From Sphingomonas sp. Y38-1Y (lineage in GTDB: Bacteria; Pseudomonadota; Alphaproteobacteria; Sphingomonadales; Sphingomonadaceae): a stretch of DNA of 64,000 nucleotides. Location: the NCBI RefSeq assembly GCF_032391395.1, contig NZ_CP135916.1, positions 2,635,001 to 2,699,000 of the forward strand. The letters are read 5' to 3'. Position numbers and translations under genes: made by a program. The notes under the pieces were generated by a model. It ran no database searches, was not told where the DNA came from, and worked only from the letters and a program-made list of their open reading frames with translations. Position 1 is the first letter of the stretch, and every line of letters begins with the position of its first letter. This document shows positions 1 to 64,000 of the stretch, one piece after another.

Positions 1-81
1 CCGTCGGTCGTCCCCGCCCGGACCTTAGCCGACGTCGCGGCCCGAGCAACAATGTTCTTTTTTTGTTCGCGCGCCGGCGGT

Positions 82-1167
82 ATGAAATCCGACATGCCAG
101 CGACTCGTCCCACCCGCGGCGCGACGCTCAACGGACCGAGCCGCCGCTTCAACCTGCCCGGGCGGGAGGCGGACGGCGACTGGCTGGACGAGCGCGAGGC
201 CGTCGATGGCGAACTGTCCCCTGCCCGCACCACCGTCACGATCGAACATCCGCGCACGATCCTGGCGCGCAACAGCTCGCCCGATGTGCCGTTCGACCGA
301 TCGGTGAACCCCTATCGCGGCTGTGAGCATGGCTGCATCTACTGCTTCGCGCGGCCGACGCATGCATTTCACGACCTGTCGCCCGGCATCGATTTCGAGA
401 CGCGGCTGTTCGCCAAGCCGGATGCCGCCACGCTGCTGCGTGCCGAGCTGTCGAAGCCCGGCTATGTCGCCCGGCCGATCGCGTTCGGGACCAACACCGA
501 TCCCTATCAGCCGATCGAGCGCGATTGGGGGATCACGCGCGCCTGTATCGAGGTGCTGGCGGAGACCAACCATCCGCTGACGATCACGACCAAGTCGGAC
601 CGCATCCTGCGCGACCTGGACCTGATCGCGCCGATGGCCGCGAAGGGGCTGGCGGCGGCGATGATCTCGGTCACCACGCTCGATCCGCGCACCGCAATGA
701 CGCTGGAGCCGCGCGCGACCGCGCCCGAACGGCGGCTGCGCGCGATCGCGGCGCTGGCCGCGGCGGGGGTGCCGACCTTCGTCTCGATCTCGCCCGTTAT
801 CCCCGCAATCACCGATCACGAGATGGAGCACATCCTCGAGCGGGCAGCGGAAGCGGGCGCGCGTGCCGCCTTCTACATCCCCGTCCGCCTGCCGCACGAG
901 GTCGCGCCGCTGTTCCGCGCCTGGCTCGACACGCATTACCCCGATCGCGCGGGCAAGGTGATGGCAATCATCCAGTCGCTGCGCGGTGGCGGGCGCGACA
1001 ACGATCCCGGCTTTTTCACGCGCATGCAGGGACAGGGGCCATGGGCCGACCTCCTCCGCACGCGGTTCCACAAGGCGTGCCGCAAATACGGGCTCAACGG
1101 CGAGCGGATGAAGCTGCGCAGCGACCTGTTCCGCCGTCCGCCAGGCGCGCAGGGCGAGCTGTTCTAA
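82..1167 (+). CDS. PA0069-family radical SAM protein
   Basis: A 361-residue radical SAM protein related to the spore photoproduct lyase (SplB)-like group usually called the PA0069 family. The [4Fe-4S]/SAM motif is CEHGCIYC, giving Cys81, Cys85 and Cys88 in a CX3CX2C arrangement; it is followed by a TIM-barrel-like region with GTNTDPYQP, a conserved stretch of this family. The frame is open upstream to an ATG at 52, but the ATG at 82 (MKSDMPATRP) gives the family-like N-terminus, so I chose it; neither has a strong ribosome-binding site. The substrate of the family is not established. It stands alone, 29 nt before the next gene on the same strand. Confidence 0.88.
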   Translation: MKSDMPATRPTRGATLNGPSRRFNLPGREADGDWLDEREAVDGELSPARTTVTIEHPRTILARNSSPDVPFDRSVNPYRGCEHGCIYCFARPTHAFHDLSPGIDFETRLFAKPDAATLLRAELSKPGYVARPIAFGTNTDPYQPIERDWGITRACIEVLAETNHPLTITTKSDRILRDLDLIAPMAAKGLAAAMISVTTLDPRTAMTLEPRATAPERRLRAIAALAAAGVPTFVSISPVIPAITDHEMEHILERAAEAGARAAFYIPVRLPHEVAPLFRAWLDTHYPDRAGKVMAIIQSLRGGGRDNDPGFFTRMQGQGPWADLLRTRFHKACRKYGLNGERMKLRSDLFRRPPGAQGELF

Positions 1168-1196
1168 CTCGATCGCCGCTGGTCTAGGCTGCGCCG

Positions 1197-2019
1197 ATGC
1201 TCCGCTTCCTCGCTCTGCTGACCCTCCTGGTCGCAGTCCCCGCCACCGCGCAGCCGCCGCAGCCGCTCCGGGTCATGACGTTCAACGTCCGTTATCCCTC
1301 GGACGATGACGGCCTCGACCGCTGGAACACGCGTGCCGCGCGGCTGGTCGCGGCCTGGCGGCGCGTCGGCGCCGACATCGTCGGGACGCAGGAGCTGTTC
1401 CAGCATCAGGGCGAGGCGATCGTCGCGGCGGACCGACGCTATGCCTGGTTCGGGCGCGACCGCCGCGGCGGCCATGCCGACGAGCATATGGGTGTCTTCT
1501 ATCGCCGCGACCGATTGAAGCTGATGGCGAGCGGCGACTTCTGGCTGTCCGACACGCCCGACGTTTCGGGTAGCATCAGCTTGGGCCATCCCTTTCCGCG
1601 CATGGTCACCTGGGGGCGCTTTCAGCGGGTCGGCGACGGGCGGCGGTTCACGCTCCTCAACACGCACTTCCCGTACCGCGAGGAAGACGGCGCGGCCCGC
1701 GCCAAGGCGGCGGAAAAGGTCGCGGCCTTCGTCGCCGCCCTGCCCCCCGGCGAGCCGGTGGTCTTGACCGGCGACTTCAACGACGTGCCCGGCAGCGCCG
1801 CGTACCGCGTCCTCACCCGCACGCTCGGCGACGCCTGGACGGCGCTGGGCGCGCCGGAAGCAGGCGCCGGCACCTTCCACGGCTTCACCGGCAAGGCCGA
1901 CAAGCGCATCGACTGGGTGCTGACGCGCGGCTTCCGCGTGCGCAGCGTCGCGATCGAGCGGCAGCGGGTCGGCGGGCGTTACCCGTCCGACCATTTCCCC
2001 GTCGTCGCGACGCTCGCCT

Positions 2020-2033
<14 letters not shown>
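1197..2033 (+). CDS. secreted endonuclease/exonuclease/phosphatase-family protein
   Basis: A 278-residue metal-dependent phosphodiesterase or phosphatase of the EEP (DNase I-like) fold. The N-terminus MLRFLALLTLLVAVPATAQ is a signal peptide with likely cleavage after the AQ, so it should act in the periplasm or outside. Fold landmarks are MTFNVRYPSDD near the start, GTQE (metal-binding Glu), TGDFND (catalytic Asp/Asn) and YPSDHFPV at the C-terminus. The natural substrate cannot be told from sequence. Its 3' end overlaps by 14 nt the 3' end of the convergent acyl-CoA ligase gene. Confidence 0.87.
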
Positions 2034-3615
<1,582 letters not shown>

Positions 3616-3687
3616 CCGCCTCTCCATTTCCATCTTTGGGTATGGAGAATAGCGGCGGCGCGCCCCGCGTCCAGTGACGAAGTTTTG

Positions 3688-6600
3688 CTAGCCGGCCAGC
3701 TGAAGTCGAGGCGCCATCAGCTCGGCTTCTCGAACACCGGGAATGGCCTGAACCGCCTCCACACGCTCGCCGTCGAGCAGGAAGTCCTCGCCCAGCGACA
3801 CCTCCGCCTCGCCCCCTTCGATCGGGGTGACCAGGCGCACACGCGCGCGCCCGCCGCGCTCGTCGCGCAGCAGCCGGGCGAGCGGTGCGATCGCCTCGAT
3901 ATCGTCGATCCAGACCGTGAGCACGAGCCGGGCATTGTTCGACAGCGTCTCGAACGCCTGGAGCGACTTGACCGTGACGCGCGGCGTGTCCTCGCCCGCG
4001 CGGCGATCGAGTTCGACCTGCATCAGCCCGCACCCGCCCGCGCGCGCCGCATCCTCCAGCGCCTCGGCGGCCATGTCGTCGAAGCAGGTCGCGACGACCT
4101 GGCCGCTGGCGTCCGAAAGCGTCGCCATCAGATAGCGATTGCCGCGTGCCGAAGTACGCCAACGCGCATCCTCGACCAGCGCAGCGATCGTCGCGCCGCC
4201 GCGCGCGCCTTCGGCGACCTGCACGCCGGCCAGCGCCGCGATCGGGCGGGCAGCATGGACCTTGGCGAGGTGCGCATAGCGGTCGAGCGGATGCGCGGAG
4301 AAATAAAAGCCGAACGCCTCCTTCTCGGCATTGATGCGCTCGGCGAGCGTCCAGGTGGCGCTGGCGGGAAGACGGATCGGCGGCTCGCTCGCCTCGCCCT
4401 CGCCGAACAGCCCGCCCTGCCCGCTCGCGCGCCCGGCATGGATGCGCTGCGCGGTGGCGAGGATCGTCTCGGCCGCGGCATGCACGCCCGGCCGGTTGTC
4501 GTTCATCGCATCGAACGCGCCGGCCGCCGCCAGCGTCTCGACCTGCCGCTTGTTGAGGAGGCGCGGATCGACGCGGCGCGCGAAGTCGTCGAGCGACTTG
4601 AACGCCCCCTTCGCCTTCCGCTCGGCAACGACCTGCTCCATCGCGCGCTCACCCACGCCCTTGAGCGCGCCGAGCGCATAGCGAACCGCAAGGCCATCCT
4701 CATGCGGCTGGACGTCGAACTCCGCCTCGCTCGCATTCAGGTCGGCGGGCAGGCAGGCGAAGCCCAGCCGCTTCATGTCGTCGACGAAGATCGCCAGCTT
4801 GTCGGTCAGCGCCAGGTCGAAGCACATCGAGGCGGCAAAGAACTCGTGCGGATGATGCGCCTTCAGCCACGCGGTCTGATAGGCGAGCAGCGCATAGGCG
4901 GCGGCGTGCGACTTGTTGAAGCCATAGCCGGCGAACTTGTCGATCAAATCGAACAGCTCGTTGGCCTTGGCCGCGGGGATCTGATTGTGCTCGGCGCAGC
5001 CGGTGACGAAGATCGCGCGCTGCGCGTCCATCTCCGCCTTCACCTTCTTGCCCATCGCGCGGCGGAGCAGATCAGCGCCGCCCAGCGAATAGCCGGCCAG
5101 GATCTGCGCGGCCTGCATCACCTGTTCCTGATAGACGAAGATGCCGTAGGTTTCCGCGAGGATCCCCTCGAGCAGCGGGTGCGGGTAGGTCACCGCTTCC
5201 CGCCCGTTCTTGCGCGCGCCGAAACTCGGAATGTTGTCCATCGGGCCCGGCCGATAGAGCGACACGAGCGCGATGATATCGCCGAAATTCGATGGCCGGA
5301 CGGCGGACAGCGTGCGCCTCATCCCCTCCGATTCCAGCTGGAACACGCCCACCGTATCGCCGCGCTGGAGCAGGGCGTAGGTCGCCTCGTCGTTCCAGGC
5401 GAGGCCGTCGAGATCGATCGTGACGCCCCGCTTGGCGAGCAGGTCCACCGCCTTGCGCAGCACGCTCAGCGTCTTGAGGCCGAGGAAGTCGAACTTCACC
5501 AGGCCCGCGCCCTCGACATATTTCATGTCGAACTGCGTGACGGGCATGTCGGACCGCGGATCGCGATACAGCGGGACGAGCTCGGCGAGCGGCCGGTCGC
5601 CGATGACCACGCCCGCCGCGTGGGTCGAGCTGTGGCGCGGCAACCCCTCCAGGTTCATCGCCAGGTCGAGCAGCCGGCGAACGTCGTCCTCGCGCTCATA
5701 GGCCTGCGCGAGCTCGCTGACGCCGTTCAGCGCACGCTTGAGGTCCCAGGGGTCGGTGGGGTGGTTGGGGACGAGCTTGGCAAGGCGATCGACCTGGCCA
5801 TAGCTCATCTGGAGCACGCGGCCGGTATCCTTCAGCACCGCGCGCGCCTTCAGCTTACCGAAGGTGATGATCTGCGCGACGGTGTCGTGGCCGTACTTGG
5901 CCTGAACGTATCGGATCACCTCGCCGCGGCGGGTTTCGCAGAAGTCGATGTCGAAGTCGGGCATCGACACGCGTTCCGGGTTGAGGAAGCGCTCGAACAG
6001 CAGGCCCAGCTTGATCGGGTCGAGGTCGGTGATGGTGAGCGCCCAGGCGACGGCGGAGCCCGCACCCGAACCACGGCCCGGACCCACCGGAATATCGTGG
6101 TCCTTGGCCCATTTGATGAAGTCGGCGACGATCAGGAAGTAGCCCGGGAATCCCATCGCGATGATGATGTCGAGTTCGTAGTCGAGCCGCGTCCAATATT
6201 CCTCGAACCGCGCGGCACGGGTGGGGTCATCCACCTCCACTCCGTTCGTTTCGAGCGAAGTCGAGAAACCGGAACCACCCGCATGGCCAGCCTGCTTCTC
6301 GTCTTCGCTCGGAGCGGACGGGGCATGGTCCGCCGCTTGCAGTTGCGAGGTGACTTCGCTCGAAACCAGGGCCGGCTGCGTGATCGCGGCCGCCTCGAGC
6401 TCCAGGATGCGCTCAAGCCGTGCCTTCAACCCCGCGTGCGCGCTCTCGCGCAGCATACGCGCCTCGCCCTCGCGGTCGCCGGCCAGGCTGGGGAGGATCG
6501 GCTTGCGCTTGGGCGCGGCGACGGCGCAGCGCTGCGCGACGACCAGCGTGTTGGCGATCGCCTCGGGCAAGTCGTCGAAGTCGGCCTTCATCACCGGGGC

Positions 6601-7335
6601 GGGCTTGATCCACGCCTCGGGCGAGGAACGCTTGCGGTCCTCCGACATGACATAGCTCGAATGCGCGATGCACAGCATGGCGTCGTGCGCGGCGTGGAAG
6701 TCGGCCTCGGCAAAGCAGCTCGGGTTGGTCGCGACGAGCGGCAGGTCGTTGGCATAGGCGAGGTCGATCAGCGCCGCCTCGGCCGCAACCTCGACCGCGT
6801 CGCCGCGGCGGCTGAGCTCGATGAACAGCCGGTCGGGAAACAGGTCCTGGAGCCGGTCGAGATAGGCAGCGGCATCCCCCGCCTGTTCCTCGGCCAGCAG
6901 CCGCGTCAGCCCGCCCTCGCCGCCCGCGGTCAGGCAGAGCAGGCCGTCGCTCCGCCCCGCCAGCGCCTCAAGCGGCACGTGTGCATCGAGCTCCACCGGA
7001 CGGCCGAGATGCGCCTCCGACACCAGCGCGCATAGATTGTCGTAACCGCGCTCGTCCTGCGCATAGAGCGACAGCCAGTCGAGGATCGGCGCGCGCCCGT
7101 CGGGCGTCCCCGGCCGCGCGACGCACAGCATCGTGCCGACGATCGGCTGCACCCCCTCGGCTTTGCACGCGTCGGAGAACGCCATCGCCGCATAAAGCCC
7201 GTTGCGATCGGTCAGCGCCACCGCCGGAAAGCCGAGCTTGCGCGCCTGCTTGGCAATCGCCTTCGGCTCGATCGCGCCGTCGAGCATCGTGTAGCAGGAG
7301 AAGACGCGAAGCGGGACGTAAGCGGCGTGGGACAT
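3688..7335 (-). CDS. dnaE: DNA polymerase III subunit alpha
   Basis: The replicative polymerase catalytic subunit, 1215 residues. The PHP domain occupies the N-terminus. The polymerase core has GPGRGSGAGSA and the catalytic PDFDIDF motif (Asp460 and Asp462), with a further Asp in KFDFLGLKTL; helix-hairpin-helix and OB-fold regions follow. It is about 55 residues longer than the E. coli protein. Most of the extra length sits at about residues 318-368, between the PHP domain and the palm, where the DNA is a palindromic repeat (see 6241-6370). rimO lies upstream on the same strand, beyond a 399-bp repeat-rich gap that holds a perfect DnaA box. Confidence 0.97.
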   Translation of the reverse strand: MSHAAYVPLRVFSCYTMLDGAIEPKAIAKQARKLGFPAVALTDRNGLYAAMAFSDACKAEGVQPIVGTMLCVARPGTPDGRAPILDWLSLYAQDERGYDNLCALVSEAHLGRPVELDAHVPLEALAGRSDGLLCLTAGGEGGLTRLLAEEQAGDAAAYLDRLQDLFPDRLFIELSRRGDAVEVAAEAALIDLAYANDLPLVATNPSCFAEADFHAAHDAMLCIAHSSYVMSEDRKRSSPEAWIKPAPVMKADFDDLPEAIANTLVVAQRCAVAAPKRKPILPSLAGDREGEARMLRESAHAGLKARLERILELEAAAITQPALVSSEVTSQLQAADHAPSAPSEDEKQAGHAGGSGFSTSLETNGVEVDDPTRAARFEEYWTRLDYELDIIIAMGFPGYFLIVADFIKWAKDHDIPVGPGRGSGAGSAVAWALTITDLDPIKLGLLFERFLNPERVSMPDFDIDFCETRRGEVIRYVQAKYGHDTVAQIITFGKLKARAVLKDTGRVLQMSYGQVDRLAKLVPNHPTDPWDLKRALNGVSELAQAYEREDDVRRLLDLAMNLEGLPRHSSTHAAGVVIGDRPLAELVPLYRDPRSDMPVTQFDMKYVEGAGLVKFDFLGLKTLSVLRKAVDLLAKRGVTIDLDGLAWNDEATYALLQRGDTVGVFQLESEGMRRTLSAVRPSNFGDIIALVSLYRPGPMDNIPSFGARKNGREAVTYPHPLLEGILAETYGIFVYQEQVMQAAQILAGYSLGGADLLRRAMGKKVKAEMDAQRAIFVTGCAEHNQIPAAKANELFDLIDKFAGYGFNKSHAAAYALLAYQTAWLKAHHPHEFFAASMCFDLALTDKLAIFVDDMKRLGFACLPADLNASEAEFDVQPHEDGLAVRYALGALKGVGERAMEQVVAERKAKGAFKSLDDFARRVDPRLLNKRQVETLAAAGAFDAMNDNRPGVHAAAETILATAQRIHAGRASGQGGLFGEGEASEPPIRLPASATWTLAERINAEKEAFGFYFSAHPLDRYAHLAKVHAARPIAALAGVQVAEGARGGATIAALVEDARWRTSARGNRYLMATLSDASGQVVATCFDDMAAEALEDAARAGGCGLMQVELDRRAGEDTPRVTVKSLQAFETLSNNARLVLTVWIDDIEAIAPLARLLRDERGGRARVRLVTPIEGGEAEVSLGEDFLLDGERVEAVQAIPGVREAELMAPRLQLAG
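6241..6370. repeat. palindromic repeat element inserted in frame inside dnaE
   Basis: Two 15-nt perfect inverted arms, GTTTCGAGCGAAGTC at 6248-6262 and GACTTCGCTCGAAAC at 6352-6366, bound a roughly 120-bp segment lying wholly within dnaE and keeping its frame. On the dnaE strand the arms encode LVSSEVTS and FSTSLETN at about residues 322-365, inside a low-complexity stretch rich in Ala, Pro, Ser, Glu and Gln that has no counterpart in the standard DnaE layout. The arms resemble TTCGAC-type intergenic palindromes known in sphingomonads. The arms and the frame are seen directly; insertion of a mobile palindrome is inference. Confidence 0.75.
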
Positions 7336-7734
7336 GGGCGGAGGCTAGGCTTTTGCGAAACGTCGGGGAAGGCGTCGGGGCGGGTTATCCACAGCATTGG
7401 CCCCACAATCCGTCGTCATCCCGGACTTGATCCGGGATCCCGCTTCCTTCGCCCGGCCCGGAAAAGAAGCGGTACCCCGGCTCAGAGGCCGGGGTTACGT
7501 GATGGAGGAGGGCGCTCGCCCTACCCCCAACCGTCACCCCGGACTTGTTCCGGGGTCCACCTGACCGCGAAGGCGAAGCTCGCCAACAAGCCGAAACGCC
7601 CGCCGCCCGGTGGACCCCGGAACAAGTCCGGGGTGACGACCATCGAACCCGTTCGTCCTGAGTAGCTGCTGAGCGAAGCCGAAGCAGCGTATCGAAGGAC
7701 CACCGCCGATGCTTCGATACGAAGCTCGAGCGGT
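7336..7734. repeat. repeat-filled intergenic region between rimO and dnaE
   Basis: No gene is seen here. It contains GTCATCCCGGACTTGATC at 7414, a small palindrome TACCCCGG...CCGGGGTTA near 7473-7497, a perfect 30-bp inverted repeat (7532-7561 with 7609-7638, beginning GTCACCCCGGACTTG), and a TTCGTCCTGAG-type palindrome at about 7648-7730. Palindromes of this kind are common in sphingomonad genomes. The large inverted repeat would form a strong hairpin in a rimO-dnaE transcript. Confidence 0.85.
7385..7393 (+). promoter_or_regulatory. perfect DnaA box upstream of dnaE
   Basis: TTATCCACA at 7385-7393 matches the high-affinity DnaA consensus exactly. It lies 50 bp upstream of the dnaE start codon, where it could bind DnaA-ATP and modulate dnaE transcription. 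It is a single box, so it is not an origin. A chance match is possible, though less likely in such GC-rich DNA. Confidence 0.5.
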
Positions 7735-9081
7735 TCAGGCGACCGGCGCGCCGTACAGGTCATGCTCGTCGGCATCCTCCACCCGCACGCGGATCACGTC
7801 GCCGACCTCGCGGCCGATCACGTCGCGCAGGAAGACCTCGCCGTCGATTTCCGGCGCATCCGCCTTCGACCGGCCGGTCGCGCCGCCATCGGCATCGACC
7901 GCGTCCAGGATCACGTCGATCTCGCGCCCGACCTTGGCCTGGAGCTTGGCCGCGGAGATCGCCGCGGTCCGCTCCATGATGCGGGCATAGCGTTCTTCCT
8001 TGACCGCCTCGGGCACCGGATCGGGCAGCGCGTTCGCCGCGGCGCCCTCGACGGGCTCGAAGCGGAAGGCGCCGACGCGGTCGAGCTGCGCCTCGTCCAG
8101 CCAGTCTAGCAAATATTCGAAATCCTCGTCGGTCTCGCCGGGGAAGCCGACGACGAAGGTCGAGCGGATCGTGATGTCCGGCGCTATCGCGCGCCAGCCG
8201 CGCAGCCGCTCCAGCACCTTGGCCTCGTTGGCCGGGCGCTTCATGCGCTTCAGCACGTTGGGCGCCGCATGCTGAAACGGAATGTCGAGATAGGGGAGGA
8301 TCAGCCCCTCGGCCATCAGCGGGATGACCTGATCGACATGCGGATAGGGATAGACATAGTGGAGCCGCACCCAGACTTCGTTTTCTGGCGTGCCGAGCTG
8401 CCCCAGCTCGCGCGCCAGATCGGTCATGTGCGGCACGACCTCCCGCCCCTTCCACATCCGCGGTTCGCGGCGGATGTCGATGCCATAGGCGGAGGTATCC
8501 TGGCTGATGACCAGCAGCTCGCGCGTTCCCGCCGCGACCAGCTTCTCGGCCTCGCGCAGGATCGCGTCGGGGCGCCGGCTGACGAGATCGCCGCGCAGCG
8601 CCGGGATGATGCAGAAGCTGCACCGGTGGTTGCAGCCCTCCGAGATCTTCAGATAGCTGTAGTGGCGCGGCGTGAGCTTGAGGCCGGCCTCCGGCACGAG
8701 GTCGACGAACGGCGACGGGATCGGCGGCGCGGCGTCATGCACCGCCTCGACCACCTGCTCATATTCGTGCGCACCGGTGATCGCGAGCACCTGGGGAAAG
8801 CGCGCGCGGATCGCCTCGGCCTCCTTGCCCATGCAGCCCGTCACGATGACGCGCCCGTTTTCAGAGATCGCCTCGCCGATCGCCTCCAGTGATTCTTCCT
8901 TGGCGCTATCGAGGAAGCCGCAGGTGTTGACGAGCACGACATCGGCGCCGGCATAGTCCGGCGACATCCGATATCCCTCGGATCGCAATTTGGTCAGGAT
9001 ACGCTCGCTGTCGACCAGGTTCTTGGGACAGCCGAGCGACACCATCCCCACCTTGGGGGATTCGGGAAGTCGCGTTGCCAT
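7735..9081 (-). CDS. rimO: ribosomal protein S12 methylthiotransferase RimO
   Basis: A 448-residue radical SAM enzyme that adds a methylthio group to the conserved aspartate of ribosomal protein S12. The N-terminal MTTase domain has the three [4Fe-4S] cysteines Cys18 (LGCPKN), Cys54 (NTCGF) and Cys83 (TGCMG). The radical SAM cluster is CNHRCSFC (Cys150, Cys154, Cys157), followed by a C-terminal TRAM domain ending in YGAPV. The motif [12 protein letters not shown] near the N-terminus separates RimO from MiaB. It is transcribed toward dnaE. Confidence 0.96.
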
Positions 9082-9162
9082 GATCGGGCGCGCAGATAAG
9101 GTCTTTGGGGCGAAAAAGCGAGAGGTGCTGGCGCCGCCCTGTGCAACTGCCTAGCTTCGGGC

Positions 9163-10551
9163 GTGATGACCGACCTCAAGGCGACCCTTTCCCCCGATCG
9201 CGGCCAGCCCGCCCGCACCCTCCACCTCGTCGATACCGCCGGTCATGACGAGTGGTTGCGCCATCAGCCGCCGCGCCACCGCGCCGCGCTGATCGCGCAG
9301 CGCTTCAAGCCGAACGCGGGCTCGCTGGCGATCCTGCCAGGCGAGGCGGCCGAGGCGTGGTCGGCGGTGATCGGCGTGGCCAGGGCGGGCGCGCTCACCC
9401 CCTGGTGCCTGGCGCGGGCGGCGGAGGCGCTGCCCGAGGGCGTGTACCGGCTGGACGGACAGGAACCCGGCGCGGCGATGCTCGGTTGGGCGCTCGCGCA
9501 GCACCGCTTCGACCGATATCGCAAGGAGGAGGCGACGTGTGCGCGCACGCTGCTGACCGGCGAGCCCAGCCGCATCGATCCGGTGCTGGCCGAGGCCGCC
9601 GCGACGGCGCGCGTCCGCGAGCTCGTCAACACCAGCGCCGGTGATCTCGGCCCGGCCGAGCTGGAGTCGGCGGTGGCGGAGGTGGGCGCGGCACACGGCG
9701 CGCGGCTGACCGTCACCAAGGGCGCGGAGCTGGAGCGCGGCTATCCGATGATCCATGCGGTTGGCGCCGCGGCGATCGCGGCACGCGCGCCGCGGCTGAT
9801 CGAACTCGACTGGGGCCGCGACGATCATCCGCGCGTCGCGATCGTCGGCAAGGGCGTCTGCTTCGACACTGGCGGGCTCGACCTCAAGCCATCCGCGGCA
9901 ATGCGGCTGATGAAGAAGGACATGGGCGGCGCGGCGCATGCGCTGGCGCTGGCGGAGCTCATCATGGCGGCGCGGCTGCCGGTGCGGCTTCACCTCCTCA
10001 TCCCCGCCGTCGAGAATGCCGTGTCGGGCGCGGCCTTCCGCCCCGGCGATGTGCTGCGCACGCGCAAGGGCGTGACGGTGGAGAACACCAACACCGATGC
10101 CGAGGGGCGCCTGATCCTCGCCGATGCGCTGACGCGGGCGGGCGAGGCGAAGCCGGGGCTGATCCTCGACTTCGCGACGCTGACCGGCGCGGCGCGCGTC
10201 GCGCTCGGCCCCGACCTGCCGCCGCTGTTCGCCAACAACGAGGGGTTGGCGGGCGACCTTCTCGCCGCGGGCGAACGGCTCGACGACCCCCTGTGGCGGA
10301 TGCCGCTGTGGGACGGGTATGACGACATGCTCAAGTCCGACATCGCCGACATGGTCAATGCGCCGGAGGGCGCCTTTGCCGGCGCGATCACCGCCGCCCT
10401 GTTCCTGCGCCGCTTCGTGCCGGCCGAGACGCCGTGGGCGCACCTCGACGTGTTCGCCTGGCGGCCCGCGGGCAAGCCGGGACGACCAAAGGGCGGCGAT
10501 GCCTTCGGCCTGCGCGCGGCGTGGGCGATGCTCAAGGAGCGCTACGCATGA
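9163..10551 (+). CDS. leucyl aminopeptidase family protein (M17)
   Basis: A 462-residue cytosolic dinuclear-metal aminopeptidase. The M17 signature NTDAEGRL is at residues 310-317. Metal and catalytic residues are visible as Lys230 and Asp235 in GKGVCFDTGGLDLK, Asp312 and Glu314, and Arg316; the KKDMGGAA segment carries the further metal-binding Asp. It removes N-terminal residues from peptides; the exact specificity cannot be read. The stop codon overlaps the start of the next gene (ATGA), so the two are probably translationally coupled. Confidence 0.93.
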   Translation: MMTDLKATLSPDRGQPARTLHLVDTAGHDEWLRHQPPRHRAALIAQRFKPNAGSLAILPGEAAEAWSAVIGVARAGALTPWCLARAAEALPEGVYRLDGQEPGAAMLGWALAQHRFDRYRKEEATCARTLLTGEPSRIDPVLAEAAATARVRELVNTSAGDLGPAELESAVAEVGAAHGARLTVTKGAELERGYPMIHAVGAAAIAARAPRLIELDWGRDDHPRVAIVGKGVCFDTGGLDLKPSAAMRLMKKDMGGAAHALALAELIMAARLPVRLHLLIPAVENAVSGAAFRPGDVLRTRKGVTVENTNTDAEGRLILADALTRAGEAKPGLILDFATLTGAARVALGPDLPPLFANNEGLAGDLLAAGERLDDPLWRMPLWDGYDDMLKSDIADMVNAPEGAFAGAITAALFLRRFVPAETPWAHLDVFAWRPAGKPGRPKGGDAFGLRAAWAMLKERYA

Positions 10552-10844
10552 GCCACTGGCTGCTGATCTACGACTTCGCCCCCGACTATCTGGAGCGTCG
10601 CGGCGCGTTCCGGAGCGAGCATCTCGCGCTCGGCTGGACGATGGCGGATGCGGGCGAGCTGATCCTGGGCGGCGCGGTCGGCGATCCGCCCGAATCGGGG
10701 CTGATCCTGTTCAACGATCGCGATGCCGCCGAGCGGTTCGCGGCGGGCGATCCCTATGTGGCGAACGGCATCGTCCGAAGCTGGCGAGTCGCGCCGTGGA
10801 CGACCGTCATCGGCGAGAACAGCGCGACGCCGATCCGGGAGTAG
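10548..10844 (+). CDS. YciI family protein
   Basis: A 98-residue YciI-like protein, a small ferredoxin-like alpha/beta fold. The N-terminus SHWLLIYDFAPDYLERR, then EHLALGW, GELILGGAVGD and the C-terminal DPYVANGIVRSWRVAPW follow the family pattern, including the His/Asp pair proposed to be catalytic. The biological substrate is unknown. The ATGA overlap with the aminopeptidase gene decides the start and suggests coupling. A second YciI-like gene lies at 47184. Confidence 0.88.
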   Translation: MSHWLLIYDFAPDYLERRGAFRSEHLALGWTMADAGELILGGAVGDPPESGLILFNDRDAAERFAAGDPYVANGIVRSWRVAPWTTVIGENSATPIRE

Positions 10845-10849
10845 CGCTC

Positions 10850-11281
10850 CTAAGCGCGTCGCCCCGCGAAAAAACCGCGCAGCAACGCCGCCGCCTCGCC
10901 TTCGCCGATCCCGGCATAGACGTCCGGCCGATGGTGGCAGGTCGGCTGGCCGAAGAACCGCGGCCCATGCGCGACCGCCCCACCCTTCGGATCGTCCGCC
11001 CCGTAATAGAGCCGCCGGATCCGCGCATGCGCAATCGCCCCTGCGCACATCGCGCAGGGCTCCAGCGTCACCCACAGGTCGCAATCCTCCAGCCGGTCGC
11101 GCCCGAGCGCCGCGGCGGCTGCGCGGATCGCGACGATCTCGGCATGGGCGGTGGGGTCGGACAGCGCGCGCGGCGCATTGGCACCGACCGCGATCACCTC
11201 GCCGCCCCGGACCACGACAGCGCCCACCGGCACCTCCCCCGCTTGCGCCGCAGCGGCCGCCGCATCGAGTGCGGCGCGCAT
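10850..11281 (-). CDS. tadA: tRNA-specific adenosine deaminase
   Basis: A 143-residue deaminase that converts adenosine 34 to inosine in tRNA-Arg(ACG). The zinc site is HAE (AHAEIVAIR) with PCAMCAGAI, the deaminase HAE...PCxxC signature, and Glu of HAE is the proton shuttle. The start at 11281 gives the usual MRAALDAAAAAAQAGEVPVG N-terminus; the frame continues upstream but loses similarity. It converges with the YciI gene, leaving 5 nt between stops. Confidence 0.95.
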   Translation of the reverse strand: MRAALDAAAAAAQAGEVPVGAVVVRGGEVIAVGANAPRALSDPTAHAEIVAIRAAAAALGRDRLEDCDLWVTLEPCAMCAGAIAHARIRRLYYGADDPKGGAVAHGPRFFGQPTCHHRPDVYAGIGEGEAAALLRGFFAGRRA

Positions 11282-11316
11282 CGGGGCCGGTAGGGGGAAG
11301 GCGTCGGCGATGGATC

Positions 11317-11529
11317 TTACTGCTTGGTGCCGTCGGCCTTCTGGACCTCCAGCGTCGGTACTTCGACCGTCTTGTTGGTGGTGCCGAGCTCGACGCGGCC
11401 GACATCGGCCTTGAACTCTGGCGCCTGGACGACGGCGGGACGCGTCTGGTCGATGCTGACCATGCCGAGCGACATGAGCACGACCAGTGCCAGCGCGGCG
11501 AGGCCCAGCAGGACGAGGATGGTCTTCAT
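11317..11529 (-). CDS. small single-pass membrane protein of unknown function
   Basis: 70 residues: a hydrophobic N-terminal segment (ILVLLGLAALALVVLMSLGMV, residues 4-24) that could be a membrane anchor or uncleaved signal, followed by a polar tail. No recognised domain. An upstream GGGGAAGA supports the start at 11529. It lies 35 nt upstream of tadA on the same strand and may be co-transcribed. Good codon use and a plausible signal segment support a real gene. Confidence 0.65.
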   Translation of the reverse strand: MKTILVLLGLAALALVVLMSLGMVSIDQTRPAVVQAPEFKADVGRVELGTTNKTVEVPTLEVQKADGTKQ

Positions 11530-11686
11530 GGCGTCTTCCCCTTATGATCGATTGGTACGTCGTCGCAACAACGCGGCGTCGCCGCATGGGTTGCGCGTCG
11601 GCGGTTGACGGCGGGAAGCCAAGCGGGTAGTGGCGCGGCCTTTCCGGGGCGACCCGGACCCAGGCCGAAACTCAGGATTGATCATC

Positions 11687-11983
11687 ATGTCGCGCATTTG
11701 CGAGCTGACCGGCAAGGGCCGGCAGGTGGGACACAATGTGTCGCACGCCAACAACAAGACCAAGCGGACCTTCCTGCCCAACCTGCAGAACGTCACGCTG
11801 ATCTCGGACGCGCTCGAGAAGAGCGTCAAGCTGCGCGTTTCGACGCACGGCCTGCGTTCGGTCGAGCATGTCGGCGGCCTGGACAACTGGCTGACCAAGA
11901 CCAGCGACACCGACCTGTCGCTGCGCGCGCGTCGCCTGAAGCGCGAAGTCGCCAAGAAGCTGGCGGGCGCTGCCGCCGCCTGA
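11687..11983 (+). CDS. rpmB: 50S ribosomal protein L28
   Basis: 98-residue L28 of the large ribosomal subunit. It shows [20 protein letters not shown] at the start and the [24 protein letters not shown] segments typical of alphaproteobacterial L28. The ATG at 11687 is fixed by the family N-terminus and a CAGGA upstream. It is monocistronic, with a hairpin terminator 24 nt downstream. Confidence 0.97.
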
Positions 11984-12006
11984 TCCCGTTCGGGATTGCG
12001 AGTTGC

Positions 12007-12040
12007 AAGGGCGCTGCTCCTGATGGGAGCGGCGCCCTTT
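12007..12040 (+). terminator. rho-independent terminator of rpmB
   Basis: A 14-bp stem (AAGGGCGCTGCTCC pairing with GGAGCGGCGCCCTT, one G-U pair) with a 5-nt loop, just after rpmB and followed by a weakly T-rich stretch. Confidence 0.75.
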
Positions 12041-12068
12041 CGCGCGTCTTTCAAAGCCGTATCCTGCT

Positions 12069-12135
12069 CCGTTCGCCCTGAGCCTGTCGAAGGGCGTGCC
12101 CTAGACACGTGCTTCGACAAGCTCAGCACGAACGG
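12069..12135. repeat. TTCGTCCTGAGCCTGTCGAAG-type palindrome
   Basis: Two near-complementary 24-nt arms: CCGTTCGCCCTGAGCCTG... at 12069-12092 and ...AAGCTCAGCACGAACGG at 12112-12135. It lies between the convergent rpmB and phytase-like genes. Copies of the same family occur at 19300, 41842 and 55185. Confidence 0.85.
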
Positions 12136-12160
12136 GTGGAGTTGGAGCGCGCCCCTACGC

Positions 12161-13144
12161 TCAGTCCTCCAGCGCGAACTTCAGCAATAGCGTTCGCTGC
12201 AGGATGAACTGGTTGTCGTCGCTGACGAGCCACAGGATCGTGCGCCCACCCTCGCGCGTGACCGCCACCCCTTCGAAATTGTCGTGCAGCGCCGGCGCCT
12301 CCAGCCGCGCGATCTCGCGCCCGCTGACCTCGGCGCCGGGTCGGATCGCACCGCGGTCGATCACCACCAGCACGTTCCAGAAGCCGTTCGGCAGCCCCAC
12401 GCCGCGATTGAGCACGACAAGGCGTCCGTCGGGCAGCTCGGCGGCATCGACCGGGTGGGTGCCGGCGGGCGGGCGATAGCTGAAGGCGAACTGGCGCGTC
12501 GCGGGCTCGACCGGGTCGCCCATGAAGACGATGCCGTGTCGCAGCCCCGCCTTCCCGTCGCCGCGCGTCTCCGCGATCGTGACGAAGCGCCCGTCGGAGA
12601 GCCGCGCCAGGCTCTCCGGCCCGCCATTCTCCTCCCAGCGCCGCATCGCCTCGGGCCGGACATGGCCGGTCGCATGGGCCAGATCGGGCTGGTAGCGCCA
12701 GATCGCATTGGCGCGCTCGAACCCCACCCAGTAGCGGCCGGTCTTCGGATCGCGCGCAAGCGACTCGCTGTCGCGGTCCAGCTTGGACCAGCCATGCCCC
12801 GGCCCTTCGATCAGCGACGAATACCGGACCCGCGCCAGCCGCTCACCGCCCAGCCAGTCGAACGACACCACGCTGCCGCCGTCGCTGACCATCGTCACAC
12901 GCCGGCCGACCACCGACAGTGCGGACCAGCCGCCGATGCCGCGGCCCTGCTCGTGCAGGACCACGCCCTCCAGATAGGTCAGCTTGCCCAGATGCCGACG
13001 GCCGGGATCATCGGCGAACAATGCGACCGATTCGGCGCGCATCGTGTTCGACAGCGGCGGCTGGAGCGGCAGCGGCAGCTTCGCATCGCCCGAATAATCC
13101 TGAACGAAGACAAGGCACATCAGCACCGAGAGCATTTTCCGCAT
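12161..13144 (-). CDS. secreted phytase-like (esterase-like activity of phytase) protein
   Basis: 327 residues with an N-terminal signal-like segment (MRKMLSVLMCLVFVQDYSG). The body matches the phytase-like beta-propeller domain described as esterase-like activity of phytase, with repeated strands such as DRDSESLARDPKTGRYWVGFE, GPESLARLSDGRFVTIAE and NFEGVAVTREGG. The cysteine at residue 10 in VLMCLVF is not a convincing lipobox. The actual substrate is unknown. It is a monocistronic gene on the minus strand. Confidence 0.75.
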   Translation of the reverse strand: MRKMLSVLMCLVFVQDYSGDAKLPLPLQPPLSNTMRAESVALFADDPGRRHLGKLTYLEGVVLHEQGRGIGGWSALSVVGRRVTMVSDGGSVVSFDWLGGERLARVRYSSLIEGPGHGWSKLDRDSESLARDPKTGRYWVGFERANAIWRYQPDLAHATGHVRPEAMRRWEENGGPESLARLSDGRFVTIAETRGDGKAGLRHGIVFMGDPVEPATRQFAFSYRPPAGTHPVDAAELPDGRLVVLNRGVGLPNGFWNVLVVIDRGAIRPGAEVSGREIARLEAPALHDNFEGVAVTREGGRTILWLVSDDNQFILQRTLLLKFALED

Positions 13145-13321
13145 CGTCCCCGGCGCTAGCGGGCGCGGTGGCCCGGCTCAACCGCGCGCTTAGCTGAACA
13201 TTGGCTAACGGGCGCATTCAGCCACGGCTCAATGCGAATCACCCATAAGCGGATCAACGATAGCGGACCCGATTCGCCCGCCATCGGTTCGGATTGACGA
13301 ACAGGGACAAGGAGAACGACC

Positions 13322-13726
13322 ATGTTCAAGCAGCTGATGCTCGCCGCGACCGCCGTGACGATGGGGACCACCGCGCTGGTCGTCCCGACGGCGCCCGCCC
13401 AGGCGCAGGGCTATTACGGCCAGGATTACGGCTATGCCGGTCAGCGTTATCGCGACCGCGGCTATTACGGCGATCGCCGCTACGATCGTGGCTATGACCG
13501 CCGCTATTACGGCAACGATCGCCGCTATTATCGCAACCGCGCGCGGGAGCGCTGCAACGACGGCGATGGCGGCACGATCGTCGGCGCAATCGCGGGTGGC
13601 CTGCTCGGCAACCAGATCGCCGGCCGCGGTGACCGCACGCTCGGCACGATCCTCGGCGGCGGCGTCGGCGCCCTTGCCGGCCGCGCGATCGATCGGTCGG
13701 ACCGGCCGGGTTACTGCCGCCGCTGA
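13322..13726 (+). CDS. glycine-zipper 2TM domain secreted protein
   Basis: 134 residues. Signal peptide MFKQLMLAATAVTMGTTALV with cleavage likely after AQAQ, then a Tyr/Arg/Asp-rich low-complexity stretch (repeats of RRYYG and YDRGYD), and a C-terminal glycine-zipper 2TM region (GTIVGAIAGGLLGNQIAGRG, then GTILGGGVGALAGRAIDR). Such proteins are periplasmic or outer-membrane associated, related to the SlyB/Rcp17 kDa antigen group. AAGGAG at 13309-13314 is a strong ribosome-binding site and fixes the start. A hairpin terminator follows. Confidence 0.88.
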   Translation: MFKQLMLAATAVTMGTTALVVPTAPAQAQGYYGQDYGYAGQRYRDRGYYGDRRYDRGYDRRYYGNDRRYYRNRARERCNDGDGGTIVGAIAGGLLGNQIAGRGDRTLGTILGGGVGALAGRAIDRSDRPGYCRR

Positions 13727-13784
13727 TCCATATTCTCTCCAGTGGCGTAGCTGAGAGAGTCCCTCGCGTAGCGTATCGAGGGAG

Positions 13785-13814
13785 GGAGGCCGGTTCCTTT
13801 GGGAGCCGGCCTCC
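13785..13814 (+). terminator. hairpin terminator after the glycine-zipper gene
   Basis: 13-bp stem, GGAGGCCGGTTCC with GGAGCCGGCCTCC (one mismatch or wobble), 4-nt loop, followed by TGACGTTTCT. The T tract is weak. Confidence 0.65.
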
Positions 13815-13834
13815 TGACGTTTCTGATTGCTAGA

Positions 13835-13894
13835 TCCTCCCCTGGAAGGGGAGGTGGCAGGCCGCAGGCCTGACGGAGGGGTAGGTCTGGGGCG
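13835..13894. repeat. CTCCCC-type palindrome
   Basis: Hairpin CCTCCCCTGG...AAGGGGAGG at 13836-13854, followed by GGCAGGCCGCAGGCCTGACGG, a second small palindrome, and GAGGGGTAGG. Related sequences occur at 29631, 47498 and 61991. It lies between convergent genes. Confidence 0.75.
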
Positions 13895-14053
13895 TGAGGC
13901 CGCGCCGACTTATCGGGTGTCGCGGCTTGCTGGGCAGCGCCGGCGGCGAAGCCGCCGTCGTCGGTCGGGCCTTGGAGGCCCGCCGGCCGTGCCGGGCGAT
14001 GCGAACTGCCGTTGGCGGTCGCATCGGCGGCGACGTGGCGCCGCCTTCGCCCG
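13895..14053. other. hairpin-rich region downstream of phaB
   Basis: No gene is seen. Three adjacent hairpins: 13941-13957 (7 bp, GAA loop), 13966-13982 (7 bp, TGG loop), and 13997-14026 (12 bp with one bulge and a GTTG loop). They lie immediately after the phaB stop, so they would form in its 3' untranslated RNA. They could act as an RNA stabiliser, terminator or repeat. Confidence 0.5.
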
Positions 14054-14776
14054 TCAGTACATATGCTGCCCGCCGTTGATGCTCAGCGTCGATCCGGTGA
14101 CAAAGCCGGCCTCCTCCGCGCACAGGAACGCGACGCCGCGTGCGATCTCCTGCGCCTGGCCCAGCCGGCCGACCGGCACGCGGGCGACGATCTTCTCGAG
14201 CACGTCGGCGGGCACCGCGGCGACCATGTCCGTGTCGATATAACCCGGCGCGATCGCGTTGACCGTCACGCCGAAGCGCGCGCCTTCCTGCGCCAGCGCC
14301 TTGGTAAAGCCATGGATGCCCGACTTGGCCGCGGCGTAGTTGACCTGGCCGTATTGGCCCGCCTGGCCATTGATCGATCCGATGTTGACGATGCGGCCCC
14401 ATTTGCGGTCGCGCATGCCGGGGAACACCGCCTTGGCCATGTTGAAGCAACCGCCAAGGTTGGTGTCCATGACCTCCTTCCACATCTGGTACGTCATCTT
14501 CAGGATCGTGCCGTCGCGGGTGATGCCGGCATTGTTGACGACGATGTCGACCGGGCCGAGCTCGTCCGCAACCTTCGCCACGCCCGCCTGACAGGCGTCG
14601 TAATCGGCGACGTCCCATTTGTAGGCGGCGATGCCCGCGCGCTCGCTGAACGCCTGGGCGCGCTCGTCATTGCCGGCGTAATTGGCGGCAACGGTGACGC
14701 CTGCCTCCTTCAATGCAAGGCTGATCGCCTCACCGATCCCGCGCGTACCCCCGGTAACGATCGCGACGCGTGCCAT
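14054..14776 (-). CDS. phaB: acetoacetyl-CoA reductase PhaB
   Basis: 240-residue short-chain dehydrogenase that reduces acetoacetyl-CoA to (R)-3-hydroxybutyryl-CoA for polyhydroxybutyrate synthesis. The NADP-binding TGGTRGIG is at the N-terminus; NNAG lies at residues 81-84; the catalytic triad is Ser134, Tyr147 and Lys151 (YAAAK). QAGQYGQVNYAAAKSG matches PhaB more closely than FabG. No phaA or phaC is adjacent. The start at 14776 begins directly with MARVAIVTGGTRG. Confidence 0.9.
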   Translation of the reverse strand: MARVAIVTGGTRGIGEAISLALKEAGVTVAANYAGNDERAQAFSERAGIAAYKWDVADYDACQAGVAKVADELGPVDIVVNNAGITRDGTILKMTYQMWKEVMDTNLGGCFNMAKAVFPGMRDRKWGRIVNIGSINGQAGQYGQVNYAAAKSGIHGFTKALAQEGARFGVTVNAIAPGYIDTDMVAAVPADVLEKIVARVPVGRLGQAQEIARGVAFLCAEEAGFVTGSTLSINGGQHMY

Positions 14777-14836
14777 GCATCTCTCTCCTGTTCGTACAGC
14801 GGACCGACTGCCGGTCTCGCTTGACCACGATCAGGC

Positions 14837-15844
14837 CTAGCCGCCGGGGACCCACCCGGCAAGCTCGCGCGCGATCACACTTTTCAGCATTCGCATGCCG
14901 TTTTCGGACGCATTGAGGCACGGGAGATAGGCAAAGTGTGTACCTCCCGCTTCCTCGAAGCTTTCGCGTCCGCGGATCGCCAGTTCCTCCAGCGTCTCCA
15001 GGCAGTCGGCGGAAAATCCCGGTGCGAAAATCGCGACGCGGCGTGTGCCCTTGGTCGCCAGCTCGACCAAAACCTCGTCGGTCGCCGGCCCCAGCCACTT
15101 GGCCGGACCGAAGCGGGACTGGAAGCTGACGATCAGGTCACGCCCCATCGCTTCGGACAACAGCCGCGCGGTTTTCTGGCAATGGCAATGATAAGGATCG
15201 CCCAGCATCAGCGTCCGCTGCGGCATGCCGTGAAAGCTCGCGACCAGCGCCTCGGGCTCGAAGTCGAGCGCGGCCACCGCCGCTTCGATGCTCTCGCGCA
15301 GCGCGTCGATATAGGTGGGGTCGTCGTAATAGGGCGGCAGCGTCCGCACCGCCGGCTGCCACCGCATCGTCGCCAGATGCGCAAACGCCTTATCGTTGGC
15401 GGTCGCGGTCGTCGCCGCACAATATTGCGGGTAGAGCGGCGCGATCAGGATGCGTTCGCACCCGGCATCCTTCATCGCCTGAAACCGGTCGGCGATGGCG
15501 GGGCGACCGTACCGCATGGCATAGTCGACGAGGACTCCCGGCCCGAACGCCCCCTCCAGCGCCGCCGCCTGTGCCCGCGTGATCGCGGCGAGCGGCGAGC
15601 CGTCCTCGGTCCAGACCTGCTGATAGGCATGCGCCGACTTCTTGGGCCGGGTCGTCAGCACGAAGCCGCGCAGGATCGGCTGCCAGATGAGGCGCGGGAT
15701 CTCGACCACGCGCGGATCGGACAGGAACTCGGCAAGGTAACGCCGGACCGACGCGACGTCGGAAGCATCGGGCGTCCCCAGGTTGACGAGCAGCACGCCG
15801 ACCTTGCGGGCGGGGATCGCGGGATGATCGGCGGGGATCGGCAT
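14837..15844 (-). CDS. hemH: ferrochelatase
   Basis: 335 residues; it inserts Fe2+ into protoporphyrin IX in the last step of haem synthesis. GVLLVNLGTPD lies at the start and the conserved SFHGMP motif with the metal-coordinating His lies around residue 205; PYHCHCQKTA and SRFGPAKWL follow. The start codon overlaps the stop of the upstream molybdenum hydroxylase gene by one base (TGATG), so the two should be co-translated. Confidence 0.95.
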   Translation of the reverse strand: MPIPADHPAIPARKVGVLLVNLGTPDASDVASVRRYLAEFLSDPRVVEIPRLIWQPILRGFVLTTRPKKSAHAYQQVWTEDGSPLAAITRAQAAALEGAFGPGVLVDYAMRYGRPAIADRFQAMKDAGCERILIAPLYPQYCAATTATANDKAFAHLATMRWQPAVRTLPPYYDDPTYIDALRESIEAAVAALDFEPEALVASFHGMPQRTLMLGDPYHCHCQKTARLLSEAMGRDLIVSFQSRFGPAKWLGPATDEVLVELATKGTRRVAIFAPGFSADCLETLEELAIRGRESFEEAGGTHFAYLPCLNASENGMRMLKSVIARELAGWVPGG

Positions 15845-18081
15845 CAGGGGTTCGCCGGATCGAGCGGGAGGCGGCGTAAACGCAGGCCACTGGCGGCCGC
15901 GACGGCATTTGCGATCGCGGGCGCGACCGGCGGGACGGCGAGCTCCGACACGCCGCCGGGTTCGGCTTCGCTCCGGATCAGCTCGACGGTGATGTCGGGA
16001 AGGTCATCGATCATGGGCAAGCGCAAATCGGCAAGCGTGCGCGCCTCTGCAACCCCATCCTTGTACCGCGTCGCACAACCAAGCGCCTGGGCGAGCCCGA
16101 AGACGAGCCCGCCCTCGACCAGTTGCAGCACGATGTCGGGGTGGACCACGCGTCCGCAATCAACCGCCGCGACCAGACGCGAGCAGCGGACGCGGTCGCC
16201 CTCCAACGCTGCTTCCGCCAGCACGGCGATATACGAGCCGCGGAACGCGTGCGCGGCGATCCCCTGCCCGCTCCCCATCATGCCCCCCTGCCACCCGCCG
16301 ATCGAGGCGACGGTGTTGAGGCAATTGGCGAGCCGCGGCTGCTGGCCGAGCATGCGGATCCGAAAATAGCTCGCATCGAACTCGGCGCGGCGCGCGAGTT
16401 CGTCGACGAAGCTTTCGGCAAAGAAGCACGTATAGCCATGCGCACCGCCGCGCAGGTGACCGACCGGCGTGCCGATCCCGGCGGCGTGATGGTCGACGCC
16501 CCAATTCGCGATGCCATAGGGCGGCTCGGCACCGGCGACCGCCGCGGCGTCACCGGGCCGTGCCGGCAGTGCGAGCGACAGGTCGGCGATCGTCTCCCCA
16601 GTCATCAGCCTTCCGGCCAGCTCGCGTCCGACGCTCGGCGCGGCGATCGCGGCATGCCACGCGATCACCCGCCCGTCGCGCTCCATCCGTGCGGTCATCG
16701 CTGCGCGCGCGGGCGGGCGAAAGCGATCGCGGATCACGTCCTCGCCCCGACTGTAGCTCAATTGCACGGGTCGCCCCGCCGCGCGCGCGAGCCATGCGGC
16801 CTGCTCGGCGACCAACGTCTCCAGCCCTGCGCCGAACGATCCGCCGGCCTGCATCGGGATCACCGTCACCGCATCCTCGCCGATGCCGAGCGCGCGTGCC
16901 GCCGCGGCTCGCGCCGCCGCCGGCGCCAGCGTGCCGATCCAGAGGCGCAGCCGCCCGTCCTCGAACAGCGCGGTGGCGGCGGTCGGTTCGAGCGATGCAT
17001 GGATGCCGGGCGCGGCGGCATAATGAGCGCGGAACAGCCGCCGGCCGGTCAGCATCGCGTCGATCTCGCCCGCGCCGGCGACCCGCCCGCCCGGCTCGGC
17101 CAGCGCCGCCGACAGGGCTGCGTCGATGCGCTCGTCGCTGACGGGGTCGCGCGTCTCGAACCGGGGCCGCGTCGCGTCGAGCGCGCGGCGGGCGGCAAAG
17201 CTGTCGGTCGCGAGCGCGGCGACCCAGCGCTCGGTGGTGACGATCTTGACCACGCCCGGTACCGCATCGGCCGCGCGTACGTCGGCGCTCAGCAACCGCG
17301 TGTCGCCGAGCGGCCCCTGACGGATCGCCGCGAACAGCATGCCCGGCAGCCGCACGTCGCCCGCGAAATTGGCGCTGCCGTCCAGCTTGGCCGGCGTGTC
17401 GAGCCGCGTCACCGCGGTACCGGTCAGCCGGTTCTCCTCGTCGCTGCGCAACACCGGCCGCTCGGGGAGCGAGCGCCCCGCCGCTTCCGCCGCCAGCTCG
17501 CCGAAGCGCGCGCGACGGTCGCCGGCCACGACGAAGCCCTCGCGGACCGCGCACTGCGTCGCCACGATCCCCCAGCGGCCGGCCGCCGTCTCGATCAGCA
17601 TCGTCCGCGCCGCCGCCGCCGCCTCGCGCAGCGGCACCTCGAACTGGCGGAGCGACGACGATCCGCCGGTCAGCATCCGCCGCGCACCCTGCTCGCCCGC
17701 CAGAGCCGGGATCGTCGGCACGCGCGCATCGATGCCGCCGAACAGTTCGGCCGCGGCGAGCGGATTGGCATAGGCCGGCCCCACCGGCGCAGGCTCGACG
17801 CCCACCGTCCGCCAATCGGCGCCGAGCTCGTCGGCCACCACCTGTGCCAGTGTCGTGAACACGCCCTGCCCGTGCTCGGCAACCGGGATCGCGACGGTCA
17901 GCCGGCCATCCTCGGCGATGCGCAGCCACGCGCCAAAACCGTGCTCGTCCGCGCGCGCAGGCGCCGGGATCGCGAACTGCCGCGGCCACAAGCCCCAGGC
18001 GACGATCAGGCCCAAGCCTGCGCCGCCGCCCGCCAGCAGCGTGCGCCTGCTCACCCCCCCGATGCCGCGCCCTGCCGCCAT
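15844..18081 (-). CDS. molybdenum hydroxylase large subunit (IorB-like, xanthine dehydrogenase family)
   Basis: 745-residue molybdopterin-binding subunit resembling the beta subunit of isoquinoline 1-oxidoreductase and related aldehyde oxidoreductases. The N-terminus VSRRTLLAGGGAG is a Tat signal (Arg12, Arg13), so it would be exported folded to the periplasm. The Gly-rich MQAGGSFGAGLE segment and the C-terminal conserved PPVAPAIANA are visible. No gene for the [2Fe-2S] subunit (IorA) lies next to it; neighbours are hemH and the divergent dapE. Substrate unknown. Confidence 0.85.
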   Translation of the reverse strand: MAAGRGIGGVSRRTLLAGGGAGLGLIVAWGLWPRQFAIPAPARADEHGFGAWLRIAEDGRLTVAIPVAEHGQGVFTTLAQVVADELGADWRTVGVEPAPVGPAYANPLAAAELFGGIDARVPTIPALAGEQGARRMLTGGSSSLRQFEVPLREAAAAARTMLIETAAGRWGIVATQCAVREGFVVAGDRRARFGELAAEAAGRSLPERPVLRSDEENRLTGTAVTRLDTPAKLDGSANFAGDVRLPGMLFAAIRQGPLGDTRLLSADVRAADAVPGVVKIVTTERWVAALATDSFAARRALDATRPRFETRDPVSDERIDAALSAALAEPGGRVAGAGEIDAMLTGRRLFRAHYAAAPGIHASLEPTAATALFEDGRLRLWIGTLAPAAARAAAARALGIGEDAVTVIPMQAGGSFGAGLETLVAEQAAWLARAAGRPVQLSYSRGEDVIRDRFRPPARAAMTARMERDGRVIAWHAAIAAPSVGRELAGRLMTGETIADLSLALPARPGDAAAVAGAEPPYGIANWGVDHHAAGIGTPVGHLRGGAHGYTCFFAESFVDELARRAEFDASYFRIRMLGQQPRLANCLNTVASIGGWQGGMMGSGQGIAAHAFRGSYIAVLAEAALEGDRVRCSRLVAAVDCGRVVHPDIVLQLVEGGLVFGLAQALGCATRYKDGVAEARTLADLRLPMIDDLPDITVELIRSEAEPGGVSELAVPPVAPAIANAVAAASGLRLRRLPLDPANP

Positions 18082-18157
18082 CCCGCCGCTCTATCGACTC
18101 GCCCGCCGCCGCGCCACGGGGATTGTGTCGCGACCCCGCCCGCGCCATGCGACGCGG

Positions 18158-19288
18158 ATGGACGACGCCCTGCCCCCCGCCGCGCAGCTCGCGCAACAGC
18201 TCATCGCCGCCGAAAGCGTGACGCCGGCGCGCGGCGCCGTGTTCGACGTGATGGAGGCGATGCTGCGGCCCTTGGGGTTCGAGGTCGACCGCTTCGTCAC
18301 GGGTGAGGCACCTGACGGTCCCGTCGAGAACCTGCTCGCCGTTCGCGGCAGCGGTGGGCCGCATTTCGCGTTTGCCGGCCATGTCGATGTCGTCCCCGCA
18401 GGCATCGGCTGGAGCGCGGGCGCGTTCGAGCCGGTGATCCGCGGCGACCTGCTCCACGGGCGCGGCGCGGTCGACATGAAGGGCGCGATCGCCGCCTTCG
18501 TGGCCGCCGCCGACATGGCGCAGCCGCGCGGCACGCTCAGCCTCATCATCACCGGGGACGAGGAAGGGCCGGCGATCCACGGCACCCGCGCGCTGATCGA
18601 GCGGATGAACGCGCGGGGCATCCGCCCCGACCTGTGTCTTGTCGGGGAGCCGACCTCCACGCACCGGCTGGGCGACACGATCAAGATCGGGCGGCGCGGA
18701 TCGGTCAACATCTGGATCGACGTGCCGGGTCAGGCGGGCCACGTCGCCTATCCGCACCTCGCCGACAATCCGATCCCGCGGCTGGTGGCCGCGCTTGCCG
18801 AAATCGACGCGCTGGTGCTGGACGAGGGTACCGACTGGTTTCAGCCCTCGAACATCGAGATCACCGACCTGTCGGTGGGCAACCCAGCCACGAACGTCAT
18901 TCCCCCCGCGGCCGGCGCGCGCCTGAGCATCCGCTTCAACGACCGCCATCGCGGTGCCGAGCTGGGCGAGCGCATCGCGGGACTCGTCCACCGTTATGCG
19001 CCCGATGCGGTGGTCCGCCCCATTGTCTCCGGCGAAGCGTTCCTGACCGAGCCGGGGCCACTCTCCACGCTCGTCTCCGATGCGATCGAGGCGCGGCTGG
19101 GACTCCGGCCCGAGCTGTCGACCAGCGGCGGCACGTCGGACGCGCGCTTTCTGTCGGCGCTATGTCCGGTGGTCGAGTTCGGCCTCCTCAACGCGACGAT
19201 GCACAAGGCCGACGAGGCGGTGTCGATCGCGGACCTGGCGGCGCTGACCGACATCTATCGCGACATCATCGCGCGGGCGCTGGCTTAG
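18158..19288 (+). CDS. dapE: succinyl-diaminopimelate desuccinylase
   Basis: 376-residue M20 metallohydrolase in the succinylase branch of lysine/meso-diaminopimelate synthesis. The dizinc ligands are His75 (FAGHVDVVP), Asp106 (GRGAVDMKG), Glu135/Glu136 (DEEGPA) and His349 (ATMHKADE). The ATG at 18158 gives the family length; the frame stays open 300 nt upstream, which is antisense to the molybdenum hydroxylase gene and is not counted. It is divergent from that gene. Confidence 0.95.
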   Translation: MDDALPPAAQLAQQLIAAESVTPARGAVFDVMEAMLRPLGFEVDRFVTGEAPDGPVENLLAVRGSGGPHFAFAGHVDVVPAGIGWSAGAFEPVIRGDLLHGRGAVDMKGAIAAFVAAADMAQPRGTLSLIITGDEEGPAIHGTRALIERMNARGIRPDLCLVGEPTSTHRLGDTIKIGRRGSVNIWIDVPGQAGHVAYPHLADNPIPRLVAALAEIDALVLDEGTDWFQPSNIEITDLSVGNPATNVIPPAAGARLSIRFNDRHRGAELGERIAGLVHRYAPDAVVRPIVSGEAFLTEPGPLSTLVSDAIEARLGLRPELSTSGGTSDARFLSALCPVVEFGLLNATMHKADEAVSIADLAALTDIYRDIIARALA

Positions 19289-19299
19289 CCCCTCTAATC

Positions 19300-19430
19300 C
19301 CGTTCGTCCTGAGCCTGTCGAAGCACGTGCCGCGAACGCATTGCCTGTGACACGTCCTTCGACAAGCTCAGGACGAACGGTGTGGAACGTATCGACCCCA
19401 AAACCTCCGTTCGTGCTGAGCCTGTCGAAG
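19300..19430. repeat. TTCGTCCTGAGCCTGTCGAAG-type palindromes, one and a half copies
   Basis: Arms at 19300-19323 and 19357-19380 form a perfect palindrome of the CGTTCGTCCTGAGCCTG type, followed by a lone third arm at 19407-19430. It lies between convergent dapE and the smr gene. Confidence 0.88.
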
Positions 19431-19459
19431 GGCTCAGGAAGAACTTGGGATGGTCGCGC

Positions 19460-19990
19460 CTACCGCACCCGGCGCAGCACGATATACAGCGCCCCCGCCC
19501 CGCCATGCCGCGGATGCGCGGGCCGGACCGCGGCGATGCGGTCGGCGTGGCGAGAGGCGGCGATCCAGTCGCCCACCGCCGCGCGGATCGCACCGCGCGA
19601 ATAGGGCCGCTCCGCCTCCGGCCGGGGCGGCTTGCCCGTCACGAGCAAGAGCACCCGGTCACCCCGCGCGATCGCCCGCGCGAGCCCTTGATCCAGCAAC
19701 GCGTGCGCACCCGCGAGATTATGGCCGTGCAGGTCGATGCTGCTCTCCGGGCTTACCAGGCCGCGAGACAGCCGCTTGTCCCACCCGGCGTCGAGCGTCA
19801 CGCCGGGCACGACCGGTCGGCGCGGCGGCAGCCTGGGGGGCGCGACCGCCGGTGCCGGCTTTGCCGCGGCGACCGGTACGACCGCCGACACCGGCACCGC
19901 CGGCCGGCTCCGCCCCGGCAGCGGCTGCACCGACGCCATCACCCGCGCCCACAGCGCGGATTCTTCAGGGGCGAGCCGGCGTCCGGCCAT
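19460..19990 (-). CDS. Smr domain protein
   Basis: 176 residues with a Pro/Ala-rich N-terminal half and a C-terminal Smr domain. The Smr signature SIDLHGHNLAGAHALL is at about residues 83-98, with LLVTGKPP and HPRHGGAGALYIVLR near the end. Smr domains are nucleic-acid nicking or binding modules in MutS2 and stand-alone proteins. The start at 19990 overlaps the mltA 3' end by 26 nt; an alternative ATG is at 20017. It is the last gene of the timA-like/mltA/smr run. Confidence 0.88.
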   Translation of the reverse strand: MAGRRLAPEESALWARVMASVQPLPGRSRPAVPVSAVVPVAAAKPAPAVAPPRLPPRRPVVPGVTLDAGWDKRLSRGLVSPESSIDLHGHNLAGAHALLDQGLARAIARGDRVLLLVTGKPPRPEAERPYSRGAIRAAVGDWIAASRHADRIAAVRPAHPRHGGAGALYIVLRRVR

Positions 19991-21281
19991 TCGCCGCCAG
20001 CCGCGAGAGCGTGCCACGCGGCACCAGGAGGAACGCCGTGCCGCGAGCGGTCAGACCGCCGGCGAACCCGCGCGCATCCTCGCCCGCACCCCAGAAGGTG
20101 TCGAAGCGATTGGTGCCCTTGATCGCGCCGCCGGTGTCCTGCGCGATCCACAGCCCACTCGCCTCCGCGCGATCGAGCGACAGGAACACCGGCGCGCCCA
20201 GCGGCACGAAGCGCGGATCGGCGGCGACACTCCCCTTGGCGGTCACCGGCACGCCCATCGCGCCGAGCGGCCCCGGCCCGGTCAGCTCGCGGAAGAAGAC
20301 ATAGCTCTTGTTCTCGCGCATGATCGCGCGGCCTTGCTCGGGATTGGCACGAAGATAGGCCATGATCCCCTGCATCGACGCCTGCCCCGGCTGGACGAGC
20401 CCGCGGTCGCGCATCAGCGCGCCGATGCCGGTATAGGCGCGGCCGTTCTGGCTGGCATAGCCGATGCGCATCACCCCGCCGTCGGGCAGCCGCAGGCGGC
20501 CGGAGCCTTGGACCTGGAGGAAGAACAGCTCGATCGGATCGGCCGCCCAGCCGATCACCGGCGCCTTGCCGTCCAGCGCCCCCTGCTCGATCGCGGTGCG
20601 GTCGGGATAGGGGACGAAGCGATTACCCTCCACCCGCCCGCGGATCTTGCGGCCGGACAGGTCGGTGGCGAACGGCGTCAGGTCGACCTCGACCAGGTCG
20701 CTCGGCACGCCATAGATCGGCGTCTCGTACCCGCTGCGCCGCGTGCGGCTGCCCGCGATCTCGGGCTCGTAATAGCCGGTGGCGAAGGCGCGGCCATCGG
20801 CGACCTGCACCGTCTCGAAATTGCTGCGGAAGAAGCCGAGCGCGTCGCCGCCGCCCGTTGCCGCGGCACAGGCGGGCGCCCAGTCGGGACCGCGCGTCAA
20901 CCCGGTCGCATCGGTGCGCTTCTGCACGGAGGCACAGCTCAGCCGGAACGCCGCGCGCGCGCGCTCGGCCGCGGCGGCATCGATCGGGAGCGAGGCGATG
21001 GCGGGGCCCGCGACCCAGCCCGCCGCGACGACGCTGGTCGCGTCCGCAGGTGCGGCTTCCGCCGGGATCGCGGGCATCGGCGTGGCCGGCGTGCCCAGGC
21101 GAACGCCGGGCGTATATCGGGTGGGCGACGGTGTCGGTGCAGGTGATGAGGGTCGCGATGCGGTGCGCGCCGGCGGCGGTGCGCCGCGCTCGACGCCAGC
21201 AGGCACGATCGCGTTCGAACAGGCAGCCGCCATCAGCGGCAATGCCGCGACGCCGATGCGCCGCATCCCCCCAGCGCGCAT
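19965..21281 (-). CDS. mltA: membrane-bound lytic murein transglycosylase A
   Basis: 438-residue lipoprotein that cleaves peptidoglycan glycan strands to 1,6-anhydro products. The signal ends at AAAC (Cys21), giving the lipidated N-terminus; a Pro/Thr-rich linker follows. The MltA domain and the C-terminal 3D domain (LWIAQDTGGAIKGTNRFDTF) show the catalytic Asp pattern. AAGGGGA upstream supports the ATG at 21281. The ribosome-binding site overlaps the end of the Tim44-like gene, so they form one operon. Confidence 0.92.
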   Translation of the reverse strand: MRAGGMRRIGVAALPLMAAACSNAIVPAGVERGAPPPARTASRPSSPAPTPSPTRYTPGVRLGTPATPMPAIPAEAAPADATSVVAAGWVAGPAIASLPIDAAAAERARAAFRLSCASVQKRTDATGLTRGPDWAPACAAATGGGDALGFFRSNFETVQVADGRAFATGYYEPEIAGSRTRRSGYETPIYGVPSDLVEVDLTPFATDLSGRKIRGRVEGNRFVPYPDRTAIEQGALDGKAPVIGWAADPIELFFLQVQGSGRLRLPDGGVMRIGYASQNGRAYTGIGALMRDRGLVQPGQASMQGIMAYLRANPEQGRAIMRENKSYVFFRELTGPGPLGAMGVPVTAKGSVAADPRFVPLGAPVFLSLDRAEASGLWIAQDTGGAIKGTNRFDTFWGAGEDARGFAGGLTARGTAFLLVPRGTLSRLAANGRTPARP

Positions 21282-21290
21282 CGATTCCCC

Positions 21291-21941
21291 TTACGCTTCG
21301 TCTGTCTCGGCCAGCTTCCAGTTCGGATCGTCGCTGCGCAGGCGGCGCGTGAACGTCCAGACGTCGTGCGTCTGCACCGCGTCGGTCAGCGAGCCCGCGA
21401 CGACATTGCCCTCGCCGTCCCGCGTCACCGCGGCGATGTCGGCATCGAAGCGGACCGTGATGCGCGCGAGCTGTCCCTCAAGCGAGGCGTCGGAAATGAC
21501 TGCGCGCTCGATCGAAACCAGGCGATTGTCGAGCGTGTGGCCCGCAGCCTCCCGCTCATCGATGGAGGAGACGAACGCGGCCTTGACGTCGGGCTCGGTC
21601 AGCCAGTCCAGCGTCTCGCGGTCGCCCTTCCAGAATGCCTCCAGCACCATGCGGTACGCGCCCTTGGCACCCTCCAGGAACTGGACCACGTCGAAATTGC
21701 TGTCGGCGTTGACCAGCGCCCGTACGCCCTGCTCCGCCTTGCCCTCGATCGAGCGGCTGGCGGGCTCGCGAGGCTCCGGCACCGCGTCGATCGTGCGCGG
21801 CTGCGGCCGGACGATGGCGCCGCCATCCTCCGCGGGCTTCGGCATGGGCTGTTGATGGCCCGTGCGCTTGCCCAGGACCGAATAGAGCCGCAGCGCGAGG
21901 AAGCCCGCGATCATGGCCAGGACGATGACGTAGAGAAGCAC
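21291..21941 (-). CDS. Tim44/TimA-family putative membrane adaptor protein
   Basis: 216 residues with an N-terminal membrane segment (LLYVIVLAMIAGFLALRLYS) and a C-terminal Tim44-like (NTF2-like fold) domain. The GTG at 21941 is taken as the start because GGAGG lies just upstream and the family N-terminus begins there; an in-frame ATG at 22016 lacks this support. Alphaproteobacterial relatives of mitochondrial Tim44 are thought to help at the membrane or envelope, function unsettled. It heads the mltA-smr operon and is divergent from secB. Confidence 0.85.
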   Translation of the reverse strand: MLLYVIVLAMIAGFLALRLYSVLGKRTGHQQPMPKPAEDGGAIVRPQPRTIDAVPEPREPASRSIEGKAEQGVRALVNADSNFDVVQFLEGAKGAYRMVLEAFWKGDRETLDWLTEPDVKAAFVSSIDEREAAGHTLDNRLVSIERAVISDASLEGQLARITVRFDADIAAVTRDGEGNVVAGSLTDAVQTHDVWTFTRRLRSDDPNWKLAETDEA

Positions 21942-22108
21942 CGGACCTCCGATTGGTTGACGGCCAACATAGGCGCGTGCGGCGCACGATTCAAATATCG
22001 AGCGTGCCCGGTTCAACCCATCGTTGAACTGGTCCGTTCCCGCTGCTACTCGCCGCGCTTCCTGAGCAGCGGCGCCCGATGCCGCGCCGGTTTCTCGACG
22101 AGGACGAC

Positions 22109-22621
22109 ATGGACGGACAAGACCAGCCCTTCGACGCGGGCGCGCCCCTTCCCAATGGCGAGGATAACGCGCCCAGCGCCAACGTCCTGTCGCAATATGT
22201 GAAGGACCTCTCCTTCGAGAACCCGAACGCGCCCGCCATCTATCAGTCGCAGGGTGCGCCCAAGCTGGACGTCCAGTTCAACATCGGCGCCAGCCAGGTT
22301 GGCGAGGACGTGCACGAGGTCGTGCTGAAGGTCGAGGCGCGCGGCGAGATCGACGGCCGCGTCATGTATCTGTGCGAGCTGAGCTATGCCGGCCTGTTCG
22401 GGCTGAACAACCTGCCCGCCGAGCATCTCCAGCCGTTCCTCCTGGGCGAAGCACCGCGCGTGCTGTTCCCGTTCGCCCGCCGCGTGCTCGCCGATGCGGT
22501 CCGCGACGGCGGCTTCCCGCCGCTCCTCCTCGAGCCCATCGACTTCGCCGCGCTCTATTTCGCGCAGGCGCAGGCCGCGGCCGAGCAGGGCCAGATCAGC
22601 GGCGACATCGGCAACGCCTGA
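22109..22621 (+). CDS. secB: protein-export chaperone SecB
   Basis: 170-residue cytosolic tetrameric chaperone that keeps preproteins unfolded and hands them to SecA. ANVLSQYVKDLSFENPNAP and IYLCELSY-type (VMYLCELSYAG) segments plus LLEPIDFAALYFAQAQ near the end are the family signature. GAGGA upstream favours the ATG at 22109; another is at 22079. It lies just upstream of murJ on the same strand and is divergent from the Tim44-like gene. Confidence 0.95.
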   Translation: MDGQDQPFDAGAPLPNGEDNAPSANVLSQYVKDLSFENPNAPAIYQSQGAPKLDVQFNIGASQVGEDVHEVVLKVEARGEIDGRVMYLCELSYAGLFGLNNLPAEHLQPFLLGEAPRVLFPFARRVLADAVRDGGFPPLLLEPIDFAALYFAQAQAAAEQGQISGDIGNA

Positions 22622-22651
22622 CTATCCTGAGGCGCGCGGACGCGTGACCCA

Positions 22652-24220
22652 ATGAACCTCGTCCGCGCGCTGGGGTCGGTCGGCGGCCTGACGCTGGCCA
22701 GCCGCGTGCTCGCGCTCGTCCGCGACACGCTCCAGGCCGCCTATATCGGCGCGAGCTTCGCGTCCGATGCCTTCTTCGTCGCCTTTCGCCTGCCCAACAT
22801 GTTCCGCGCATTGTTCGCGGAAGGGGCGTTCGCCGCGGCGTTCATCCCGCTGTTCAACCAGAAGGTGGGCGAGGACGGCGACCTTGCCCCCGCGATCGCC
22901 TTTGCCGAGCGGGCGCTCGCCTGGCTGTTCCCGATCCTGGCTCTGATGACGGTGCTGATGCTCGCCGCCGCCTGGCCGCTGACCTGGGTGCTGGCGGGCG
23001 GGTTCGAGCGGCAGCAGCCCTCGGCCAGCGACTTCGCGTTCGCGGTGACGCTGTCGCGGATCACCATCCCCTATCTCTTCCTGATCTCGCTCGCCTCGCT
23101 CTTGGGCGGCATCCTCAATTCGCTCGACCGCTTCTGGGTCAACGCCGCCGCGCCGATCCTGCTTAACGTGTCGATGGTGAGCGCCTTGTGGTTCCTCCAC
23201 GGCGATCCTTACGAGACCGCGCGCGTGCAGGCTTGGGCGGTGACCGTCGGCGGCGCGTTGCAGCTCGGCTGGCTGGTACTCGCCTGTCGCTCGGCGGGGG
23301 TGAAGCTGCGGCTGCGCTTTCCCAAGCTGGACGACGACGTCAAGCGGCTGCTCAAGCTGATCGTCCCCGCCGCCGCCGGCGCGGGCGCCGCGCAGATCAA
23401 CCTCGCCATCTCGACCGCGCTTGCCGGCTGGCTGCTGGCCGAAGGGTCGATCTCGGCGATCAACTATGCCGACCGCGTCAACCAATTGCCGCTCGGCATG
23501 ATCGGCATCGGGCTGGGCACCATCCTCCTGCCCACGATCACGCGCCTCCTACGCAAGGGTGACGATGCTCAAGCGATGGACACGCAAAATCGAGGGATCG
23601 AGCTGGCGCTGTTCCTCACCCTCCCCGCCGCCGCCGCGTTCATCTTCGCGGCCGAGCCGATCGTGCGCGGCCTGTTCGAGCGCGGCCAGTTCGATCCCGC
23701 CGACACGCTCCGGACGAGCTGGGTGCTGTCGGCCTTTTCGATCGGGCTGCCGTCCTATGTCCTGGTCAAGGTGCTGACGCCGGGCTTCTACGCACGCGCC
23801 GACACGCGGACGCCCGTGCGCCTCGCGATGATCTCGATCGCGGTGAACATCGCCGGCAACCTGGTGCTGATCCCAACCGTGGGCATCATCGGATCCGCGC
23901 TGTCGACGGCGCTGTCGTCCAGCCTGAACGTCGCGATGCTGTATACGACGCTCAAGAAGCGCGGGCATTTCGCCGCCGACGCGCAGCTTCGCCGCCGCAT
24001 CCCGCGGCTGGCGATCGCGGCGCTGGTGATGGGCGGCGCGCTCTATGCGATCAAGCCGTGGTTCGCGCCCTACACGCAAGGATCGCTGCTGGTGACGCTG
24101 CCGGTCCTCGCCGTCCTCGTCGGGATCGGCGTCGCCATCTATGCGGCGGCGAGCTTCGCGACGGGCGCGTTCCGCCCCGCCGACATCAAGGCGCTGCTGC
24201 GCCGCCGTTCGACCAACTAG
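22652..24220 (+). CDS. murJ: lipid II flippase MurJ
   Basis: 522-residue inner-membrane MATE/MOP-superfamily protein that moves lipid II across the cytoplasmic membrane for peptidoglycan synthesis. About 14 transmembrane helices; LASRVLALVRDTLQAAYIG and the FFVAFRLPNMFRALFAEGAF stretch are conserved in MurJ, including the essential Arg residues. It follows secB by 30 nt and precedes trpS by 11 nt, so an operon is likely. Confidence 0.96.
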   Translation: MNLVRALGSVGGLTLASRVLALVRDTLQAAYIGASFASDAFFVAFRLPNMFRALFAEGAFAAAFIPLFNQKVGEDGDLAPAIAFAERALAWLFPILALMTVLMLAAAWPLTWVLAGGFERQQPSASDFAFAVTLSRITIPYLFLISLASLLGGILNSLDRFWVNAAAPILLNVSMVSALWFLHGDPYETARVQAWAVTVGGALQLGWLVLACRSAGVKLRLRFPKLDDDVKRLLKLIVPAAAGAGAAQINLAISTALAGWLLAEGSISAINYADRVNQLPLGMIGIGLGTILLPTITRLLRKGDDAQAMDTQNRGIELALFLTLPAAAAFIFAAEPIVRGLFERGQFDPADTLRTSWVLSAFSIGLPSYVLVKVLTPGFYARADTRTPVRLAMISIAVNIAGNLVLIPTVGIIGSALSTALSSSLNVAMLYTTLKKRGHFAADAQLRRRIPRLAIAALVMGGALYAIKPWFAPYTQGSLLVTLPVLAVLVGIGVAIYAAASFATGAFRPADIKALLRRRSTN

Positions 24221-24231
24221 GACCCGTTTTC

Positions 24232-25239
24232 ATGCGCATCGTCTCCGGCATCCAGACCACCGGCAATCTGCACCTCGGCAATTATCTGGGCGCGATCCGC
24301 AACTGGGTGGCGATGCAGGACGCGATGGCACCGGGCGACGACTGCCTGTTCTTCCTGGCCGACCTCCACGCGCTGACGGTGCATCAGGAGCCCGCCAGCC
24401 TCGCTTCCGCGACGATCGAGATGGCCGCGACGCTGATGGCCGCGGGCATCGACACCGACCGGGCGATCCTGTTCAACCAGGCCCGCGTGCCGGCGCATTC
24501 GGAGCTTGCCTGGTTACTCGGCGGCACCGCGCGGATGGGCTGGCTCAACCGCATGACGCAGTGGAAGGACAAGGCGGGCAAGAACCGCGAGGGCGCGAGC
24601 GTCGGGCTGTTCACCTATCCCGTGCTCCAGGCCGCCGACGTGCTCGTCTATCAGGCGACCCACGTGCCCGTCGGCGAGGACCAGAAGCAGCATCTGGAGC
24701 TTGCCCGCGACATCGCGACCAAGTTCAACCTCGACTTCGGGACCGAGCTGTTCCCGCTCCCAGAGCCGATCATCCCGGCCGAGGCGCCGCGGATCATGTC
24801 GCTGCGCGACGGCAGCGCCAAGATGTCGAAGTCCGACCCCAGCGACATGAGCCGCATCAACCTGACCGACGACGACGACGCGATCTCGTCCAAGGTGAAG
24901 AAGGCGCGCACCGACCCCGAGCCGTTGCCGGAGGCGATGGCGGCACTCGCCGAGCGGCCCGAGGCGCGGAACCTGGTGACGATCTATGCCGCGCTCGACG
25001 GCCGCACGCCGGCCGAGGTGCTCGCCGAGTTCGCAGGCCAGGGCTTCGGCGCGTTCAAGCCGCGGCTGGCGGATCTGACGGTCGCCAAGCTCGGCCCCAT
25101 CCGCGACCGCCTCAACGCGCTCCTCGCCGATCGCGGCGAAGTGGCCGCACAGCTGCGCAAGGGCGCGGCCAAGGCACAGGCGCTCGCCGCGCCGACGCTC
25201 CGCGCGGCGCAGGACGCGATGGGCTTGCAGGTGGATTGA
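24232..25239 (+). CDS. trpS: tryptophan--tRNA ligase
   Basis: 335-residue class I synthetase that charges tRNA-Trp. The HIGH-type motif is TGNLHLGNY near residue 10 and the KMSKS motif is AKMSKSDPSDMSR around residue 200. The start at 24232 gives the usual RIVSGIQTTGNLHLGN beginning; the upstream open frame belongs to murJ. Confidence 0.97.
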   Translation: MRIVSGIQTTGNLHLGNYLGAIRNWVAMQDAMAPGDDCLFFLADLHALTVHQEPASLASATIEMAATLMAAGIDTDRAILFNQARVPAHSELAWLLGGTARMGWLNRMTQWKDKAGKNREGASVGLFTYPVLQAADVLVYQATHVPVGEDQKQHLELARDIATKFNLDFGTELFPLPEPIIPAEAPRIMSLRDGSAKMSKSDPSDMSRINLTDDDDAISSKVKKARTDPEPLPEAMAALAERPEARNLVTIYAALDGRTPAEVLAEFAGQGFGAFKPRLADLTVAKLGPIRDRLNALLADRGEVAAQLRKGAAKAQALAAPTLRAAQDAMGLQVD

Positions 25240-25268
25240 GGCCTCGGCCTCCGGCTTCTTTTTTCCTG

Positions 25269-25370
25269 TTCCCCGGCGAAGGCCGGGGCCCAGGTGGAAG
25301 ACGATCGTGACTAGGCGCGGCCTTTCGTCGCGAGGGCTTTCCCAACTGGGCCCCGGCCTTCGCCGGGGAA
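25269..25370. repeat. CCCCGG-type palindrome
   Basis: A perfect 25-bp inverted repeat: arms at 25269-25293 and 25346-25370, starting TTCCCCGGCGAAGGCC. It lies between convergent trpS and the small secreted protein gene and belongs with the GTCACCCCGG family at 7532 and 57919. Confidence 0.88.
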
Positions 25371-25396
25371 ACAGAAGAGAGCGAACGTCGCGGATA

Positions 25397-25693
25397 TTAC
25401 GGCGTCTGTCGATCCAACTTGCGGATGTACGCCGCGCGCTGCTGCGGATCGCGCATCGCCTCGAGCTGATCGACGGCCTCCGGGTTGGCCGCGAGGATCG
25501 CCTTGAGCCGGGCGAGGCGGCGCTGCTGCCACTCTTTGGGGTCGGCCCCGCGAGCGCCCAGGATATTCGACGTCTCCCTGAACTCACCGGTGCCGGGACC
25601 GACCGCGTTGATGCCGGAGATCCCCGGTCCAGTTTGCGCAAAGGCCGCGCCGCCGATCAGGGCCGCTCCCAGGATTGCCGCACGAACGATCAT
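25397..25693 (-). CDS. small secreted protein of unknown function
   Basis: 98 residues with a clear signal peptide (MIVRAAILGAALIGGAAFAQ, cleavage after FAQ). The mature part is polar and helical with Arg/Gln/Asp-rich segments (DPKEWQQRRLARLKAIL, RDPQQRAAYIRKLD), no recognised domain. It is the only gene between trpS and dnaA. Signal peptide and codon use support a real gene. Confidence 0.65.
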   Translation of the reverse strand: MIVRAAILGAALIGGAAFAQTGPGISGINAVGPGTGEFRETSNILGARGADPKEWQQRRLARLKAILAANPEAVDQLEAMRDPQQRAAYIRKLDRQTP

Positions 25694-25782
25694 CGACGCC
25701 TCCTTTTAATCAACGCGTTACAAGCTCTTCCAGCAAAGCTGTCTGAAGCCTGAACGAAGCCGACGTCGATCGGGATCCGTCG

Positions 25783-27216
25783 TCAGCCCTCCAGCTGTCG
25801 CAGCAGCCCGCGAACGGCGGTGTCGATCTCGCGGTCCTTGTCGCGCAGTTCCTCGATGCGGCGGACGGCGTGGATGACGGTCGAATGGTCGCGGTTGCCG
25901 AACTTGCGGCCGATCTCGGGCAGGCTGCGCGTCGTCAGCTTCTTGGCCAGGTACATTGCGATCTGGCGCGGGCGGGCGATCGCCACCGCGCGGCGCTCGG
26001 AAACGAGGTCGAGCTGCTTGACCTCGAAATGCGCGGACACCGCCTTCTGGATCTCGTCGATGGTGATGCGCTTCTGCGGACCCTTCAGCACCTCACCGAG
26101 CGTCTGGAGCGCGAAGTCCATCGTCACCTCCTCACCGATCAGCTGCGCATAGGCGACGAGGCGGTTGAGCGCGCCTTCCAGCTCGCGGATGTTGGCGGTG
26201 ATCCGCATCGCCAAGAGCTCGAGCACTTCGTCAGGCACGCTTACCTGCGGCATGTCGGCAAGCTTGGCGGCCAGGATCGCACGGCGCAGCGCATATTCGG
26301 GCGGACGGATGTCGGCGACCAGGCCGGAGGCGAGCCGCCCGACCAGCTTCGAATCGATCCCCTCCAGCATCCGCGGGCTCCGATCGGCACAGATCACCAG
26401 CCGCTTGCCCATCGTCATGAACTCGTTGACGGTGTGGAAGCATTCCTCCTGCGTAGCATCCTTGCCGGCGATGAACTGGAGGTCGTCGATGACGAGCAGG
26501 TCGACGCTGCGCAGCCGCGCCTTGAACGCGAAGGTATCGCGCTCGCGCACCGCCTTCACGAACTCGAACATGAATCGCTCGGCCGGCATGTAGATCGCCG
26601 AGGCCGAGGGATGCGTCGCCAGGAACGCGTGGCCGATCGCATGGGCCAGGTGCGTCTTGCCCTGCCCGGTCGCGCCGTGGAGGTAGAGCGGGCTGAACCG
26701 CACCGGCCCTTCGGCAGCGACGAGCCGCGCGGCGTTGAACGCGACCTGGTTCGTGGCGTCCGCGACGAACCGGTCGAAGGTGAAGCGCTGGTCGAACGCG
26801 AATCGCTCGCCGTCACGCGCGGGGCGCGCGGGCGCGGCCGCGATCGGCCGCTCGGCGCTCAGCACGCGCGGCGGCGTAGGCGCGGGGGCGGTCGCCGTCG
26901 CCGGCGATTCGTCGTTGGCGCTCGCGGGCGTCAGCGCCGCGGTCGAGGTCTCGACGATGACGCTGCGGACGCTGGGCAGCACCTGACGGAACTCCAGCCG
27001 CAGGCGGTCGCCGAAATGGCTCTTCACGTAATTGGTCATGAATGGCGACGGCAGGCCGATGCGCACCGTCTCCGCATCCGACCCCGTCGCCAGCACGGCA
27101 GGCTTCAGCCACTGGTCGAACACCTTGGCGCCCGACTGGCTGCGCAGGTTGCGCCGCACCAGGTCCCAGGCGTCGGCGATCGCCGGCATGGATCGAAGCG
27201 GTTCGTTGCCGTGCAC
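25783..27216 (-). CDS. dnaA: chromosomal replication initiator DnaA
   Basis: 477 residues. Domain I is N-terminal, domain II is a variable Pro/Ala-rich linker (about residues 95-135), domain III is the AAA+ core with Walker A GATGQGKT (181-188) and Walker B LLVIDD (240-245), and domain IV has the DnaA-box-binding FGNRDHSTVIHAVRRI (439-454). It binds DnaA boxes, melts the origin and loads the helicase. ATG at 27216 or 27189 are both possible. rpsT lies upstream on the same strand. Confidence 0.97.
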   Translation of the reverse strand: MHGNEPLRSMPAIADAWDLVRRNLRSQSGAKVFDQWLKPAVLATGSDAETVRIGLPSPFMTNYVKSHFGDRLRLEFRQVLPSVRSVIVETSTAALTPASANDESPATATAPAPTPPRVLSAERPIAAAPARPARDGERFAFDQRFTFDRFVADATNQVAFNAARLVAAEGPVRFSPLYLHGATGQGKTHLAHAIGHAFLATHPSASAIYMPAERFMFEFVKAVRERDTFAFKARLRSVDLLVIDDLQFIAGKDATQEECFHTVNEFMTMGKRLVICADRSPRMLEGIDSKLVGRLASGLVADIRPPEYALRRAILAAKLADMPQVSVPDEVLELLAMRITANIRELEGALNRLVAYAQLIGEEVTMDFALQTLGEVLKGPQKRITIDEIQKAVSAHFEVKQLDLVSERRAVAIARPRQIAMYLAKKLTTRSLPEIGRKFGNRDHSTVIHAVRRIEELRDKDREIDTAVRGLLRQLEG

Positions 27217-27582
27217 GCGCGCAAATCTCCCTCGTTCCGCAAGGCGAGGTGCCTTGCAGCCCAGTTACAAAACCAGCGATCGGTTGCCCCCAACCAGGTT
27301 CGCCGAACCCAGAGGCCCGCTTTTCGGCACAGGCCGAAGCGCGTCCGACGACGCAGCGGGACGACCGTTCTGGAAGCGTCGCGCGCGCCGATCAAGCGTC
27401 CGGGGTCAACAAAATGAAATATAAAAGGCTTGACGCGCATCCCCGCGGGCTCGCGCAGAAATGCCCTTCAAGGCGCTGTTTTCGTTAAGAAAAATGAAGT
27501 TACTCGGCCATTCGGCATCGCCCGACTCGCGGACTTTCCTAGGCTTTCACCGAACGTTCCAAATCGGCCCGTTCGGACACGC
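27217..27582. other. dnaA upstream region, AT-rich in the middle
   Basis: No gene is seen. An A/T-rich patch at about 27405-27430 (AAAATGAAATATAAAAGG) and 27480-27500 stands out from the GC-rich surroundings and probably holds the dnaA promoter or leader. I find no TTATCCACA-type DnaA boxes here, so this is not a visible origin. Confidence 0.45.
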
Positions 27583-27613
27583 AAAAAGCCCCGCCGGCAC
27601 ATGCCGACGGGGC
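27583..27613 (-). terminator. rho-independent terminator of rpsT
   Basis: On the minus strand the stem GCCCCGTCGGCA/TGCCGGCGGGGC (one mismatch) is followed by TTTTT. It lies 23 nt after the rpsT stop. Confidence 0.85.
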
Positions 27614-27636
27614 CGTAAGCCGCCGTTGAAGGACGA

Positions 27637-27900
27637 TCAGGCCAGCGCGGAGAGGCGCTTGGTCAGGCGCGAGAACTTGCGCGCCGCCGTGTTCTTGTGG
27701 ACGACGCCCTTAGCGACGCCGCGCGCCAGCTCGGGCTGCATCGCGGCAACCGCGGCGGTCGCCGCAGCCTTGTCGCCCGACGCCAGCGCCGCTTCCGCCT
27801 TCTTCACGAAGGTGCGGATGCGGCTGACCCGCGCGCCGTTCACTTCCGCGCGGCGCTCGTTGCGCCGGATACGCTTCTTCGCTTGCGGCGTATTCGCCAT
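27637..27900 (-). CDS. rpsT: 30S ribosomal protein S20
   Basis: 87-residue S20 of the small subunit. [17 protein letters not shown] begins at 27900 with GAGGAC in front. The frame extends 48 nt upstream to another ATG, but that would add a non-conserved N-terminus. KSARKKRIR-type basic helices and the C-terminal [15 protein letters not shown] are typical. It sits between dnaA and mutM, as in many alphaproteobacteria. Confidence 0.97.
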
Positions 27901-27994
27901 GCCCGTCCTCGAAACCTGTGATGTGGGAGAGCGCCACTGTCGAGGCACTCGGGAAAGCGCGCCCCTTAGCGGCGATGCGCCGGAGCGTCAACGA

Positions 27995-28810
27995 TTATCG
28001 CTGGCAGGTCGGGCACCAGAAGGTCGATCGACCGCCCTCCGCGCGCCGGTGAACCGCACCGCCGCAGCCACCGCACGCCTCCCCCTCACGACTATAGACC
28101 CGCCACTGCTTGGAGAAATAGCCGAGCTCGCCATCGGGCCGGGCATAGTCGCGCAGCGTCGAGCCCCCCGCCTCGATCGCTGCGAGCAACACCTCGCGCA
28201 CCGAATCGGCCAGCACCGCCAGCCGCTTCGCGCCGATCCGCCCGCCCGCGCGCGACGGCGCGATGCCCGCCATGTGCAGCGCCTCGCAGACATAGATGTT
28301 GCCCAGCCCCGCGACGACGCGCTGGTCGAGCAGCAGCGCCTTGGCCGGCGCGATCCGGTCCTTGAAGGCGGCGGCAAGGTGCCGGCCGTCGAACCCATCG
28401 CCCAGCGGCTCCGGGCCGAGCGCCGCGAACGGCCCCCATCCGGGCAGCGCCTCGGTGGGCACGAGATCGACCGACCCGAATCGCCGCGGGTCGTTGAGCG
28501 CCAGCGTGCGCCCCTCGCCGGTCTCGATCAGCAGGTGGTCGTGCGTCAGCGCCTCGGTCGGGTCGACGCGCCACCGGCCCGACATGCCGAGATGAAACAC
28601 CATCGTGTCGCCGCGGTCAGTATGGATCAGTCCGTATTTGGCACGCCGCCCCAGGCCGGTGACACGCGCGCCCGTCATCCGCTGGCCCAGGTCCACCGGC
28701 AGCGCGCGGCGCAGGTCCGGGCGATTGGCGACGATCCGTGCGATCCGGCGCCCGGCGAGTACCGGCGTCAGGCCGCGCACCGTCGTCTCGACTTCGGGAA
28801 GCTCGGGCAT
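27995..28810 (-). CDS. mutM: formamidopyrimidine-DNA glycosylase
   Basis: 271-residue base-excision repair enzyme that removes 8-oxoguanine and FaPy lesions. MPELPEVET at the N-terminus supplies the catalytic Pro2 and Glu3 (after Met removal). The C-terminal zinc finger is CGGCGG...CPTCQR. The start at 28810 is set by this motif; the frame extends upstream to 28900, overlapping ubiE promoter sequence. It is divergent from ubiE. Confidence 0.97.
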   Translation of the reverse strand: MPELPEVETTVRGLTPVLAGRRIARIVANRPDLRRALPVDLGQRMTGARVTGLGRRAKYGLIHTDRGDTMVFHLGMSGRWRVDPTEALTHDHLLIETGEGRTLALNDPRRFGSVDLVPTEALPGWGPFAALGPEPLGDGFDGRHLAAAFKDRIAPAKALLLDQRVVAGLGNIYVCEALHMAGIAPSRAGGRIGAKRLAVLADSVREVLLAAIEAGGSTLRDYARPDGELGYFSKQWRVYSREGEACGGCGGAVHRRAEGGRSTFWCPTCQR

Positions 28811-28889
28811 ACAGGCTTTGGAGCTAGGTTGGCGCGATGCGGCCTGCAAGGCTTGGCAGCGCCCCGCTTTCCCGCCATGGACCTGACCC

Positions 28890-29621
28890 ATGACCGACAC
28901 CGTCTCCTTCGGCTACGAAGACGTCGCCCCGGCCGAAAAGACCGCTCGCGTGGGCGAAGTCTTCAAGAGCGTCGCCAGCCGCTACGACCTGATGAACGAT
29001 GCGATGTCGGGTGGCATGCACCGCGTGTGGAAGGACGTGTTCGTCCGCCGGGTAAAGCCGCGCGGCGGCGAGCACATCCTCGACATGGCGGGCGGCACCG
29101 GCGACATTGCGTTCCGCATGGCGCCGACGGGCGCGGCGATCACCGTGGCCGACATCAACCCGGCGATGCTCGAGGTCGGGATGGAGCGCGCGGCCAAGCG
29201 CGGCATCGACGGCCTCGTCTGGACCGAGGCCAATGCCGAGACGCTCGTCTTTCCCGATCGCTTCTTCGATGCCTACACCATCGCCTTCGGCATCCGGAAC
29301 GTCACCGACATTTCGAAGGCGCTTCGTGAGGCGCACCGCGTGCTCCGCCGCGGCGGACGCTTCTTCTGCCTCGAATTCTCGACGACGCTCTGGCCGGGGT
29401 TCGCCGAGGTCTATGACGCCTATTCCCACCGGCTCGTGCCCAAGCTGGGTCAGGCGCTGGCGGGCGACGCCGAAAGCTATCGCTACCTGATCGAATCGAT
29501 CCGCCGCTTCCCCGACATGGCCCGGTTCGAGGGTATGATTGCCGAGGCAGGATTCGTGCGCACCAGGGTCGAGCCGATGCTCGGCGGGCTGGTCGCGATT
29601 CACAGCGGGTGGAAGATCTGA
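28890..29621 (+). CDS. ubiE: demethylmenaquinone/2-methoxy-6-polyprenyl-1,4-benzoquinol methylase
   Basis: 243-residue SAM-dependent C-methyltransferase of ubiquinone synthesis. Motif I is LDMAGGTGDIAF, followed by DINPAMLEVG and the typical YTIAFGIRNVTDI. VFKSVASRYDLMNDAMSGGMHRVWK near the N-terminus is the UbiE/COQ5 signature. It is divergent from mutM and followed by a palindromic repeat and ubiB. Confidence 0.97.
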   Translation: MTDTVSFGYEDVAPAEKTARVGEVFKSVASRYDLMNDAMSGGMHRVWKDVFVRRVKPRGGEHILDMAGGTGDIAFRMAPTGAAITVADINPAMLEVGMERAAKRGIDGLVWTEANAETLVFPDRFFDAYTIAFGIRNVTDISKALREAHRVLRRGGRFFCLEFSTTLWPGFAEVYDAYSHRLVPKLGQALAGDAESYRYLIESIRRFPDMARFEGMIAEAGFVRTRVEPMLGGLVAIHSGWKI

Positions 29622-29630
29622 TGGCGAAAA

Positions 29631-29760
29631 CACCTCCCCGGAACGGGGAGGGGGACCGCTCGCGCAGCGAGTGGTGGAGGGGGGCCACCGCGAACGGCCC
29701 GCTTGCCGCATACCCCTCCACCATGCTTCGCATGGTCCCCCTCCCCGTCCCGGGGAGGTG
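29631..29760. repeat. CACCTCCCC-type palindrome between ubiE and ubiB
   Basis: Long inverted repeat: 27-nt arms (29631-29657 and 29734-29760, 26 of 27 matched), enclosing smaller palindromes such as GCTCGCGCAGCGAG. It lies inside the ubiE-ubiB unit, so it is probably transcribed as a long hairpin. Confidence 0.88.
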
Positions 29761-29787
29761 CTTGAGAGCAGTTGGGGCGACAGCCGC

Positions 29788-31320
29788 ATGACCGCGCCCG
29801 CCGTCCATCTCTGGCGCCTGATCAAATGGGGTCGCACGCTCGCGCGTCACGGCGCGCTGACGGAGATCGAGCGCAGCCCCAACACGCCGCTTGCCGTTCG
29901 CCGCGTCGCGCGGATCGCGCGGATCGGCGCGCGCGTGCCCAGGCGGCCCGCCTATGCCGACGCGTTTCAGGCGATCGGCCCCGCCGCGATCAAGCTCGGC
30001 CAGACGCTCGCCACCCGCCCCGACCTCGTCGGGGACGAGGCGACGCACGACCTTCTCCGGCTTCAGGACGCGCTGCCGCCCGTCCCGTTCGAGGATGTCT
30101 GCGCGGTCATGCTGGCAAGCTTCGGCAAGCCGCTGGAAACGCTGTTCGCCGAGATCGAGCCCGTGCCGATCGGCGCCGCCTCGATCGCGCAGGTCCACCG
30201 CGCGACCACCACCGACGGTCGCCGCGTTGCGATCAAGGTGATCCGCCCCGGTGTCGAGGCCGAGTTCACGCGCGCCATCGACACCTATGAATGGGCAGCA
30301 GCCCAGGTCGAGCAGATGGGCGGCGAGGCCGCGCGCCTGCGCCCCCGCCTCGTCATCGACACGTTCAAGCGCTGGACGCTACGCGAGCTCGACCTCAGGC
30401 GCGAGGCCGCCTCGGCATCTGAACTCGCGCAGGGGATGGCCGCCGAGCCCGACTTCGTCGTCCCCGCGATCGACTGGCAGCGGACGACGGGCAAGGTGCT
30501 GACGCTCGAATGGGTCGACGGCATCAAGCTGTCGAACCGGGAGGCGCTGATCGCTGCGGGCCACGACCTGCCCGCACTCGCCGCCAAGCTCGTCCGCGCC
30601 TTCCTGCGACAGGCGATCGCCGACGGATTCTTCCACGCCGACATGCACCAGGGGAACCTGTTCGCGCTCCCCGGCGGTCGGATCGCCGCGATCGATTTCG
30701 GCATCATGGGCCGCATCGACCGCCGCGCGCGGGTGTGGCTGGCGGAAATCCTCTACGGCCTCATCACCGGCAATTACCGCCGCGTCGCCGAGATCCATTT
30801 TGAGGCGGGGTATGTCCCCGCGCACCACAATGTCGCCGAGTTCGCGACGGCGCTGCGCGCCGTGGGTGAGCCCGTCCGCGGCCTCGCGACCAAGGACATG
30901 TCGGTCGGCATGATGCTGGACAGCCTGTTCAACATCACCCGCGACTTCGACATGCAGACGCAGCCCCACCTGCTATTGCTCCAGAAGACGATGGTGATGG
31001 TCGAGGGGGTGGCGACCAGCCTCGATCCCGACGTCAATCTCTGGGACGTCGGCGCGCCGTTCATCAGCGAATGGCTGCGCACCGAGCTCGGGCCGGAGGC
31101 GGCGGTCGCCGATCGCCTGGTCGAGGACGTGCGCACCCTCGCCCGCCTCCCCCAGCTGATCCGCAACATTGAGCGGCGCTATCCCAATCCGGGCGGCGCG
31201 CCCCCGGCCCCGCCGCTCAAGGAGATCGAGGTGATCCGCGTCGGCGGCGGCTGGCGCTATGCCGCGATGGCGATCGCCGGTGCGGGCGCCGGGATCGCCG
31301 CGACGCTGCTGCTGACGTGA
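29788..31320 (+). CDS. ubiB: ubiquinone biosynthesis protein UbiB
   Basis: 510-residue atypical kinase-like ATPase (ABC1/COQ8 family) needed for ubiquinone synthesis. The KxGQ motif AIKLGQTLATRPDL, the Ala-rich nucleotide-binding loop PIGAASIAQVHRA, the HADMHQGN and DFGIMG segments are visible; the C-terminus ends in hydrophobic segments. The ATG at 29788 follows the repeat. The stop overlaps the next gene (GTGA). Confidence 0.95.
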   Translation: MTAPAVHLWRLIKWGRTLARHGALTEIERSPNTPLAVRRVARIARIGARVPRRPAYADAFQAIGPAAIKLGQTLATRPDLVGDEATHDLLRLQDALPPVPFEDVCAVMLASFGKPLETLFAEIEPVPIGAASIAQVHRATTTDGRRVAIKVIRPGVEAEFTRAIDTYEWAAAQVEQMGGEAARLRPRLVIDTFKRWTLRELDLRREAASASELAQGMAAEPDFVVPAIDWQRTTGKVLTLEWVDGIKLSNREALIAAGHDLPALAAKLVRAFLRQAIADGFFHADMHQGNLFALPGGRIAAIDFGIMGRIDRRARVWLAEILYGLITGNYRRVAEIHFEAGYVPAHHNVAEFATALRAVGEPVRGLATKDMSVGMMLDSLFNITRDFDMQTQPHLLLLQKTMVMVEGVATSLDPDVNLWDVGAPFISEWLRTELGPEAAVADRLVEDVRTLARLPQLIRNIERRYPNPGGAPPAPPLKEIEVIRVGGGWRYAAMAIAGAGAGIAATLLLT

Positions 31321-32420
31321 GGGCATTGCCGCCGCTGTGGCTGGCGCAATCGAGCCGCTATGCCGGCATCGCCCGCCGGCGCGCGCGGCTGACGCTCGCC
31401 CTGCTCGCGCTGCTCGTCCTCGTGTCGTTCACGGCATTGCTGCTCGGATCGCCCGAAGGGTCGGCTGGCGATGCGGGGGCGGGCGACCTTGTGCTCTATG
31501 AGGGGATCGTCGCGGGGATGCGCTCGGGCGGCGGCTATTACGAGGTCGCCGCCGATCAATTGCGCGCGCTCGACTATCCGCTCCGCCCCTTCCTCACCTT
31601 CCGCCTGCCGACGCTCGCGGTGGTACAGGCCGCGCTCCCGCCATTCGGCGTCCTGGCGCTGATGCTGTCACTGTCGATCGCCGCGGGGTTCGCGTGGCTC
31701 GCGCGGCTGATGGCGGGCGGGCTTGCGCGGCCGGCGGCACTGGTCGCGGCGGCGGTGCTGCTCGCCGGCGGGCTCGTCGCCTTCGTTCAGTGGCCGCTCT
31801 GGCCGTTTCACGAATTCTGGGCCGCGCCGCTCGTCGCGCTGTCGCTCGCGGCGCGGCGACCGGGGCTGTGGCTCACCGCCGCCGCGCTCGGCCTGGCCGC
31901 CACGCTGATCCGCGAGACCGCGGCGCTCTACCTCGTCGTCATGGCCGGTTGCGCCTGGTTCGAGGGACAGCGGCGGGAGGCGTTCGGTTGGGGCGCGGCG
32001 CTTGGCGTGTTCGCGATCGTGCTCGCCGCGCATGCCTGGGCCGCGAGCCACTCTGCCGGGCCGCTCGATGCGCAGTCGCCGGGTTGGGCCGGCCTCAACG
32101 GTCCCGGCCTGTTCGTGCGCGCGATCTGGGACTCGAGCGCGCTCCAGATCCTGCCGCTTGGCCTCGCCGCGCCGATCGTCGCGCTCGCCGCGTTCGGCTG
32201 GAGCGCGTGGAACGACCCCACCGGCCTTCGCGTCACCGCGACGATCGCCGCCTATGCATTGGTGATGAGCCTCTTCGCGCGGCTCGACACCTTCTACTGG
32301 GGGCTGATGGCGACGCCGCTGATCCTCGTCGGGTTGGCGTTCCTGCCAGACGGGCTGCGCGACCTGACCGCCGCCGCGATGGACACGCGGCGCGTGCGGG
32401 TGCAGAGGATCACGCGATGA
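31317..32420 (+). CDS. polytopic membrane protein of unknown function
   Basis: 367 residues with about eight to nine predicted hydrophobic segments, e.g. LTLALLALLVLVSFTALLLG and LALMLSLSIAAGFAWLARLM. A conserved-looking RETAALYLVVM lies in the middle, reminiscent of membrane glycosyltransferases, but no family is certain. It starts with GTG at 31317 overlapping the ubiB stop (GTGA) and ends overlapping coaBC (ATGA), so it is part of the ubiB-coaBC transcription unit. Confidence 0.75.
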   Translation: MRALPPLWLAQSSRYAGIARRRARLTLALLALLVLVSFTALLLGSPEGSAGDAGAGDLVLYEGIVAGMRSGGGYYEVAADQLRALDYPLRPFLTFRLPTLAVVQAALPPFGVLALMLSLSIAAGFAWLARLMAGGLARPAALVAAAVLLAGGLVAFVQWPLWPFHEFWAAPLVALSLAARRPGLWLTAAALGLAATLIRETAALYLVVMAGCAWFEGQRREAFGWGAALGVFAIVLAAHAWAASHSAGPLDAQSPGWAGLNGPGLFVRAIWDSSALQILPLGLAAPIVALAAFGWSAWNDPTGLRVTATIAAYALVMSLFARLDTFYWGLMATPLILVGLAFLPDGLRDLTAAAMDTRRVRVQRITR

Positions 32421-33589
32421 AGCGCATCCTGCTGATCGTAGGCGGCGGTATCGCCGCGTACAAATCATGCGAGCTGATCCGCCTCTGCCGCCGCGCCGGC
32501 ATCGAGGTGACGTGCGTCCTGACGGAGGGCGGCACGCATTTCGTGACGCCGATGACGCTCGCGGCCCTTAGCGAGCGGCAAGTCTACACGACGCTCTGGG
32601 ACCTCAAGGACGAGGCCGAGATGGGACATATCCAGCTCAGCCGACAGGCCGACCTAGTCGTCGTCGCACCCGCCACCGCCGACCTCCTCGCGCGGATGGC
32701 CGCCGGGGTCGCCGACGACCTTGCGACGACCCTGCTGCTCGCCACCGACAAGCCCGTACTCGCCGCGCCCGCGATGAACGTGCGCATGTGGCAGCACGCC
32801 GCGACGCGCCGCAACGTCGCGACCCTCCGCGCCGACGGCGTCACCGTGCTGGAGCCGGACGAAGGCGCGATGGCGTGCGGCGAATACGGGCCGGGCCGCC
32901 TGCCCGAGCCGCCCGCGATCCTCGCCGCGATCGAGGCGGCGCTGGCGCCCGATCGCCGGCTGGAGGGACGCCATATCCTCGTCACCGCCGGGCCGACGCA
33001 CGAGCCGATCGATCCCGTGCGCTACATCGCCAACCGCTCGTCCGGAAAGCAGGGCTATGCGATCGCCGCCGCCTGCGCCGCGATGGGCGCGCGGGTGACG
33101 CTGGTGAGCGGCCCCGTCGCCCTCCCCGCCCCCGCCGGCACGACCCGCATCGAGGTCGAGACCGCACGCGAGATGGCCGCGGCGGTCGAGGCGGCGCTTC
33201 CCGCCGATGTCGCGATCATGGTCGCCGCCGTTGCCGACTGGCGCGTCGAGGGCGCCGCCGACCAGAAGCTTAAAAAGAGCCAGGGTGCGCCCGCGCTGTC
33301 GCTGGTCGCCAATCCCGACATCCTCGCGAACGTCGCGAGTTCGCCCGCCCGCCCCCGCCTCGTCATCGGCTTCGCGGCCGAGACTGAGCGCGTGGTCGAG
33401 CACGCCACCGCCAAGCGCACCGCCAAGCGCGCCGACTGGATCGTCGCCAACGACGTGTCGGGCGACGTGATGGGCGGCGATGCGAACGCCGTCCACCTCG
33501 TCACCGATATCGGCGTCGAGACGTGGCCCGCCGCTTCGAAGGCGGCGGTGGCGCGCCGTCTTGCCGAAAGGATCGCCGATGCGCTTTAG
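32417..33589 (+). CDS. coaBC: bifunctional phosphopantothenoylcysteine decarboxylase/phosphopantothenate--cysteine ligase
   Basis: 390-residue enzyme carrying two steps of coenzyme A synthesis. The N-terminal CoaC half is a flavoprotein decarboxylase (GGGIAAYKSCELIR, PAMNVRMW, catalytic Cys in MACGEYGPGRLPEP); the C-terminal CoaB half starts at about residue 180 (ILVTAGPTHEPIDPVRYIANRSSGKQG) with the KKSQG lysine. The ATG at 32417 overlaps the upstream stop by ATGA. Confidence 0.96.
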   Translation: MKRILLIVGGGIAAYKSCELIRLCRRAGIEVTCVLTEGGTHFVTPMTLAALSERQVYTTLWDLKDEAEMGHIQLSRQADLVVVAPATADLLARMAAGVADDLATTLLLATDKPVLAAPAMNVRMWQHAATRRNVATLRADGVTVLEPDEGAMACGEYGPGRLPEPPAILAAIEAALAPDRRLEGRHILVTAGPTHEPIDPVRYIANRSSGKQGYAIAAACAAMGARVTLVSGPVALPAPAGTTRIEVETAREMAAAVEAALPADVAIMVAAVADWRVEGAADQKLKKSQGAPALSLVANPDILANVASSPARPRLVIGFAAETERVVEHATAKRTAKRADWIVANDVSGDVMGGDANAVHLVTDIGVETWPAASKAAVARRLAERIADAL

Positions 33590-34382
33590 CCTGCCCATCG
33601 CCGCCGCGCTGCTGCTCGCCGGCTGCGCCTCGACGCGCGAGGCCGCCGGGCCCGCGGCGCCGTCGCTGGCGACCGCCACCTATGGCAAGCTGCGAGCGAG
33701 CCAGGTCCAGAACCTCGTCGTCATCCTCCACGACGATCTCGCGCCTGCCGACCCCGTCGATTACGCTGCCTTTGCCGAGCGCGCCGCCGGCGCCGTGCCC
33801 GCGGGCGCCGCCGTGGTGCTGCTGCGCCCGGGCTATGCCGACGTCGCCGGCCGCGCCAGCCCCGGGCCGCGCGCGCGCGGGATCGGCGACGGTTATTCGG
33901 CCGAGCAGGTCCGCCTCGTCGCGCAAAGCGTCGACGCGCTTCGCAACCGGTACCGCAATGCGCGCGCGATCGTCGTCGGCGATGGCGGCGGCGCGGCGCT
34001 CGCGGCCAATCTCGCCGCCAGCCAGCCGAACCTCGTCGATGCGCTGCTCCTCGTCGGCTGTCCCTGCGCGCTGCCCGAATGGCGCCGGCACATGGCACGA
34101 CAGGATCGTGCGTTCGCCGACAATGTCGACAGCCTCGACCCGCTCCAGACCGTCGGCGGCATCGGCCTCAACGCCCGGGTCGGGATCGTTTCGGGCGGCG
34201 AGAAGGCCCGCGTACCGGCCAGGATCGCGCGCCTCTATGCCGAGGCGCTGGCGCTGCGCGGGATCGCCGTCGAGTATCGACAGGTCGACGCCGACGGACA
34301 GGCGCTGCTAGCCAACGACGAGATAACGCAGGTGCTTGCGCGGCTTGCCGACAACGCGGCAAGGAGGGAGCCGAGGACATGA
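33579..34382 (+). CDS. lipoprotein with alpha/beta-hydrolase-like layout
   Basis: 267 residues. The signal ends in the lipobox LLLAGC (Cys16). The body resembles an alpha/beta hydrolase; the expected nucleophile elbow reads [10 protein letters not shown], with Asp where serine normally stands. A Cys-containing CPCALPEW lies downstream. Function unknown; it may be a non-catalytic or dehalogenase-like variant. It overlaps the coaBC 3' end by 11 nt and dut by ATGA. Confidence 0.75.
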
Positions 34383-34828
34383 GCACCGCCCCGATCTCGA
34401 TCGCGCTCCAGCGACTGCCGCATGGCGAGGGCCTGCCGCTGCCCGCCTACGCGACGCCGGGCGCCGCCGGGCTGGACGTGATCGCGGCCGAGGACGTGAC
34501 GCTCGCGCCCGGCGCACGCCACGCCGTCGCCACGGGCTTCGCGATCGCGATCCCGCCGGGGTATGAGGTACAGGTCCGCCCCCGCTCGGGCCTCGCGCTC
34601 AAGCACGGCATCACGTGCCTCAACACGCCGGGCACGATCGACAGCGACTATCGCGGCGAGGTGAAGGTCATTCTCGCCAATCTCGGCGCCGACTCGTTCG
34701 AGGTGAAGCGCGGCGAACGCATCGCTCAGCTCGTCCCCGCCGCAGTGCAGCCCGCGACCTTTGTCGAGGTCGTGGCGCTCGACGATACCGCCCGCGGTGC
34801 CGGCGGCTTCGGATCGACAGGGCGCTGA
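34379..34828 (+). CDS. dut: dUTP diphosphatase
   Basis: 149-residue trimeric dUTPase that converts dUTP to dUMP. Motif 1 [10 protein letters not shown], motif 2 [10 protein letters not shown], motif 3 [10 protein letters not shown], motif 4 RGERIAQLV and motif 5 [10 protein letters not shown] are all present. The ATGA overlap with the lipoprotein gene sets the start at 34379. coaBC-dut adjacency is common in bacteria. Confidence 0.97.
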
Positions 34829-35250
34829 TGCCGGCGATGCCGCTCCTGGCAGTCGCCGGCGCGGCGCTGGCCCAGGTGATCCCGCCGCCCGTCCCGCTGC
34901 CGTCCGGGTCGGGTCAGGTGATCGCGTGGGACTCGCTGCCCCCCGTCCCGTACCGCGAGCCGCCGGTGATCCTGCCGGAGATGATGGCCTTCGTCGCGGG
35001 CGAGGTGACCGCCGGCCGCTGTCGCCTGAGCGGTGCGACCGCGCGGACGGGCGACGTCACCGTCGACGTGGCAATGCTCGTGACGCCGGAGACGGGCCCC
35101 CGCCTGACCATTCCTCGCGCGATCGACTGCCCGACGGTCGAGCAATATGCCGCGGGCCTCGTTCTCGGCTTCGCGCGCGGCAATTTGCCGGCGCGCGCGA
35201 TGGTGCCGCAATGGTATCGCGCGACGCTCCGCTTCAAATGGCCGGCCTGA
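34828..35250 (+). CDS. secreted protein of unknown function
   Basis: 140 residues. A short hydrophobic N-terminus ([16 protein letters not shown]) looks like a signal with cleavage after LAQ. The mature part has no recognised domain; it includes CRLSGATARTGDVTVDVAML and ends in YRATLRFKWPA. It overlaps the dut stop by one base (TGATG) and the next gene by 13 nt, so it is translated with them. Confidence 0.7.
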   Translation: MPAMPLLAVAGAALAQVIPPPVPLPSGSGQVIAWDSLPPVPYREPPVILPEMMAFVAGEVTAGRCRLSGATARTGDVTVDVAMLVTPETGPRLTIPRAIDCPTVEQYAAGLVLGFARGNLPARAMVPQWYRATLRFKWPA

Positions 35251-35990
35251 CCGACGCCCAGCTCGACCGCTATGCCCGCCACATCGTGCTGCACGAGATC
35301 GGCGGCGGCGGTCAGGCGCGGCTCCTGTCCGCGCACGTCGTCGTGATCGGCGCCGGCGGGATCGGGTCGCCCGCGATCCAGTATCTTGCAGCGGCCGGTG
35401 TCGGCCGGCTGACGATCGTCGACGACGACCATGTCGAGCTTTCGAACCTTCAGCGCCAGACGCTGTTCGATCCCGCCGATCTCGGCGCGCCAAAGGCGGA
35501 GCGCGCCGCCGCCACGGCGATGCGCCTCAACCCCGATGTCGTCGCCGAGGCCCGCACGACTCGGATCGATTTGGCCAACGCCGCCGCGCTGATCACTGGC
35601 GCCGACGTCGTGCTCGACGGTTGCGACAATTTTGCCACCCGTCTCGCGGTCGCCTCCGCGGCGCTAGACACACGCATCCCGCTGGTGTCCGCGGCGGTGA
35701 CGCAGTTCGACGGCCAGCTCGCGATCTATCGCGGGTGGGAGCCGGACAAGCCCTGCTACGCCTGTGTCGTCGGCGACGATCCCGAGCGGCCGGGCGTCAC
35801 CTGTGCCGAGGTCGGCGTGCTCGGCGCGATGGCGGGTGTCGTCGGCAGCATGGCCGCGCTGGAGGCGATTCGCGCGATCGTCCCGTTCGGCGATGACATG
35901 GCCGGGCGGTTGCTCGTCGCCGACGCGCTGTCGATGCGCTTTCGCACGCTGGCGGTGCCCAAGGATCCCGGCTGCCGCGTCTGCGGTTAA
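35238..35990 (+). CDS. HesA/MoeB/ThiF-family adenylyltransferase
   Basis: 250-residue E1-like enzyme that adenylates the C-terminal Gly of a ubiquitin-like sulfur carrier (MoaD or ThiS). Visible are the Rossmann ATP loop GAGGIGSP, the DDDHVELSNLQRQTLF segment with its conserved Arg/Gln, KAERAA, and two zinc pairs CYAC and CRVC. Which carrier it serves cannot be told. It overlaps the convergent M48 gene by 4 nt. Confidence 0.92.
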   Translation: MAGLTDAQLDRYARHIVLHEIGGGGQARLLSAHVVVIGAGGIGSPAIQYLAAAGVGRLTIVDDDHVELSNLQRQTLFDPADLGAPKAERAAATAMRLNPDVVAEARTTRIDLANAAALITGADVVLDGCDNFATRLAVASAALDTRIPLVSAAVTQFDGQLAIYRGWEPDKPCYACVVGDDPERPGVTCAEVGVLGAMAGVVGSMAALEAIRAIVPFGDDMAGRLLVADALSMRFRTLAVPKDPGCRVCG

Positions 35991-37018
35991 CGCGCGCGAA
36001 CCAGGATCGAACGCCAGTCGCCGTCGATCGGCTTGTTGCGCGCGGCAAGGATCGCCGGCGAGCCGCTCGCGCTCGCCCGCGGCGCCTCGGTCGCCATCGT
36101 CGCCACCCGATCGCGCCAGCCCGGATGCGTCGCCGACCGCAATCCCCCGGCATAGCGCGGCCCGATCCGCTTCCAAACCTGTGCCGCAAGCGCCGGATCG
36201 TACCCCGCCCGCGCCAGCAGATGGACGGCGAGGATGTCGGCCTCGACCTCGCTCTGCCGGAACAGCGACGCGTTGCGCCCGAAGTTCGACAGCAGCCCGC
36301 GCCGCACCCCCGCCTCGTCCAGCCGACGGCGATGCTCCAGCACATTGTGCGACAGCTCGTGCGCGACGAGCACCGCGACCGCATCGTCGTCGAGTTCGGT
36401 CAGAAAACGCGAGCTGATCTGGACGAGCACGCCGTCGGCGCTCGCCTGATTGTCGTCGGCGTCGCGCTGCTCGAATCGGGCTCGGCATGCCGGCCGCGCC
36501 TTGAGCGTCGTCGTCCGGTTCGCAGAGTCTCGGCGGAGCGTCAGCGTGACCGGCGCGCCGGGCGGACGCATCGCCACGGCGCGATCGAACGCCGCCAGCC
36601 GGGCGGTGGCAGCCGTGTCGGACGAAAGCGTCGGCAGCTCCGCAATCGCTTCCCCCTCCAGCGCGATCAGCGAATCGTCGCGGCGCACGCTGGCCGCGCC
36701 TGTGCCGCCCGGCACGATCCCGGCCACGCCAAGTGGACCGTCAAATCGGAAATGCGTGATCGCTGCCGCCCTCGCAGGCCCGAGATATTGATCGGGGCCA
36801 TGCAGCGCGAGGCCGAGCGCCGGCTGCTGGCGTCGGCACCAGGGCGCCGCCGCCACGGCCAGCCGCTCGCCGATCGTCTGGAGTCGGGTGTCGGCCGTGC
36901 GCAGCGCCTCGAAAGTCGGCGCGTAATCCTCGGCGCCGACGGCAGCCATCGGCCCCAGCAGCAGCGCAGCCATGAGGACGATCGTCTTTTGTGCGCGCCG
37001 ATTGAATCTCATCCGCAT
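35987..37018 (-). CDS. M48-family metallopeptidase with PDZ-like region
   Basis: 343 residues: signal-like N-terminus (KTIVLMAALLLGPMAAVGA), a PDZ-like segment (GPLGVAGIVPGGTGAASVRRDD around residues 95-120), then a zinc peptidase domain with HELSH (His220, Glu221, His224) and the third ligand in SEVEAD. Probably an envelope protease related to HtpX/Oma1-like M48 enzymes. Its 3' end overlaps the ThiF gene by 4 nt in convergent orientation. Confidence 0.88.
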   Translation of the reverse strand: MRMRFNRRAQKTIVLMAALLLGPMAAVGAEDYAPTFEALRTADTRLQTIGERLAVAAAPWCRRQQPALGLALHGPDQYLGPARAAAITHFRFDGPLGVAGIVPGGTGAASVRRDDSLIALEGEAIAELPTLSSDTAATARLAAFDRAVAMRPPGAPVTLTLRRDSANRTTTLKARPACRARFEQRDADDNQASADGVLVQISSRFLTELDDDAVAVLVAHELSHNVLEHRRRLDEAGVRRGLLSNFGRNASLFRQSEVEADILAVHLLARAGYDPALAAQVWKRIGPRYAGGLRSATHPGWRDRVATMATEAPRASASGSPAILAARNKPIDGDWRSILVRAR

Positions 37019-37257
37019 GGGCTCTTCCTTATCGCGGCTGAATAACGATCGATACTTCTTCGAAATGCCCGTACCGGACAGACAGGAACCTCAACGCGTC
37101 AGGCGGTTTATAAGCGCCGTCTTCCCGATGCTTGGCGGGTTGTCGTATCGGATGTGATACGCTAAGGCGATGCTGCATCACGGCATGAACGCTATTTCGG
37201 CGGACTATGCGCGTGGGCAGCCGACGTACGCGACGTTGATTAAAGGGAGTGTTTCAA

Positions 37258-37503
37258 ATGCGTTTGGCCAAGATCCTTGCTACTGCGGCCATGGTCTCGA
37301 TGACCGCCGCGCCGGCGCTTGCCGCGAACGGGGCTGCGAAGCTTTCGGTTGCGCAGGCGAAGACCGTCCGCGCTTCGACGAAGTCGGACGACGCCAACAA
37401 GGCGATCGGCGCGGGCGCCATCGTCGGTGTCGTCGCTGCTGCGGCGATTATCGGCGGCATCATCATCGCCACCGACGGCGACGACGATTCGGACAGCAAC
37501 TAA
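37258..37503 (+). CDS. small secreted glycine-zipper-like protein
   Basis: 81 residues. Signal peptide MRLAKILATAAMVSMTAAPALA, then a polar stretch and a hydrophobic Gly/Ala/Ile segment (AIGAGAIVGVVAAAAIIGGI) followed by an acidic tail TDGDDDSDSN. GGGAG 8 nt upstream fixes the ATG at 37258; a GTG at 37249 is less likely. A strong terminator follows, so it is monocistronic. Function unknown. Confidence 0.75.
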   Translation: MRLAKILATAAMVSMTAAPALAANGAAKLSVAQAKTVRASTKSDDANKAIGAGAIVGVVAAAAIIGGIIIATDGDDDSDSN

Positions 37504-37532
37504 GCTCGTCCGGCGCAAGCCAAAAACAGAAG

Positions 37533-37559
37533 CGGCGGTCCTCACGGGCCGCCGTTTTT
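37533..37559 (+). terminator. rho-independent terminator
   Basis: A 9-bp stem (CGGCGGTCC/GGGCCGCCG, one G-U) with TCAC loop, then TTTTT at 37555-37559. The A-run upstream would let it work on the other strand too. Confidence 0.88.
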
Positions 37560-37616
37560 GTTTGAGCGCTCGCGTTGGTCGGTTAATGCAATGGTCGATA
37601 TTGCCGGGCGATTGAA

Positions 37617-37934
37617 ATGGCCGCGCTGATCGTGATTATTGCGGGAACGGACCAAGATCGAACCGCCACGGCTTTTTCATTGGCTGGATCGAATGCTGCC
37701 CTCGGCAGCTTTACGCAATTGCACCTCGATGCCGGGGCAACGCCAATGCTGGCGGTTCCAGCGGTGCTTGACGCCTTGATCGAGCTGCGAACGCTGGGCG
37801 TAGTCGTTTCGATCTGCCCGACCGGCCTCGCCGATCTGTACGCTGTAGCCTCGCCCCTCCCTGACGCCGAAAGCATCGGGCTCGTCACCCTCCTTGCCGA
37901 ACTGCCCGACGACGCGCGGCTCGTCGTCGTCTGA
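37617..37934 (+). CDS. DsrE-like small protein
   Basis: 105 residues with DsrE/DsrF-like features: IVIIAGTDQDR at the start and LRTLGVVVSICPTGLADLY later, where the Cys aligns with the position used for sulfur relay in some DsrE members. Without a DsrF/DsrH partner nearby, the role is unclear. It is preceded by the terminator of the previous gene. Confidence 0.65.
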   Translation: MAALIVIIAGTDQDRTATAFSLAGSNAALGSFTQLHLDAGATPMLAVPAVLDALIELRTLGVVVSICPTGLADLYAVASPLPDAESIGLVTLLAELPDDARLVVV

Positions 37935-37973
37935 CCAACGCGATCTTAACCGTTGCGCCGGTATGGAGCGATC

Positions 37974-38696
37974 ATGCGCATGCTCCTGCCCGGGTTTTGT
38001 CTTTTGCTCGCCGCGTGCGGGGGTAACCAGCCGACCAACGAGGCGGACCTCGCCGCGCTCGATGCGGAGCTGACGGAGGGTCAGTCGGCGAACGGTGCCG
38101 ATCCGCAGGTGATGGCCGCGTTGCAGGACCAGATCATGGTCGACCCGCAGCTCGCGGCCAAGAGCAACGCCGACGCCGTTCGCCCTGCCCCGCAACCCTA
38201 TGCCGCACCGGTGCCGCACCCCGGCATCGCCGCCGGCAGCGCCGCGCGGGACGAGCCGCTGATGAAGGCGCCCGCGCCAAAGCCGTTCGCCGACGCCACC
38301 GCGCGTCAGGCGATCACGCTCGGCGCGCTCGCCCGCGCGAAGGGCGGCAAGTCGGCCGCCGCCTGTACGCAGCGGCTCGCCTATTCCGCCGCGTGGGCCG
38401 ACCGACTGCCCGCCGAGCTGCCGCTCCACCCCGATGCCCGGGTCAGCGAGGCGGCGGGGGTCGAGGGCGATGGCTGCTCGATGCGCGTCGTCAGCTTCTA
38501 TGTCGGTAAGCCTGCCGCGGGGCTGATCGACTGGTACTATACCCGCGCCGTCAGGGCCGGCTTCTCGGCCGAGCATCAGGCGGACGGCGCGACGCACATG
38601 ATCGGCGGCACGCGCCGCGACGGGCTTGCGACCGTGATCTTCCTCACCGATCGCGGCGACGGCGGCACCGACATCGACCTGATCGTCGGGCGCTGA
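37974..38696 (+). CDS. lipoprotein of unknown function
   Basis: 240 residues with a lipobox LLLAACGG (the signal runs MRMLLPGFCLLLAAC). The start at 37974 is preferred over 37953. After a Pro/Ala-rich linker, the C-terminal domain (residues about 130-240) contains DWYYTRAVRAGFSAEHQ and ends TDIDLIVGR. No recognised domain. It precedes crcB by 35 nt on the same strand. Confidence 0.75.
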   Translation: MRMLLPGFCLLLAACGGNQPTNEADLAALDAELTEGQSANGADPQVMAALQDQIMVDPQLAAKSNADAVRPAPQPYAAPVPHPGIAAGSAARDEPLMKAPAPKPFADATARQAITLGALARAKGGKSAAACTQRLAYSAAWADRLPAELPLHPDARVSEAAGVEGDGCSMRVVSFYVGKPAAGLIDWYYTRAVRAGFSAEHQADGATHMIGGTRRDGLATVIFLTDRGDGGTDIDLIVGR

Positions 38697-38731
38697 GTTC
38701 CCAAGCGGGCGCGCCCGCGCTAACGGGGCAC

Positions 38732-39106
38732 ATGGCATATCTATTGGTGATGCTGGGCGGCGCGGCCGGCTCGGCGGCGCGGCTGGCGGTGGGGCACGCG
38801 GCAACTCTGGTGTTCGGACCCGGCTGGCCCTGGGGCACGCTGATCGTGAACCTCGTCGGCGGATTGTCGATGGGCCTGCTCGCGGGCGGCCTGGCACAGA
38901 TGGGCGATGACGGGGAGCCGTGGCGGCTGCTGGTCGGCGTCGGCGTCCTGGGCGGCTTCACGACCTTTTCGGCATTCACGCTCGAGCTCGTGAACATGGT
39001 CCAGCGCGGCGACTGGGTCCTCGGCCTCGGCTACATGCTCGCCTCGGTGCTCGGCGCGTCGATCGCGCTGGTCGCGGGGCTCGCCGCCGCGAGGGCGCTG
39101 GCATGA
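38732..39106 (+). CDS. crcB: fluoride channel CrcB/Fluc
   Basis: 124-residue dual-topology fluoride exporter with four transmembrane helices. GWPWGTLIVNLVGGLSMGLLAG and the GGFTTFSAF motif with the ion-lining Phe/Thr are present. The stop overlaps the next gene start (ATGA). No fluoride riboswitch is seen upstream; the gap is only 35 nt. Confidence 0.94.
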   Translation: MAYLLVMLGGAAGSAARLAVGHAATLVFGPGWPWGTLIVNLVGGLSMGLLAGGLAQMGDDGEPWRLLVGVGVLGGFTTFSAFTLELVNMVQRGDWVLGLGYMLASVLGASIALVAGLAAARALA

Positions 39107-40197
39107 GCGACGATAAGGGCCAGGTCCGCCAGTTCACCGTCGATGCCGAGGATGACGGCATCCGCCTCGACCGCTGGTTCAAGCGGCATCTGCCGGAGGC
39201 GAGCTTCAACCTCGTCTCGCGCTGGGCGCGAACGGGGCAGCTTCGCGTCGATGGCGCGCGCGCCGATCCGGGCGATCGCCTCGCGACCGGCCAGGCGATC
39301 CGCGTCCCCCCGGCCGAGCCGGTCGCGGCGACGACGCGCCCGGTGCGCGAGCGGCGCCCGCTGACCGCCGAACAGATCGCGTCGGCCGAGGCGATGGTGA
39401 TCCATCGCGACGCCCAGGCGCTGGTGCTCAACAAGCCACCCGGCCTCGCGACACAGGGCGGGACGAAGACGCACGACCATGTCGACGGCCTGCTCGACGC
39501 GCTGTCGTTCGAGCGCGACGATCGGCCCAAGCTGGTCCACCGCCTCGACAAGGACACGTCCGGTGCGCTGCTGGTGGCGCGCAGCGCACGCGCGGCGGCG
39601 TTCTTCTCCAAGCGCTTCTCGGGCCGGTCGGCCAAGAAGATCTATTGGGCGCTGGTCGTCGGTGTGCCGGAGATTGCCGACGGCCTGGTCGACCTGCCGA
39701 TCGCCAAGCAGCCGGGTACCGGCGGCGAGAAGATGCATGTCGACGAGGAGAACGGCCAGCCCGCGGTCAGCCGCTATCGCGTGATCGAGCGCGCGGGCAA
39801 CCGCGCCGCTTGGGTCGAGCTCCAGCCGCAGACCGGCCGCACGCACCAGCTTCGCGTCCACATGGCGGCAATCGGGCACCCCATCGTTGGCGACGGCAAA
39901 TATGGCGGGCAGGAAAGCTTTCTGACCGGCGGGGTCAGCCGCAAGATGCACCTCCATGCGCGCCGCATCCGCATTGACCATCCCGATGGGGGCAAGCTGG
40001 AGGTGACGGCCGAGCTGCCGTCGCACTTCGCCGATTCGATGGCGATGCTCGGCTTCGACCTGGCGCTGGGCGACGTCCGCGTCGACGACAGCCCGCCGCC
40101 CGCCACGCGGGAGGTCAAGAAGGCCAAGGCACGCGCCCATGCCAAGCAGGTGCGCAAGGAACGTCGCGGCGAACGGCGCGGTCGGGGGCGCGGTTGA
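39103..40197 (+). CDS. RluC/RluD-family rRNA pseudouridine synthase
   Basis: 364 residues. An N-terminal S4-like domain (DGIRLDRWFKRHLPEASFN) precedes the RluA-type catalytic domain with HRLDKDTSGALLVAR (catalytic Asp in HRLDxxTSG) and the GRTHQLRVH motif. The C-terminus is a Lys/Arg-rich tail (KKAKARAHAKQVRKERRGE). Which uridine it modifies cannot be read. It starts inside the crcB stop (ATGA) and ends inside the next start (TTGA). Confidence 0.9.
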   Translation: MSDDKGQVRQFTVDAEDDGIRLDRWFKRHLPEASFNLVSRWARTGQLRVDGARADPGDRLATGQAIRVPPAEPVAATTRPVRERRPLTAEQIASAEAMVIHRDAQALVLNKPPGLATQGGTKTHDHVDGLLDALSFERDDRPKLVHRLDKDTSGALLVARSARAAAFFSKRFSGRSAKKIYWALVVGVPEIADGLVDLPIAKQPGTGGEKMHVDEENGQPAVSRYRVIERAGNRAAWVELQPQTGRTHQLRVHMAAIGHPIVGDGKYGGQESFLTGGVSRKMHLHARRIRIDHPDGGKLEVTAELPSHFADSMAMLGFDLALGDVRVDDSPPPATREVKKAKARAHAKQVRKERRGERRGRGRG

Positions 40198-40859
40198 CCC
40201 GGCGCCTCGCGGTCTTCGACTGCGACGGCACGCTGGTCGACAGCCAGGCGAACATCTGCCTGGCGATGGAGCGCTGCTTCGCCGGCCACGGCATCCCCGC
40301 GCCCGCCCGCGCCGACATCCGCCGCATCGTTGGACTGAGCCTGGTCGAGGCGATCGCCGCGCTGCTCCCCGATGCGGAGCCCGCGCAGCACCGTGACATG
40401 GCCGAGGATTATAAGCGCGCGTTCCAGGCGCTGCGCGGCAATGGCGGCCTGCTGAACGAGCCGCTATTCGACGGCATTGCCGAGGCGATCGACGCGTTCG
40501 AGGCGGCGGGCTGGCGGCTGGGTGTCGCGACGGGCAAGTCCGATCGCGGGCTGTCGCTGGTGCTCGCGCATCACGGCCTCTCCCGCCGCTTCGTCACGCT
40601 CCAGACCGCCGATCGCCACCCGTCCAAGCCGCACCCCGCCATGCTCCACGCGGCGATGGCGGAGGTTGGCGCGACGCCGGAAACGACGGTGATGATCGGC
40701 GATACGAGCTTCGACATGGCGATGGGGCTGGCCGCCGGAACGCGGCCGATCGGCGTCGCCTGGGGCTATCATGCGGCCGACGAATTGCGCGACGCGGGCG
40801 CGCTCGCCGTCGCCGACCACGCCAGCGAACTGGTACGGCTGGCACAGGGCACCTATTAG
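40194..40859 (+). CDS. HAD-IA hydrolase (phosphoglycolate phosphatase-like)
   Basis: 221-residue HAD-superfamily phosphatase: motif I FDCDGTLVD (Asp9, Asp11), motif II in ATGKSDRG, motif III Lys in KPHPAML and motif IV GDTSFDMAMG. The start is TTG at 40194, overlapping the pseudouridine synthase stop (TTGA); no better ATG is in frame. The physiological phosphate ester is not identifiable. Confidence 0.88.
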   Translation: MTRRLAVFDCDGTLVDSQANICLAMERCFAGHGIPAPARADIRRIVGLSLVEAIAALLPDAEPAQHRDMAEDYKRAFQALRGNGGLLNEPLFDGIAEAIDAFEAAGWRLGVATGKSDRGLSLVLAHHGLSRRFVTLQTADRHPSKPHPAMLHAAMAEVGATPETTVMIGDTSFDMAMGLAAGTRPIGVAWGYHAADELRDAGALAVADHASELVRLAQGTY

Positions 40860-40865
40860 AAGATC

Positions 40866-41105
40866 ATGGCCAAACCCCCTTCCGCAAAGCCGCCGCGCGA
40901 TCCGGCGATGGGCCGCTATTATCTGATGACGCTGGCGCGGATCGTGCCGGTGGGCGGTGCGCTCCTCGGCCTTGTCATCATGGGTCGATCGAACCAGTTG
41001 CCGCAGCAGATTCTGGGCTTCGCGATCGTGCTCGCCGCCTTGTGGGTGATGGCGGTGGTGCCGCGCGCACTCGCCCGCCGCTGGCGGACGCCGCCCGCGC
41101 CATGA
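40866..41105 (+). CDS. small membrane protein of unknown function
   Basis: 79 residues with two hydrophobic segments (IVPVGGALLGLVIMG, ILGFAIVLAALWVMAVV). No recognised domain. It sits 6 nt after the HAD gene and overlaps the ATP12 gene by ATGA, so it is co-translated with it. Conserved-looking basic tail ARRWRTPPAP. Confidence 0.7.
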   Translation: MAKPPSAKPPRDPAMGRYYLMTLARIVPVGGALLGLVIMGRSNQLPQQILGFAIVLAALWVMAVVPRALARRWRTPPAP

Positions 41106-41794
41106 AGCGCTTCTGGAGCGAAGTCGCGATCGAGGCGGCCGATGGCGGGCATCAGGTCATGCTCGACGCCAGGCCCATCCGCACGCCCGGCCGCACGCCG
41201 CTGATCCTGCCGAGCCGCACACTCGCCGACGCGATCGCCGGGGAGTGGCGGGCGGTCGAGGGCGAAATCGACCCGCGCGCGATGCCGCTCACCGGCCTCG
41301 CCAACGCCGCAATCGATCGCGTGGCGCCCGATCCCGCGACCTTTGCCACGGGCATCGCACACTATGGCGAGAGCGACCTCACCTGCTACCGCGCCGAAGC
41401 CCCGCAGGCGCTGGTCGAGCGTCAGGCGGCCGCCTGGGACCCGCTGCTCGACTGGGCGCGCGGTCGCTACGACGTGCATTTCGAGGTGACGGCGGGCGTG
41501 ATGCACGTCGCGCAGCCGCCCGCCACGCTGGCGCGGCTTACCCACGCGGTCGCGGCGCGCGATCCGTTCGAACTCGCACCGCTGTCGATCGTGACGTCGA
41601 TCACCGGATCGCTGGTGATGGCGCTGGCGCTCGCGGAACGGGCGTTCGATGCCGAGGCGATCTGGACGGCAAGCCAGGTCGATGAGGCATGGCAGGTCGA
41701 GCAATGGGGCGAAGACGAACTCGCCACCCAGGCCGAGGCGGGGCGCAAGGCCGAGTTCGATGGCGCGGTGCGGTTCCTGGAAGCGCTGGCCTGA
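41102..41794 (+). CDS. ATP12-family F1-ATPase assembly chaperone
   Basis: 230 residues matching the ATP12 family, the assembly factor for F1-ATPase known in mitochondria and alphaproteobacteria. KRFWSEVAIEAADGGHQVMLDARPIRTP begins the domain; ESDLTCYRAEAP and LSIVTSITGSLVMALAL are typical. The ATG at 41102 overlaps the previous stop (ATGA); an upstream in-frame ATG at 41042 belongs to the previous gene's sequence. Confidence 0.92.
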   Translation: MKRFWSEVAIEAADGGHQVMLDARPIRTPGRTPLILPSRTLADAIAGEWRAVEGEIDPRAMPLTGLANAAIDRVAPDPATFATGIAHYGESDLTCYRAEAPQALVERQAAAWDPLLDWARGRYDVHFEVTAGVMHVAQPPATLARLTHAVAARDPFELAPLSIVTSITGSLVMALALAERAFDAEAIWTASQVDEAWQVEQWGEDELATQAEAGRKAEFDGAVRFLEALA

Positions 41795-41841
41795 CCTGAA
41801 TTTGGCCCTGACTCCAGATCGACGAGGGCATGAAATCTAGG

Positions 41842-41908
41842 CCGTTCGTGCTGAGCCTGTCGAAGCACGTGTCCCAGGCACGCCCTTCGACAAGCTCAAG
41901 GCGAACGG
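41842..41908. repeat. TTCGTGCTGAGCCTGTCGAAG-type palindrome
   Basis: 24-nt arms at 41842-41865 and 41885-41908 (CCGTTCGTGCTGAGCCTG and ...AAGCTCAAGGCGAACGG). It lies between the ATP12 gene and the HPP gene. Confidence 0.85.
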
Positions 41909-42006
41909 AGAAGGGTCTAATTCGAACTTTCTGGTGGAACCCCCGTTTCGCCGCACCCAAACAATCCTGAATTGCTCGCCCGCGCCTTCTCCGCGAAAGC
42001 CGCCTG

Positions 42007-42687
42007 ATGATCCGTCTGTTCCGCCCCCTGCTCGCCGGTGCCACGCTGACCGAGCGGCTGATCGCCTGTGCGGGCGCGGCGATCGGGATCGCACTGACCA
42101 TCGTGGTCTGCACGCAGCTGCCGCTTGGCGCCGCGGACCTGCCCGTGATCGTCGCGCCGCTCGGCGCCTCGGCAGTGCTGGTCTTTGCGGTGCCGGCCAG
42201 CCCGCTGGCTCAGCCCTGGCCGGTGGTGGGCGGCAACGTTATCTCGACGCTAGTGGGCGTCGCGATGTGGCGGCTGGTGCCCGATCCGGTGCTCGCCGCC
42301 GGGCTGGCGGTGGGCGGCGCGATCCTCGTCATGTCGCTGCTGCGCTGCCTGCATCCACCGGGCGGGGCGGCGGCGCTGACCGCGGTGATCGGCGGTCCGG
42401 CGATCCACGCCGCGGGCTATGGCTTCGCCTTTGCGCCGGTGGCGATCAATTCGATAGCGTTGGTCTCGATCGCGATGTTCGTCCACCGCGCGACCGCCCG
42501 CTCCTATCCGCACGTCCCCGCCGCCGCGTCGGCGATGCGCCCGGCACCGCCCGCGCCAGCGATCGAGGCGAGCGACATCGACGCCGCGCTTACGGACATG
42601 CACGAAAGCTTCGACATCGCGCGCGAGGATCTCGACCATCTGATCGCGCGCGCACAGGCGCACGCGGCGACGCGCGTCAGTTCTTGA
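42007..42687 (+). CDS. HPP-family integral membrane protein
   Basis: 226 residues with four to five hydrophobic segments and the family motif LHPPGGAAALT. HPP proteins of some bacteria and plants have been linked to nitrite transport. Here no CBS domain follows; instead a polar, Ala/His-rich C-terminal tail (about residues 175-226) with a predicted helical DALTDMHESFDIAREDLD segment. It overlaps the convergent gmk gene by 11 nt. Confidence 0.88.
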   Translation: MIRLFRPLLAGATLTERLIACAGAAIGIALTIVVCTQLPLGAADLPVIVAPLGASAVLVFAVPASPLAQPWPVVGGNVISTLVGVAMWRLVPDPVLAAGLAVGGAILVMSLLRCLHPPGGAAALTAVIGGPAIHAAGYGFAFAPVAINSIALVSIAMFVHRATARSYPHVPAAASAMRPAPPAPAIEASDIDAALTDMHESFDIAREDLDHLIARAQAHAATRVSS

Positions 42688-43330
42688 GCATCGAGCGGAT
42701 GAAGCCGATCAGCCCGGTCTGGCGCGACCGCTTGAGCCGCTCGGCCTTCAGGATCGTGCGCACGCACTCATAGCAATGCTCGACATCGTCGTTGACGAGC
42801 ACATAGTCATAACCGTCCCAGTGGCTGACCTCGGCCGCGGCGCGTCCCATCCGGGCGTCGATCACGGCCTCGCTGTCGGTCGCGCGCGCGATCAGGCGGC
42901 GGTGCAGTTCCTCCATCGAGGGCGGCAGGATGAAGACGCGGACGACGTCGCCGCCGGCGATCTGGAACAGCTGCTGTGCGCCCTGCCAGTCGATGTCGAA
43001 CAGCACGTCACGGCCGGAGGCGAGGATGTCCTCCACCTGCTCGCGCGGCGTGCCGTAGCGATGGTCGAAGACATGCGCCCATTCGAGGAACTCGTGGTTC
43101 GCGACCATGGCGCGAAACCGCTCGAGATCGACGAAGTGATAATCGCGCCCGTCGACTTCGCCTGGCCGCATCGGCCGCGTCGTCGCCGACACCGACATCT
43201 GCAGGTCGGCGTCCTCGGCCAGCAGCTTGCGCGCGATCGTCGACTTGCCCGCCCCGGAGGGCGAGGAAAGGACGAACAAAACCCCGCGGCGCTTCATGCC
43301 ATGGGGATCGGAGTCGGTCGAATGCACCAT
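42677..43330 (-). CDS. gmk: guanylate kinase
   Basis: 217 residues; it phosphorylates GMP to GDP. The P-loop SSPSGAGKST is at residues 22-31; the GMP-binding TTRPMRPGEVDGRDYHFV follows. ATG at 43330 or 43297 are both in frame; the longer start is kept because sphingomonad Gmk often has this short extension. It converges with the HPP gene. Confidence 0.95.
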   Translation of the reverse strand: MVHSTDSDPHGMKRRGVLFVLSSPSGAGKSTIARKLLAEDADLQMSVSATTRPMRPGEVDGRDYHFVDLERFRAMVANHEFLEWAHVFDHRYGTPREQVEDILASGRDVLFDIDWQGAQQLFQIAGGDVVRVFILPPSMEELHRRLIARATDSEAVIDARMGRAAAEVSHWDGYDYVLVNDDVEHCYECVRTILKAERLKRSRQTGLIGFIRSMLKN

Positions 43331-43404
43331 GGTCGCCTTTGGCGGGCAGAGGCGAGCAAGGTCAAGTACCCCTGCCCGCCCCTCGCCTGTCAGACGACGC
43401 TCCG

Positions 43405-43602
43405 TCAGACGACGCGGCGACCCTTGCGCCGGTCGTACATCTTCTTACCGACATAGGCGGCGCCGAGTGCGGTGCCGAGCGGGCCCATGCGGCGTAGGAC
43501 GCTACCCGCGGCATAGCCGACCGCCGCACCCTTCATGCCGCCGCGGCCATCCCGGCGATCGATCTCGCGCCCGACCAGCGCACCGATGATTTGCTTGATC
43601 AT
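43405..43602 (-). CDS. small glycine-rich protein
   Basis: 65 residues with a Gly-rich hydrophobic part (GAAVGYAAGSVLRRMGPLGTALGAAYVG) and a basic tail KKMYDRRKGRRVV. No recognised domain. It overlaps the next upstream gene by ATGA, making the pair a translationally coupled unit. Possibly membrane-associated. Confidence 0.6.
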   Translation of the reverse strand: MIKQIIGALVGREIDRRDGRGGMKGAAVGYAAGSVLRRMGPLGTALGAAYVGKKMYDRRKGRRVV

Positions 43603-43814
43603 GCCTGTTGCTCCTTGCCCGTGATCGTGTCGAACGCCTGACCCAGTCCGCGCAGCACCGCCCAGCCGACGGCGTAGGTCAGCACGACGGGTACCGCGAC
43701 CTTCAGGACGTTGGCGGTGATCGCGCCGATTACCGCGCCGTCGCCGACGCCGTCGTCACCGCTCATCCCGTCGATCGCCGCTCCGACGATCGCGCCGATA
43801 GTCGTCGCACCCAT
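43599..43814 (-). CDS. small glycine-rich membrane protein
   Basis: 71 residues with a Gly/Ile-rich start (TTIGAIVGAAIDGMSG) and a hydrophobic segment VLKVAVPVVLTYAVGWAVLRGLG. Glycine-zipper-like. First gene of the pair with 43405-43602 (ATGA overlap); both lie downstream of fumC on the same strand. Confidence 0.6.
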   Translation of the reverse strand: MGATTIGAIVGAAIDGMSGDDGVGDGAVIGAITANVLKVAVPVVLTYAVGWAVLRGLGQAFDTITGKEQQA

Positions 43815-43873
43815 GGGAAACCCTCTTCGCGTTACGTGAGCGTTCTGAACGGCAGCGGCGCGGCGCGGTTCCG

Positions 43874-45265
<1,392 letters not shown>

Positions 45266-45461
45266 CGTCGCTCCTAAAGTCTGGGGCAAGGCACAATTGC
45301 GCCCAAAATGAACCGGATATGATTGTTGCTTCGCACCAACCGGCAAAGCGTTTGAAACGCAGGCCGATTTGCGCGAAAACGGACCGTTCGCGCTTGTGCG
45401 CCGCGTCGTGTCATGGTGAGGATGAACCGTTCATCCGATTTTCCGAACTTGGAGCCCGTGC
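45266..45461. promoter_or_regulatory. divergent promoter region between fumC and a small membrane protein gene
   Basis: 196 bp separate two divergent starts, so both promoters should lie here. It is richer in A/T than its surroundings (e.g. AAAATGAACCGGATATGATTG near 45306) but I cannot place -35/-10 boxes with confidence. Confidence 0.4.
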
Positions 45462-45605
45462 TTGTTCGACACCACTCGTGAAGTCGTCGCCTATGGCCTG
45501 ATCGCCGCGATCGTCGCGGTTGCCGTGCCATGGTTGGTGGTAACGCTGAACCAACGTCGCCGCGAAAAGCTGCGTCGACGCGGGATCAAGCGCTACGGCC
45601 ACTAA
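45462..45605 (+). CDS. 47-residue membrane protein
   Basis: An open frame of 48 codons starting with TTG at 45462, with GGAG at 45451-45454 upstream. It reads FDTTREVVAYGLIAAIVAVA..., with one hydrophobic helix (about residues 10-30) and a strongly basic tail (RRREKLRRRGIKRYGH). It is too short for the usual length cut-offs. The signal-anchor-plus-basic-tail layout and the ribosome-binding site support it, though no family is known to me. Confidence 0.6.
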   Translation: MFDTTREVVAYGLIAAIVAVAVPWLVVTLNQRRREKLRRRGIKRYGH

Positions 45606-45650
45606 CCGCTAGCGCTTTGCCCGGCCCGCCAAACGGTGCATGGGCGCGCG

Positions 45651-45974
45651 ATGGACATCCCGGGCATCTATCACGACTGGATCATCTGGATCGGCGACGG
45701 CACCGGTCTGCCCGACGCGATCCTCCACATTCATGCGGGTATGGCGATCCTGCTGATCGTCCGACTGGTGTCGAAGCGCTCGCTCGGCACCTTCATCCCG
45801 TTCTGGGCCGTGGTCGCAGCGGAGTTCGGCAACGAGCTGCTCGACTATCTCCACTACGGCCTGCGCGTCCACGACACGCTGACCGACATTGGCAACACCT
45901 TGTTCTGGCCGCTCGTCATCAGCCTCGGCGTACGCGTGCGGCCAATGGCACATCGCGACCGTCCACAGGACTGA
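45651..45974 (+). CDS. membrane protein of unknown function
   Basis: 107 residues (start at 45651; an in-frame ATG at 45636 is also possible). Hydrophobic segments around HIHAGMAILLIVRLVS, FIPFWAVVAAEFGNELLDYL and TLFWPLVISLGVRVR. Histidines and acidic residues lie in the loops. No recognised domain. It lies 45 nt after the 47-residue gene. Confidence 0.65.
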   Translation: MDIPGIYHDWIIWIGDGTGLPDAILHIHAGMAILLIVRLVSKRSLGTFIPFWAVVAAEFGNELLDYLHYGLRVHDTLTDIGNTLFWPLVISLGVRVRPMAHRDRPQD

Positions 45975-46026
45975 CCGTCACCCCCGCTCCGTCATCGCAC
46001 TCTGGCGGCGAACCTCCGCCCCGTCT

Positions 46027-46512
46027 CTATTTCTTCCGCTTGAAGTCCACCGACACGACGTTCGATCCGTCGTCGACCGGCGCCGCGCGCGCCGCGTCGC
46101 CGTCGTTCTCGGCCGGCTCGTGCTCGGCGTCCTCGACGACGTCGGAGGCCTGGAAGCGGAGCTCGAAATTGACCGCGGGGTCGTGAAAGCCGGTGATCGC
46201 CGAGAAGGGAATGTCGAGGATCGACGGCACCTGGTTGAAGCTCAGGCCCACCGAAAAGCGGCTGTCGGTGACCTTGAGGTCCCAATAGCGGTGCTGGAGG
46301 ACGATCGTCATTTCGTCCGGGAACCGGTCGATCAGCCGCTGCGGAATATCGACGCCGGGTGCCTGCGTTTTGAAGGTGATATAGAAATGGTGGGTGCCGG
46401 GCAGGCCCCCGGTCGACGCGACGGTGCCGAGCACGCGGCCCACCACGGCGCGCAGCGCCTCCTGCACGATTTCGTCGTACGGAATCAGGCTGTCGGGGAT
46501 GGTGCCGGTCAT
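46027..46512 (-). CDS. ClpXP adaptor SspB-family protein
   Basis: 161 residues of the SspB family (alphaproteobacterial SspB-alpha), which delivers ssrA-tagged substrates to ClpXP. The substrate-binding domain contains FYITFKTQAPGVDIP and ILDIPFSAITGFHDPAVNF; the acidic linker (AEHEPAENDGD) leads to a C-terminal ClpX-binding tail VVSVDFKRKK. Divergent from hisB. Confidence 0.92.
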   Translation of the reverse strand: MTGTIPDSLIPYDEIVQEALRAVVGRVLGTVASTGGLPGTHHFYITFKTQAPGVDIPQRLIDRFPDEMTIVLQHRYWDLKVTDSRFSVGLSFNQVPSILDIPFSAITGFHDPAVNFELRFQASDVVEDAEHEPAENDGDAARAAPVDDGSNVVSVDFKRKK

Positions 46513-46596
46513 GCCCCCTAGCTAGCGCCCCTGCCCCCGTGGTCAAGCGCGCGCGTGTGATTGCATGGCCGCGCGGAGCCGTTATGGGGAGCGGCC

Positions 46597-47184
46597 ATGC
46601 GCACCGCCACAGTCACCCGCAACACCAGCGAGACGCGGATCGAGGCCGAGATCAATCTCGACGGCACCGGCCGGTACGAGGTCGAGACCGGCATCGGCTT
46701 CTTCGATCACATGCTTGAGCAGCTGTCGCGCCACTCGCTGATCGACATCCGCCTGAAATGTCAGGGCGATCTCCACATCGACCAGCATCACACCGTCGAG
46801 GATTCGGCGCTGGCGCTGGGCGAGGCGGTGGCCAAGGCGCTGGGCGACAAGCGCGGCATCCGCCGCTATGCCGACGCGCTGTCGCCGATGGACGAGACGC
46901 TGACGCGCGTGGCGCTGGACATCTCCGGGCGCCCCTGGCTCGTCTGGAAGACACAGTTCACGCAGACCCGGCTGGGCGAGATGGACACCGAGCTGTTCCA
47001 GCACTGGTTCCACAGCTTTGCGCAGACCGCCGGCCTGACGCTCCACGTCGAGACGCTGTACGGCGAGAACAACCACCACATCGCCGAGGCGGCATTCAAG
47101 GGCCTCGCCCGGGCGCTTCGCGAGGCGGTCGAGATCGACCCGCGCAAGGCCGACGCCATCCCCTCGACCAAGGGCGTGCTCTGA
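46597..47184 (+). CDS. hisB: imidazoleglycerol-phosphate dehydratase
   Basis: 195-residue monofunctional HisB, the sixth step of histidine synthesis. The manganese-binding signatures are [14 protein letters not shown] and [18 protein letters not shown]. The start at 46597 gives [16 protein letters not shown]. It heads the histidine block and its stop overlaps the next start by one base (TGATG). Confidence 0.97.
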
Positions 47185-47486
47185 TGATCCGACCCGCCAC
47201 CCCGATGACGCTGGTGCTGCTCACCTATGTCGACATGGACGCGATCGAGCGGCTGCGTCCCGCGCATGTCGAGTGGATCCGCGAGGCGATCGACGCGGGC
47301 GTGATGATCCTGGCGGGGCGGCGCGACGATGCGACGGGCGGCGTCCTCCTGTTCCGCGGCCTGCCCGAGCATGTCGAGCCGGTCGCCAAGAGCGATCCGT
47401 TCGTGACCGGCGGCGGCGCGACGTTGGAACTGGTCGGCTTCCCGGCCAACCTGGCGGCGGATGCCCTGGCGGACGTGTTGGGGTGA
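47184..47486 (+). CDS. YciI family protein between hisB and hisH
   Basis: 100-residue YciI-like protein (LVLLTYVDMDAIERLRPAHVEWI, GVMILAGRRDD, SDPFVTGGGATLELVGF). It keeps the His and the DPF of the family's proposed active site. The start at 47184 overlaps the hisB stop; a second in-frame ATG (MTLVLL) lies 21 nt on. A role in histidine metabolism is suggested only by position. Confidence 0.85.
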   Translation: MIRPATPMTLVLLTYVDMDAIERLRPAHVEWIREAIDAGVMILAGRRDDATGGVLLFRGLPEHVEPVAKSDPFVTGGGATLELVGFPANLAADALADVLG

Positions 47487-47497
47487 GAGGCCGCCTC

Positions 47498-47600
47498 TTC
47501 CCCCCTTCCGCTTGCGAAAGGGGTCGGGGGTGGGCCTTCTCTGATGCCGCCGCCCCTGACCTTCCCACCCCCTGCCCCTCCCGCAAGCGGGAGGGGGGAC
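47498..47600. repeat. CCCCTCCCGC-type palindrome in the leader of hisH
   Basis: Two small palindromes, CCCCCTTCCGCTTGCGAAAGGGG near 47510-47524 and CCCCTCCCGC...GCGGGAGGGG at 47575-47596, form the outer arms of a larger inverted repeat. It lies directly before hisH, and the right arm includes the hisH ribosome-binding site. Confidence 0.85.
47589..47596 (+). promoter_or_regulatory. hisH ribosome-binding site inside a hairpin
   Basis: GGGAGGGG at 47589-47596 is the Shine-Dalgarno sequence 5 nt before the hisH ATG (47602). It is the right half of the 9-10 bp hairpin 47575-47596, so pairing would hide it from the ribosome. Confidence 0.6.
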
Positions 47601-47601
47601 G

Positions 47602-48204
47602 ATGACCCTCGCCCTCATCGATTATGGCGCGGGCAATCTCCATTCCGTCCATAACGCGCTGAAGGCCGCCGGCGCGACCGATATCGCGATCACCGCCGAT
47701 CCCGACGTCGTCGCCGCGGCCGACCGCATTGTCCTTCCCGGCGTCGGCGCCTTTGCCGCGTGCCGCGATGGCCTTCTCGCGCTCGACGGGATGGTCGAGG
47801 CGATGGCCGCGCGGGCGCTCAACGGCGGCGTGCCGTTCCTCGGCATCTGCGTCGGCATGCAGTTGATGGCGACGACCGGCGAGGAAATGGGCGTCCATGC
47901 CGGCCTCGGCTGGATCGAGGGGAGCGTCGCGCGGATCCCCGACGCGCCCGGCATCCGCGTGCCGCACATGGGCTGGAACGACGTCGTCCCTGCCCGCCCC
48001 CATCCGCTGATCGAGCCAGGCGAGGCCTATTTTCTTCACAGCTATGCGTTCAGCGGTGGCGACGTGCTCGCGACCACCGATCATGGCGGCCAGGTCACCG
48101 CGGCGATCGGGCGCGACAATTTTATCGGTATCCAGTTCCACCCCGAAAAGAGCCAGCGATACGGCATCGCGCTGCTCGAAAGGTTCCTCGAATGGCGGCC
48201 CTGA
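47602..48204 (+). CDS. hisH: imidazole glycerol phosphate synthase glutaminase subunit
   Basis: 200-residue class I glutamine amidotransferase partner of HisF. The catalytic Cys83 lies in [10 protein letters not shown], and FHPEKSQ supplies the His/Glu of the triad. It overlaps hisA by 13 nt. Its ribosome-binding site comes from the preceding palindrome. Confidence 0.97.
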
Positions 48205-48926
48205 CGATCTTCCCCGCGATCGACCTCAAGCAGGGGCAGGTCGTGCGGCTGGCCGAGGGCGATATGGACCGCGCCACCGTTTATGGCGACGATCCCGCGG
48301 CGCAGGCGCGGCTGTTCGCCGAGGCGGGCGCCGATCACCTCCACGTCGTCGATCTTGATGGCGCGTTCGCGGGCGCGTCGGTCAATGGCGAGGCGGTGCG
48401 GGCCGCGGTCGCCGCCTTTCCCGGCCGGGTTCAGGTGGGTGGCGGCATTCGCGACATCGCGGCGGTCGAGGGATGGCTGGCGCTCGGCGTCGCGCGCGTC
48501 GTCATCGGCACGGCGGCGCTCAACGATCCCGACTTCGTCAAGGCGGCGGCGCGCGCGCACCCCGGCGCGATCGTCGTCGCAGTCGATGCGCGCGGCGGCA
48601 TGGTGGCGACGCATGGTTGGGCCGACGTTTCCGACGTCACGGTCGAGGATCTCGCGCGCCGGTTCGAGGATGCGGGCGTCGCCGCGCTTCTCTTCACCGA
48701 CGTCGGCCGTGACGGGCTGCTCAAGGGCTGTAATGTCGAGGCGACGGTCGCGCTTGCCCGCGCGGTGTCGATCCCGGTCATCGCCTCGGGCGGGGTCGCG
48801 GGGATCGAGGACATCCACGCGCTCAAGCCGCATGTCGGCGATGGCGTCACCGGCGTCATCACCGGGCGCGCATTGTATGACGGTCGCCTCGATCTGGCCG
48901 AAGCGATCCGGGTCGCCGCCGCATGA
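48192..48926 (+). CDS. hisA: ProFAR isomerase
   Basis: 244-residue TIM-barrel isomerase of histidine synthesis. [14 protein letters not shown] begins the protein (general-base Asp in AIDL) and [12 protein letters not shown] carries the second catalytic Asp. The start at 48192 is inside hisH and the stop overlaps hisF by ATGA. Confidence 0.97.
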
Positions 48927-49690
48927 GCGTGCGCGCGCGCGTCATTCCCTGCCTCGACGTCGCGGAAGGGCGCGTGGTGAAGGGCGTCAACTTCGTCGAT
49001 TTGATCGATGCGGGCGATCCGGTCGAACAGGCGCGCGCATACGATGCGGCGGGCGCGGACGAGCTCTGCTTCCTGGACATCACCGCCAGCCATGAGGCGC
49101 GCGGCACGATCCTCGACGTCGTGCGGCGCACCGCCGAGGTGTGCTTCATGCCGCTGACCGTCGGCGGCGGGGTGCGGTCGGCGCAGGACGCGCGTGCGCT
49201 GCTGCTGGCGGGCGCCGACAAGGTGGCGGTCAATTCGGCGGCGGTCGCACGGCCCGAAGTGGTCGCCGACATCGCCGAGCGCTTCGGCAGCCAGTGCGTC
49301 GTCGCGTCGGTCGATGCGCGGCGGGTCGAGGATCGCTGGGAGGTGTTCACCCACGGCGGCCGCCGCGCGACCGGCATCGACGCGGTCGAGCATGCGCTGC
49401 GGCTGGTCCAGCTCGGTGCGGGCGAACTGCTCGTCACGTCAATGGACCGCGACGGGACCAAGAGCGGCTACGACCTCGACCTCATCCGCACGATCGCCGA
49501 CCAGGTGCCGGTGCCCGTCGTGGCGAGCGGCGGCGTCGGGGGGCTGGACGATCTGGTCGCGGGCGTGCGCGACGGTCATGCCAGCGCCGTGCTCGCCGCC
49601 TCGATCTTCCACTTTGGCGAGGCGAGCATCGCCGACGCGCACCGCGCGCTGGCCGAGGCAGGCATCGCCGTCCGTTCGCCTGTCGGCTGA
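48923..49690 (+). CDS. hisF: imidazole glycerol phosphate synthase cyclase subunit
   Basis: 255-residue TIM-barrel cyclase. [16 protein letters not shown] contains the catalytic Asp11-equivalent, and [13 protein letters not shown] has the second. It pairs with HisH. The start overlaps the hisA stop (ATGA). Confidence 0.98.
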
Positions 49691-49799
49691 GCTTACAATC
49701 GCGAACAGGCCGTTGCGCTAAGTTCCTGCGATTGCGGCGATCGCCCATCCGGCATGACGATTGCTTAACGGCATCTTCGTCAACTCTGGGGGATTGTCC

Positions 49800-50009
49800 A
49801 TGAAGCTCCGTCATCTCGCCATCGCCGCCGCGATGGGCCTCTCGTCTGCCGCCGCCATCGCTTACGACAAGCCGCCGACGGCGCCGCCGTCGTCCTCGTC
49901 GGGCGGCAGCGGCGGCAGCCAGCCGACGCCCGTGCCGGCGCCCGCCGCGCTCGGCCTGTTCGGCCTGGGCGTCGCCGGTCTCGCCATCGCGCGTCGTCGT
50001 CGCCGCTGA
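49800..50009 (+). CDS. small PEP-CTERM-like secreted protein
   Basis: 69 residues. Signal peptide MKLRHLAIAAAMGLSSAAAIA, a short Ser/Gly/Pro-rich middle, and a C-terminal sorting-type tail: VPAPAALGLFGLGVAGLAIA followed by five arginines. This is a PEP-CTERM-like signal with PAP instead of PEP, recognised in Gram-negatives by exosortase-type machinery. It is placed between hisF and hisE on the same strand. It is 109 nt after hisF and a strong hairpin follows. Confidence 0.8.
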   Translation: MKLRHLAIAAAMGLSSAAAIAYDKPPTAPPSSSSGGSGGSQPTPVPAPAALGLFGLGVAGLAIARRRRR

Positions 50010-50015
50010 CCGCTT

Positions 50016-50051
50016 CGCCCGCGCCGCCGGCCTCGTCCGGCGGCGCGGGCG
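50016..50051 (+). terminator. GC-rich hairpin between the PEP-CTERM-like gene and hisE
   Basis: A perfect 15-bp stem (CGCCCGCGCCGCCGG with CCGGCGGCGCGGGCG) with a 6-nt loop. It has no T tract afterwards (GTTGACAACC), so it may be a weak terminator or RNA-end protector rather than a full stop. Confidence 0.6.
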
Positions 50052-50088
50052 TTGACAACCGACCCCGCGCGCGCCCAGCGAGGGCGCC

Positions 50089-50925
50089 ATGACCGACACC
50101 GACACGCTCGACGCGCTCGAAGCCGTCATCCGCAGCCGCCGCGGCGGCGATGCCAAGGCGAGCTACGTCGCCGCCCTGTTCGAGAAGGGCCGTCCCAAGA
50201 TCGCGCAGAAGGTCGGCGAGGAAGCGGTCGAGGCCGCGATCGCCGCGGTTCAGGGCGACCGCAACGCGCTGAAGGGCGAGGCGGCCGACCTCATCTTCCA
50301 CCTCATTGTCCTGCTCGTCGATGCGGGCCTTCGCCTGGACGACGTCCGTGCCGAGCTCGCGCGGCGCGAGGGGCTTTCGGGCCTCGCCGAAAGGCCGCAC
50401 GCACTGCGCCCCCGCCCGAGCCGGTACCCGCTCCGCCCCCCGCCGCCGCCGCCGGTCGCCGACACCAAGCCCGCCGGTCCCGCACCGCTGAAGCCCGACG
50501 AGGCGAACCCGGCCGCCCGCGCCCGCTGCCCCCCGCCACCGGAGCCTTCTGACATGCCGATCGACGCGACACAGCCCTATGACGACGGCAACATCTTCGC
50601 CCGGATCCTGCGCGGCGAGATCCCGGCGAACCGCGTGTACGAGGACGAGCACGCCCTTGCGTTCCACGACATCGCCCCCCAGGCGCCGGTGCATGTCCTC
50701 GTCATTCCCAAGGGGCCCTATGTCAGCTGGGACGATTTCAGCGCGCGGGCGAGCGATGCGGAGATCGCCGGCTTCATCCGCGCCATCGGCCATGTCGCGC
50801 GCGAGCACGTGGGGCGGGGCTATCGCCTGCTCGCCAACACCGGCGGCGATGCCGGACAGGAAGTGCCGCACCTACACATGCACGTCTTCGCGGGCGGGCC
50901 GCTCGGGCCAATGATCGCGCGTTAG
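50089..50925 (+). CDS. hisE: phosphoribosyl-ATP pyrophosphatase fused to HIT-family hydrolase
   Basis: One open frame of 278 codons. Residues 1-100 are HisE, the all-alpha NTP-pyrophosphohydrolase of histidine synthesis (KVGEEAVEAAIAA, GEAADLIFHLIVLLVDAG). Residues 101-155 are a Pro-rich linker. Residues 156-278 are a HIT-family nucleotide hydrolase with HLHMHVF (His261, His263, His265). The HIT part has its own ATG at 50554 with GGAG in front, so it may also be made separately. A frame ending at TGA 50550-50552 just before that ATG hints that the genes may once have been, or may still be, separate. Confidence 0.8.
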   Translation: MTDTDTLDALEAVIRSRRGGDAKASYVAALFEKGRPKIAQKVGEEAVEAAIAAVQGDRNALKGEAADLIFHLIVLLVDAGLRLDDVRAELARREGLSGLAERPHALRPRPSRYPLRPPPPPPVADTKPAGPAPLKPDEANPAARARCPPPPEPSDMPIDATQPYDDGNIFARILRGEIPANRVYEDEHALAFHDIAPQAPVHVLVIPKGPYVSWDDFSARASDAEIAGFIRAIGHVAREHVGRGYRLLANTGGDAGQEVPHLHMHVFAGGPLGPMIAR

Positions 50926-51083
50926 GCAGCGAACAACGAGTTCACGCCGCGCGGCAAACGACCGCCGCGCCCGTACCCCAACGGACAAGCGCACTTTTGG
51001 CGGTTGCAAGCGGAACTTTTGCCATTAGGCTCGCGCCTTTCAGATCGCGGCCGGGAACAGGCCGCACCCTAGGGGACCCCTGT

Positions 51084-52628
51084 ATGCTATTCGGGCGCGT
51101 GAAGCCTCTCGACGCCATTCTGGCGACCGCCGAAAAGAAATCACTGACACGGTCGCTCGGCGCCTTCCAATTGACGATGCTGGGCGTCGGCGCGGTCATC
51201 GGCACCGGCATCTTCGTGCTGACGGCGGAAGCGGCGCAGAAGGCCGGGCCGGGCATGATGATCTCCTTCGTCATCGCTGGCCTGGTCTGCGCGGTCGCCG
51301 CGCTCTGCTACGCCGAGATGGCGGCGATGGTCCCCGTTTCGGGCTCCGCCTATACCTATAGCTATGCGGTGATGGGCGAGCTGATCGCCTGGATGGTCGG
51401 CTGGGCGCTGATCCTCGAATATGCGGTCGCCGCGGGCGCCGTGTCGGTCGGATGGTCCGGCTACATGATCGGCTATATCGAACACAGTTTCGGGATCGAC
51501 ATCCCGAACACGCTGGTGCTCGGGCCGCTCGACGGCGGCGTCATCAACCTGCCGGCGATGGTGATCGCGGGGCTGGTCACCTGGCTCCTGGTGATCGGAA
51601 CCAAGGAGTCGGCGACGATCAACGCCATCCTGGTCGGCATCAAGGTCATCGCGCTGACCCTGTTCATCATCCTCGCCATTCCGGTCATGCGGATGGAACA
51701 GTTCGAGCCCTTCTCGCCGCTAGGCTTCGGCGGCATTTCGGCCGCCGCCGCATCGATCTTCTTCGCCTATGTCGGATTCGACGCGGTCTCGACCGCGGCG
51801 GAGGAAACCAAGAATCCGCAGCGCAACATGCCGATCGGCCTGATCGGCAGCCTGGGCTTCTGCACCATCTTTTACATCCTCGTCTCCGCAGGCGTCATCG
51901 GCGCGCCGGGCATCAGCGCGCAGCCGGTGATGAGCGCGCTCGGCGGCATCCTCGAGCCCGGCAGCCCGGGCCTCGCCCAAGAGTGCGCCGCGCGCGCGGC
52001 GGAGGGCGCGAAGGACGTGGTCTGTTCGAAGGAAGCGCTGGCGTTCGTGCTGCGCGAGATCGGCTGGCCGCAGATCGGCAACCTGATCGGCCTGGCGGCG
52101 ATCCTCGCCCTCCCCTCGGTCATCCTGATGATGATGTTCGGCCAGACCCGCATCTTCTTTACGATGAGCCGCGACGGCCTGCTGCCGGCGATGTTCAGCC
52201 GCATCCACCCCAAGTTCCACACGCCGCACGTCATCACCATCATCACCGGCATCGCGGTGTCGCTGTTCGCGGCGTTCTTCCCTGTCGGCGCGCTCGCCAA
52301 CATCTCGAACTCGGGCACGCTGTTCGCCTTTGCGGCGGTGTCGTTCGCGGTGCTGGTGCTCCGCCGCACCGATCCGTCGCGCAAGCGGCCGTTCCGCACC
52401 CCAGCGGTGATGATCGTCGCGCCGCTGTCGATCCTCGGCTGCATCTATCTGTTCTGGAGCCTGGATGGGCACAGCAAGCTGTTGTTCGCGGTGTGGGCGG
52501 TGATCGGCATCGTCGTGTACTTCGCGTACAGCCGCTCGCGCAGCCATGTCGGTCGCGGCATCATCGACGTGCCGGAGGTCGACAACGACCTCCAGCCGCC
52601 GCCGCCGGGCGCCTACACGCCGCGCTGA
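51084..52628 (+). CDS. APC-family amino acid permease
   Basis: 514 residues, about 12-14 transmembrane segments, of the cationic amino acid transporter-like branch of the APC superfamily. GVGAVIGTGIFVLTA in helix 1 is the substrate-binding signature, and FFAYVGFDAVSTAAEETKNPQR and KFHTPHVI follow. AGGGGA upstream favours ATG at 51084 over an ATG at 50997. Substrate cannot be assigned. Convergent with the TonB receptor. Confidence 0.92.
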   Translation: MLFGRVKPLDAILATAEKKSLTRSLGAFQLTMLGVGAVIGTGIFVLTAEAAQKAGPGMMISFVIAGLVCAVAALCYAEMAAMVPVSGSAYTYSYAVMGELIAWMVGWALILEYAVAAGAVSVGWSGYMIGYIEHSFGIDIPNTLVLGPLDGGVINLPAMVIAGLVTWLLVIGTKESATINAILVGIKVIALTLFIILAIPVMRMEQFEPFSPLGFGGISAAAASIFFAYVGFDAVSTAAEETKNPQRNMPIGLIGSLGFCTIFYILVSAGVIGAPGISAQPVMSALGGILEPGSPGLAQECAARAAEGAKDVVCSKEALAFVLREIGWPQIGNLIGLAAILALPSVILMMMFGQTRIFFTMSRDGLLPAMFSRIHPKFHTPHVITIITGIAVSLFAAFFPVGALANISNSGTLFAFAAVSFAVLVLRRTDPSRKRPFRTPAVMIVAPLSILGCIYLFWSLDGHSKLLFAVWAVIGIVVYFAYSRSRSHVGRGIIDVPEVDNDLQPPPPGAYTPR

Positions 52629-52643
52629 TCGTCCTTCGCGGGC

Positions 52644-52689
52644 AAGGAAAGGGCCCCCGCCGCAAACCCGCGGCGGGGGCCTTTCCTTT
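52644..52689. terminator. bidirectional rho-independent terminator
   Basis: Long stem AAGGAAAGGGCCCCCGCCGC pairing with the right side ending GGCCTTTCCTT, between the convergent permease and TonB-receptor genes. The A/T flanks allow it to work on both strands. Confidence 0.88.
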
Positions 52690-52699
52690 GGTCAGCCGA

Positions 52700-55054
52700 T
52701 CAGAAGCGGGCGGTGATCTGCCCGCCATAGAAGCGCGGTTCCGCGGGAATGAAGGTCGGCGTGCCGAAGCTGCCGCCCGTATTGCCCGCGTCGAGCAGAT
52801 AGTCCTTGTTCGTCGCGTTGCGGATGAACCCGGCCAGCTCGAACCGCTCGTCGGCGAAGCTCACCCCCGCGCGCGCATTGACCAACGTCACCGGCCCCTG
52901 CGACAGTGCGATGTTGTTCGGCACTTCGAAGAAGATGCGGCTGCGATAGGTGACGCTGGGCGTCGCGAACAGGCGCATGCCCCCGCCCAGCGGCGCGTCG
53001 ATCGTGAAGCCGCCCGCGGCCTGCCACTCGGGCTGGAGCCGGAAGCGCGCGCCCGAGAATTGCGGGGCAAAGCTGTTATCCTCGTCGATGCCGCCATCGA
53101 TATAGCCGACATTGCCGAACAGGCTGAACCAGCGGGTCGGCCGCACCGTCAGCTCGGCCTCGACGCCCAAATTGCTGGCGGTGCCCGCGCTCTGCGTGCG
53201 CGCGACGCCGTCGGCGCCGAGCACGCTCACCTGGAAACCGTCATACTTCTGGTAATAGACGCCGACCGAGCCCGAGGCGATGCCGACCGAACCCTTGAGC
53301 CCCGCCTCGTAGTTCCAGACATTCTCCTCGTTGACGAGCTGGAGGCGCGGGCTGACGAGGAAGCTGCCGGGGGCCACCGTCGTCCGCTGTGCGTCGAGCT
53401 GGACCACCGGCGAGCGGCGACCCTTAGACACCGTGCCGAACACGTTGATGGCGTCGGATAGGCGCAGCAGCGCATTGAAGCGCGGCAGCACCGCGGCGAA
53501 GCTCTTCTGCCGCCAGAAGGTCAGGCCCGCGGTGTCGATCTGGCCCGGGACCAGCGAAAAGGCGGTCGGGTTGAGCACCGGCCGCGGCACGCGCGTCGTG
53601 TACCCCGACTTGCGCTGCTCGATCAGCACGCGCGCACCCGCGGTCAGCTCGAGCTGCGGCACCGGGATCCAGGTGGTGTCGGCGAACATCGAGTACGCAT
53701 CGTTCTGGCCGATGTTCTTGAACTCGGAGCTGTACGGGATCTGCGTGACACGGCCGCCGGTCGCGAGCGCCGTCACCCGCGCGGCCTCGACAACGCCGGC
53801 CGCATTGATGCAGCCGAGCGTCGGGACCGGACGGCCCTGCCCCAGCAGGGTCGCGGCGCACTGAAGGAACGTCCCCTCCTCGCTCGAGAAGGGCACGCGC
53901 TGGAAATTGTCCTCGACGAACACGTTCCAGCCGAACTGCGCGCGCCATTGGGGGTCGCTGTAGCTGAAGCGACCCTCGTGGCTCGCCTGCCAGCCGCGCG
54001 CATCCTCGGCGAACTCCAGGAACCAGGCGGCCGAGCCGTCGGCGTCGAACACCTCGTTGCTGTCGAACTTGCGATAGCCGTTTACGGTGGTGAAGTTCCA
54101 GCCGTCGGCAAAGTCCCACGACGCGGTCAGGTTGGCGTCATAGACGTCGCGCGTCAGGCCAAGCTGGTCGTCGCCCAGCACCTCGGCCGATAGCGGCGAG
54201 CCGCCGAGATTGGCCGCGCCGAACGGATTGCCCGGCCCCGCTTCGGTCGGCAGTCGACGCGAGATGAAGGGCGTGCCGCCGTTCCGCTGCCGGTCATAGG
54301 TGCCGATCAGGTCGATCGTGAGATCCTCGGTCGGCGTGAAGCGCAGCGAGGCGCGGACGCCCAGCTGATCCTGCGCGTAGAGCTCCTTTTCCTGGCGCGG
54401 CGACAGGTTCTCGACATAGCCGCCGCGGCGCTTCCATTCGAACGCGACTCGGCCCGCGACCTTATCGCTGCCGGCGTTGATGAAGCCGGAGACGAGCGCC
54501 TGGTCGAAATTACCGTAGCCGCCGGTGATCGCGCCGGAGAACCCTTCGCGCGGGCGCGTCGAAGTCAGGCTGATCGCGCCGATCGCGCTGGCGGTGCCGA
54601 ACAGCGTCGCCTGCGGCCCCTTGATGACCTCGACCCGTTCGAGGTCGTAGATCGCCTGATAGCTGCCGCGCGAGCGCGAGATGTCGATGCCGTTGTAATA
54701 GAGCGTGACGCGCGGCCCCTGCTGCGCCGACCCCGAATCAGAGGTGATGCCGCGGATGACGATGCCGGGATTGTTGGCGCTCTGCTCCTGGATGTTGAGG
54801 CCGGGGATGTAGTTGGATAGCTCGTCCAGGTCGCCGACGCCGAGTTCGCGGATGCGCTCGCCGGAGACGGCCGAGATCGTGATCGGCACGTCCACCGCGC
54901 GCTGCTCGATCTTCTGCGCGGTGACGAGGATGTCGTTCGAGGCGTCGGCGCGGCTGTCCGGCGCGGCATCCGCATCCTGAACCGACGACTGGGCGAGCGC
55001 CGAGCTCGCGACCGAGGCGAGCAGCATCGCGGCTGCCGAAAGGCGCAATTTCAT
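52700..55054 (-). CDS. TonB-dependent outer-membrane receptor
   Basis: 784 residues: signal peptide MKLRLSAAAMLLASVASSALAQ, TonB box-like DILVTAQK at about residues 41-48, a plug domain (NNPGIVIRGITSDSG, VEVIKGPQATLFG), a 22-strand barrel and a terminal aromatic residue (ITARF). It is related to receptors of the Sphingomonas TonB family, and the ligand is unknown. ATG at 55054 is used; the open frame extends to 55105. No transport partner is next to it. Confidence 0.92.
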   Translation of the reverse strand: MKLRLSAAAMLLASVASSALAQSSVQDADAAPDSRADASNDILVTAQKIEQRAVDVPITISAVSGERIRELGVGDLDELSNYIPGLNIQEQSANNPGIVIRGITSDSGSAQQGPRVTLYYNGIDISRSRGSYQAIYDLERVEVIKGPQATLFGTASAIGAISLTSTRPREGFSGAITGGYGNFDQALVSGFINAGSDKVAGRVAFEWKRRGGYVENLSPRQEKELYAQDQLGVRASLRFTPTEDLTIDLIGTYDRQRNGGTPFISRRLPTEAGPGNPFGAANLGGSPLSAEVLGDDQLGLTRDVYDANLTASWDFADGWNFTTVNGYRKFDSNEVFDADGSAAWFLEFAEDARGWQASHEGRFSYSDPQWRAQFGWNVFVEDNFQRVPFSSEEGTFLQCAATLLGQGRPVPTLGCINAAGVVEAARVTALATGGRVTQIPYSSEFKNIGQNDAYSMFADTTWIPVPQLELTAGARVLIEQRKSGYTTRVPRPVLNPTAFSLVPGQIDTAGLTFWRQKSFAAVLPRFNALLRLSDAINVFGTVSKGRRSPVVQLDAQRTTVAPGSFLVSPRLQLVNEENVWNYEAGLKGSVGIASGSVGVYYQKYDGFQVSVLGADGVARTQSAGTASNLGVEAELTVRPTRWFSLFGNVGYIDGGIDEDNSFAPQFSGARFRLQPEWQAAGGFTIDAPLGGGMRLFATPSVTYRSRIFFEVPNNIALSQGPVTLVNARAGVSFADERFELAGFIRNATNKDYLLDAGNTGGSFGTPTFIPAEPRFYGGQITARF

Positions 55055-55183
55055 TGGAGACCCCCTGGTTGAACTGTTGTCGGGGGCGCGTTGCGCGCGC
55101 GGCATGAAGCCCGCGCTGCATTATAATGACGTGGGCGTGACGGGTTGGCGGAGGCGTGACTCGGGACTGTCACATCCCCCTTC

Positions 55184-55266
55184 GCGGTTCGCGCTGAGCC
55201 TGTCGAAGCACGTGTTCCAAAGCGCTTCGCCTGCGGCACGTCCTTCGACAAGCTCAGGACGAACGA
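55184..55266. repeat. TTCGCGCTGAGCCTGTCGAAG-type palindrome
   Basis: Arms at about 55184-55208 (CGGTTCGCGCTGAGCCTG) and 55243-55266 (CTTCGACAAGCTCAGGACGAA), between the TonB receptor start and cysQ. Confidence 0.82.
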
Positions 55267-55272
55267 ATCTTG

Positions 55273-56010
55273 TTAGGCGGCGGTCTCGTCCAACGCCGCC
55301 CTCACCGCCCCCACCAACTCGGGCCGCACGATCTTCAGGTCGGGCAGGTACACATCGGCATTGTTGTACGTCAGCGGCGAACCATCCAGGCGCGAGCAGT
55401 GCAGCCCATGCGCCAGCGCCACCGCGACCGGCGCCATCGAATCCCACTCATATTGGCCGCCCGAGTGAAGGTAGAGGTCCGCCTCACCCGTCACCACCGC
55501 CATCGCCTTGGCGCCGGCCGAGCCCATCGGCACGAGCTCGGCGCCGATCGCCTCCGCCACGCGCAGCGCCTCGGCCGGCGGGCGGCTGCGGCTGACGACC
55601 ATGCGCGGCGGTCGGCCGAGGGGGCCGAGCGGCTGCGGCCTGTCGGACCGCAGCACTCTCCCTGCCCCGGGAAGTGCCACCGCTCCGACGCTCGGCACGC
55701 CGTCGATCGACAGGCCGACATGCACCGCCCAGTCGGCGCGCGCCTCACCGTATTCGCGAGTGCCGTCGACGGGGTCGATGATCCAGACGCGCGACTTGGC
55801 GAGCCGGGTGCCGTCGCACTTCATCTCTTCGGATAGCAGCCCGTCGTCGGGGCGCGCCGCACGGACCGCGTGCACGAGGAACTCGTTGGCGGTACGGTCG
55901 CCCGCCGCGCCCAGCGCCGCGCCCGCGAACACGCCCGATGCCCGGACCTCGAGCAGCAGCCGCCCGGCGACGTCCGCCAGATGCGCGGCGAGTTCGCCGT
56001 CGGTCATCAT
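55273..56010 (-). CDS. cysQ: 3'(2'),5'-bisphosphate nucleotidase CysQ
   Basis: 245 residues; it hydrolyses PAP (3'-phosphoadenosine 5'-phosphate) to AMP during sulfate assimilation. The inositol-phosphatase-fold motifs are LLSEEM and [12 protein letters not shown] (metal-binding Asp residues). It overlaps cysNC by ATGA, tying its function to sulfate activation. Confidence 0.93.
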
Positions 56011-57908
56011 GGGATCAGTTTCGCGACGATCAGGTCGGCGGCCTCCTCCGGAGAAAGCACGGTCGTATCGATGCGGATCTCGGGCGCGTCGGGCGCCTCA
56101 TAGGGGCTGTCGATGCCGGTGAAGTTCTTCAGCGCCCCCGATCGCGCCTTGGCATAGAGGCCCTTCACGTCGCGCGCCTCCGCCTCGGCAAGCGGCGTGT
56201 CGATGTGGACCTCGACGAACTCGCCCGGCGCCATCATCGCGCGCACCATGTCGCGCTCGGCGCTGAAGGGCGAGATGAAGGCGGTGATGACGATCAACCC
56301 GGCATCGGTCATCAGCTTCGCCACCTCGCCGACGCGGCGAATATTCTCCACGCGATCGGCGTCGGTGAAGCCAAGATCCTTGTTGAGCCCGTGCCGCACA
56401 TTGTCGCCATCGAGGAGGAAGGTGTGGCGGTTCATCCGCGCCAGCTTCTTCTCGACGAGGTTGGCGATCGTCGACTTGCCCGCGCCGGACAGGCCGGTGA
56501 ACCACAGCACCGCCGGCTGCTGGTTCTTGAGCGCCACGCGGCTCTCGCGCGTCACCTCGGTCGCCTGCCAATGGACGTTCTGCGAGCGGCGGAGCGCGAA
56601 GTTGAGCATCCCCGCGGCAACGGTCGCGTTGGTCAGCTTGTCGATCAGGATGAAGCCGCCCAGCGTCTTCGAGTCCGCATAGGGCTCGAACACGATGCGG
56701 CGGTCGGTCGACACCGTCGCGACGCCGATCGCGTTAAGTTCCAGCGTCTTGGCAGCAAGGTGCTCCAAGGTATTGACGTTGACCTGGAATTTCGGCGCCT
56801 GCACCGTCGCGCTAACGGTCTGCGTGCCGAGCTTCAGCCAATAGGCGCGGCCGGGCAGCAGTTCCTCGTCGGCCATCCAGACGATCGTCGCCTCGAACTG
56901 GTCGGCGGTTTCCGGCGGCGCCTCGGCGGCGGCGATGACGTCGCCGCGCGAACAGTCGATCTCGTCGGCAAGCGTCAGCGTCACCGACTGGCCAGCGACC
57001 GCGACGTCGAGATCGCCGTCCAGCGTCACGATCCGCGCGATGGTCGACGTGCGACCCGAGGGCAGCACGCGAACCTTGTCGCCCGGCCGCACGGTGCCGC
57101 CGGCGATCAGCCCGGCAAAGCCGCGAAAGTCGAGGTCGGGGCGATTGACCCACTGCACCGGCATGCGGAACGGCCGCGCGGCATCGCGCTCACCGTCGAT
57201 CTCGACGGTTTCCAGATGCTCGATCAGGCTGGGGCCGGTGTACCAGGGCGTGTTGTCGCTGGCGCCCGCGACATTGTCGCCTCTAAAGCCCGAAATCGGT
57301 ATCGCGGTGAACGCGTCGATGCCGATCTGAGCGGCAAATGCGCCGTAATCCGCGACGATCGCGTCAAAGGTTGCCTGGTCATAACCGACCAGGTCCATCT
57401 TGTTCACCGCCAGCACGACATGGCGTATACCGACGAGCTGCGCTAGAAAACTGTGCCGCCGCGTCTGCGTCAGCACGCCCTTGCGCGCGTCGATCAGGAT
57501 GACGGCGAGGTCGGCGGTCGACGCGCCCGTCACCATGTTGCGCGTGTATTGCTCATGTCCCGGCGTATCGGCGACGATGAACTTGCGCCGCTCGGTCGAG
57601 AAGAAGCGATAGGCGACGTCGATGGTAATGCCCTGCTCGCGCTCGGCAGCAAGCCCGTCGACGAGGAGCGCGAAGTCGATCTCCGTCCCCTGCGTGCCGA
57701 CCCGTTTCGAATCCGCTTCGAGCGCGGCGAGCTGATCCTCGAAGATCGTGCGAGAATCGTAAAGCAAGCGCCCGATCAGCGTGGATTTTCCATCATCGAC
57801 GCTGCCACAGGTGATGAAGCGCAGCAGCGACTTCGACTGGTGCTGGGCGAGATACGCCTCGATATCCTCGGCGATCAGCGCGTCGGGGGTGTAGATGTGA
57901 GATGTCAT
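56007..57908 (-). CDS. cysN: bifunctional sulfate adenylyltransferase subunit 1/adenylylsulfate kinase
   Basis: 633-residue CysN-CysC fusion. The GTPase half has GSVDDGKST (residues 35-43), DTPGHEQY and NKMD; it drives ATP sulfurylase with CysD. The C-terminal APS kinase has the P-loop GLSGAGKS at 472-479 and makes PAPS. Upstream is cysD, and a palindrome separates them. The start begins [20 protein letters not shown]. Confidence 0.96.
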
Positions 57909-57918
57909 GAGGTTATCC

Positions 57919-58000
57919 CGTCACCCCAGCGAAGGCTGGGGTCGGTGGCCGTTCTGGTCGCGTTTGCGGCACGAGACCCCGGCCTGCGCCGGGGTTGACG
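57919..58000. repeat. GTCACCCCAG/ACCCCGG palindrome between cysD and cysNC
   Basis: Two hairpins: ACCCCAGCGAAGGCTGGGGT at 57922-57942 and ACCCCGGCCTGCGCCGGGGT at 57976-57996. The pair makes a larger inverted repeat of the CCCCGG family inside the cys operon. Confidence 0.85.
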
Positions 58001-58031
58001 CTTCGGAAACGCTTTGCATTTCCGTGGCGCA

Positions 58032-58949
58032 TCAAAAATACCCCTCCTGCTTCTTCTTCTCCATGCCCGCGCCGCCGGCATCCTTGTCGATCGCGCGGCC
58101 CTGCCGCTCGCTGGTGGTGGTGAGCAGCGTCTCGCGGATCACGTCGGTAATGCTCGCCGCCTCGCTTTCCACCGCGCCGGTCAGCGGGTAGCAGCCGAGC
58201 GTGCGAAAGCGGATCGAGCGATCCACGGGCACCTCGCCATCGCGGAGCGGGAAGCGATCGTCGTCGACCATCAGCAGCATGCCGTCACGCTCGACGGTCG
58301 GGCGCGGCGCCGCATAATAGAGCGGCACGATCGGCACGTCGTTGAGCTGGATATACTGCCACACGTCGAGCTCGGTCCAGTTCGAGATCGGGAAGACGCG
58401 AATGCTCTCCCCCTTGGACTTCATCGCGTTATAGAGGTTCCACAGCTCAGGCCGTTGATTTTTCGGGTCCCAGCGGTGGTTGGCCGAGCGGAAGCTGAAC
58501 ACGCGCTCCTTGGCGCGGCTCTTCTCCTCGTCACGGCGCGCGCCGCCGAAGGCGACGTCGAAGCCGTATTTGTCGAGCGCCTGCTTCAACCCCTCGGTCT
58601 TCCAGAGGTCGGTGTGGATCGCGCCATGATCGAACGGATTGATCCCTCGCGCCTCCGCGTCCGGATTGCGGTGGACGATCAGCTCCATCCCGCTCTCGCG
58701 CGCCATGCGATCGCGAAGCTCGTACATCGCCCGGAATTTCCAGGTTGTGTCGACATGGAGCAGCGGGAACGGCGGCGGCGCGGGGTAAAAGGCCTTGCGC
58801 GCCAGATGCAGCATCACCGCCGAATCCTTGCCGACGGAATAGAGCATCACCGGCCGCTCGGCCTCGGCGGCCACTTCGCGAAGGATGTGGATGCTCTCGG
58901 CTTCGAGCCGCTGGAGATGGGTCAGGCTGTGGGGTTCGCGCGGCGACAT
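58032..58949 (-). CDS. cysD: sulfate adenylyltransferase subunit 2
   Basis: 305-residue ATP sulfurylase catalytic subunit of the PP-loop type ([14 protein letters not shown]), with [23 protein letters not shown] and the typical C-terminal KKKQEGYF. The ATG at 58949 gives family length; the open frame continues upstream to 59180 into the glycosyltransferase 3' end. Together with cysNC and cysQ it activates sulfate. Confidence 0.96.
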
Positions 58950-59031
58950 GCCCGCGAGATAGGCGCGGGGTCGCAGCGGCGGGAGCAAGGAATTGTTGGG
59001 TCGGGCGAAGCGGGCTCGGCGGGCCGGCGCC

Positions 59032-60141
59032 TCAGGCCGCCGCCTTGCGCCCGTAGCGGCCCCAGGTGAAGCGCGACGACAGCGCAAAGTTCCAGACCGC
59101 GCCCACCACGATCCCCGCGATGGCTGACAGCGCCCAATAGCCCGATCGGACATCGTGGAGGAACGCCGCGACGCCGACATTGGCGACTGCGCCCACCGAG
59201 CAGACGACGCAGAACGACACCCAGCCGTTGACCAGCGCCTTCGCCCCCCTCAGCCGCCGATCGCGATAGGTGAGCGCGTTGTTGAGGAAGAAGTTGAACG
59301 TCATCGCGACCACGGTCGCGACGATCGTCCCGGCGATAAAGCTGGCTCCCAGCCCGACATAGAGCGCCGACAGCACGGTCATGTGCACCCCGGCCCCCAG
59401 CGCCCCGATCGCCGAGAACATCGCGAAACGGATGGGCACGATCTTGCCGAACATGCGGTCGTAAAGCGCGATCAGATATTCCATGGCGACCACGTGATCG
59501 AGCTTGCTCTCGCCTTCGGTCCGGATGCGAAAGACATAGGGCAACTCCTTGAACCGCAATGGCCGATCGCTCGCCGTCATGATGTCGAGCAGGATCTTGA
59601 AGCCGATCCCCGACAGCTTTGGCACCAGGTTACGCAACAGGTCTGTGCGGATCATGAAGAAGCCGCTCATCGGGTCGGACAGCTCGGCATTGAGGACGCG
59701 GCGTGACAGGCGGGTGGCGAATTCTGACTTCGCCACGCGGTCGCGGTCCCAGTCGCCGGTGCCGCCGCCCGGCACGAAGCGCGAGCCGATGACGAGGTCG
59801 AGCGACGGGTCGCCGGCCATCGCATCGGCCATGCCGGCCAGCAGCGCCTCGTCATGCTGCATGTCGCCGTCGATCACCGCGACCAGCGGCGCGGCGGTGG
59901 CGCACATCCCCTCGATGCACGCGGTCGAAAGCCCGCGCCGGCCGATCCGCTGGATGACGCGGACGCGCGGATCGACCTGGCCGAGCTCGCGCGCGATCTG
60001 CGCGGTGCCGTCCGGGCTGTCGTCATCGACGAAGATGACTTCCCAAGCGCGGCCCGCCAGCACCTGATCCAGCCGCGCGACCATCGTCGCCACGTTCCGC
60101 GCCTCGTTGAAGACGGGGACGACGACGGCGAGTTCGAGCAT
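59032..60141 (-). CDS. DPM1-type polyprenol-phosphate glycosyltransferase fused to GtrA-like domain
   Basis: 369 residues. Residues 1-230: GT2/dolichol-phosphate mannosyltransferase ([27 protein letters not shown]). Residues 240-369: GtrA-like membrane domain with four hydrophobic segments ([16 protein letters not shown]..., ending [14 protein letters not shown]). It probably makes or moves a polyprenyl-phosphate sugar for envelope glycans. The start overlaps the leuB stop by one base. Confidence 0.92.
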
Positions 60142-61187
60142 CAGAGGCCAGCGAGGATGCGGTCGGCCATTTCGCGGGTCGACAGGCTGCCGCCCAGGTC
60201 CGCCGTGCGTCCGCCGCCGGCGATCGCCGCCGCCACCGCCGCCTCGATACGGTCGGCCGCATCGGCCTCGCCCAGCGAGTGGCGGAGCAGCATCGCCGCC
60301 GACAGGATCGCCGCGCAAGGGTTGGCCTTGCCCTGGCCGGCGATATCCGGCGCCGAGCCGTGGATCGGCTCGTACAGGCCGTGCCCCGTGGCGCCGAGCG
60401 CGGCCGAGGGGAGCATGCCGATCGAGCCCGCGCACATCGACGCCTGGTCCGACAGGATGTCGCCGAACAGATTGCCGGTGACGATCACGTCGAACTGGCC
60501 GGGGTCGCGAACGAGCTGCATCGCGGCGTTGTCGACATACATGTGGGTCAGCGCGACGTCGGGGTAATCCGCCGCCACCTCGATCACCACGTCGCGCCAC
60601 AATTGCGAGGTTTCGAGGACGTTGGCCTTGTCCACCGAGCAGAGGCGCGACTGGCGGGTGCGCGCGGTCTCGAACCCGACGCGGGCGATGCGCGCGACCT
60701 CTGCCTCGTCATAGCGCATCAGGTCGCGGCCCTCGCGCAGCCCCTCGGCACTGGTGCCGCGCGATTTCAGGCCGAAATAGACGTCGCCGGTCAGCTCGCG
60801 GATGATAACGAGGTCGATCGCGGCGGCGACCTCGGGCCGGAGCGCCGAGGCGTCCTCCAGCCCCTTGAACAGCTTGGCCGGACGCAGATTGGCGAACAGA
60901 CCCAGTTCCTTGCGTAGCCCCAGGATCGCCTGCTCGGGGCGAAGCGCGCGTTCCAGGCTGTCGTAGCGGGTGTCGCCGACGGCACCGAACAGGATCGCGT
61001 CGGCGCGGCGCGCGAGCTCCAGCGTTGCAGGGGGCAGCGGATGGCCCGCCGCGTCATAGGCGGCGCCGCCGACGGGCGCTTCCTCAAAGGCGAGGTCCAG
61101 GCCCGTTGCTTCCAGCGCGCGGCGCGCCTCGGCGGCGACTTCGGGGCCGATGCCGTCCCCCGGCAACACGGCGATCAGATGCGGCAT
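60141..61187 (-). CDS. leuB: 3-isopropylmalate dehydrogenase
   Basis: 348 residues; it oxidises and decarboxylates 3-isopropylmalate in leucine synthesis. [10 protein letters not shown] at the N-terminus, [14 protein letters not shown] and [14 protein letters not shown] match the family; [15 protein letters not shown] is the NAD-binding motif. AAAGGGAGGG upstream fixes the ATG at 61187. leuCD are not in this window. Confidence 0.97.
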
Positions 61188-61218
61188 GAACCCTCCCTTT
61201 GACGCGAGCGCCAATGCC

Positions 61219-61953
61219 CTAGCCGGCTGCGCGCCGCAACCGGTCGATCAGTCGCGTCCGCGCTGCGAGCGTTTCGGCCGCCCGTCCGGTCATCAGGTCG
61301 CGTTCGAGGAAATGGCCGGTGATCGCCAGCGCGTCGAAGATCGCCTCCCACCCGGGCGCACCGCCGCCCTCGCGAAGGAAGGGCGGCAACGGGAACAGCC
61401 GCGCCTCGTACCCCGCCGCCGCGGCGCGCGCGACCGCACCGCCGCTCTTGGGGCTGACGAATCCGAGATCGTCGCGCGCGCCGGTCGAGACACATTCGTC
61501 GAGCGCGAGACCGAAGCCGAGCTCGGCGAGGAGGAGCAGTTCATAGCGAGCGACGAGCCCTGCCCAACCCCGCGCCGCCGGCGCGGCCTCGACCGCGGCG
61601 AGCACCGCATCGAGCGCGGCGTGGACGCGGGGGTAAGGCTGTCCCTCGGGCAGGGTCGCGACAGTGAGCGTCGTCAGCCACTCGATCGCAGCGGCGGGGA
61701 GCGCCTCTGCAAACAGCGGCGCACGGCTTTCCACCAGCTCGACGGTCAGCGCCGCAAGCTGCGTTTCGGCTCGCGCGCGCCAGTCGCCGCGGATGAGGTT
61801 GCCGGGCTGGAGCACGGGCCGGAGCGCGCGCGACCGCCCGCCCCTGACATAGCCGGGCTGCACGCCATCATCGGGCGTCAGCGCCCGCACCACCGCGCCA
61901 TGCTCGCCATGCGGCCGCACCGACAGGACGATCGCGGTAGCGGCGATGTGCAT
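61219..61953 (-). CDS. recO: DNA repair protein RecO
   Basis: 244-residue RecFOR pathway protein: N-terminal OB fold ([23 protein letters not shown]) and C-terminal helical region. No zinc motif is visible, as in many alphaproteobacterial RecO proteins. It annealed ssDNA with RecR in the family. The preceding palindrome lies just upstream of its start. Confidence 0.9.
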
Positions 61954-61990
61954 GGGTCAGGCGCTCGCCCCGATACAGGAAGTGGCGCGC

Positions 61991-62099
61991 TTCTCCCCTC
62001 CCTGGAAGGGAGGGGGCGGGGGTGGGTCGGCCTGCGAGGGACGGTGAAGCCCATCACTGGCAGACCCACCCCAACCCCTCCCTTCCAGGGAGGGGCTAG
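61991..62099. repeat. CTCCCCTCCCTGGAAGGG-type palindrome
   Basis: Long inverted repeat (arms about 61991-62029 and 62063-62099), containing the hairpin CCCTCCCTGGAAGGGAGGG. It lies between queE and recO. Confidence 0.85.
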
Positions 62100-62123
62100 A
62101 AGGTGCCGCTGGGGAACGAGCCA

Positions 62124-62756
62124 TCACCGCAATCCCAGAAGCTTGTGCGTCTGGAGCGACAACCGCCACCGCGGTCGCTCCATCGCGAACGCGGTCGCCG
62201 CGTCCCAACTGGCACGACCCGCCGCGTCGTCCAGCGGCTGGACGAGGAAGTGACGAAAGTCCCAGCGCTCGATCTCGGCGACGTCGGTGCCCGGCTGCGG
62301 CCAGACCAGCTTCAGTTCGTCGCCGGTGCGCTGGACGACCTCGCTTCCCGCCTTGGGGCTGATGCAGACCCAATCGATGCCGGGGTGGACGGGCAAGGTG
62401 CCGTTGCTCTCGATCGCGATGGTGAAATGCGCGTCGTGCAGCGCATGGATCAGCGCGTCGTCGACCTGAAGCATCGGCTCGCCGCCGGTCAGCACGACGA
62501 AGCGCCCTTCTTCACCCTCGCCCCACGCCTCGACTACTGCCGCAGCGAGCGCCGCCGCATCGGCGAAGCGCGCGCCGCCGCCGCCGTCCATCCCGACGAA
62601 ATCGGTATCGCAGAACTTACAGATCGCGCTCGCGCGGTCTTCCTCACGCCCCGACCAGAGGTTGCAGCCGGCAAAGCGCACGAACACCGCGCGGCGACCG
62701 GCATGGAATCCCTCGCCCTGAAGCGTCAGGAACAATTCCTTGACGGCGTAGCTCAT
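62124..62756 (-). CDS. queE: 7-carboxy-7-deazaguanine synthase
   Basis: 210-residue radical SAM enzyme of queuosine/7-deazaguanine synthesis. The cluster motif is the expanded [19 protein letters not shown] form, with the third Cys in [14 protein letters not shown] follows. ATG at 62756 overlaps the queC stop (ATGA). Confidence 0.95.
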
Positions 62757-63439
62757 GGCCGGACGGCGTAACGGGTCGGGTCGGGCAGCCCCGCTTCCTC
62801 GAACCCCTTGGAGCGTAGCCGGCAGCTGTCGCACAGCCCGCAATGCAGCCCGCCGGGCGCGGGGTCGTAGCAGGACCAGCTCATGCCGGCGTCCAAGCCT
62901 AGTCGCGCGGCCTCGGCGGCGATATCGGCCTTGGTCATGTGCTGGAGGGGGGCGTGGATCTTGAACGGCTCGCCCTCGACACCCGCCTTGGTCGCGATCT
63001 CGGCCAGGCCTTCGAACGCAGAGATGAACTCCGGGCGGCAATCGGGATAGCCCGAATAGTCGAGCGCGTTGACGCCGATGAACAGGTCGCGCGCCCCCGC
63101 CGCCTCGGCCCAGCCGAGCGCCAAGCTGAGGAAGATGGTGTTGCGCGCGGGCACATAGGTGACGGGAATGTCGGCGCCGACGCCGCCCTTCGGCACGTCG
63201 ATGTCTGCGGTCAGCGCCGACCCGCCGAACGCCGAGAGGTCGAGCGGCAGGACGACGTGCCGCTCGGCACCCAGCGCGCGGGCAATGCGACGCGCGGCGG
63301 CAAGCTCGACCTGATGCCGCTGATTATAGTCGACCGACAGCGCCAGCAGCCGGAACCCCGCTTCCCGCGCCAGCGCCGCCGACACCATCGAATCGAGCCC
63401 CCCGGAGACGAGGGCAACGGCAATCGGCGCGGCGGACAT
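62753..63439 (-). CDS. queC: 7-cyano-7-deazaguanine synthase
   Basis: 228-residue PP-loop ATPase that makes preQ0. [12 protein letters not shown] is the N-terminal PP-loop; the C-terminal zinc motif is [17 protein letters not shown]. It is the first gene of the queC-queE pair. No preQ1 riboswitch is visible in front. Confidence 0.96.
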
Positions 63440-63521
63440 GTTCGGTTCTCGAGACTGTGAAAGGGGGCGCCGCCTCTCCTGGCCTGCGCCACTCTTCTTT
63501 GGTGACGCCCTGCCCCCGTGT

Positions 63522-64000
63522 CTAGTCCTCCCCGATCGCGCTGTTGGCCCGCGTGTCGCGCATCCTGAGGTACACGATCAACGACACGCCGATCATCGCG
63601 GTCACGTACCAGTAGAAGCCCCGCTCCCAGCCATTGTCCTTGAACGACAGCGCGACGAACTCAGCCGTCCCGCCGAAGATGGTGTTGGCCAGCGCATAGG
63701 GAAGCGCGACGCCCAGCGCGCGGACATGCGCCGGGAACAGCTCGGCCTTCACCACCGCGTTGATCGAGGTATAGCCGGTGACGATCACCAGCGCCGCCAT
63801 CACCAGCGCGCCCGCCGTCCAAACGTCGCGCGTCTGCTCCAGCGCGGCGAAGATCGGATAGGTGAACAGCACGCCGGCGATGCCGAAGCCGATCATCAGC
63901 GGCTTGCGCCCCACCCGGTCGGACAGCGCGCCCGCGAACGGCTGAAGGCACATGAAGACGAACAGGGTGACGGCGTTGATCTGGCTCGCAGCCTCTCGGC
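63522..64000 (-). CDS. MFS transporter, metabolite:proton symporter-like (5' end beyond window)
   Basis: The reading frame is open from the window edge at 64000 to the stop at 63522, so only the C-terminal part is present (about 159 residues). [14 protein letters not shown] is the MFS loop motif, and further membrane segments follow ([32 protein letters not shown]). It resembles the MHS branch (proline/betaine, alpha-ketoglutarate type). Substrate unknown. Confidence 0.8.

Follow-up and report, generated by a model that had tools for sequence, protein, structure and literature searches.

Short palindromic repeats of several families read in frame within the DnaE linker of Sphingomonas sp. Y38-1Y and other sphingomonads

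The window, i.e. the whole stretch of DNA analysed here, covers 64,000 nucleotides of the Sphingomonas sp. Y38-1Y genome (hereafter G000) and carries the dnaE gene on its minus strand. In the dnaE product, Pfam recognised the PHP, DNA_pol3_alpha, finger and HHH_6 domains, and the score against the NCBIfam model NF004226 was above the cut-off of that model. The stretch of interest is an expanded linker containing three units of a repeat that we called S1 (S1, S2, F2, F3, F4, F6, F8 and F9 are repeat-family labels coined in this analysis). The features of the locus are as follows:

3688-7335, minus strand: dnaE, DNA polymerase III alpha subunit, an open frame of 1215 amino acids.
6241-6393, minus strand: expanded linker, residues 315-365, in the reading frame, containing three repeat units and mostly absent in relatives.
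6242-6272: S1 unit A, complete, an inverted-repeat arm read on the coding strand as SGFSTSLETNG.
6291-6321: S1 unit B, the diverged partner of A in inverse orientation (81% complementary to A), read as PSAPSEDEK.
6352-6366: S1 unit C, the third unit, truncated and in inverse orientation to A, with the reading LVSSEV.

The initial annotation had described two perfect inverted arms of 15 nt between the PHP domain and the polymerase core. These arms (6248-6262 and 6352-6366) are indeed 100% complementary, 89 nt apart and in frame in dnaE, and they lie where they had been placed, since Pfam assigns residues 9-176 to PHP and residues 376-619 to DNA_pol3_alpha, with the repeat stretch between both. 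The anatomy of the palindrome had to be amended: the arms are real, but they pair unit A with the truncated unit C, which is a perfect 15-nt complement to the core of unit A, whereas the standard dimer is formed by units A and B. This A/B pair (6242-6272/6291-6321, 31 nt, 81%, 18-nt spacer) is the best-matched long inverted repeat within dnaE, the other longer inverted pair of the gene (33 nt, 73%) being weaker, and it has the layout of the usual dimer of the S1 family. When A+B was folded as RNA, its stability exceeded that of 200 of 200 shuffled sequences (z -4.1). The exact S1 core is carried by unit A at 6251-6266 (G000:C1:2641251-2641266), and units A, B and C are all read in one protein frame pair.

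Residues 315-365 of DnaE correspond to AAAITQPALVSSEVTSQLQAADHAPSAPSEDEKQAGHAGGSGFSTSLETNG. Upon alignment with E. coli DnaE, residue 308 of the query was matched with residue 305 and residue 369 with residue 310; across the stretch, the offset rises from 3 to 59 residues, which is the shift of about 59 residues reported at the outset. The linker, measured with its anchors, is 122 residues long, against a same-genus median of 68; for want of a close empty site to compare with, the boundaries given for the insert are approximate. The stretch was also looked up on a structure, as had been proposed for it. In an AlphaFold model of residues 1-599 (56 sequences, mean pLDDT 81.8), whose top fold matches are the Pol III alpha structures 2hnh, 5fkw and 5fkv, it maps to a segment (residues 327-363) with pLDDT <50 and without secondary structure, flanked by helices at residues 288-319 and 371-376. 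This suggests that the repeat stretch of about 50 residues is disordered, a low pLDDT not being proof of disorder.

When the S1 core, TCGAGCGAAGTCGAGA, was searched with at most one mismatch in the genome of Sphingomonas sp. Y38-1Y, it was found at 52 places, 26 on each strand, and the reversed-pattern control was found at 1 place. Forty-two of these places form 21 inverted pairs at ≤80 bp, for a mean of 0.02 pairs under random placement. The two units are in the same order in 19 of the 21 pairs, with gaps of 21-51 nt in 20 pairs and of 7 nt in one. Among 30 fetched units, 25 have a completely paired outer stem, with five stem types (covariation). A chance inverted repeat was ruled out by the reversed-pattern control (52 against 1) and by the inverted pairing (21 against 0.02). 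Eight long frames spanning an S1 copy, taken from 30 loci, were then scanned. Six of them have Pfam domains and two have none; in the six Pfam-bearing frames, the S1 copy is located outside the domains, ahead of the likely gene start. The S1 copies examined in these eight frames sit at gene borders, unlike the dnaE copy.

As a separate observation, an S1 dimer is present at the N-terminus of a murB frame outside the window (L019; G000:C1, about 3030615-3030676), where it is read in frame as FASSEVEK...GFSTSLETN. It uses the same frame pair as the dnaE copy; a downstream GTG start could make this dimer extragenic.

The comparison of related DnaE proteins had been set beforehand as a test of the proposal that an intergenic palindrome had invaded dnaE. 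From 61 same-genus genomes drawn evenly, our own included, 59 linkers were obtained (G007 and G012 gave none), nine of which reach at least 78 residues with anchors. The extra segment is absent from most of them, and a conserved family insert was rejected on this basis. Together with the dispersal of the arm sequence in the same genome, this result supports the invasion of dnaE by an intergenic palindrome. A frame artefact was discarded as well, given the open dnaE frame and the other inserts carried by relatives.

Strict repeat cores were detected in 5 of the 59 linkers: those of G000 and G010 (S1), G031 (F2), G022 (F3) and G003 (F4). Exact counts in the corresponding genomes were 38 (G000) and 120 (G010) for S1, 77 for F2 in G031, 393 for F3 in G022 and 43 for F4 in G003, with reversed controls of 0, except for F3 (1). 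Similarly, S2 (GAGCTTGTCGAAG) is contained in the DnaE linkers of L103 (Sphingomonas gilva) and L167 and occurs 20 and 143 times in the respective genomes (controls 2 and 1). Repeat families are also present where the linker is devoid of them, S2 for example being found 121 times in G000 (control 5). The linker insert of G019 is composite; by BLAST, it has five copies in G031, two in G022 and only itself in G019. F2 and F9 may be related families. In G038 and G027, which are the nearest relatives, the linker is another one, of 94 residues. The flanks of the dnaE insert are too diverged from those of relatives for a target-site duplication to be read, a close empty site being absent, and neither a clean empty site nor a target duplication was found for the dnaE S1 insert among the same-genus relatives compared.

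Other repeats were observed in the window. The S2 repeat (GAGCYTGTCGAAG) occurs at 12080-12124, 19311-19430, 41853-41897 and 55196-55255 as inverted pairs and one extra copy, with 10 matches for 0.1 expected. Large palindromes lie between dnaE and the next gene (7412-7640); one of them has arms of 38 nt at 7532-7569 and 7601-7638 (92%), and a copy related to it is found at 7412-7440.

The distribution of the repeats along dnaE was followed in 110 loci (L031-L060 and L090-L169), from which 4 without a usable frame and 6 duplicates were subtracted, leaving 100 distinct dnaE genes; by the anchors used, L130, L157, L166 and L168 had no usable dnaE frame or linker. All 19 strict core matches, belonging to 12 genes, fell within the variable linker, which amounts to 9,741 nt; the remaining 342,294 nt had none. 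Under an even distribution, the probability of this concentration is 2.5e-30, or 2e-19 by gene, both values overstating the significance because dnaE genes are related. With looser cores of S1, S2, F3 and F4, 6, 8, 4 and 16 matches were obtained inside the linker and 0 outside, whereas the 8-base cores of F2 and F8 gave 30 and 10 matches outside versus 16 and 6 inside. In 80 titled records, where genes were called crudely, the other genes (454 kb) contained 1 deep match and 3 edge matches, and the 158 kb of remaining (intergenic) DNA contained 28. Fourteen matches fell in dnaE-assigned frames: 12 of them, from 8 loci, are linker matches, and the other two (L121) are upstream of the real start.

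A smaller second in-frame repeat site, which the strict cores did not detect, is located near DnaE residue 876 (window numbering). There, the clade formed by L117, L121 and L153 has in common a palindromic dimer with the reading SPAKAGAQ...GSPPSRGNN; in L167, the alignment shows a palindromic stretch of another kind.

At the protein level, 216 DnaE sequences were surveyed, of which 214 had a readable linker. Repeat-derived peptides were found in 44 of these 214 linkers (45 by pattern, minus P0037, a false match in a short linker, minus P0112, which was weak, plus P0038, added by eye); as the set was assembled from proteins resembling the DnaE of the window, this count is no estimate of prevalence, for which 5/59 is the fairer figure. 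Outside the linker, repeat-peptide signatures were encountered 3 times in 237,375 residues, as PAKAGAQ, the peptide of the residue-876 site. A tree was computed with FastTree after removal of the linker; the distribution of the families on it requires no fewer than 37 changes, and that of presence or absence at least 27, such changes not separating gain from loss. Sister entries carry different families: L090 (F2) and G010/P0007 (S1), P0050 (S1) and L037 (F4), P0035 (S1) and P0021 (S2), and P0018 (S1) and P0012 (F3). In addition, L035 (F3) adjoins L098, which has no repeat. Twenty linkers of at least 85 residues (85-121) contain no recognised repeat and are possibly eroded old inserts; they are those of L032, L038, L041, L092-L095 and L097 and of 12 proteins.

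The reading frame of the inserts was also considered. The S1 consensus, read by eye, contains no stop in any of its six frames. All 19 S1 arm matches that were kept (11 tree entries) use the frame pair FVSSEVEK / STSLETNG, and the other four S1 frame patterns gave one match only, the false one of P0037. For S2, five frames were searched; three of them yielded peptide matches (11, 7 and 5) and the other two gave 0. In all 13 inserts for which DNA was available, the frame used has a lower net charge than either of the other two sense frames. The mean net charge per 100 residues is -7 in the used frame, +20 and +17 in the other sense frames and +5, -1 and +21 in the antisense frames, these figures comparing the frames of the inserts with one another and including a few native flanking residues. 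Stop codons are absent from the other sense frames in 8 and 4 of the 13 inserts, and the bias towards the least basic frame is in part due to frame openness.

The likeness to Rickettsia palindromic elements (RPE) put forward in the initial annotation holds as an analogy, but membership was not borne out: the RPE1 model (TIGR01045), which matched 4 of 385 genomes, had 0 matches in G000, and an NCBIfam scan of 7 sphingomonad DnaE proteins, with E up to 1, returned no RPE-named model. The analogy is that Rickettsia palindromic elements and their Wolbachia counterparts are, like S1, palindromic repeats retained in frame in conserved genes; in-frame insertion into a conserved protein gene, an RPE trait, is what S1 displays in dnaE. 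In contrast, the sphingomonad units are about 30 nt long and in dimers, and several unrelated families occur at one site. Passages of PMC3767692 report RPE-4 or RPE-6 in the DNA polymerase III alpha of R. japonica, R. conorii, R. africae and R. felis, and leave open whether the repeats of Rickettsia genes, DnaE included, reflect a hotspot or a common origin of RPE-4/6/7. The DnaE linker is also long in L177 and L178, which belong to an RPE1-bearing alphaproteobacterial family where a DnaE match was obtained in 8 of the 9 genomes read for the linker. The names listed in one DnaE protein search (Holosporales, Odyssella, Paracaedibacter and general ones) were not Rickettsia.

Passages of PMC3733652 describe intragenic REPs, many of which lie in genes for replication and repair, with R. 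conorii DnaE as one case; genes of the sphingomonad order, e.g. in S. alaskensis, are concerned too, and different REPs occur at about one site in Xanthomonas recB. Since intragenic REPs and RPEs in DnaE are reported, repeats inside genes are an already known phenomenon. S1 resembles REP/REPIN sequences by its short hairpin units, inverted dimers, high copy number and mostly intergenic placement (checked for 8 frames). It differs from the GTAG and CGTC superfamilies of REPs by a CGTTC head, present in 29 of 30 units; as for a terminal REP tag, GTAG or its complement was seen in 2 of the 30 units and CGTC in the 5-prime flank of none. Judging by the described layout, F8 would resemble CGTC-1.

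Unlike REPINs accompanied by a RAYT, S1 is found in a genome, G000, where PF01797 (Y1, RAYT-type transposase) has no match. This model matched 2 of the 12 genomes searched, G010 and the genome of L148. The Y1 transposase gene of G010 (L170) matches PF01797 in two pieces, and no S1 unit is present within its 3.3-kb locus; G010 has the highest S1 count (120) among 11 genomes searched. Finally, in-frame fusions of the MITE type are known for ERIC, Correia and YPAL (passages of the review PMC2229807). As for S1, these are small non-autonomous repeats with open frames joined into genes, but S1 units are shorter. The flanks in dnaE are too diverged for a target-site duplication to be read, and the search for a mobilising enzyme or parent element, with PF01797, gave no match in G000. 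Excerpts of PMC10969869, PMC5656822 and PMC12306157 also belong to the prior work. In the openly licensed literature searched, no paper was found on repeats in sphingomonad DnaE, and neither the recurrent use of this linker by several families nor its frame bias came up.

The explanation that we consider probable is that an S1 dimer and a truncated unit entered dnaE and that in-frame polar insertions survive in a length-tolerant linker. S1, a dispersed palindromic repeat, would be non-autonomous and move in trans, and both S1 and the unrelated families would insert widely, insertions within genes being mostly purged, presumably. In dnaE, the S1 insert is part of the open frame; it would be translated as read and form a disordered, acidic linker from PHP to the polymerase core. 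If the linker tolerates length changes in a near-neutral way, in-frame insertions encoding a polar or acidic peptide would therefore persist, then erode and get replaced.

The repeated acquisition at one site, the use of the least basic sense frame and the 20 additional long linkers without recognised repeat could also mean that a long acidic disordered linker helps the polymerase, for instance by PHP/core spacing, and that repeats are kept as a supply of peptide. This seems unlikely to us, for most linkers are short in enzymes that resemble each other in other respects, and they differ between sisters, so that a long linker is not needed in general, and the avoidance of a basic peptide near DNA suffices to explain the frame bias. 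Protein tolerance might also be secondary to a hotspot at the DNA level, the repeats targeting a sequence or structure in the dnaE stretch. Their density in the linker (19 in 9.7 kb) is higher than in intergenic DNA (28 in 158 kb, in different samples), but at least five unrelated families occur at the site and the native linker sequences are diverse, which makes such targeting quite improbable.

A single old insertion, inherited by all and since diverged, is an alternative raised for Rickettsia RPE-4/6/7 in passages of PMC3767692. G010 and P0007 do have one S1 insert in common, and one clade shares its insert at the residue-876 site. This scenario is nevertheless hardly credible for the linker, where sister entries carry different families and the tested inserts, unrelated in sequence, match families abundant in their own genome; for S1, F2, F3, F4 and S2, a single ancestral insertion is contradicted by the own-genome counts.

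Beyond the survival of in-frame insertions in a tolerant linker, it is conceivable, though we regard it as doubtful, that the linker serves as a permanent landing pad for in-frame insertions, to which at least five unrelated families have contributed polar, disordered peptide with turnover between sisters, and where the choice of frame would reveal selection at the protein level. The recurrent use of the linker by several unrelated repeat families is beyond what the initial annotation could see. With sisters that carry different repeats, the sphingomonad data represent the independent-insertion hotspot type of site in a replicative polymerase, and they show a route from noncoding repeats to protein and which frames survive. 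As filled and unfilled alleles of one essential enzyme exist naturally, tolerance versus benefit is directly testable. If the linker is functional, selfish intergenic repeats would repeatedly supply the chromosomal replicase with raw material for a regulatory linker.
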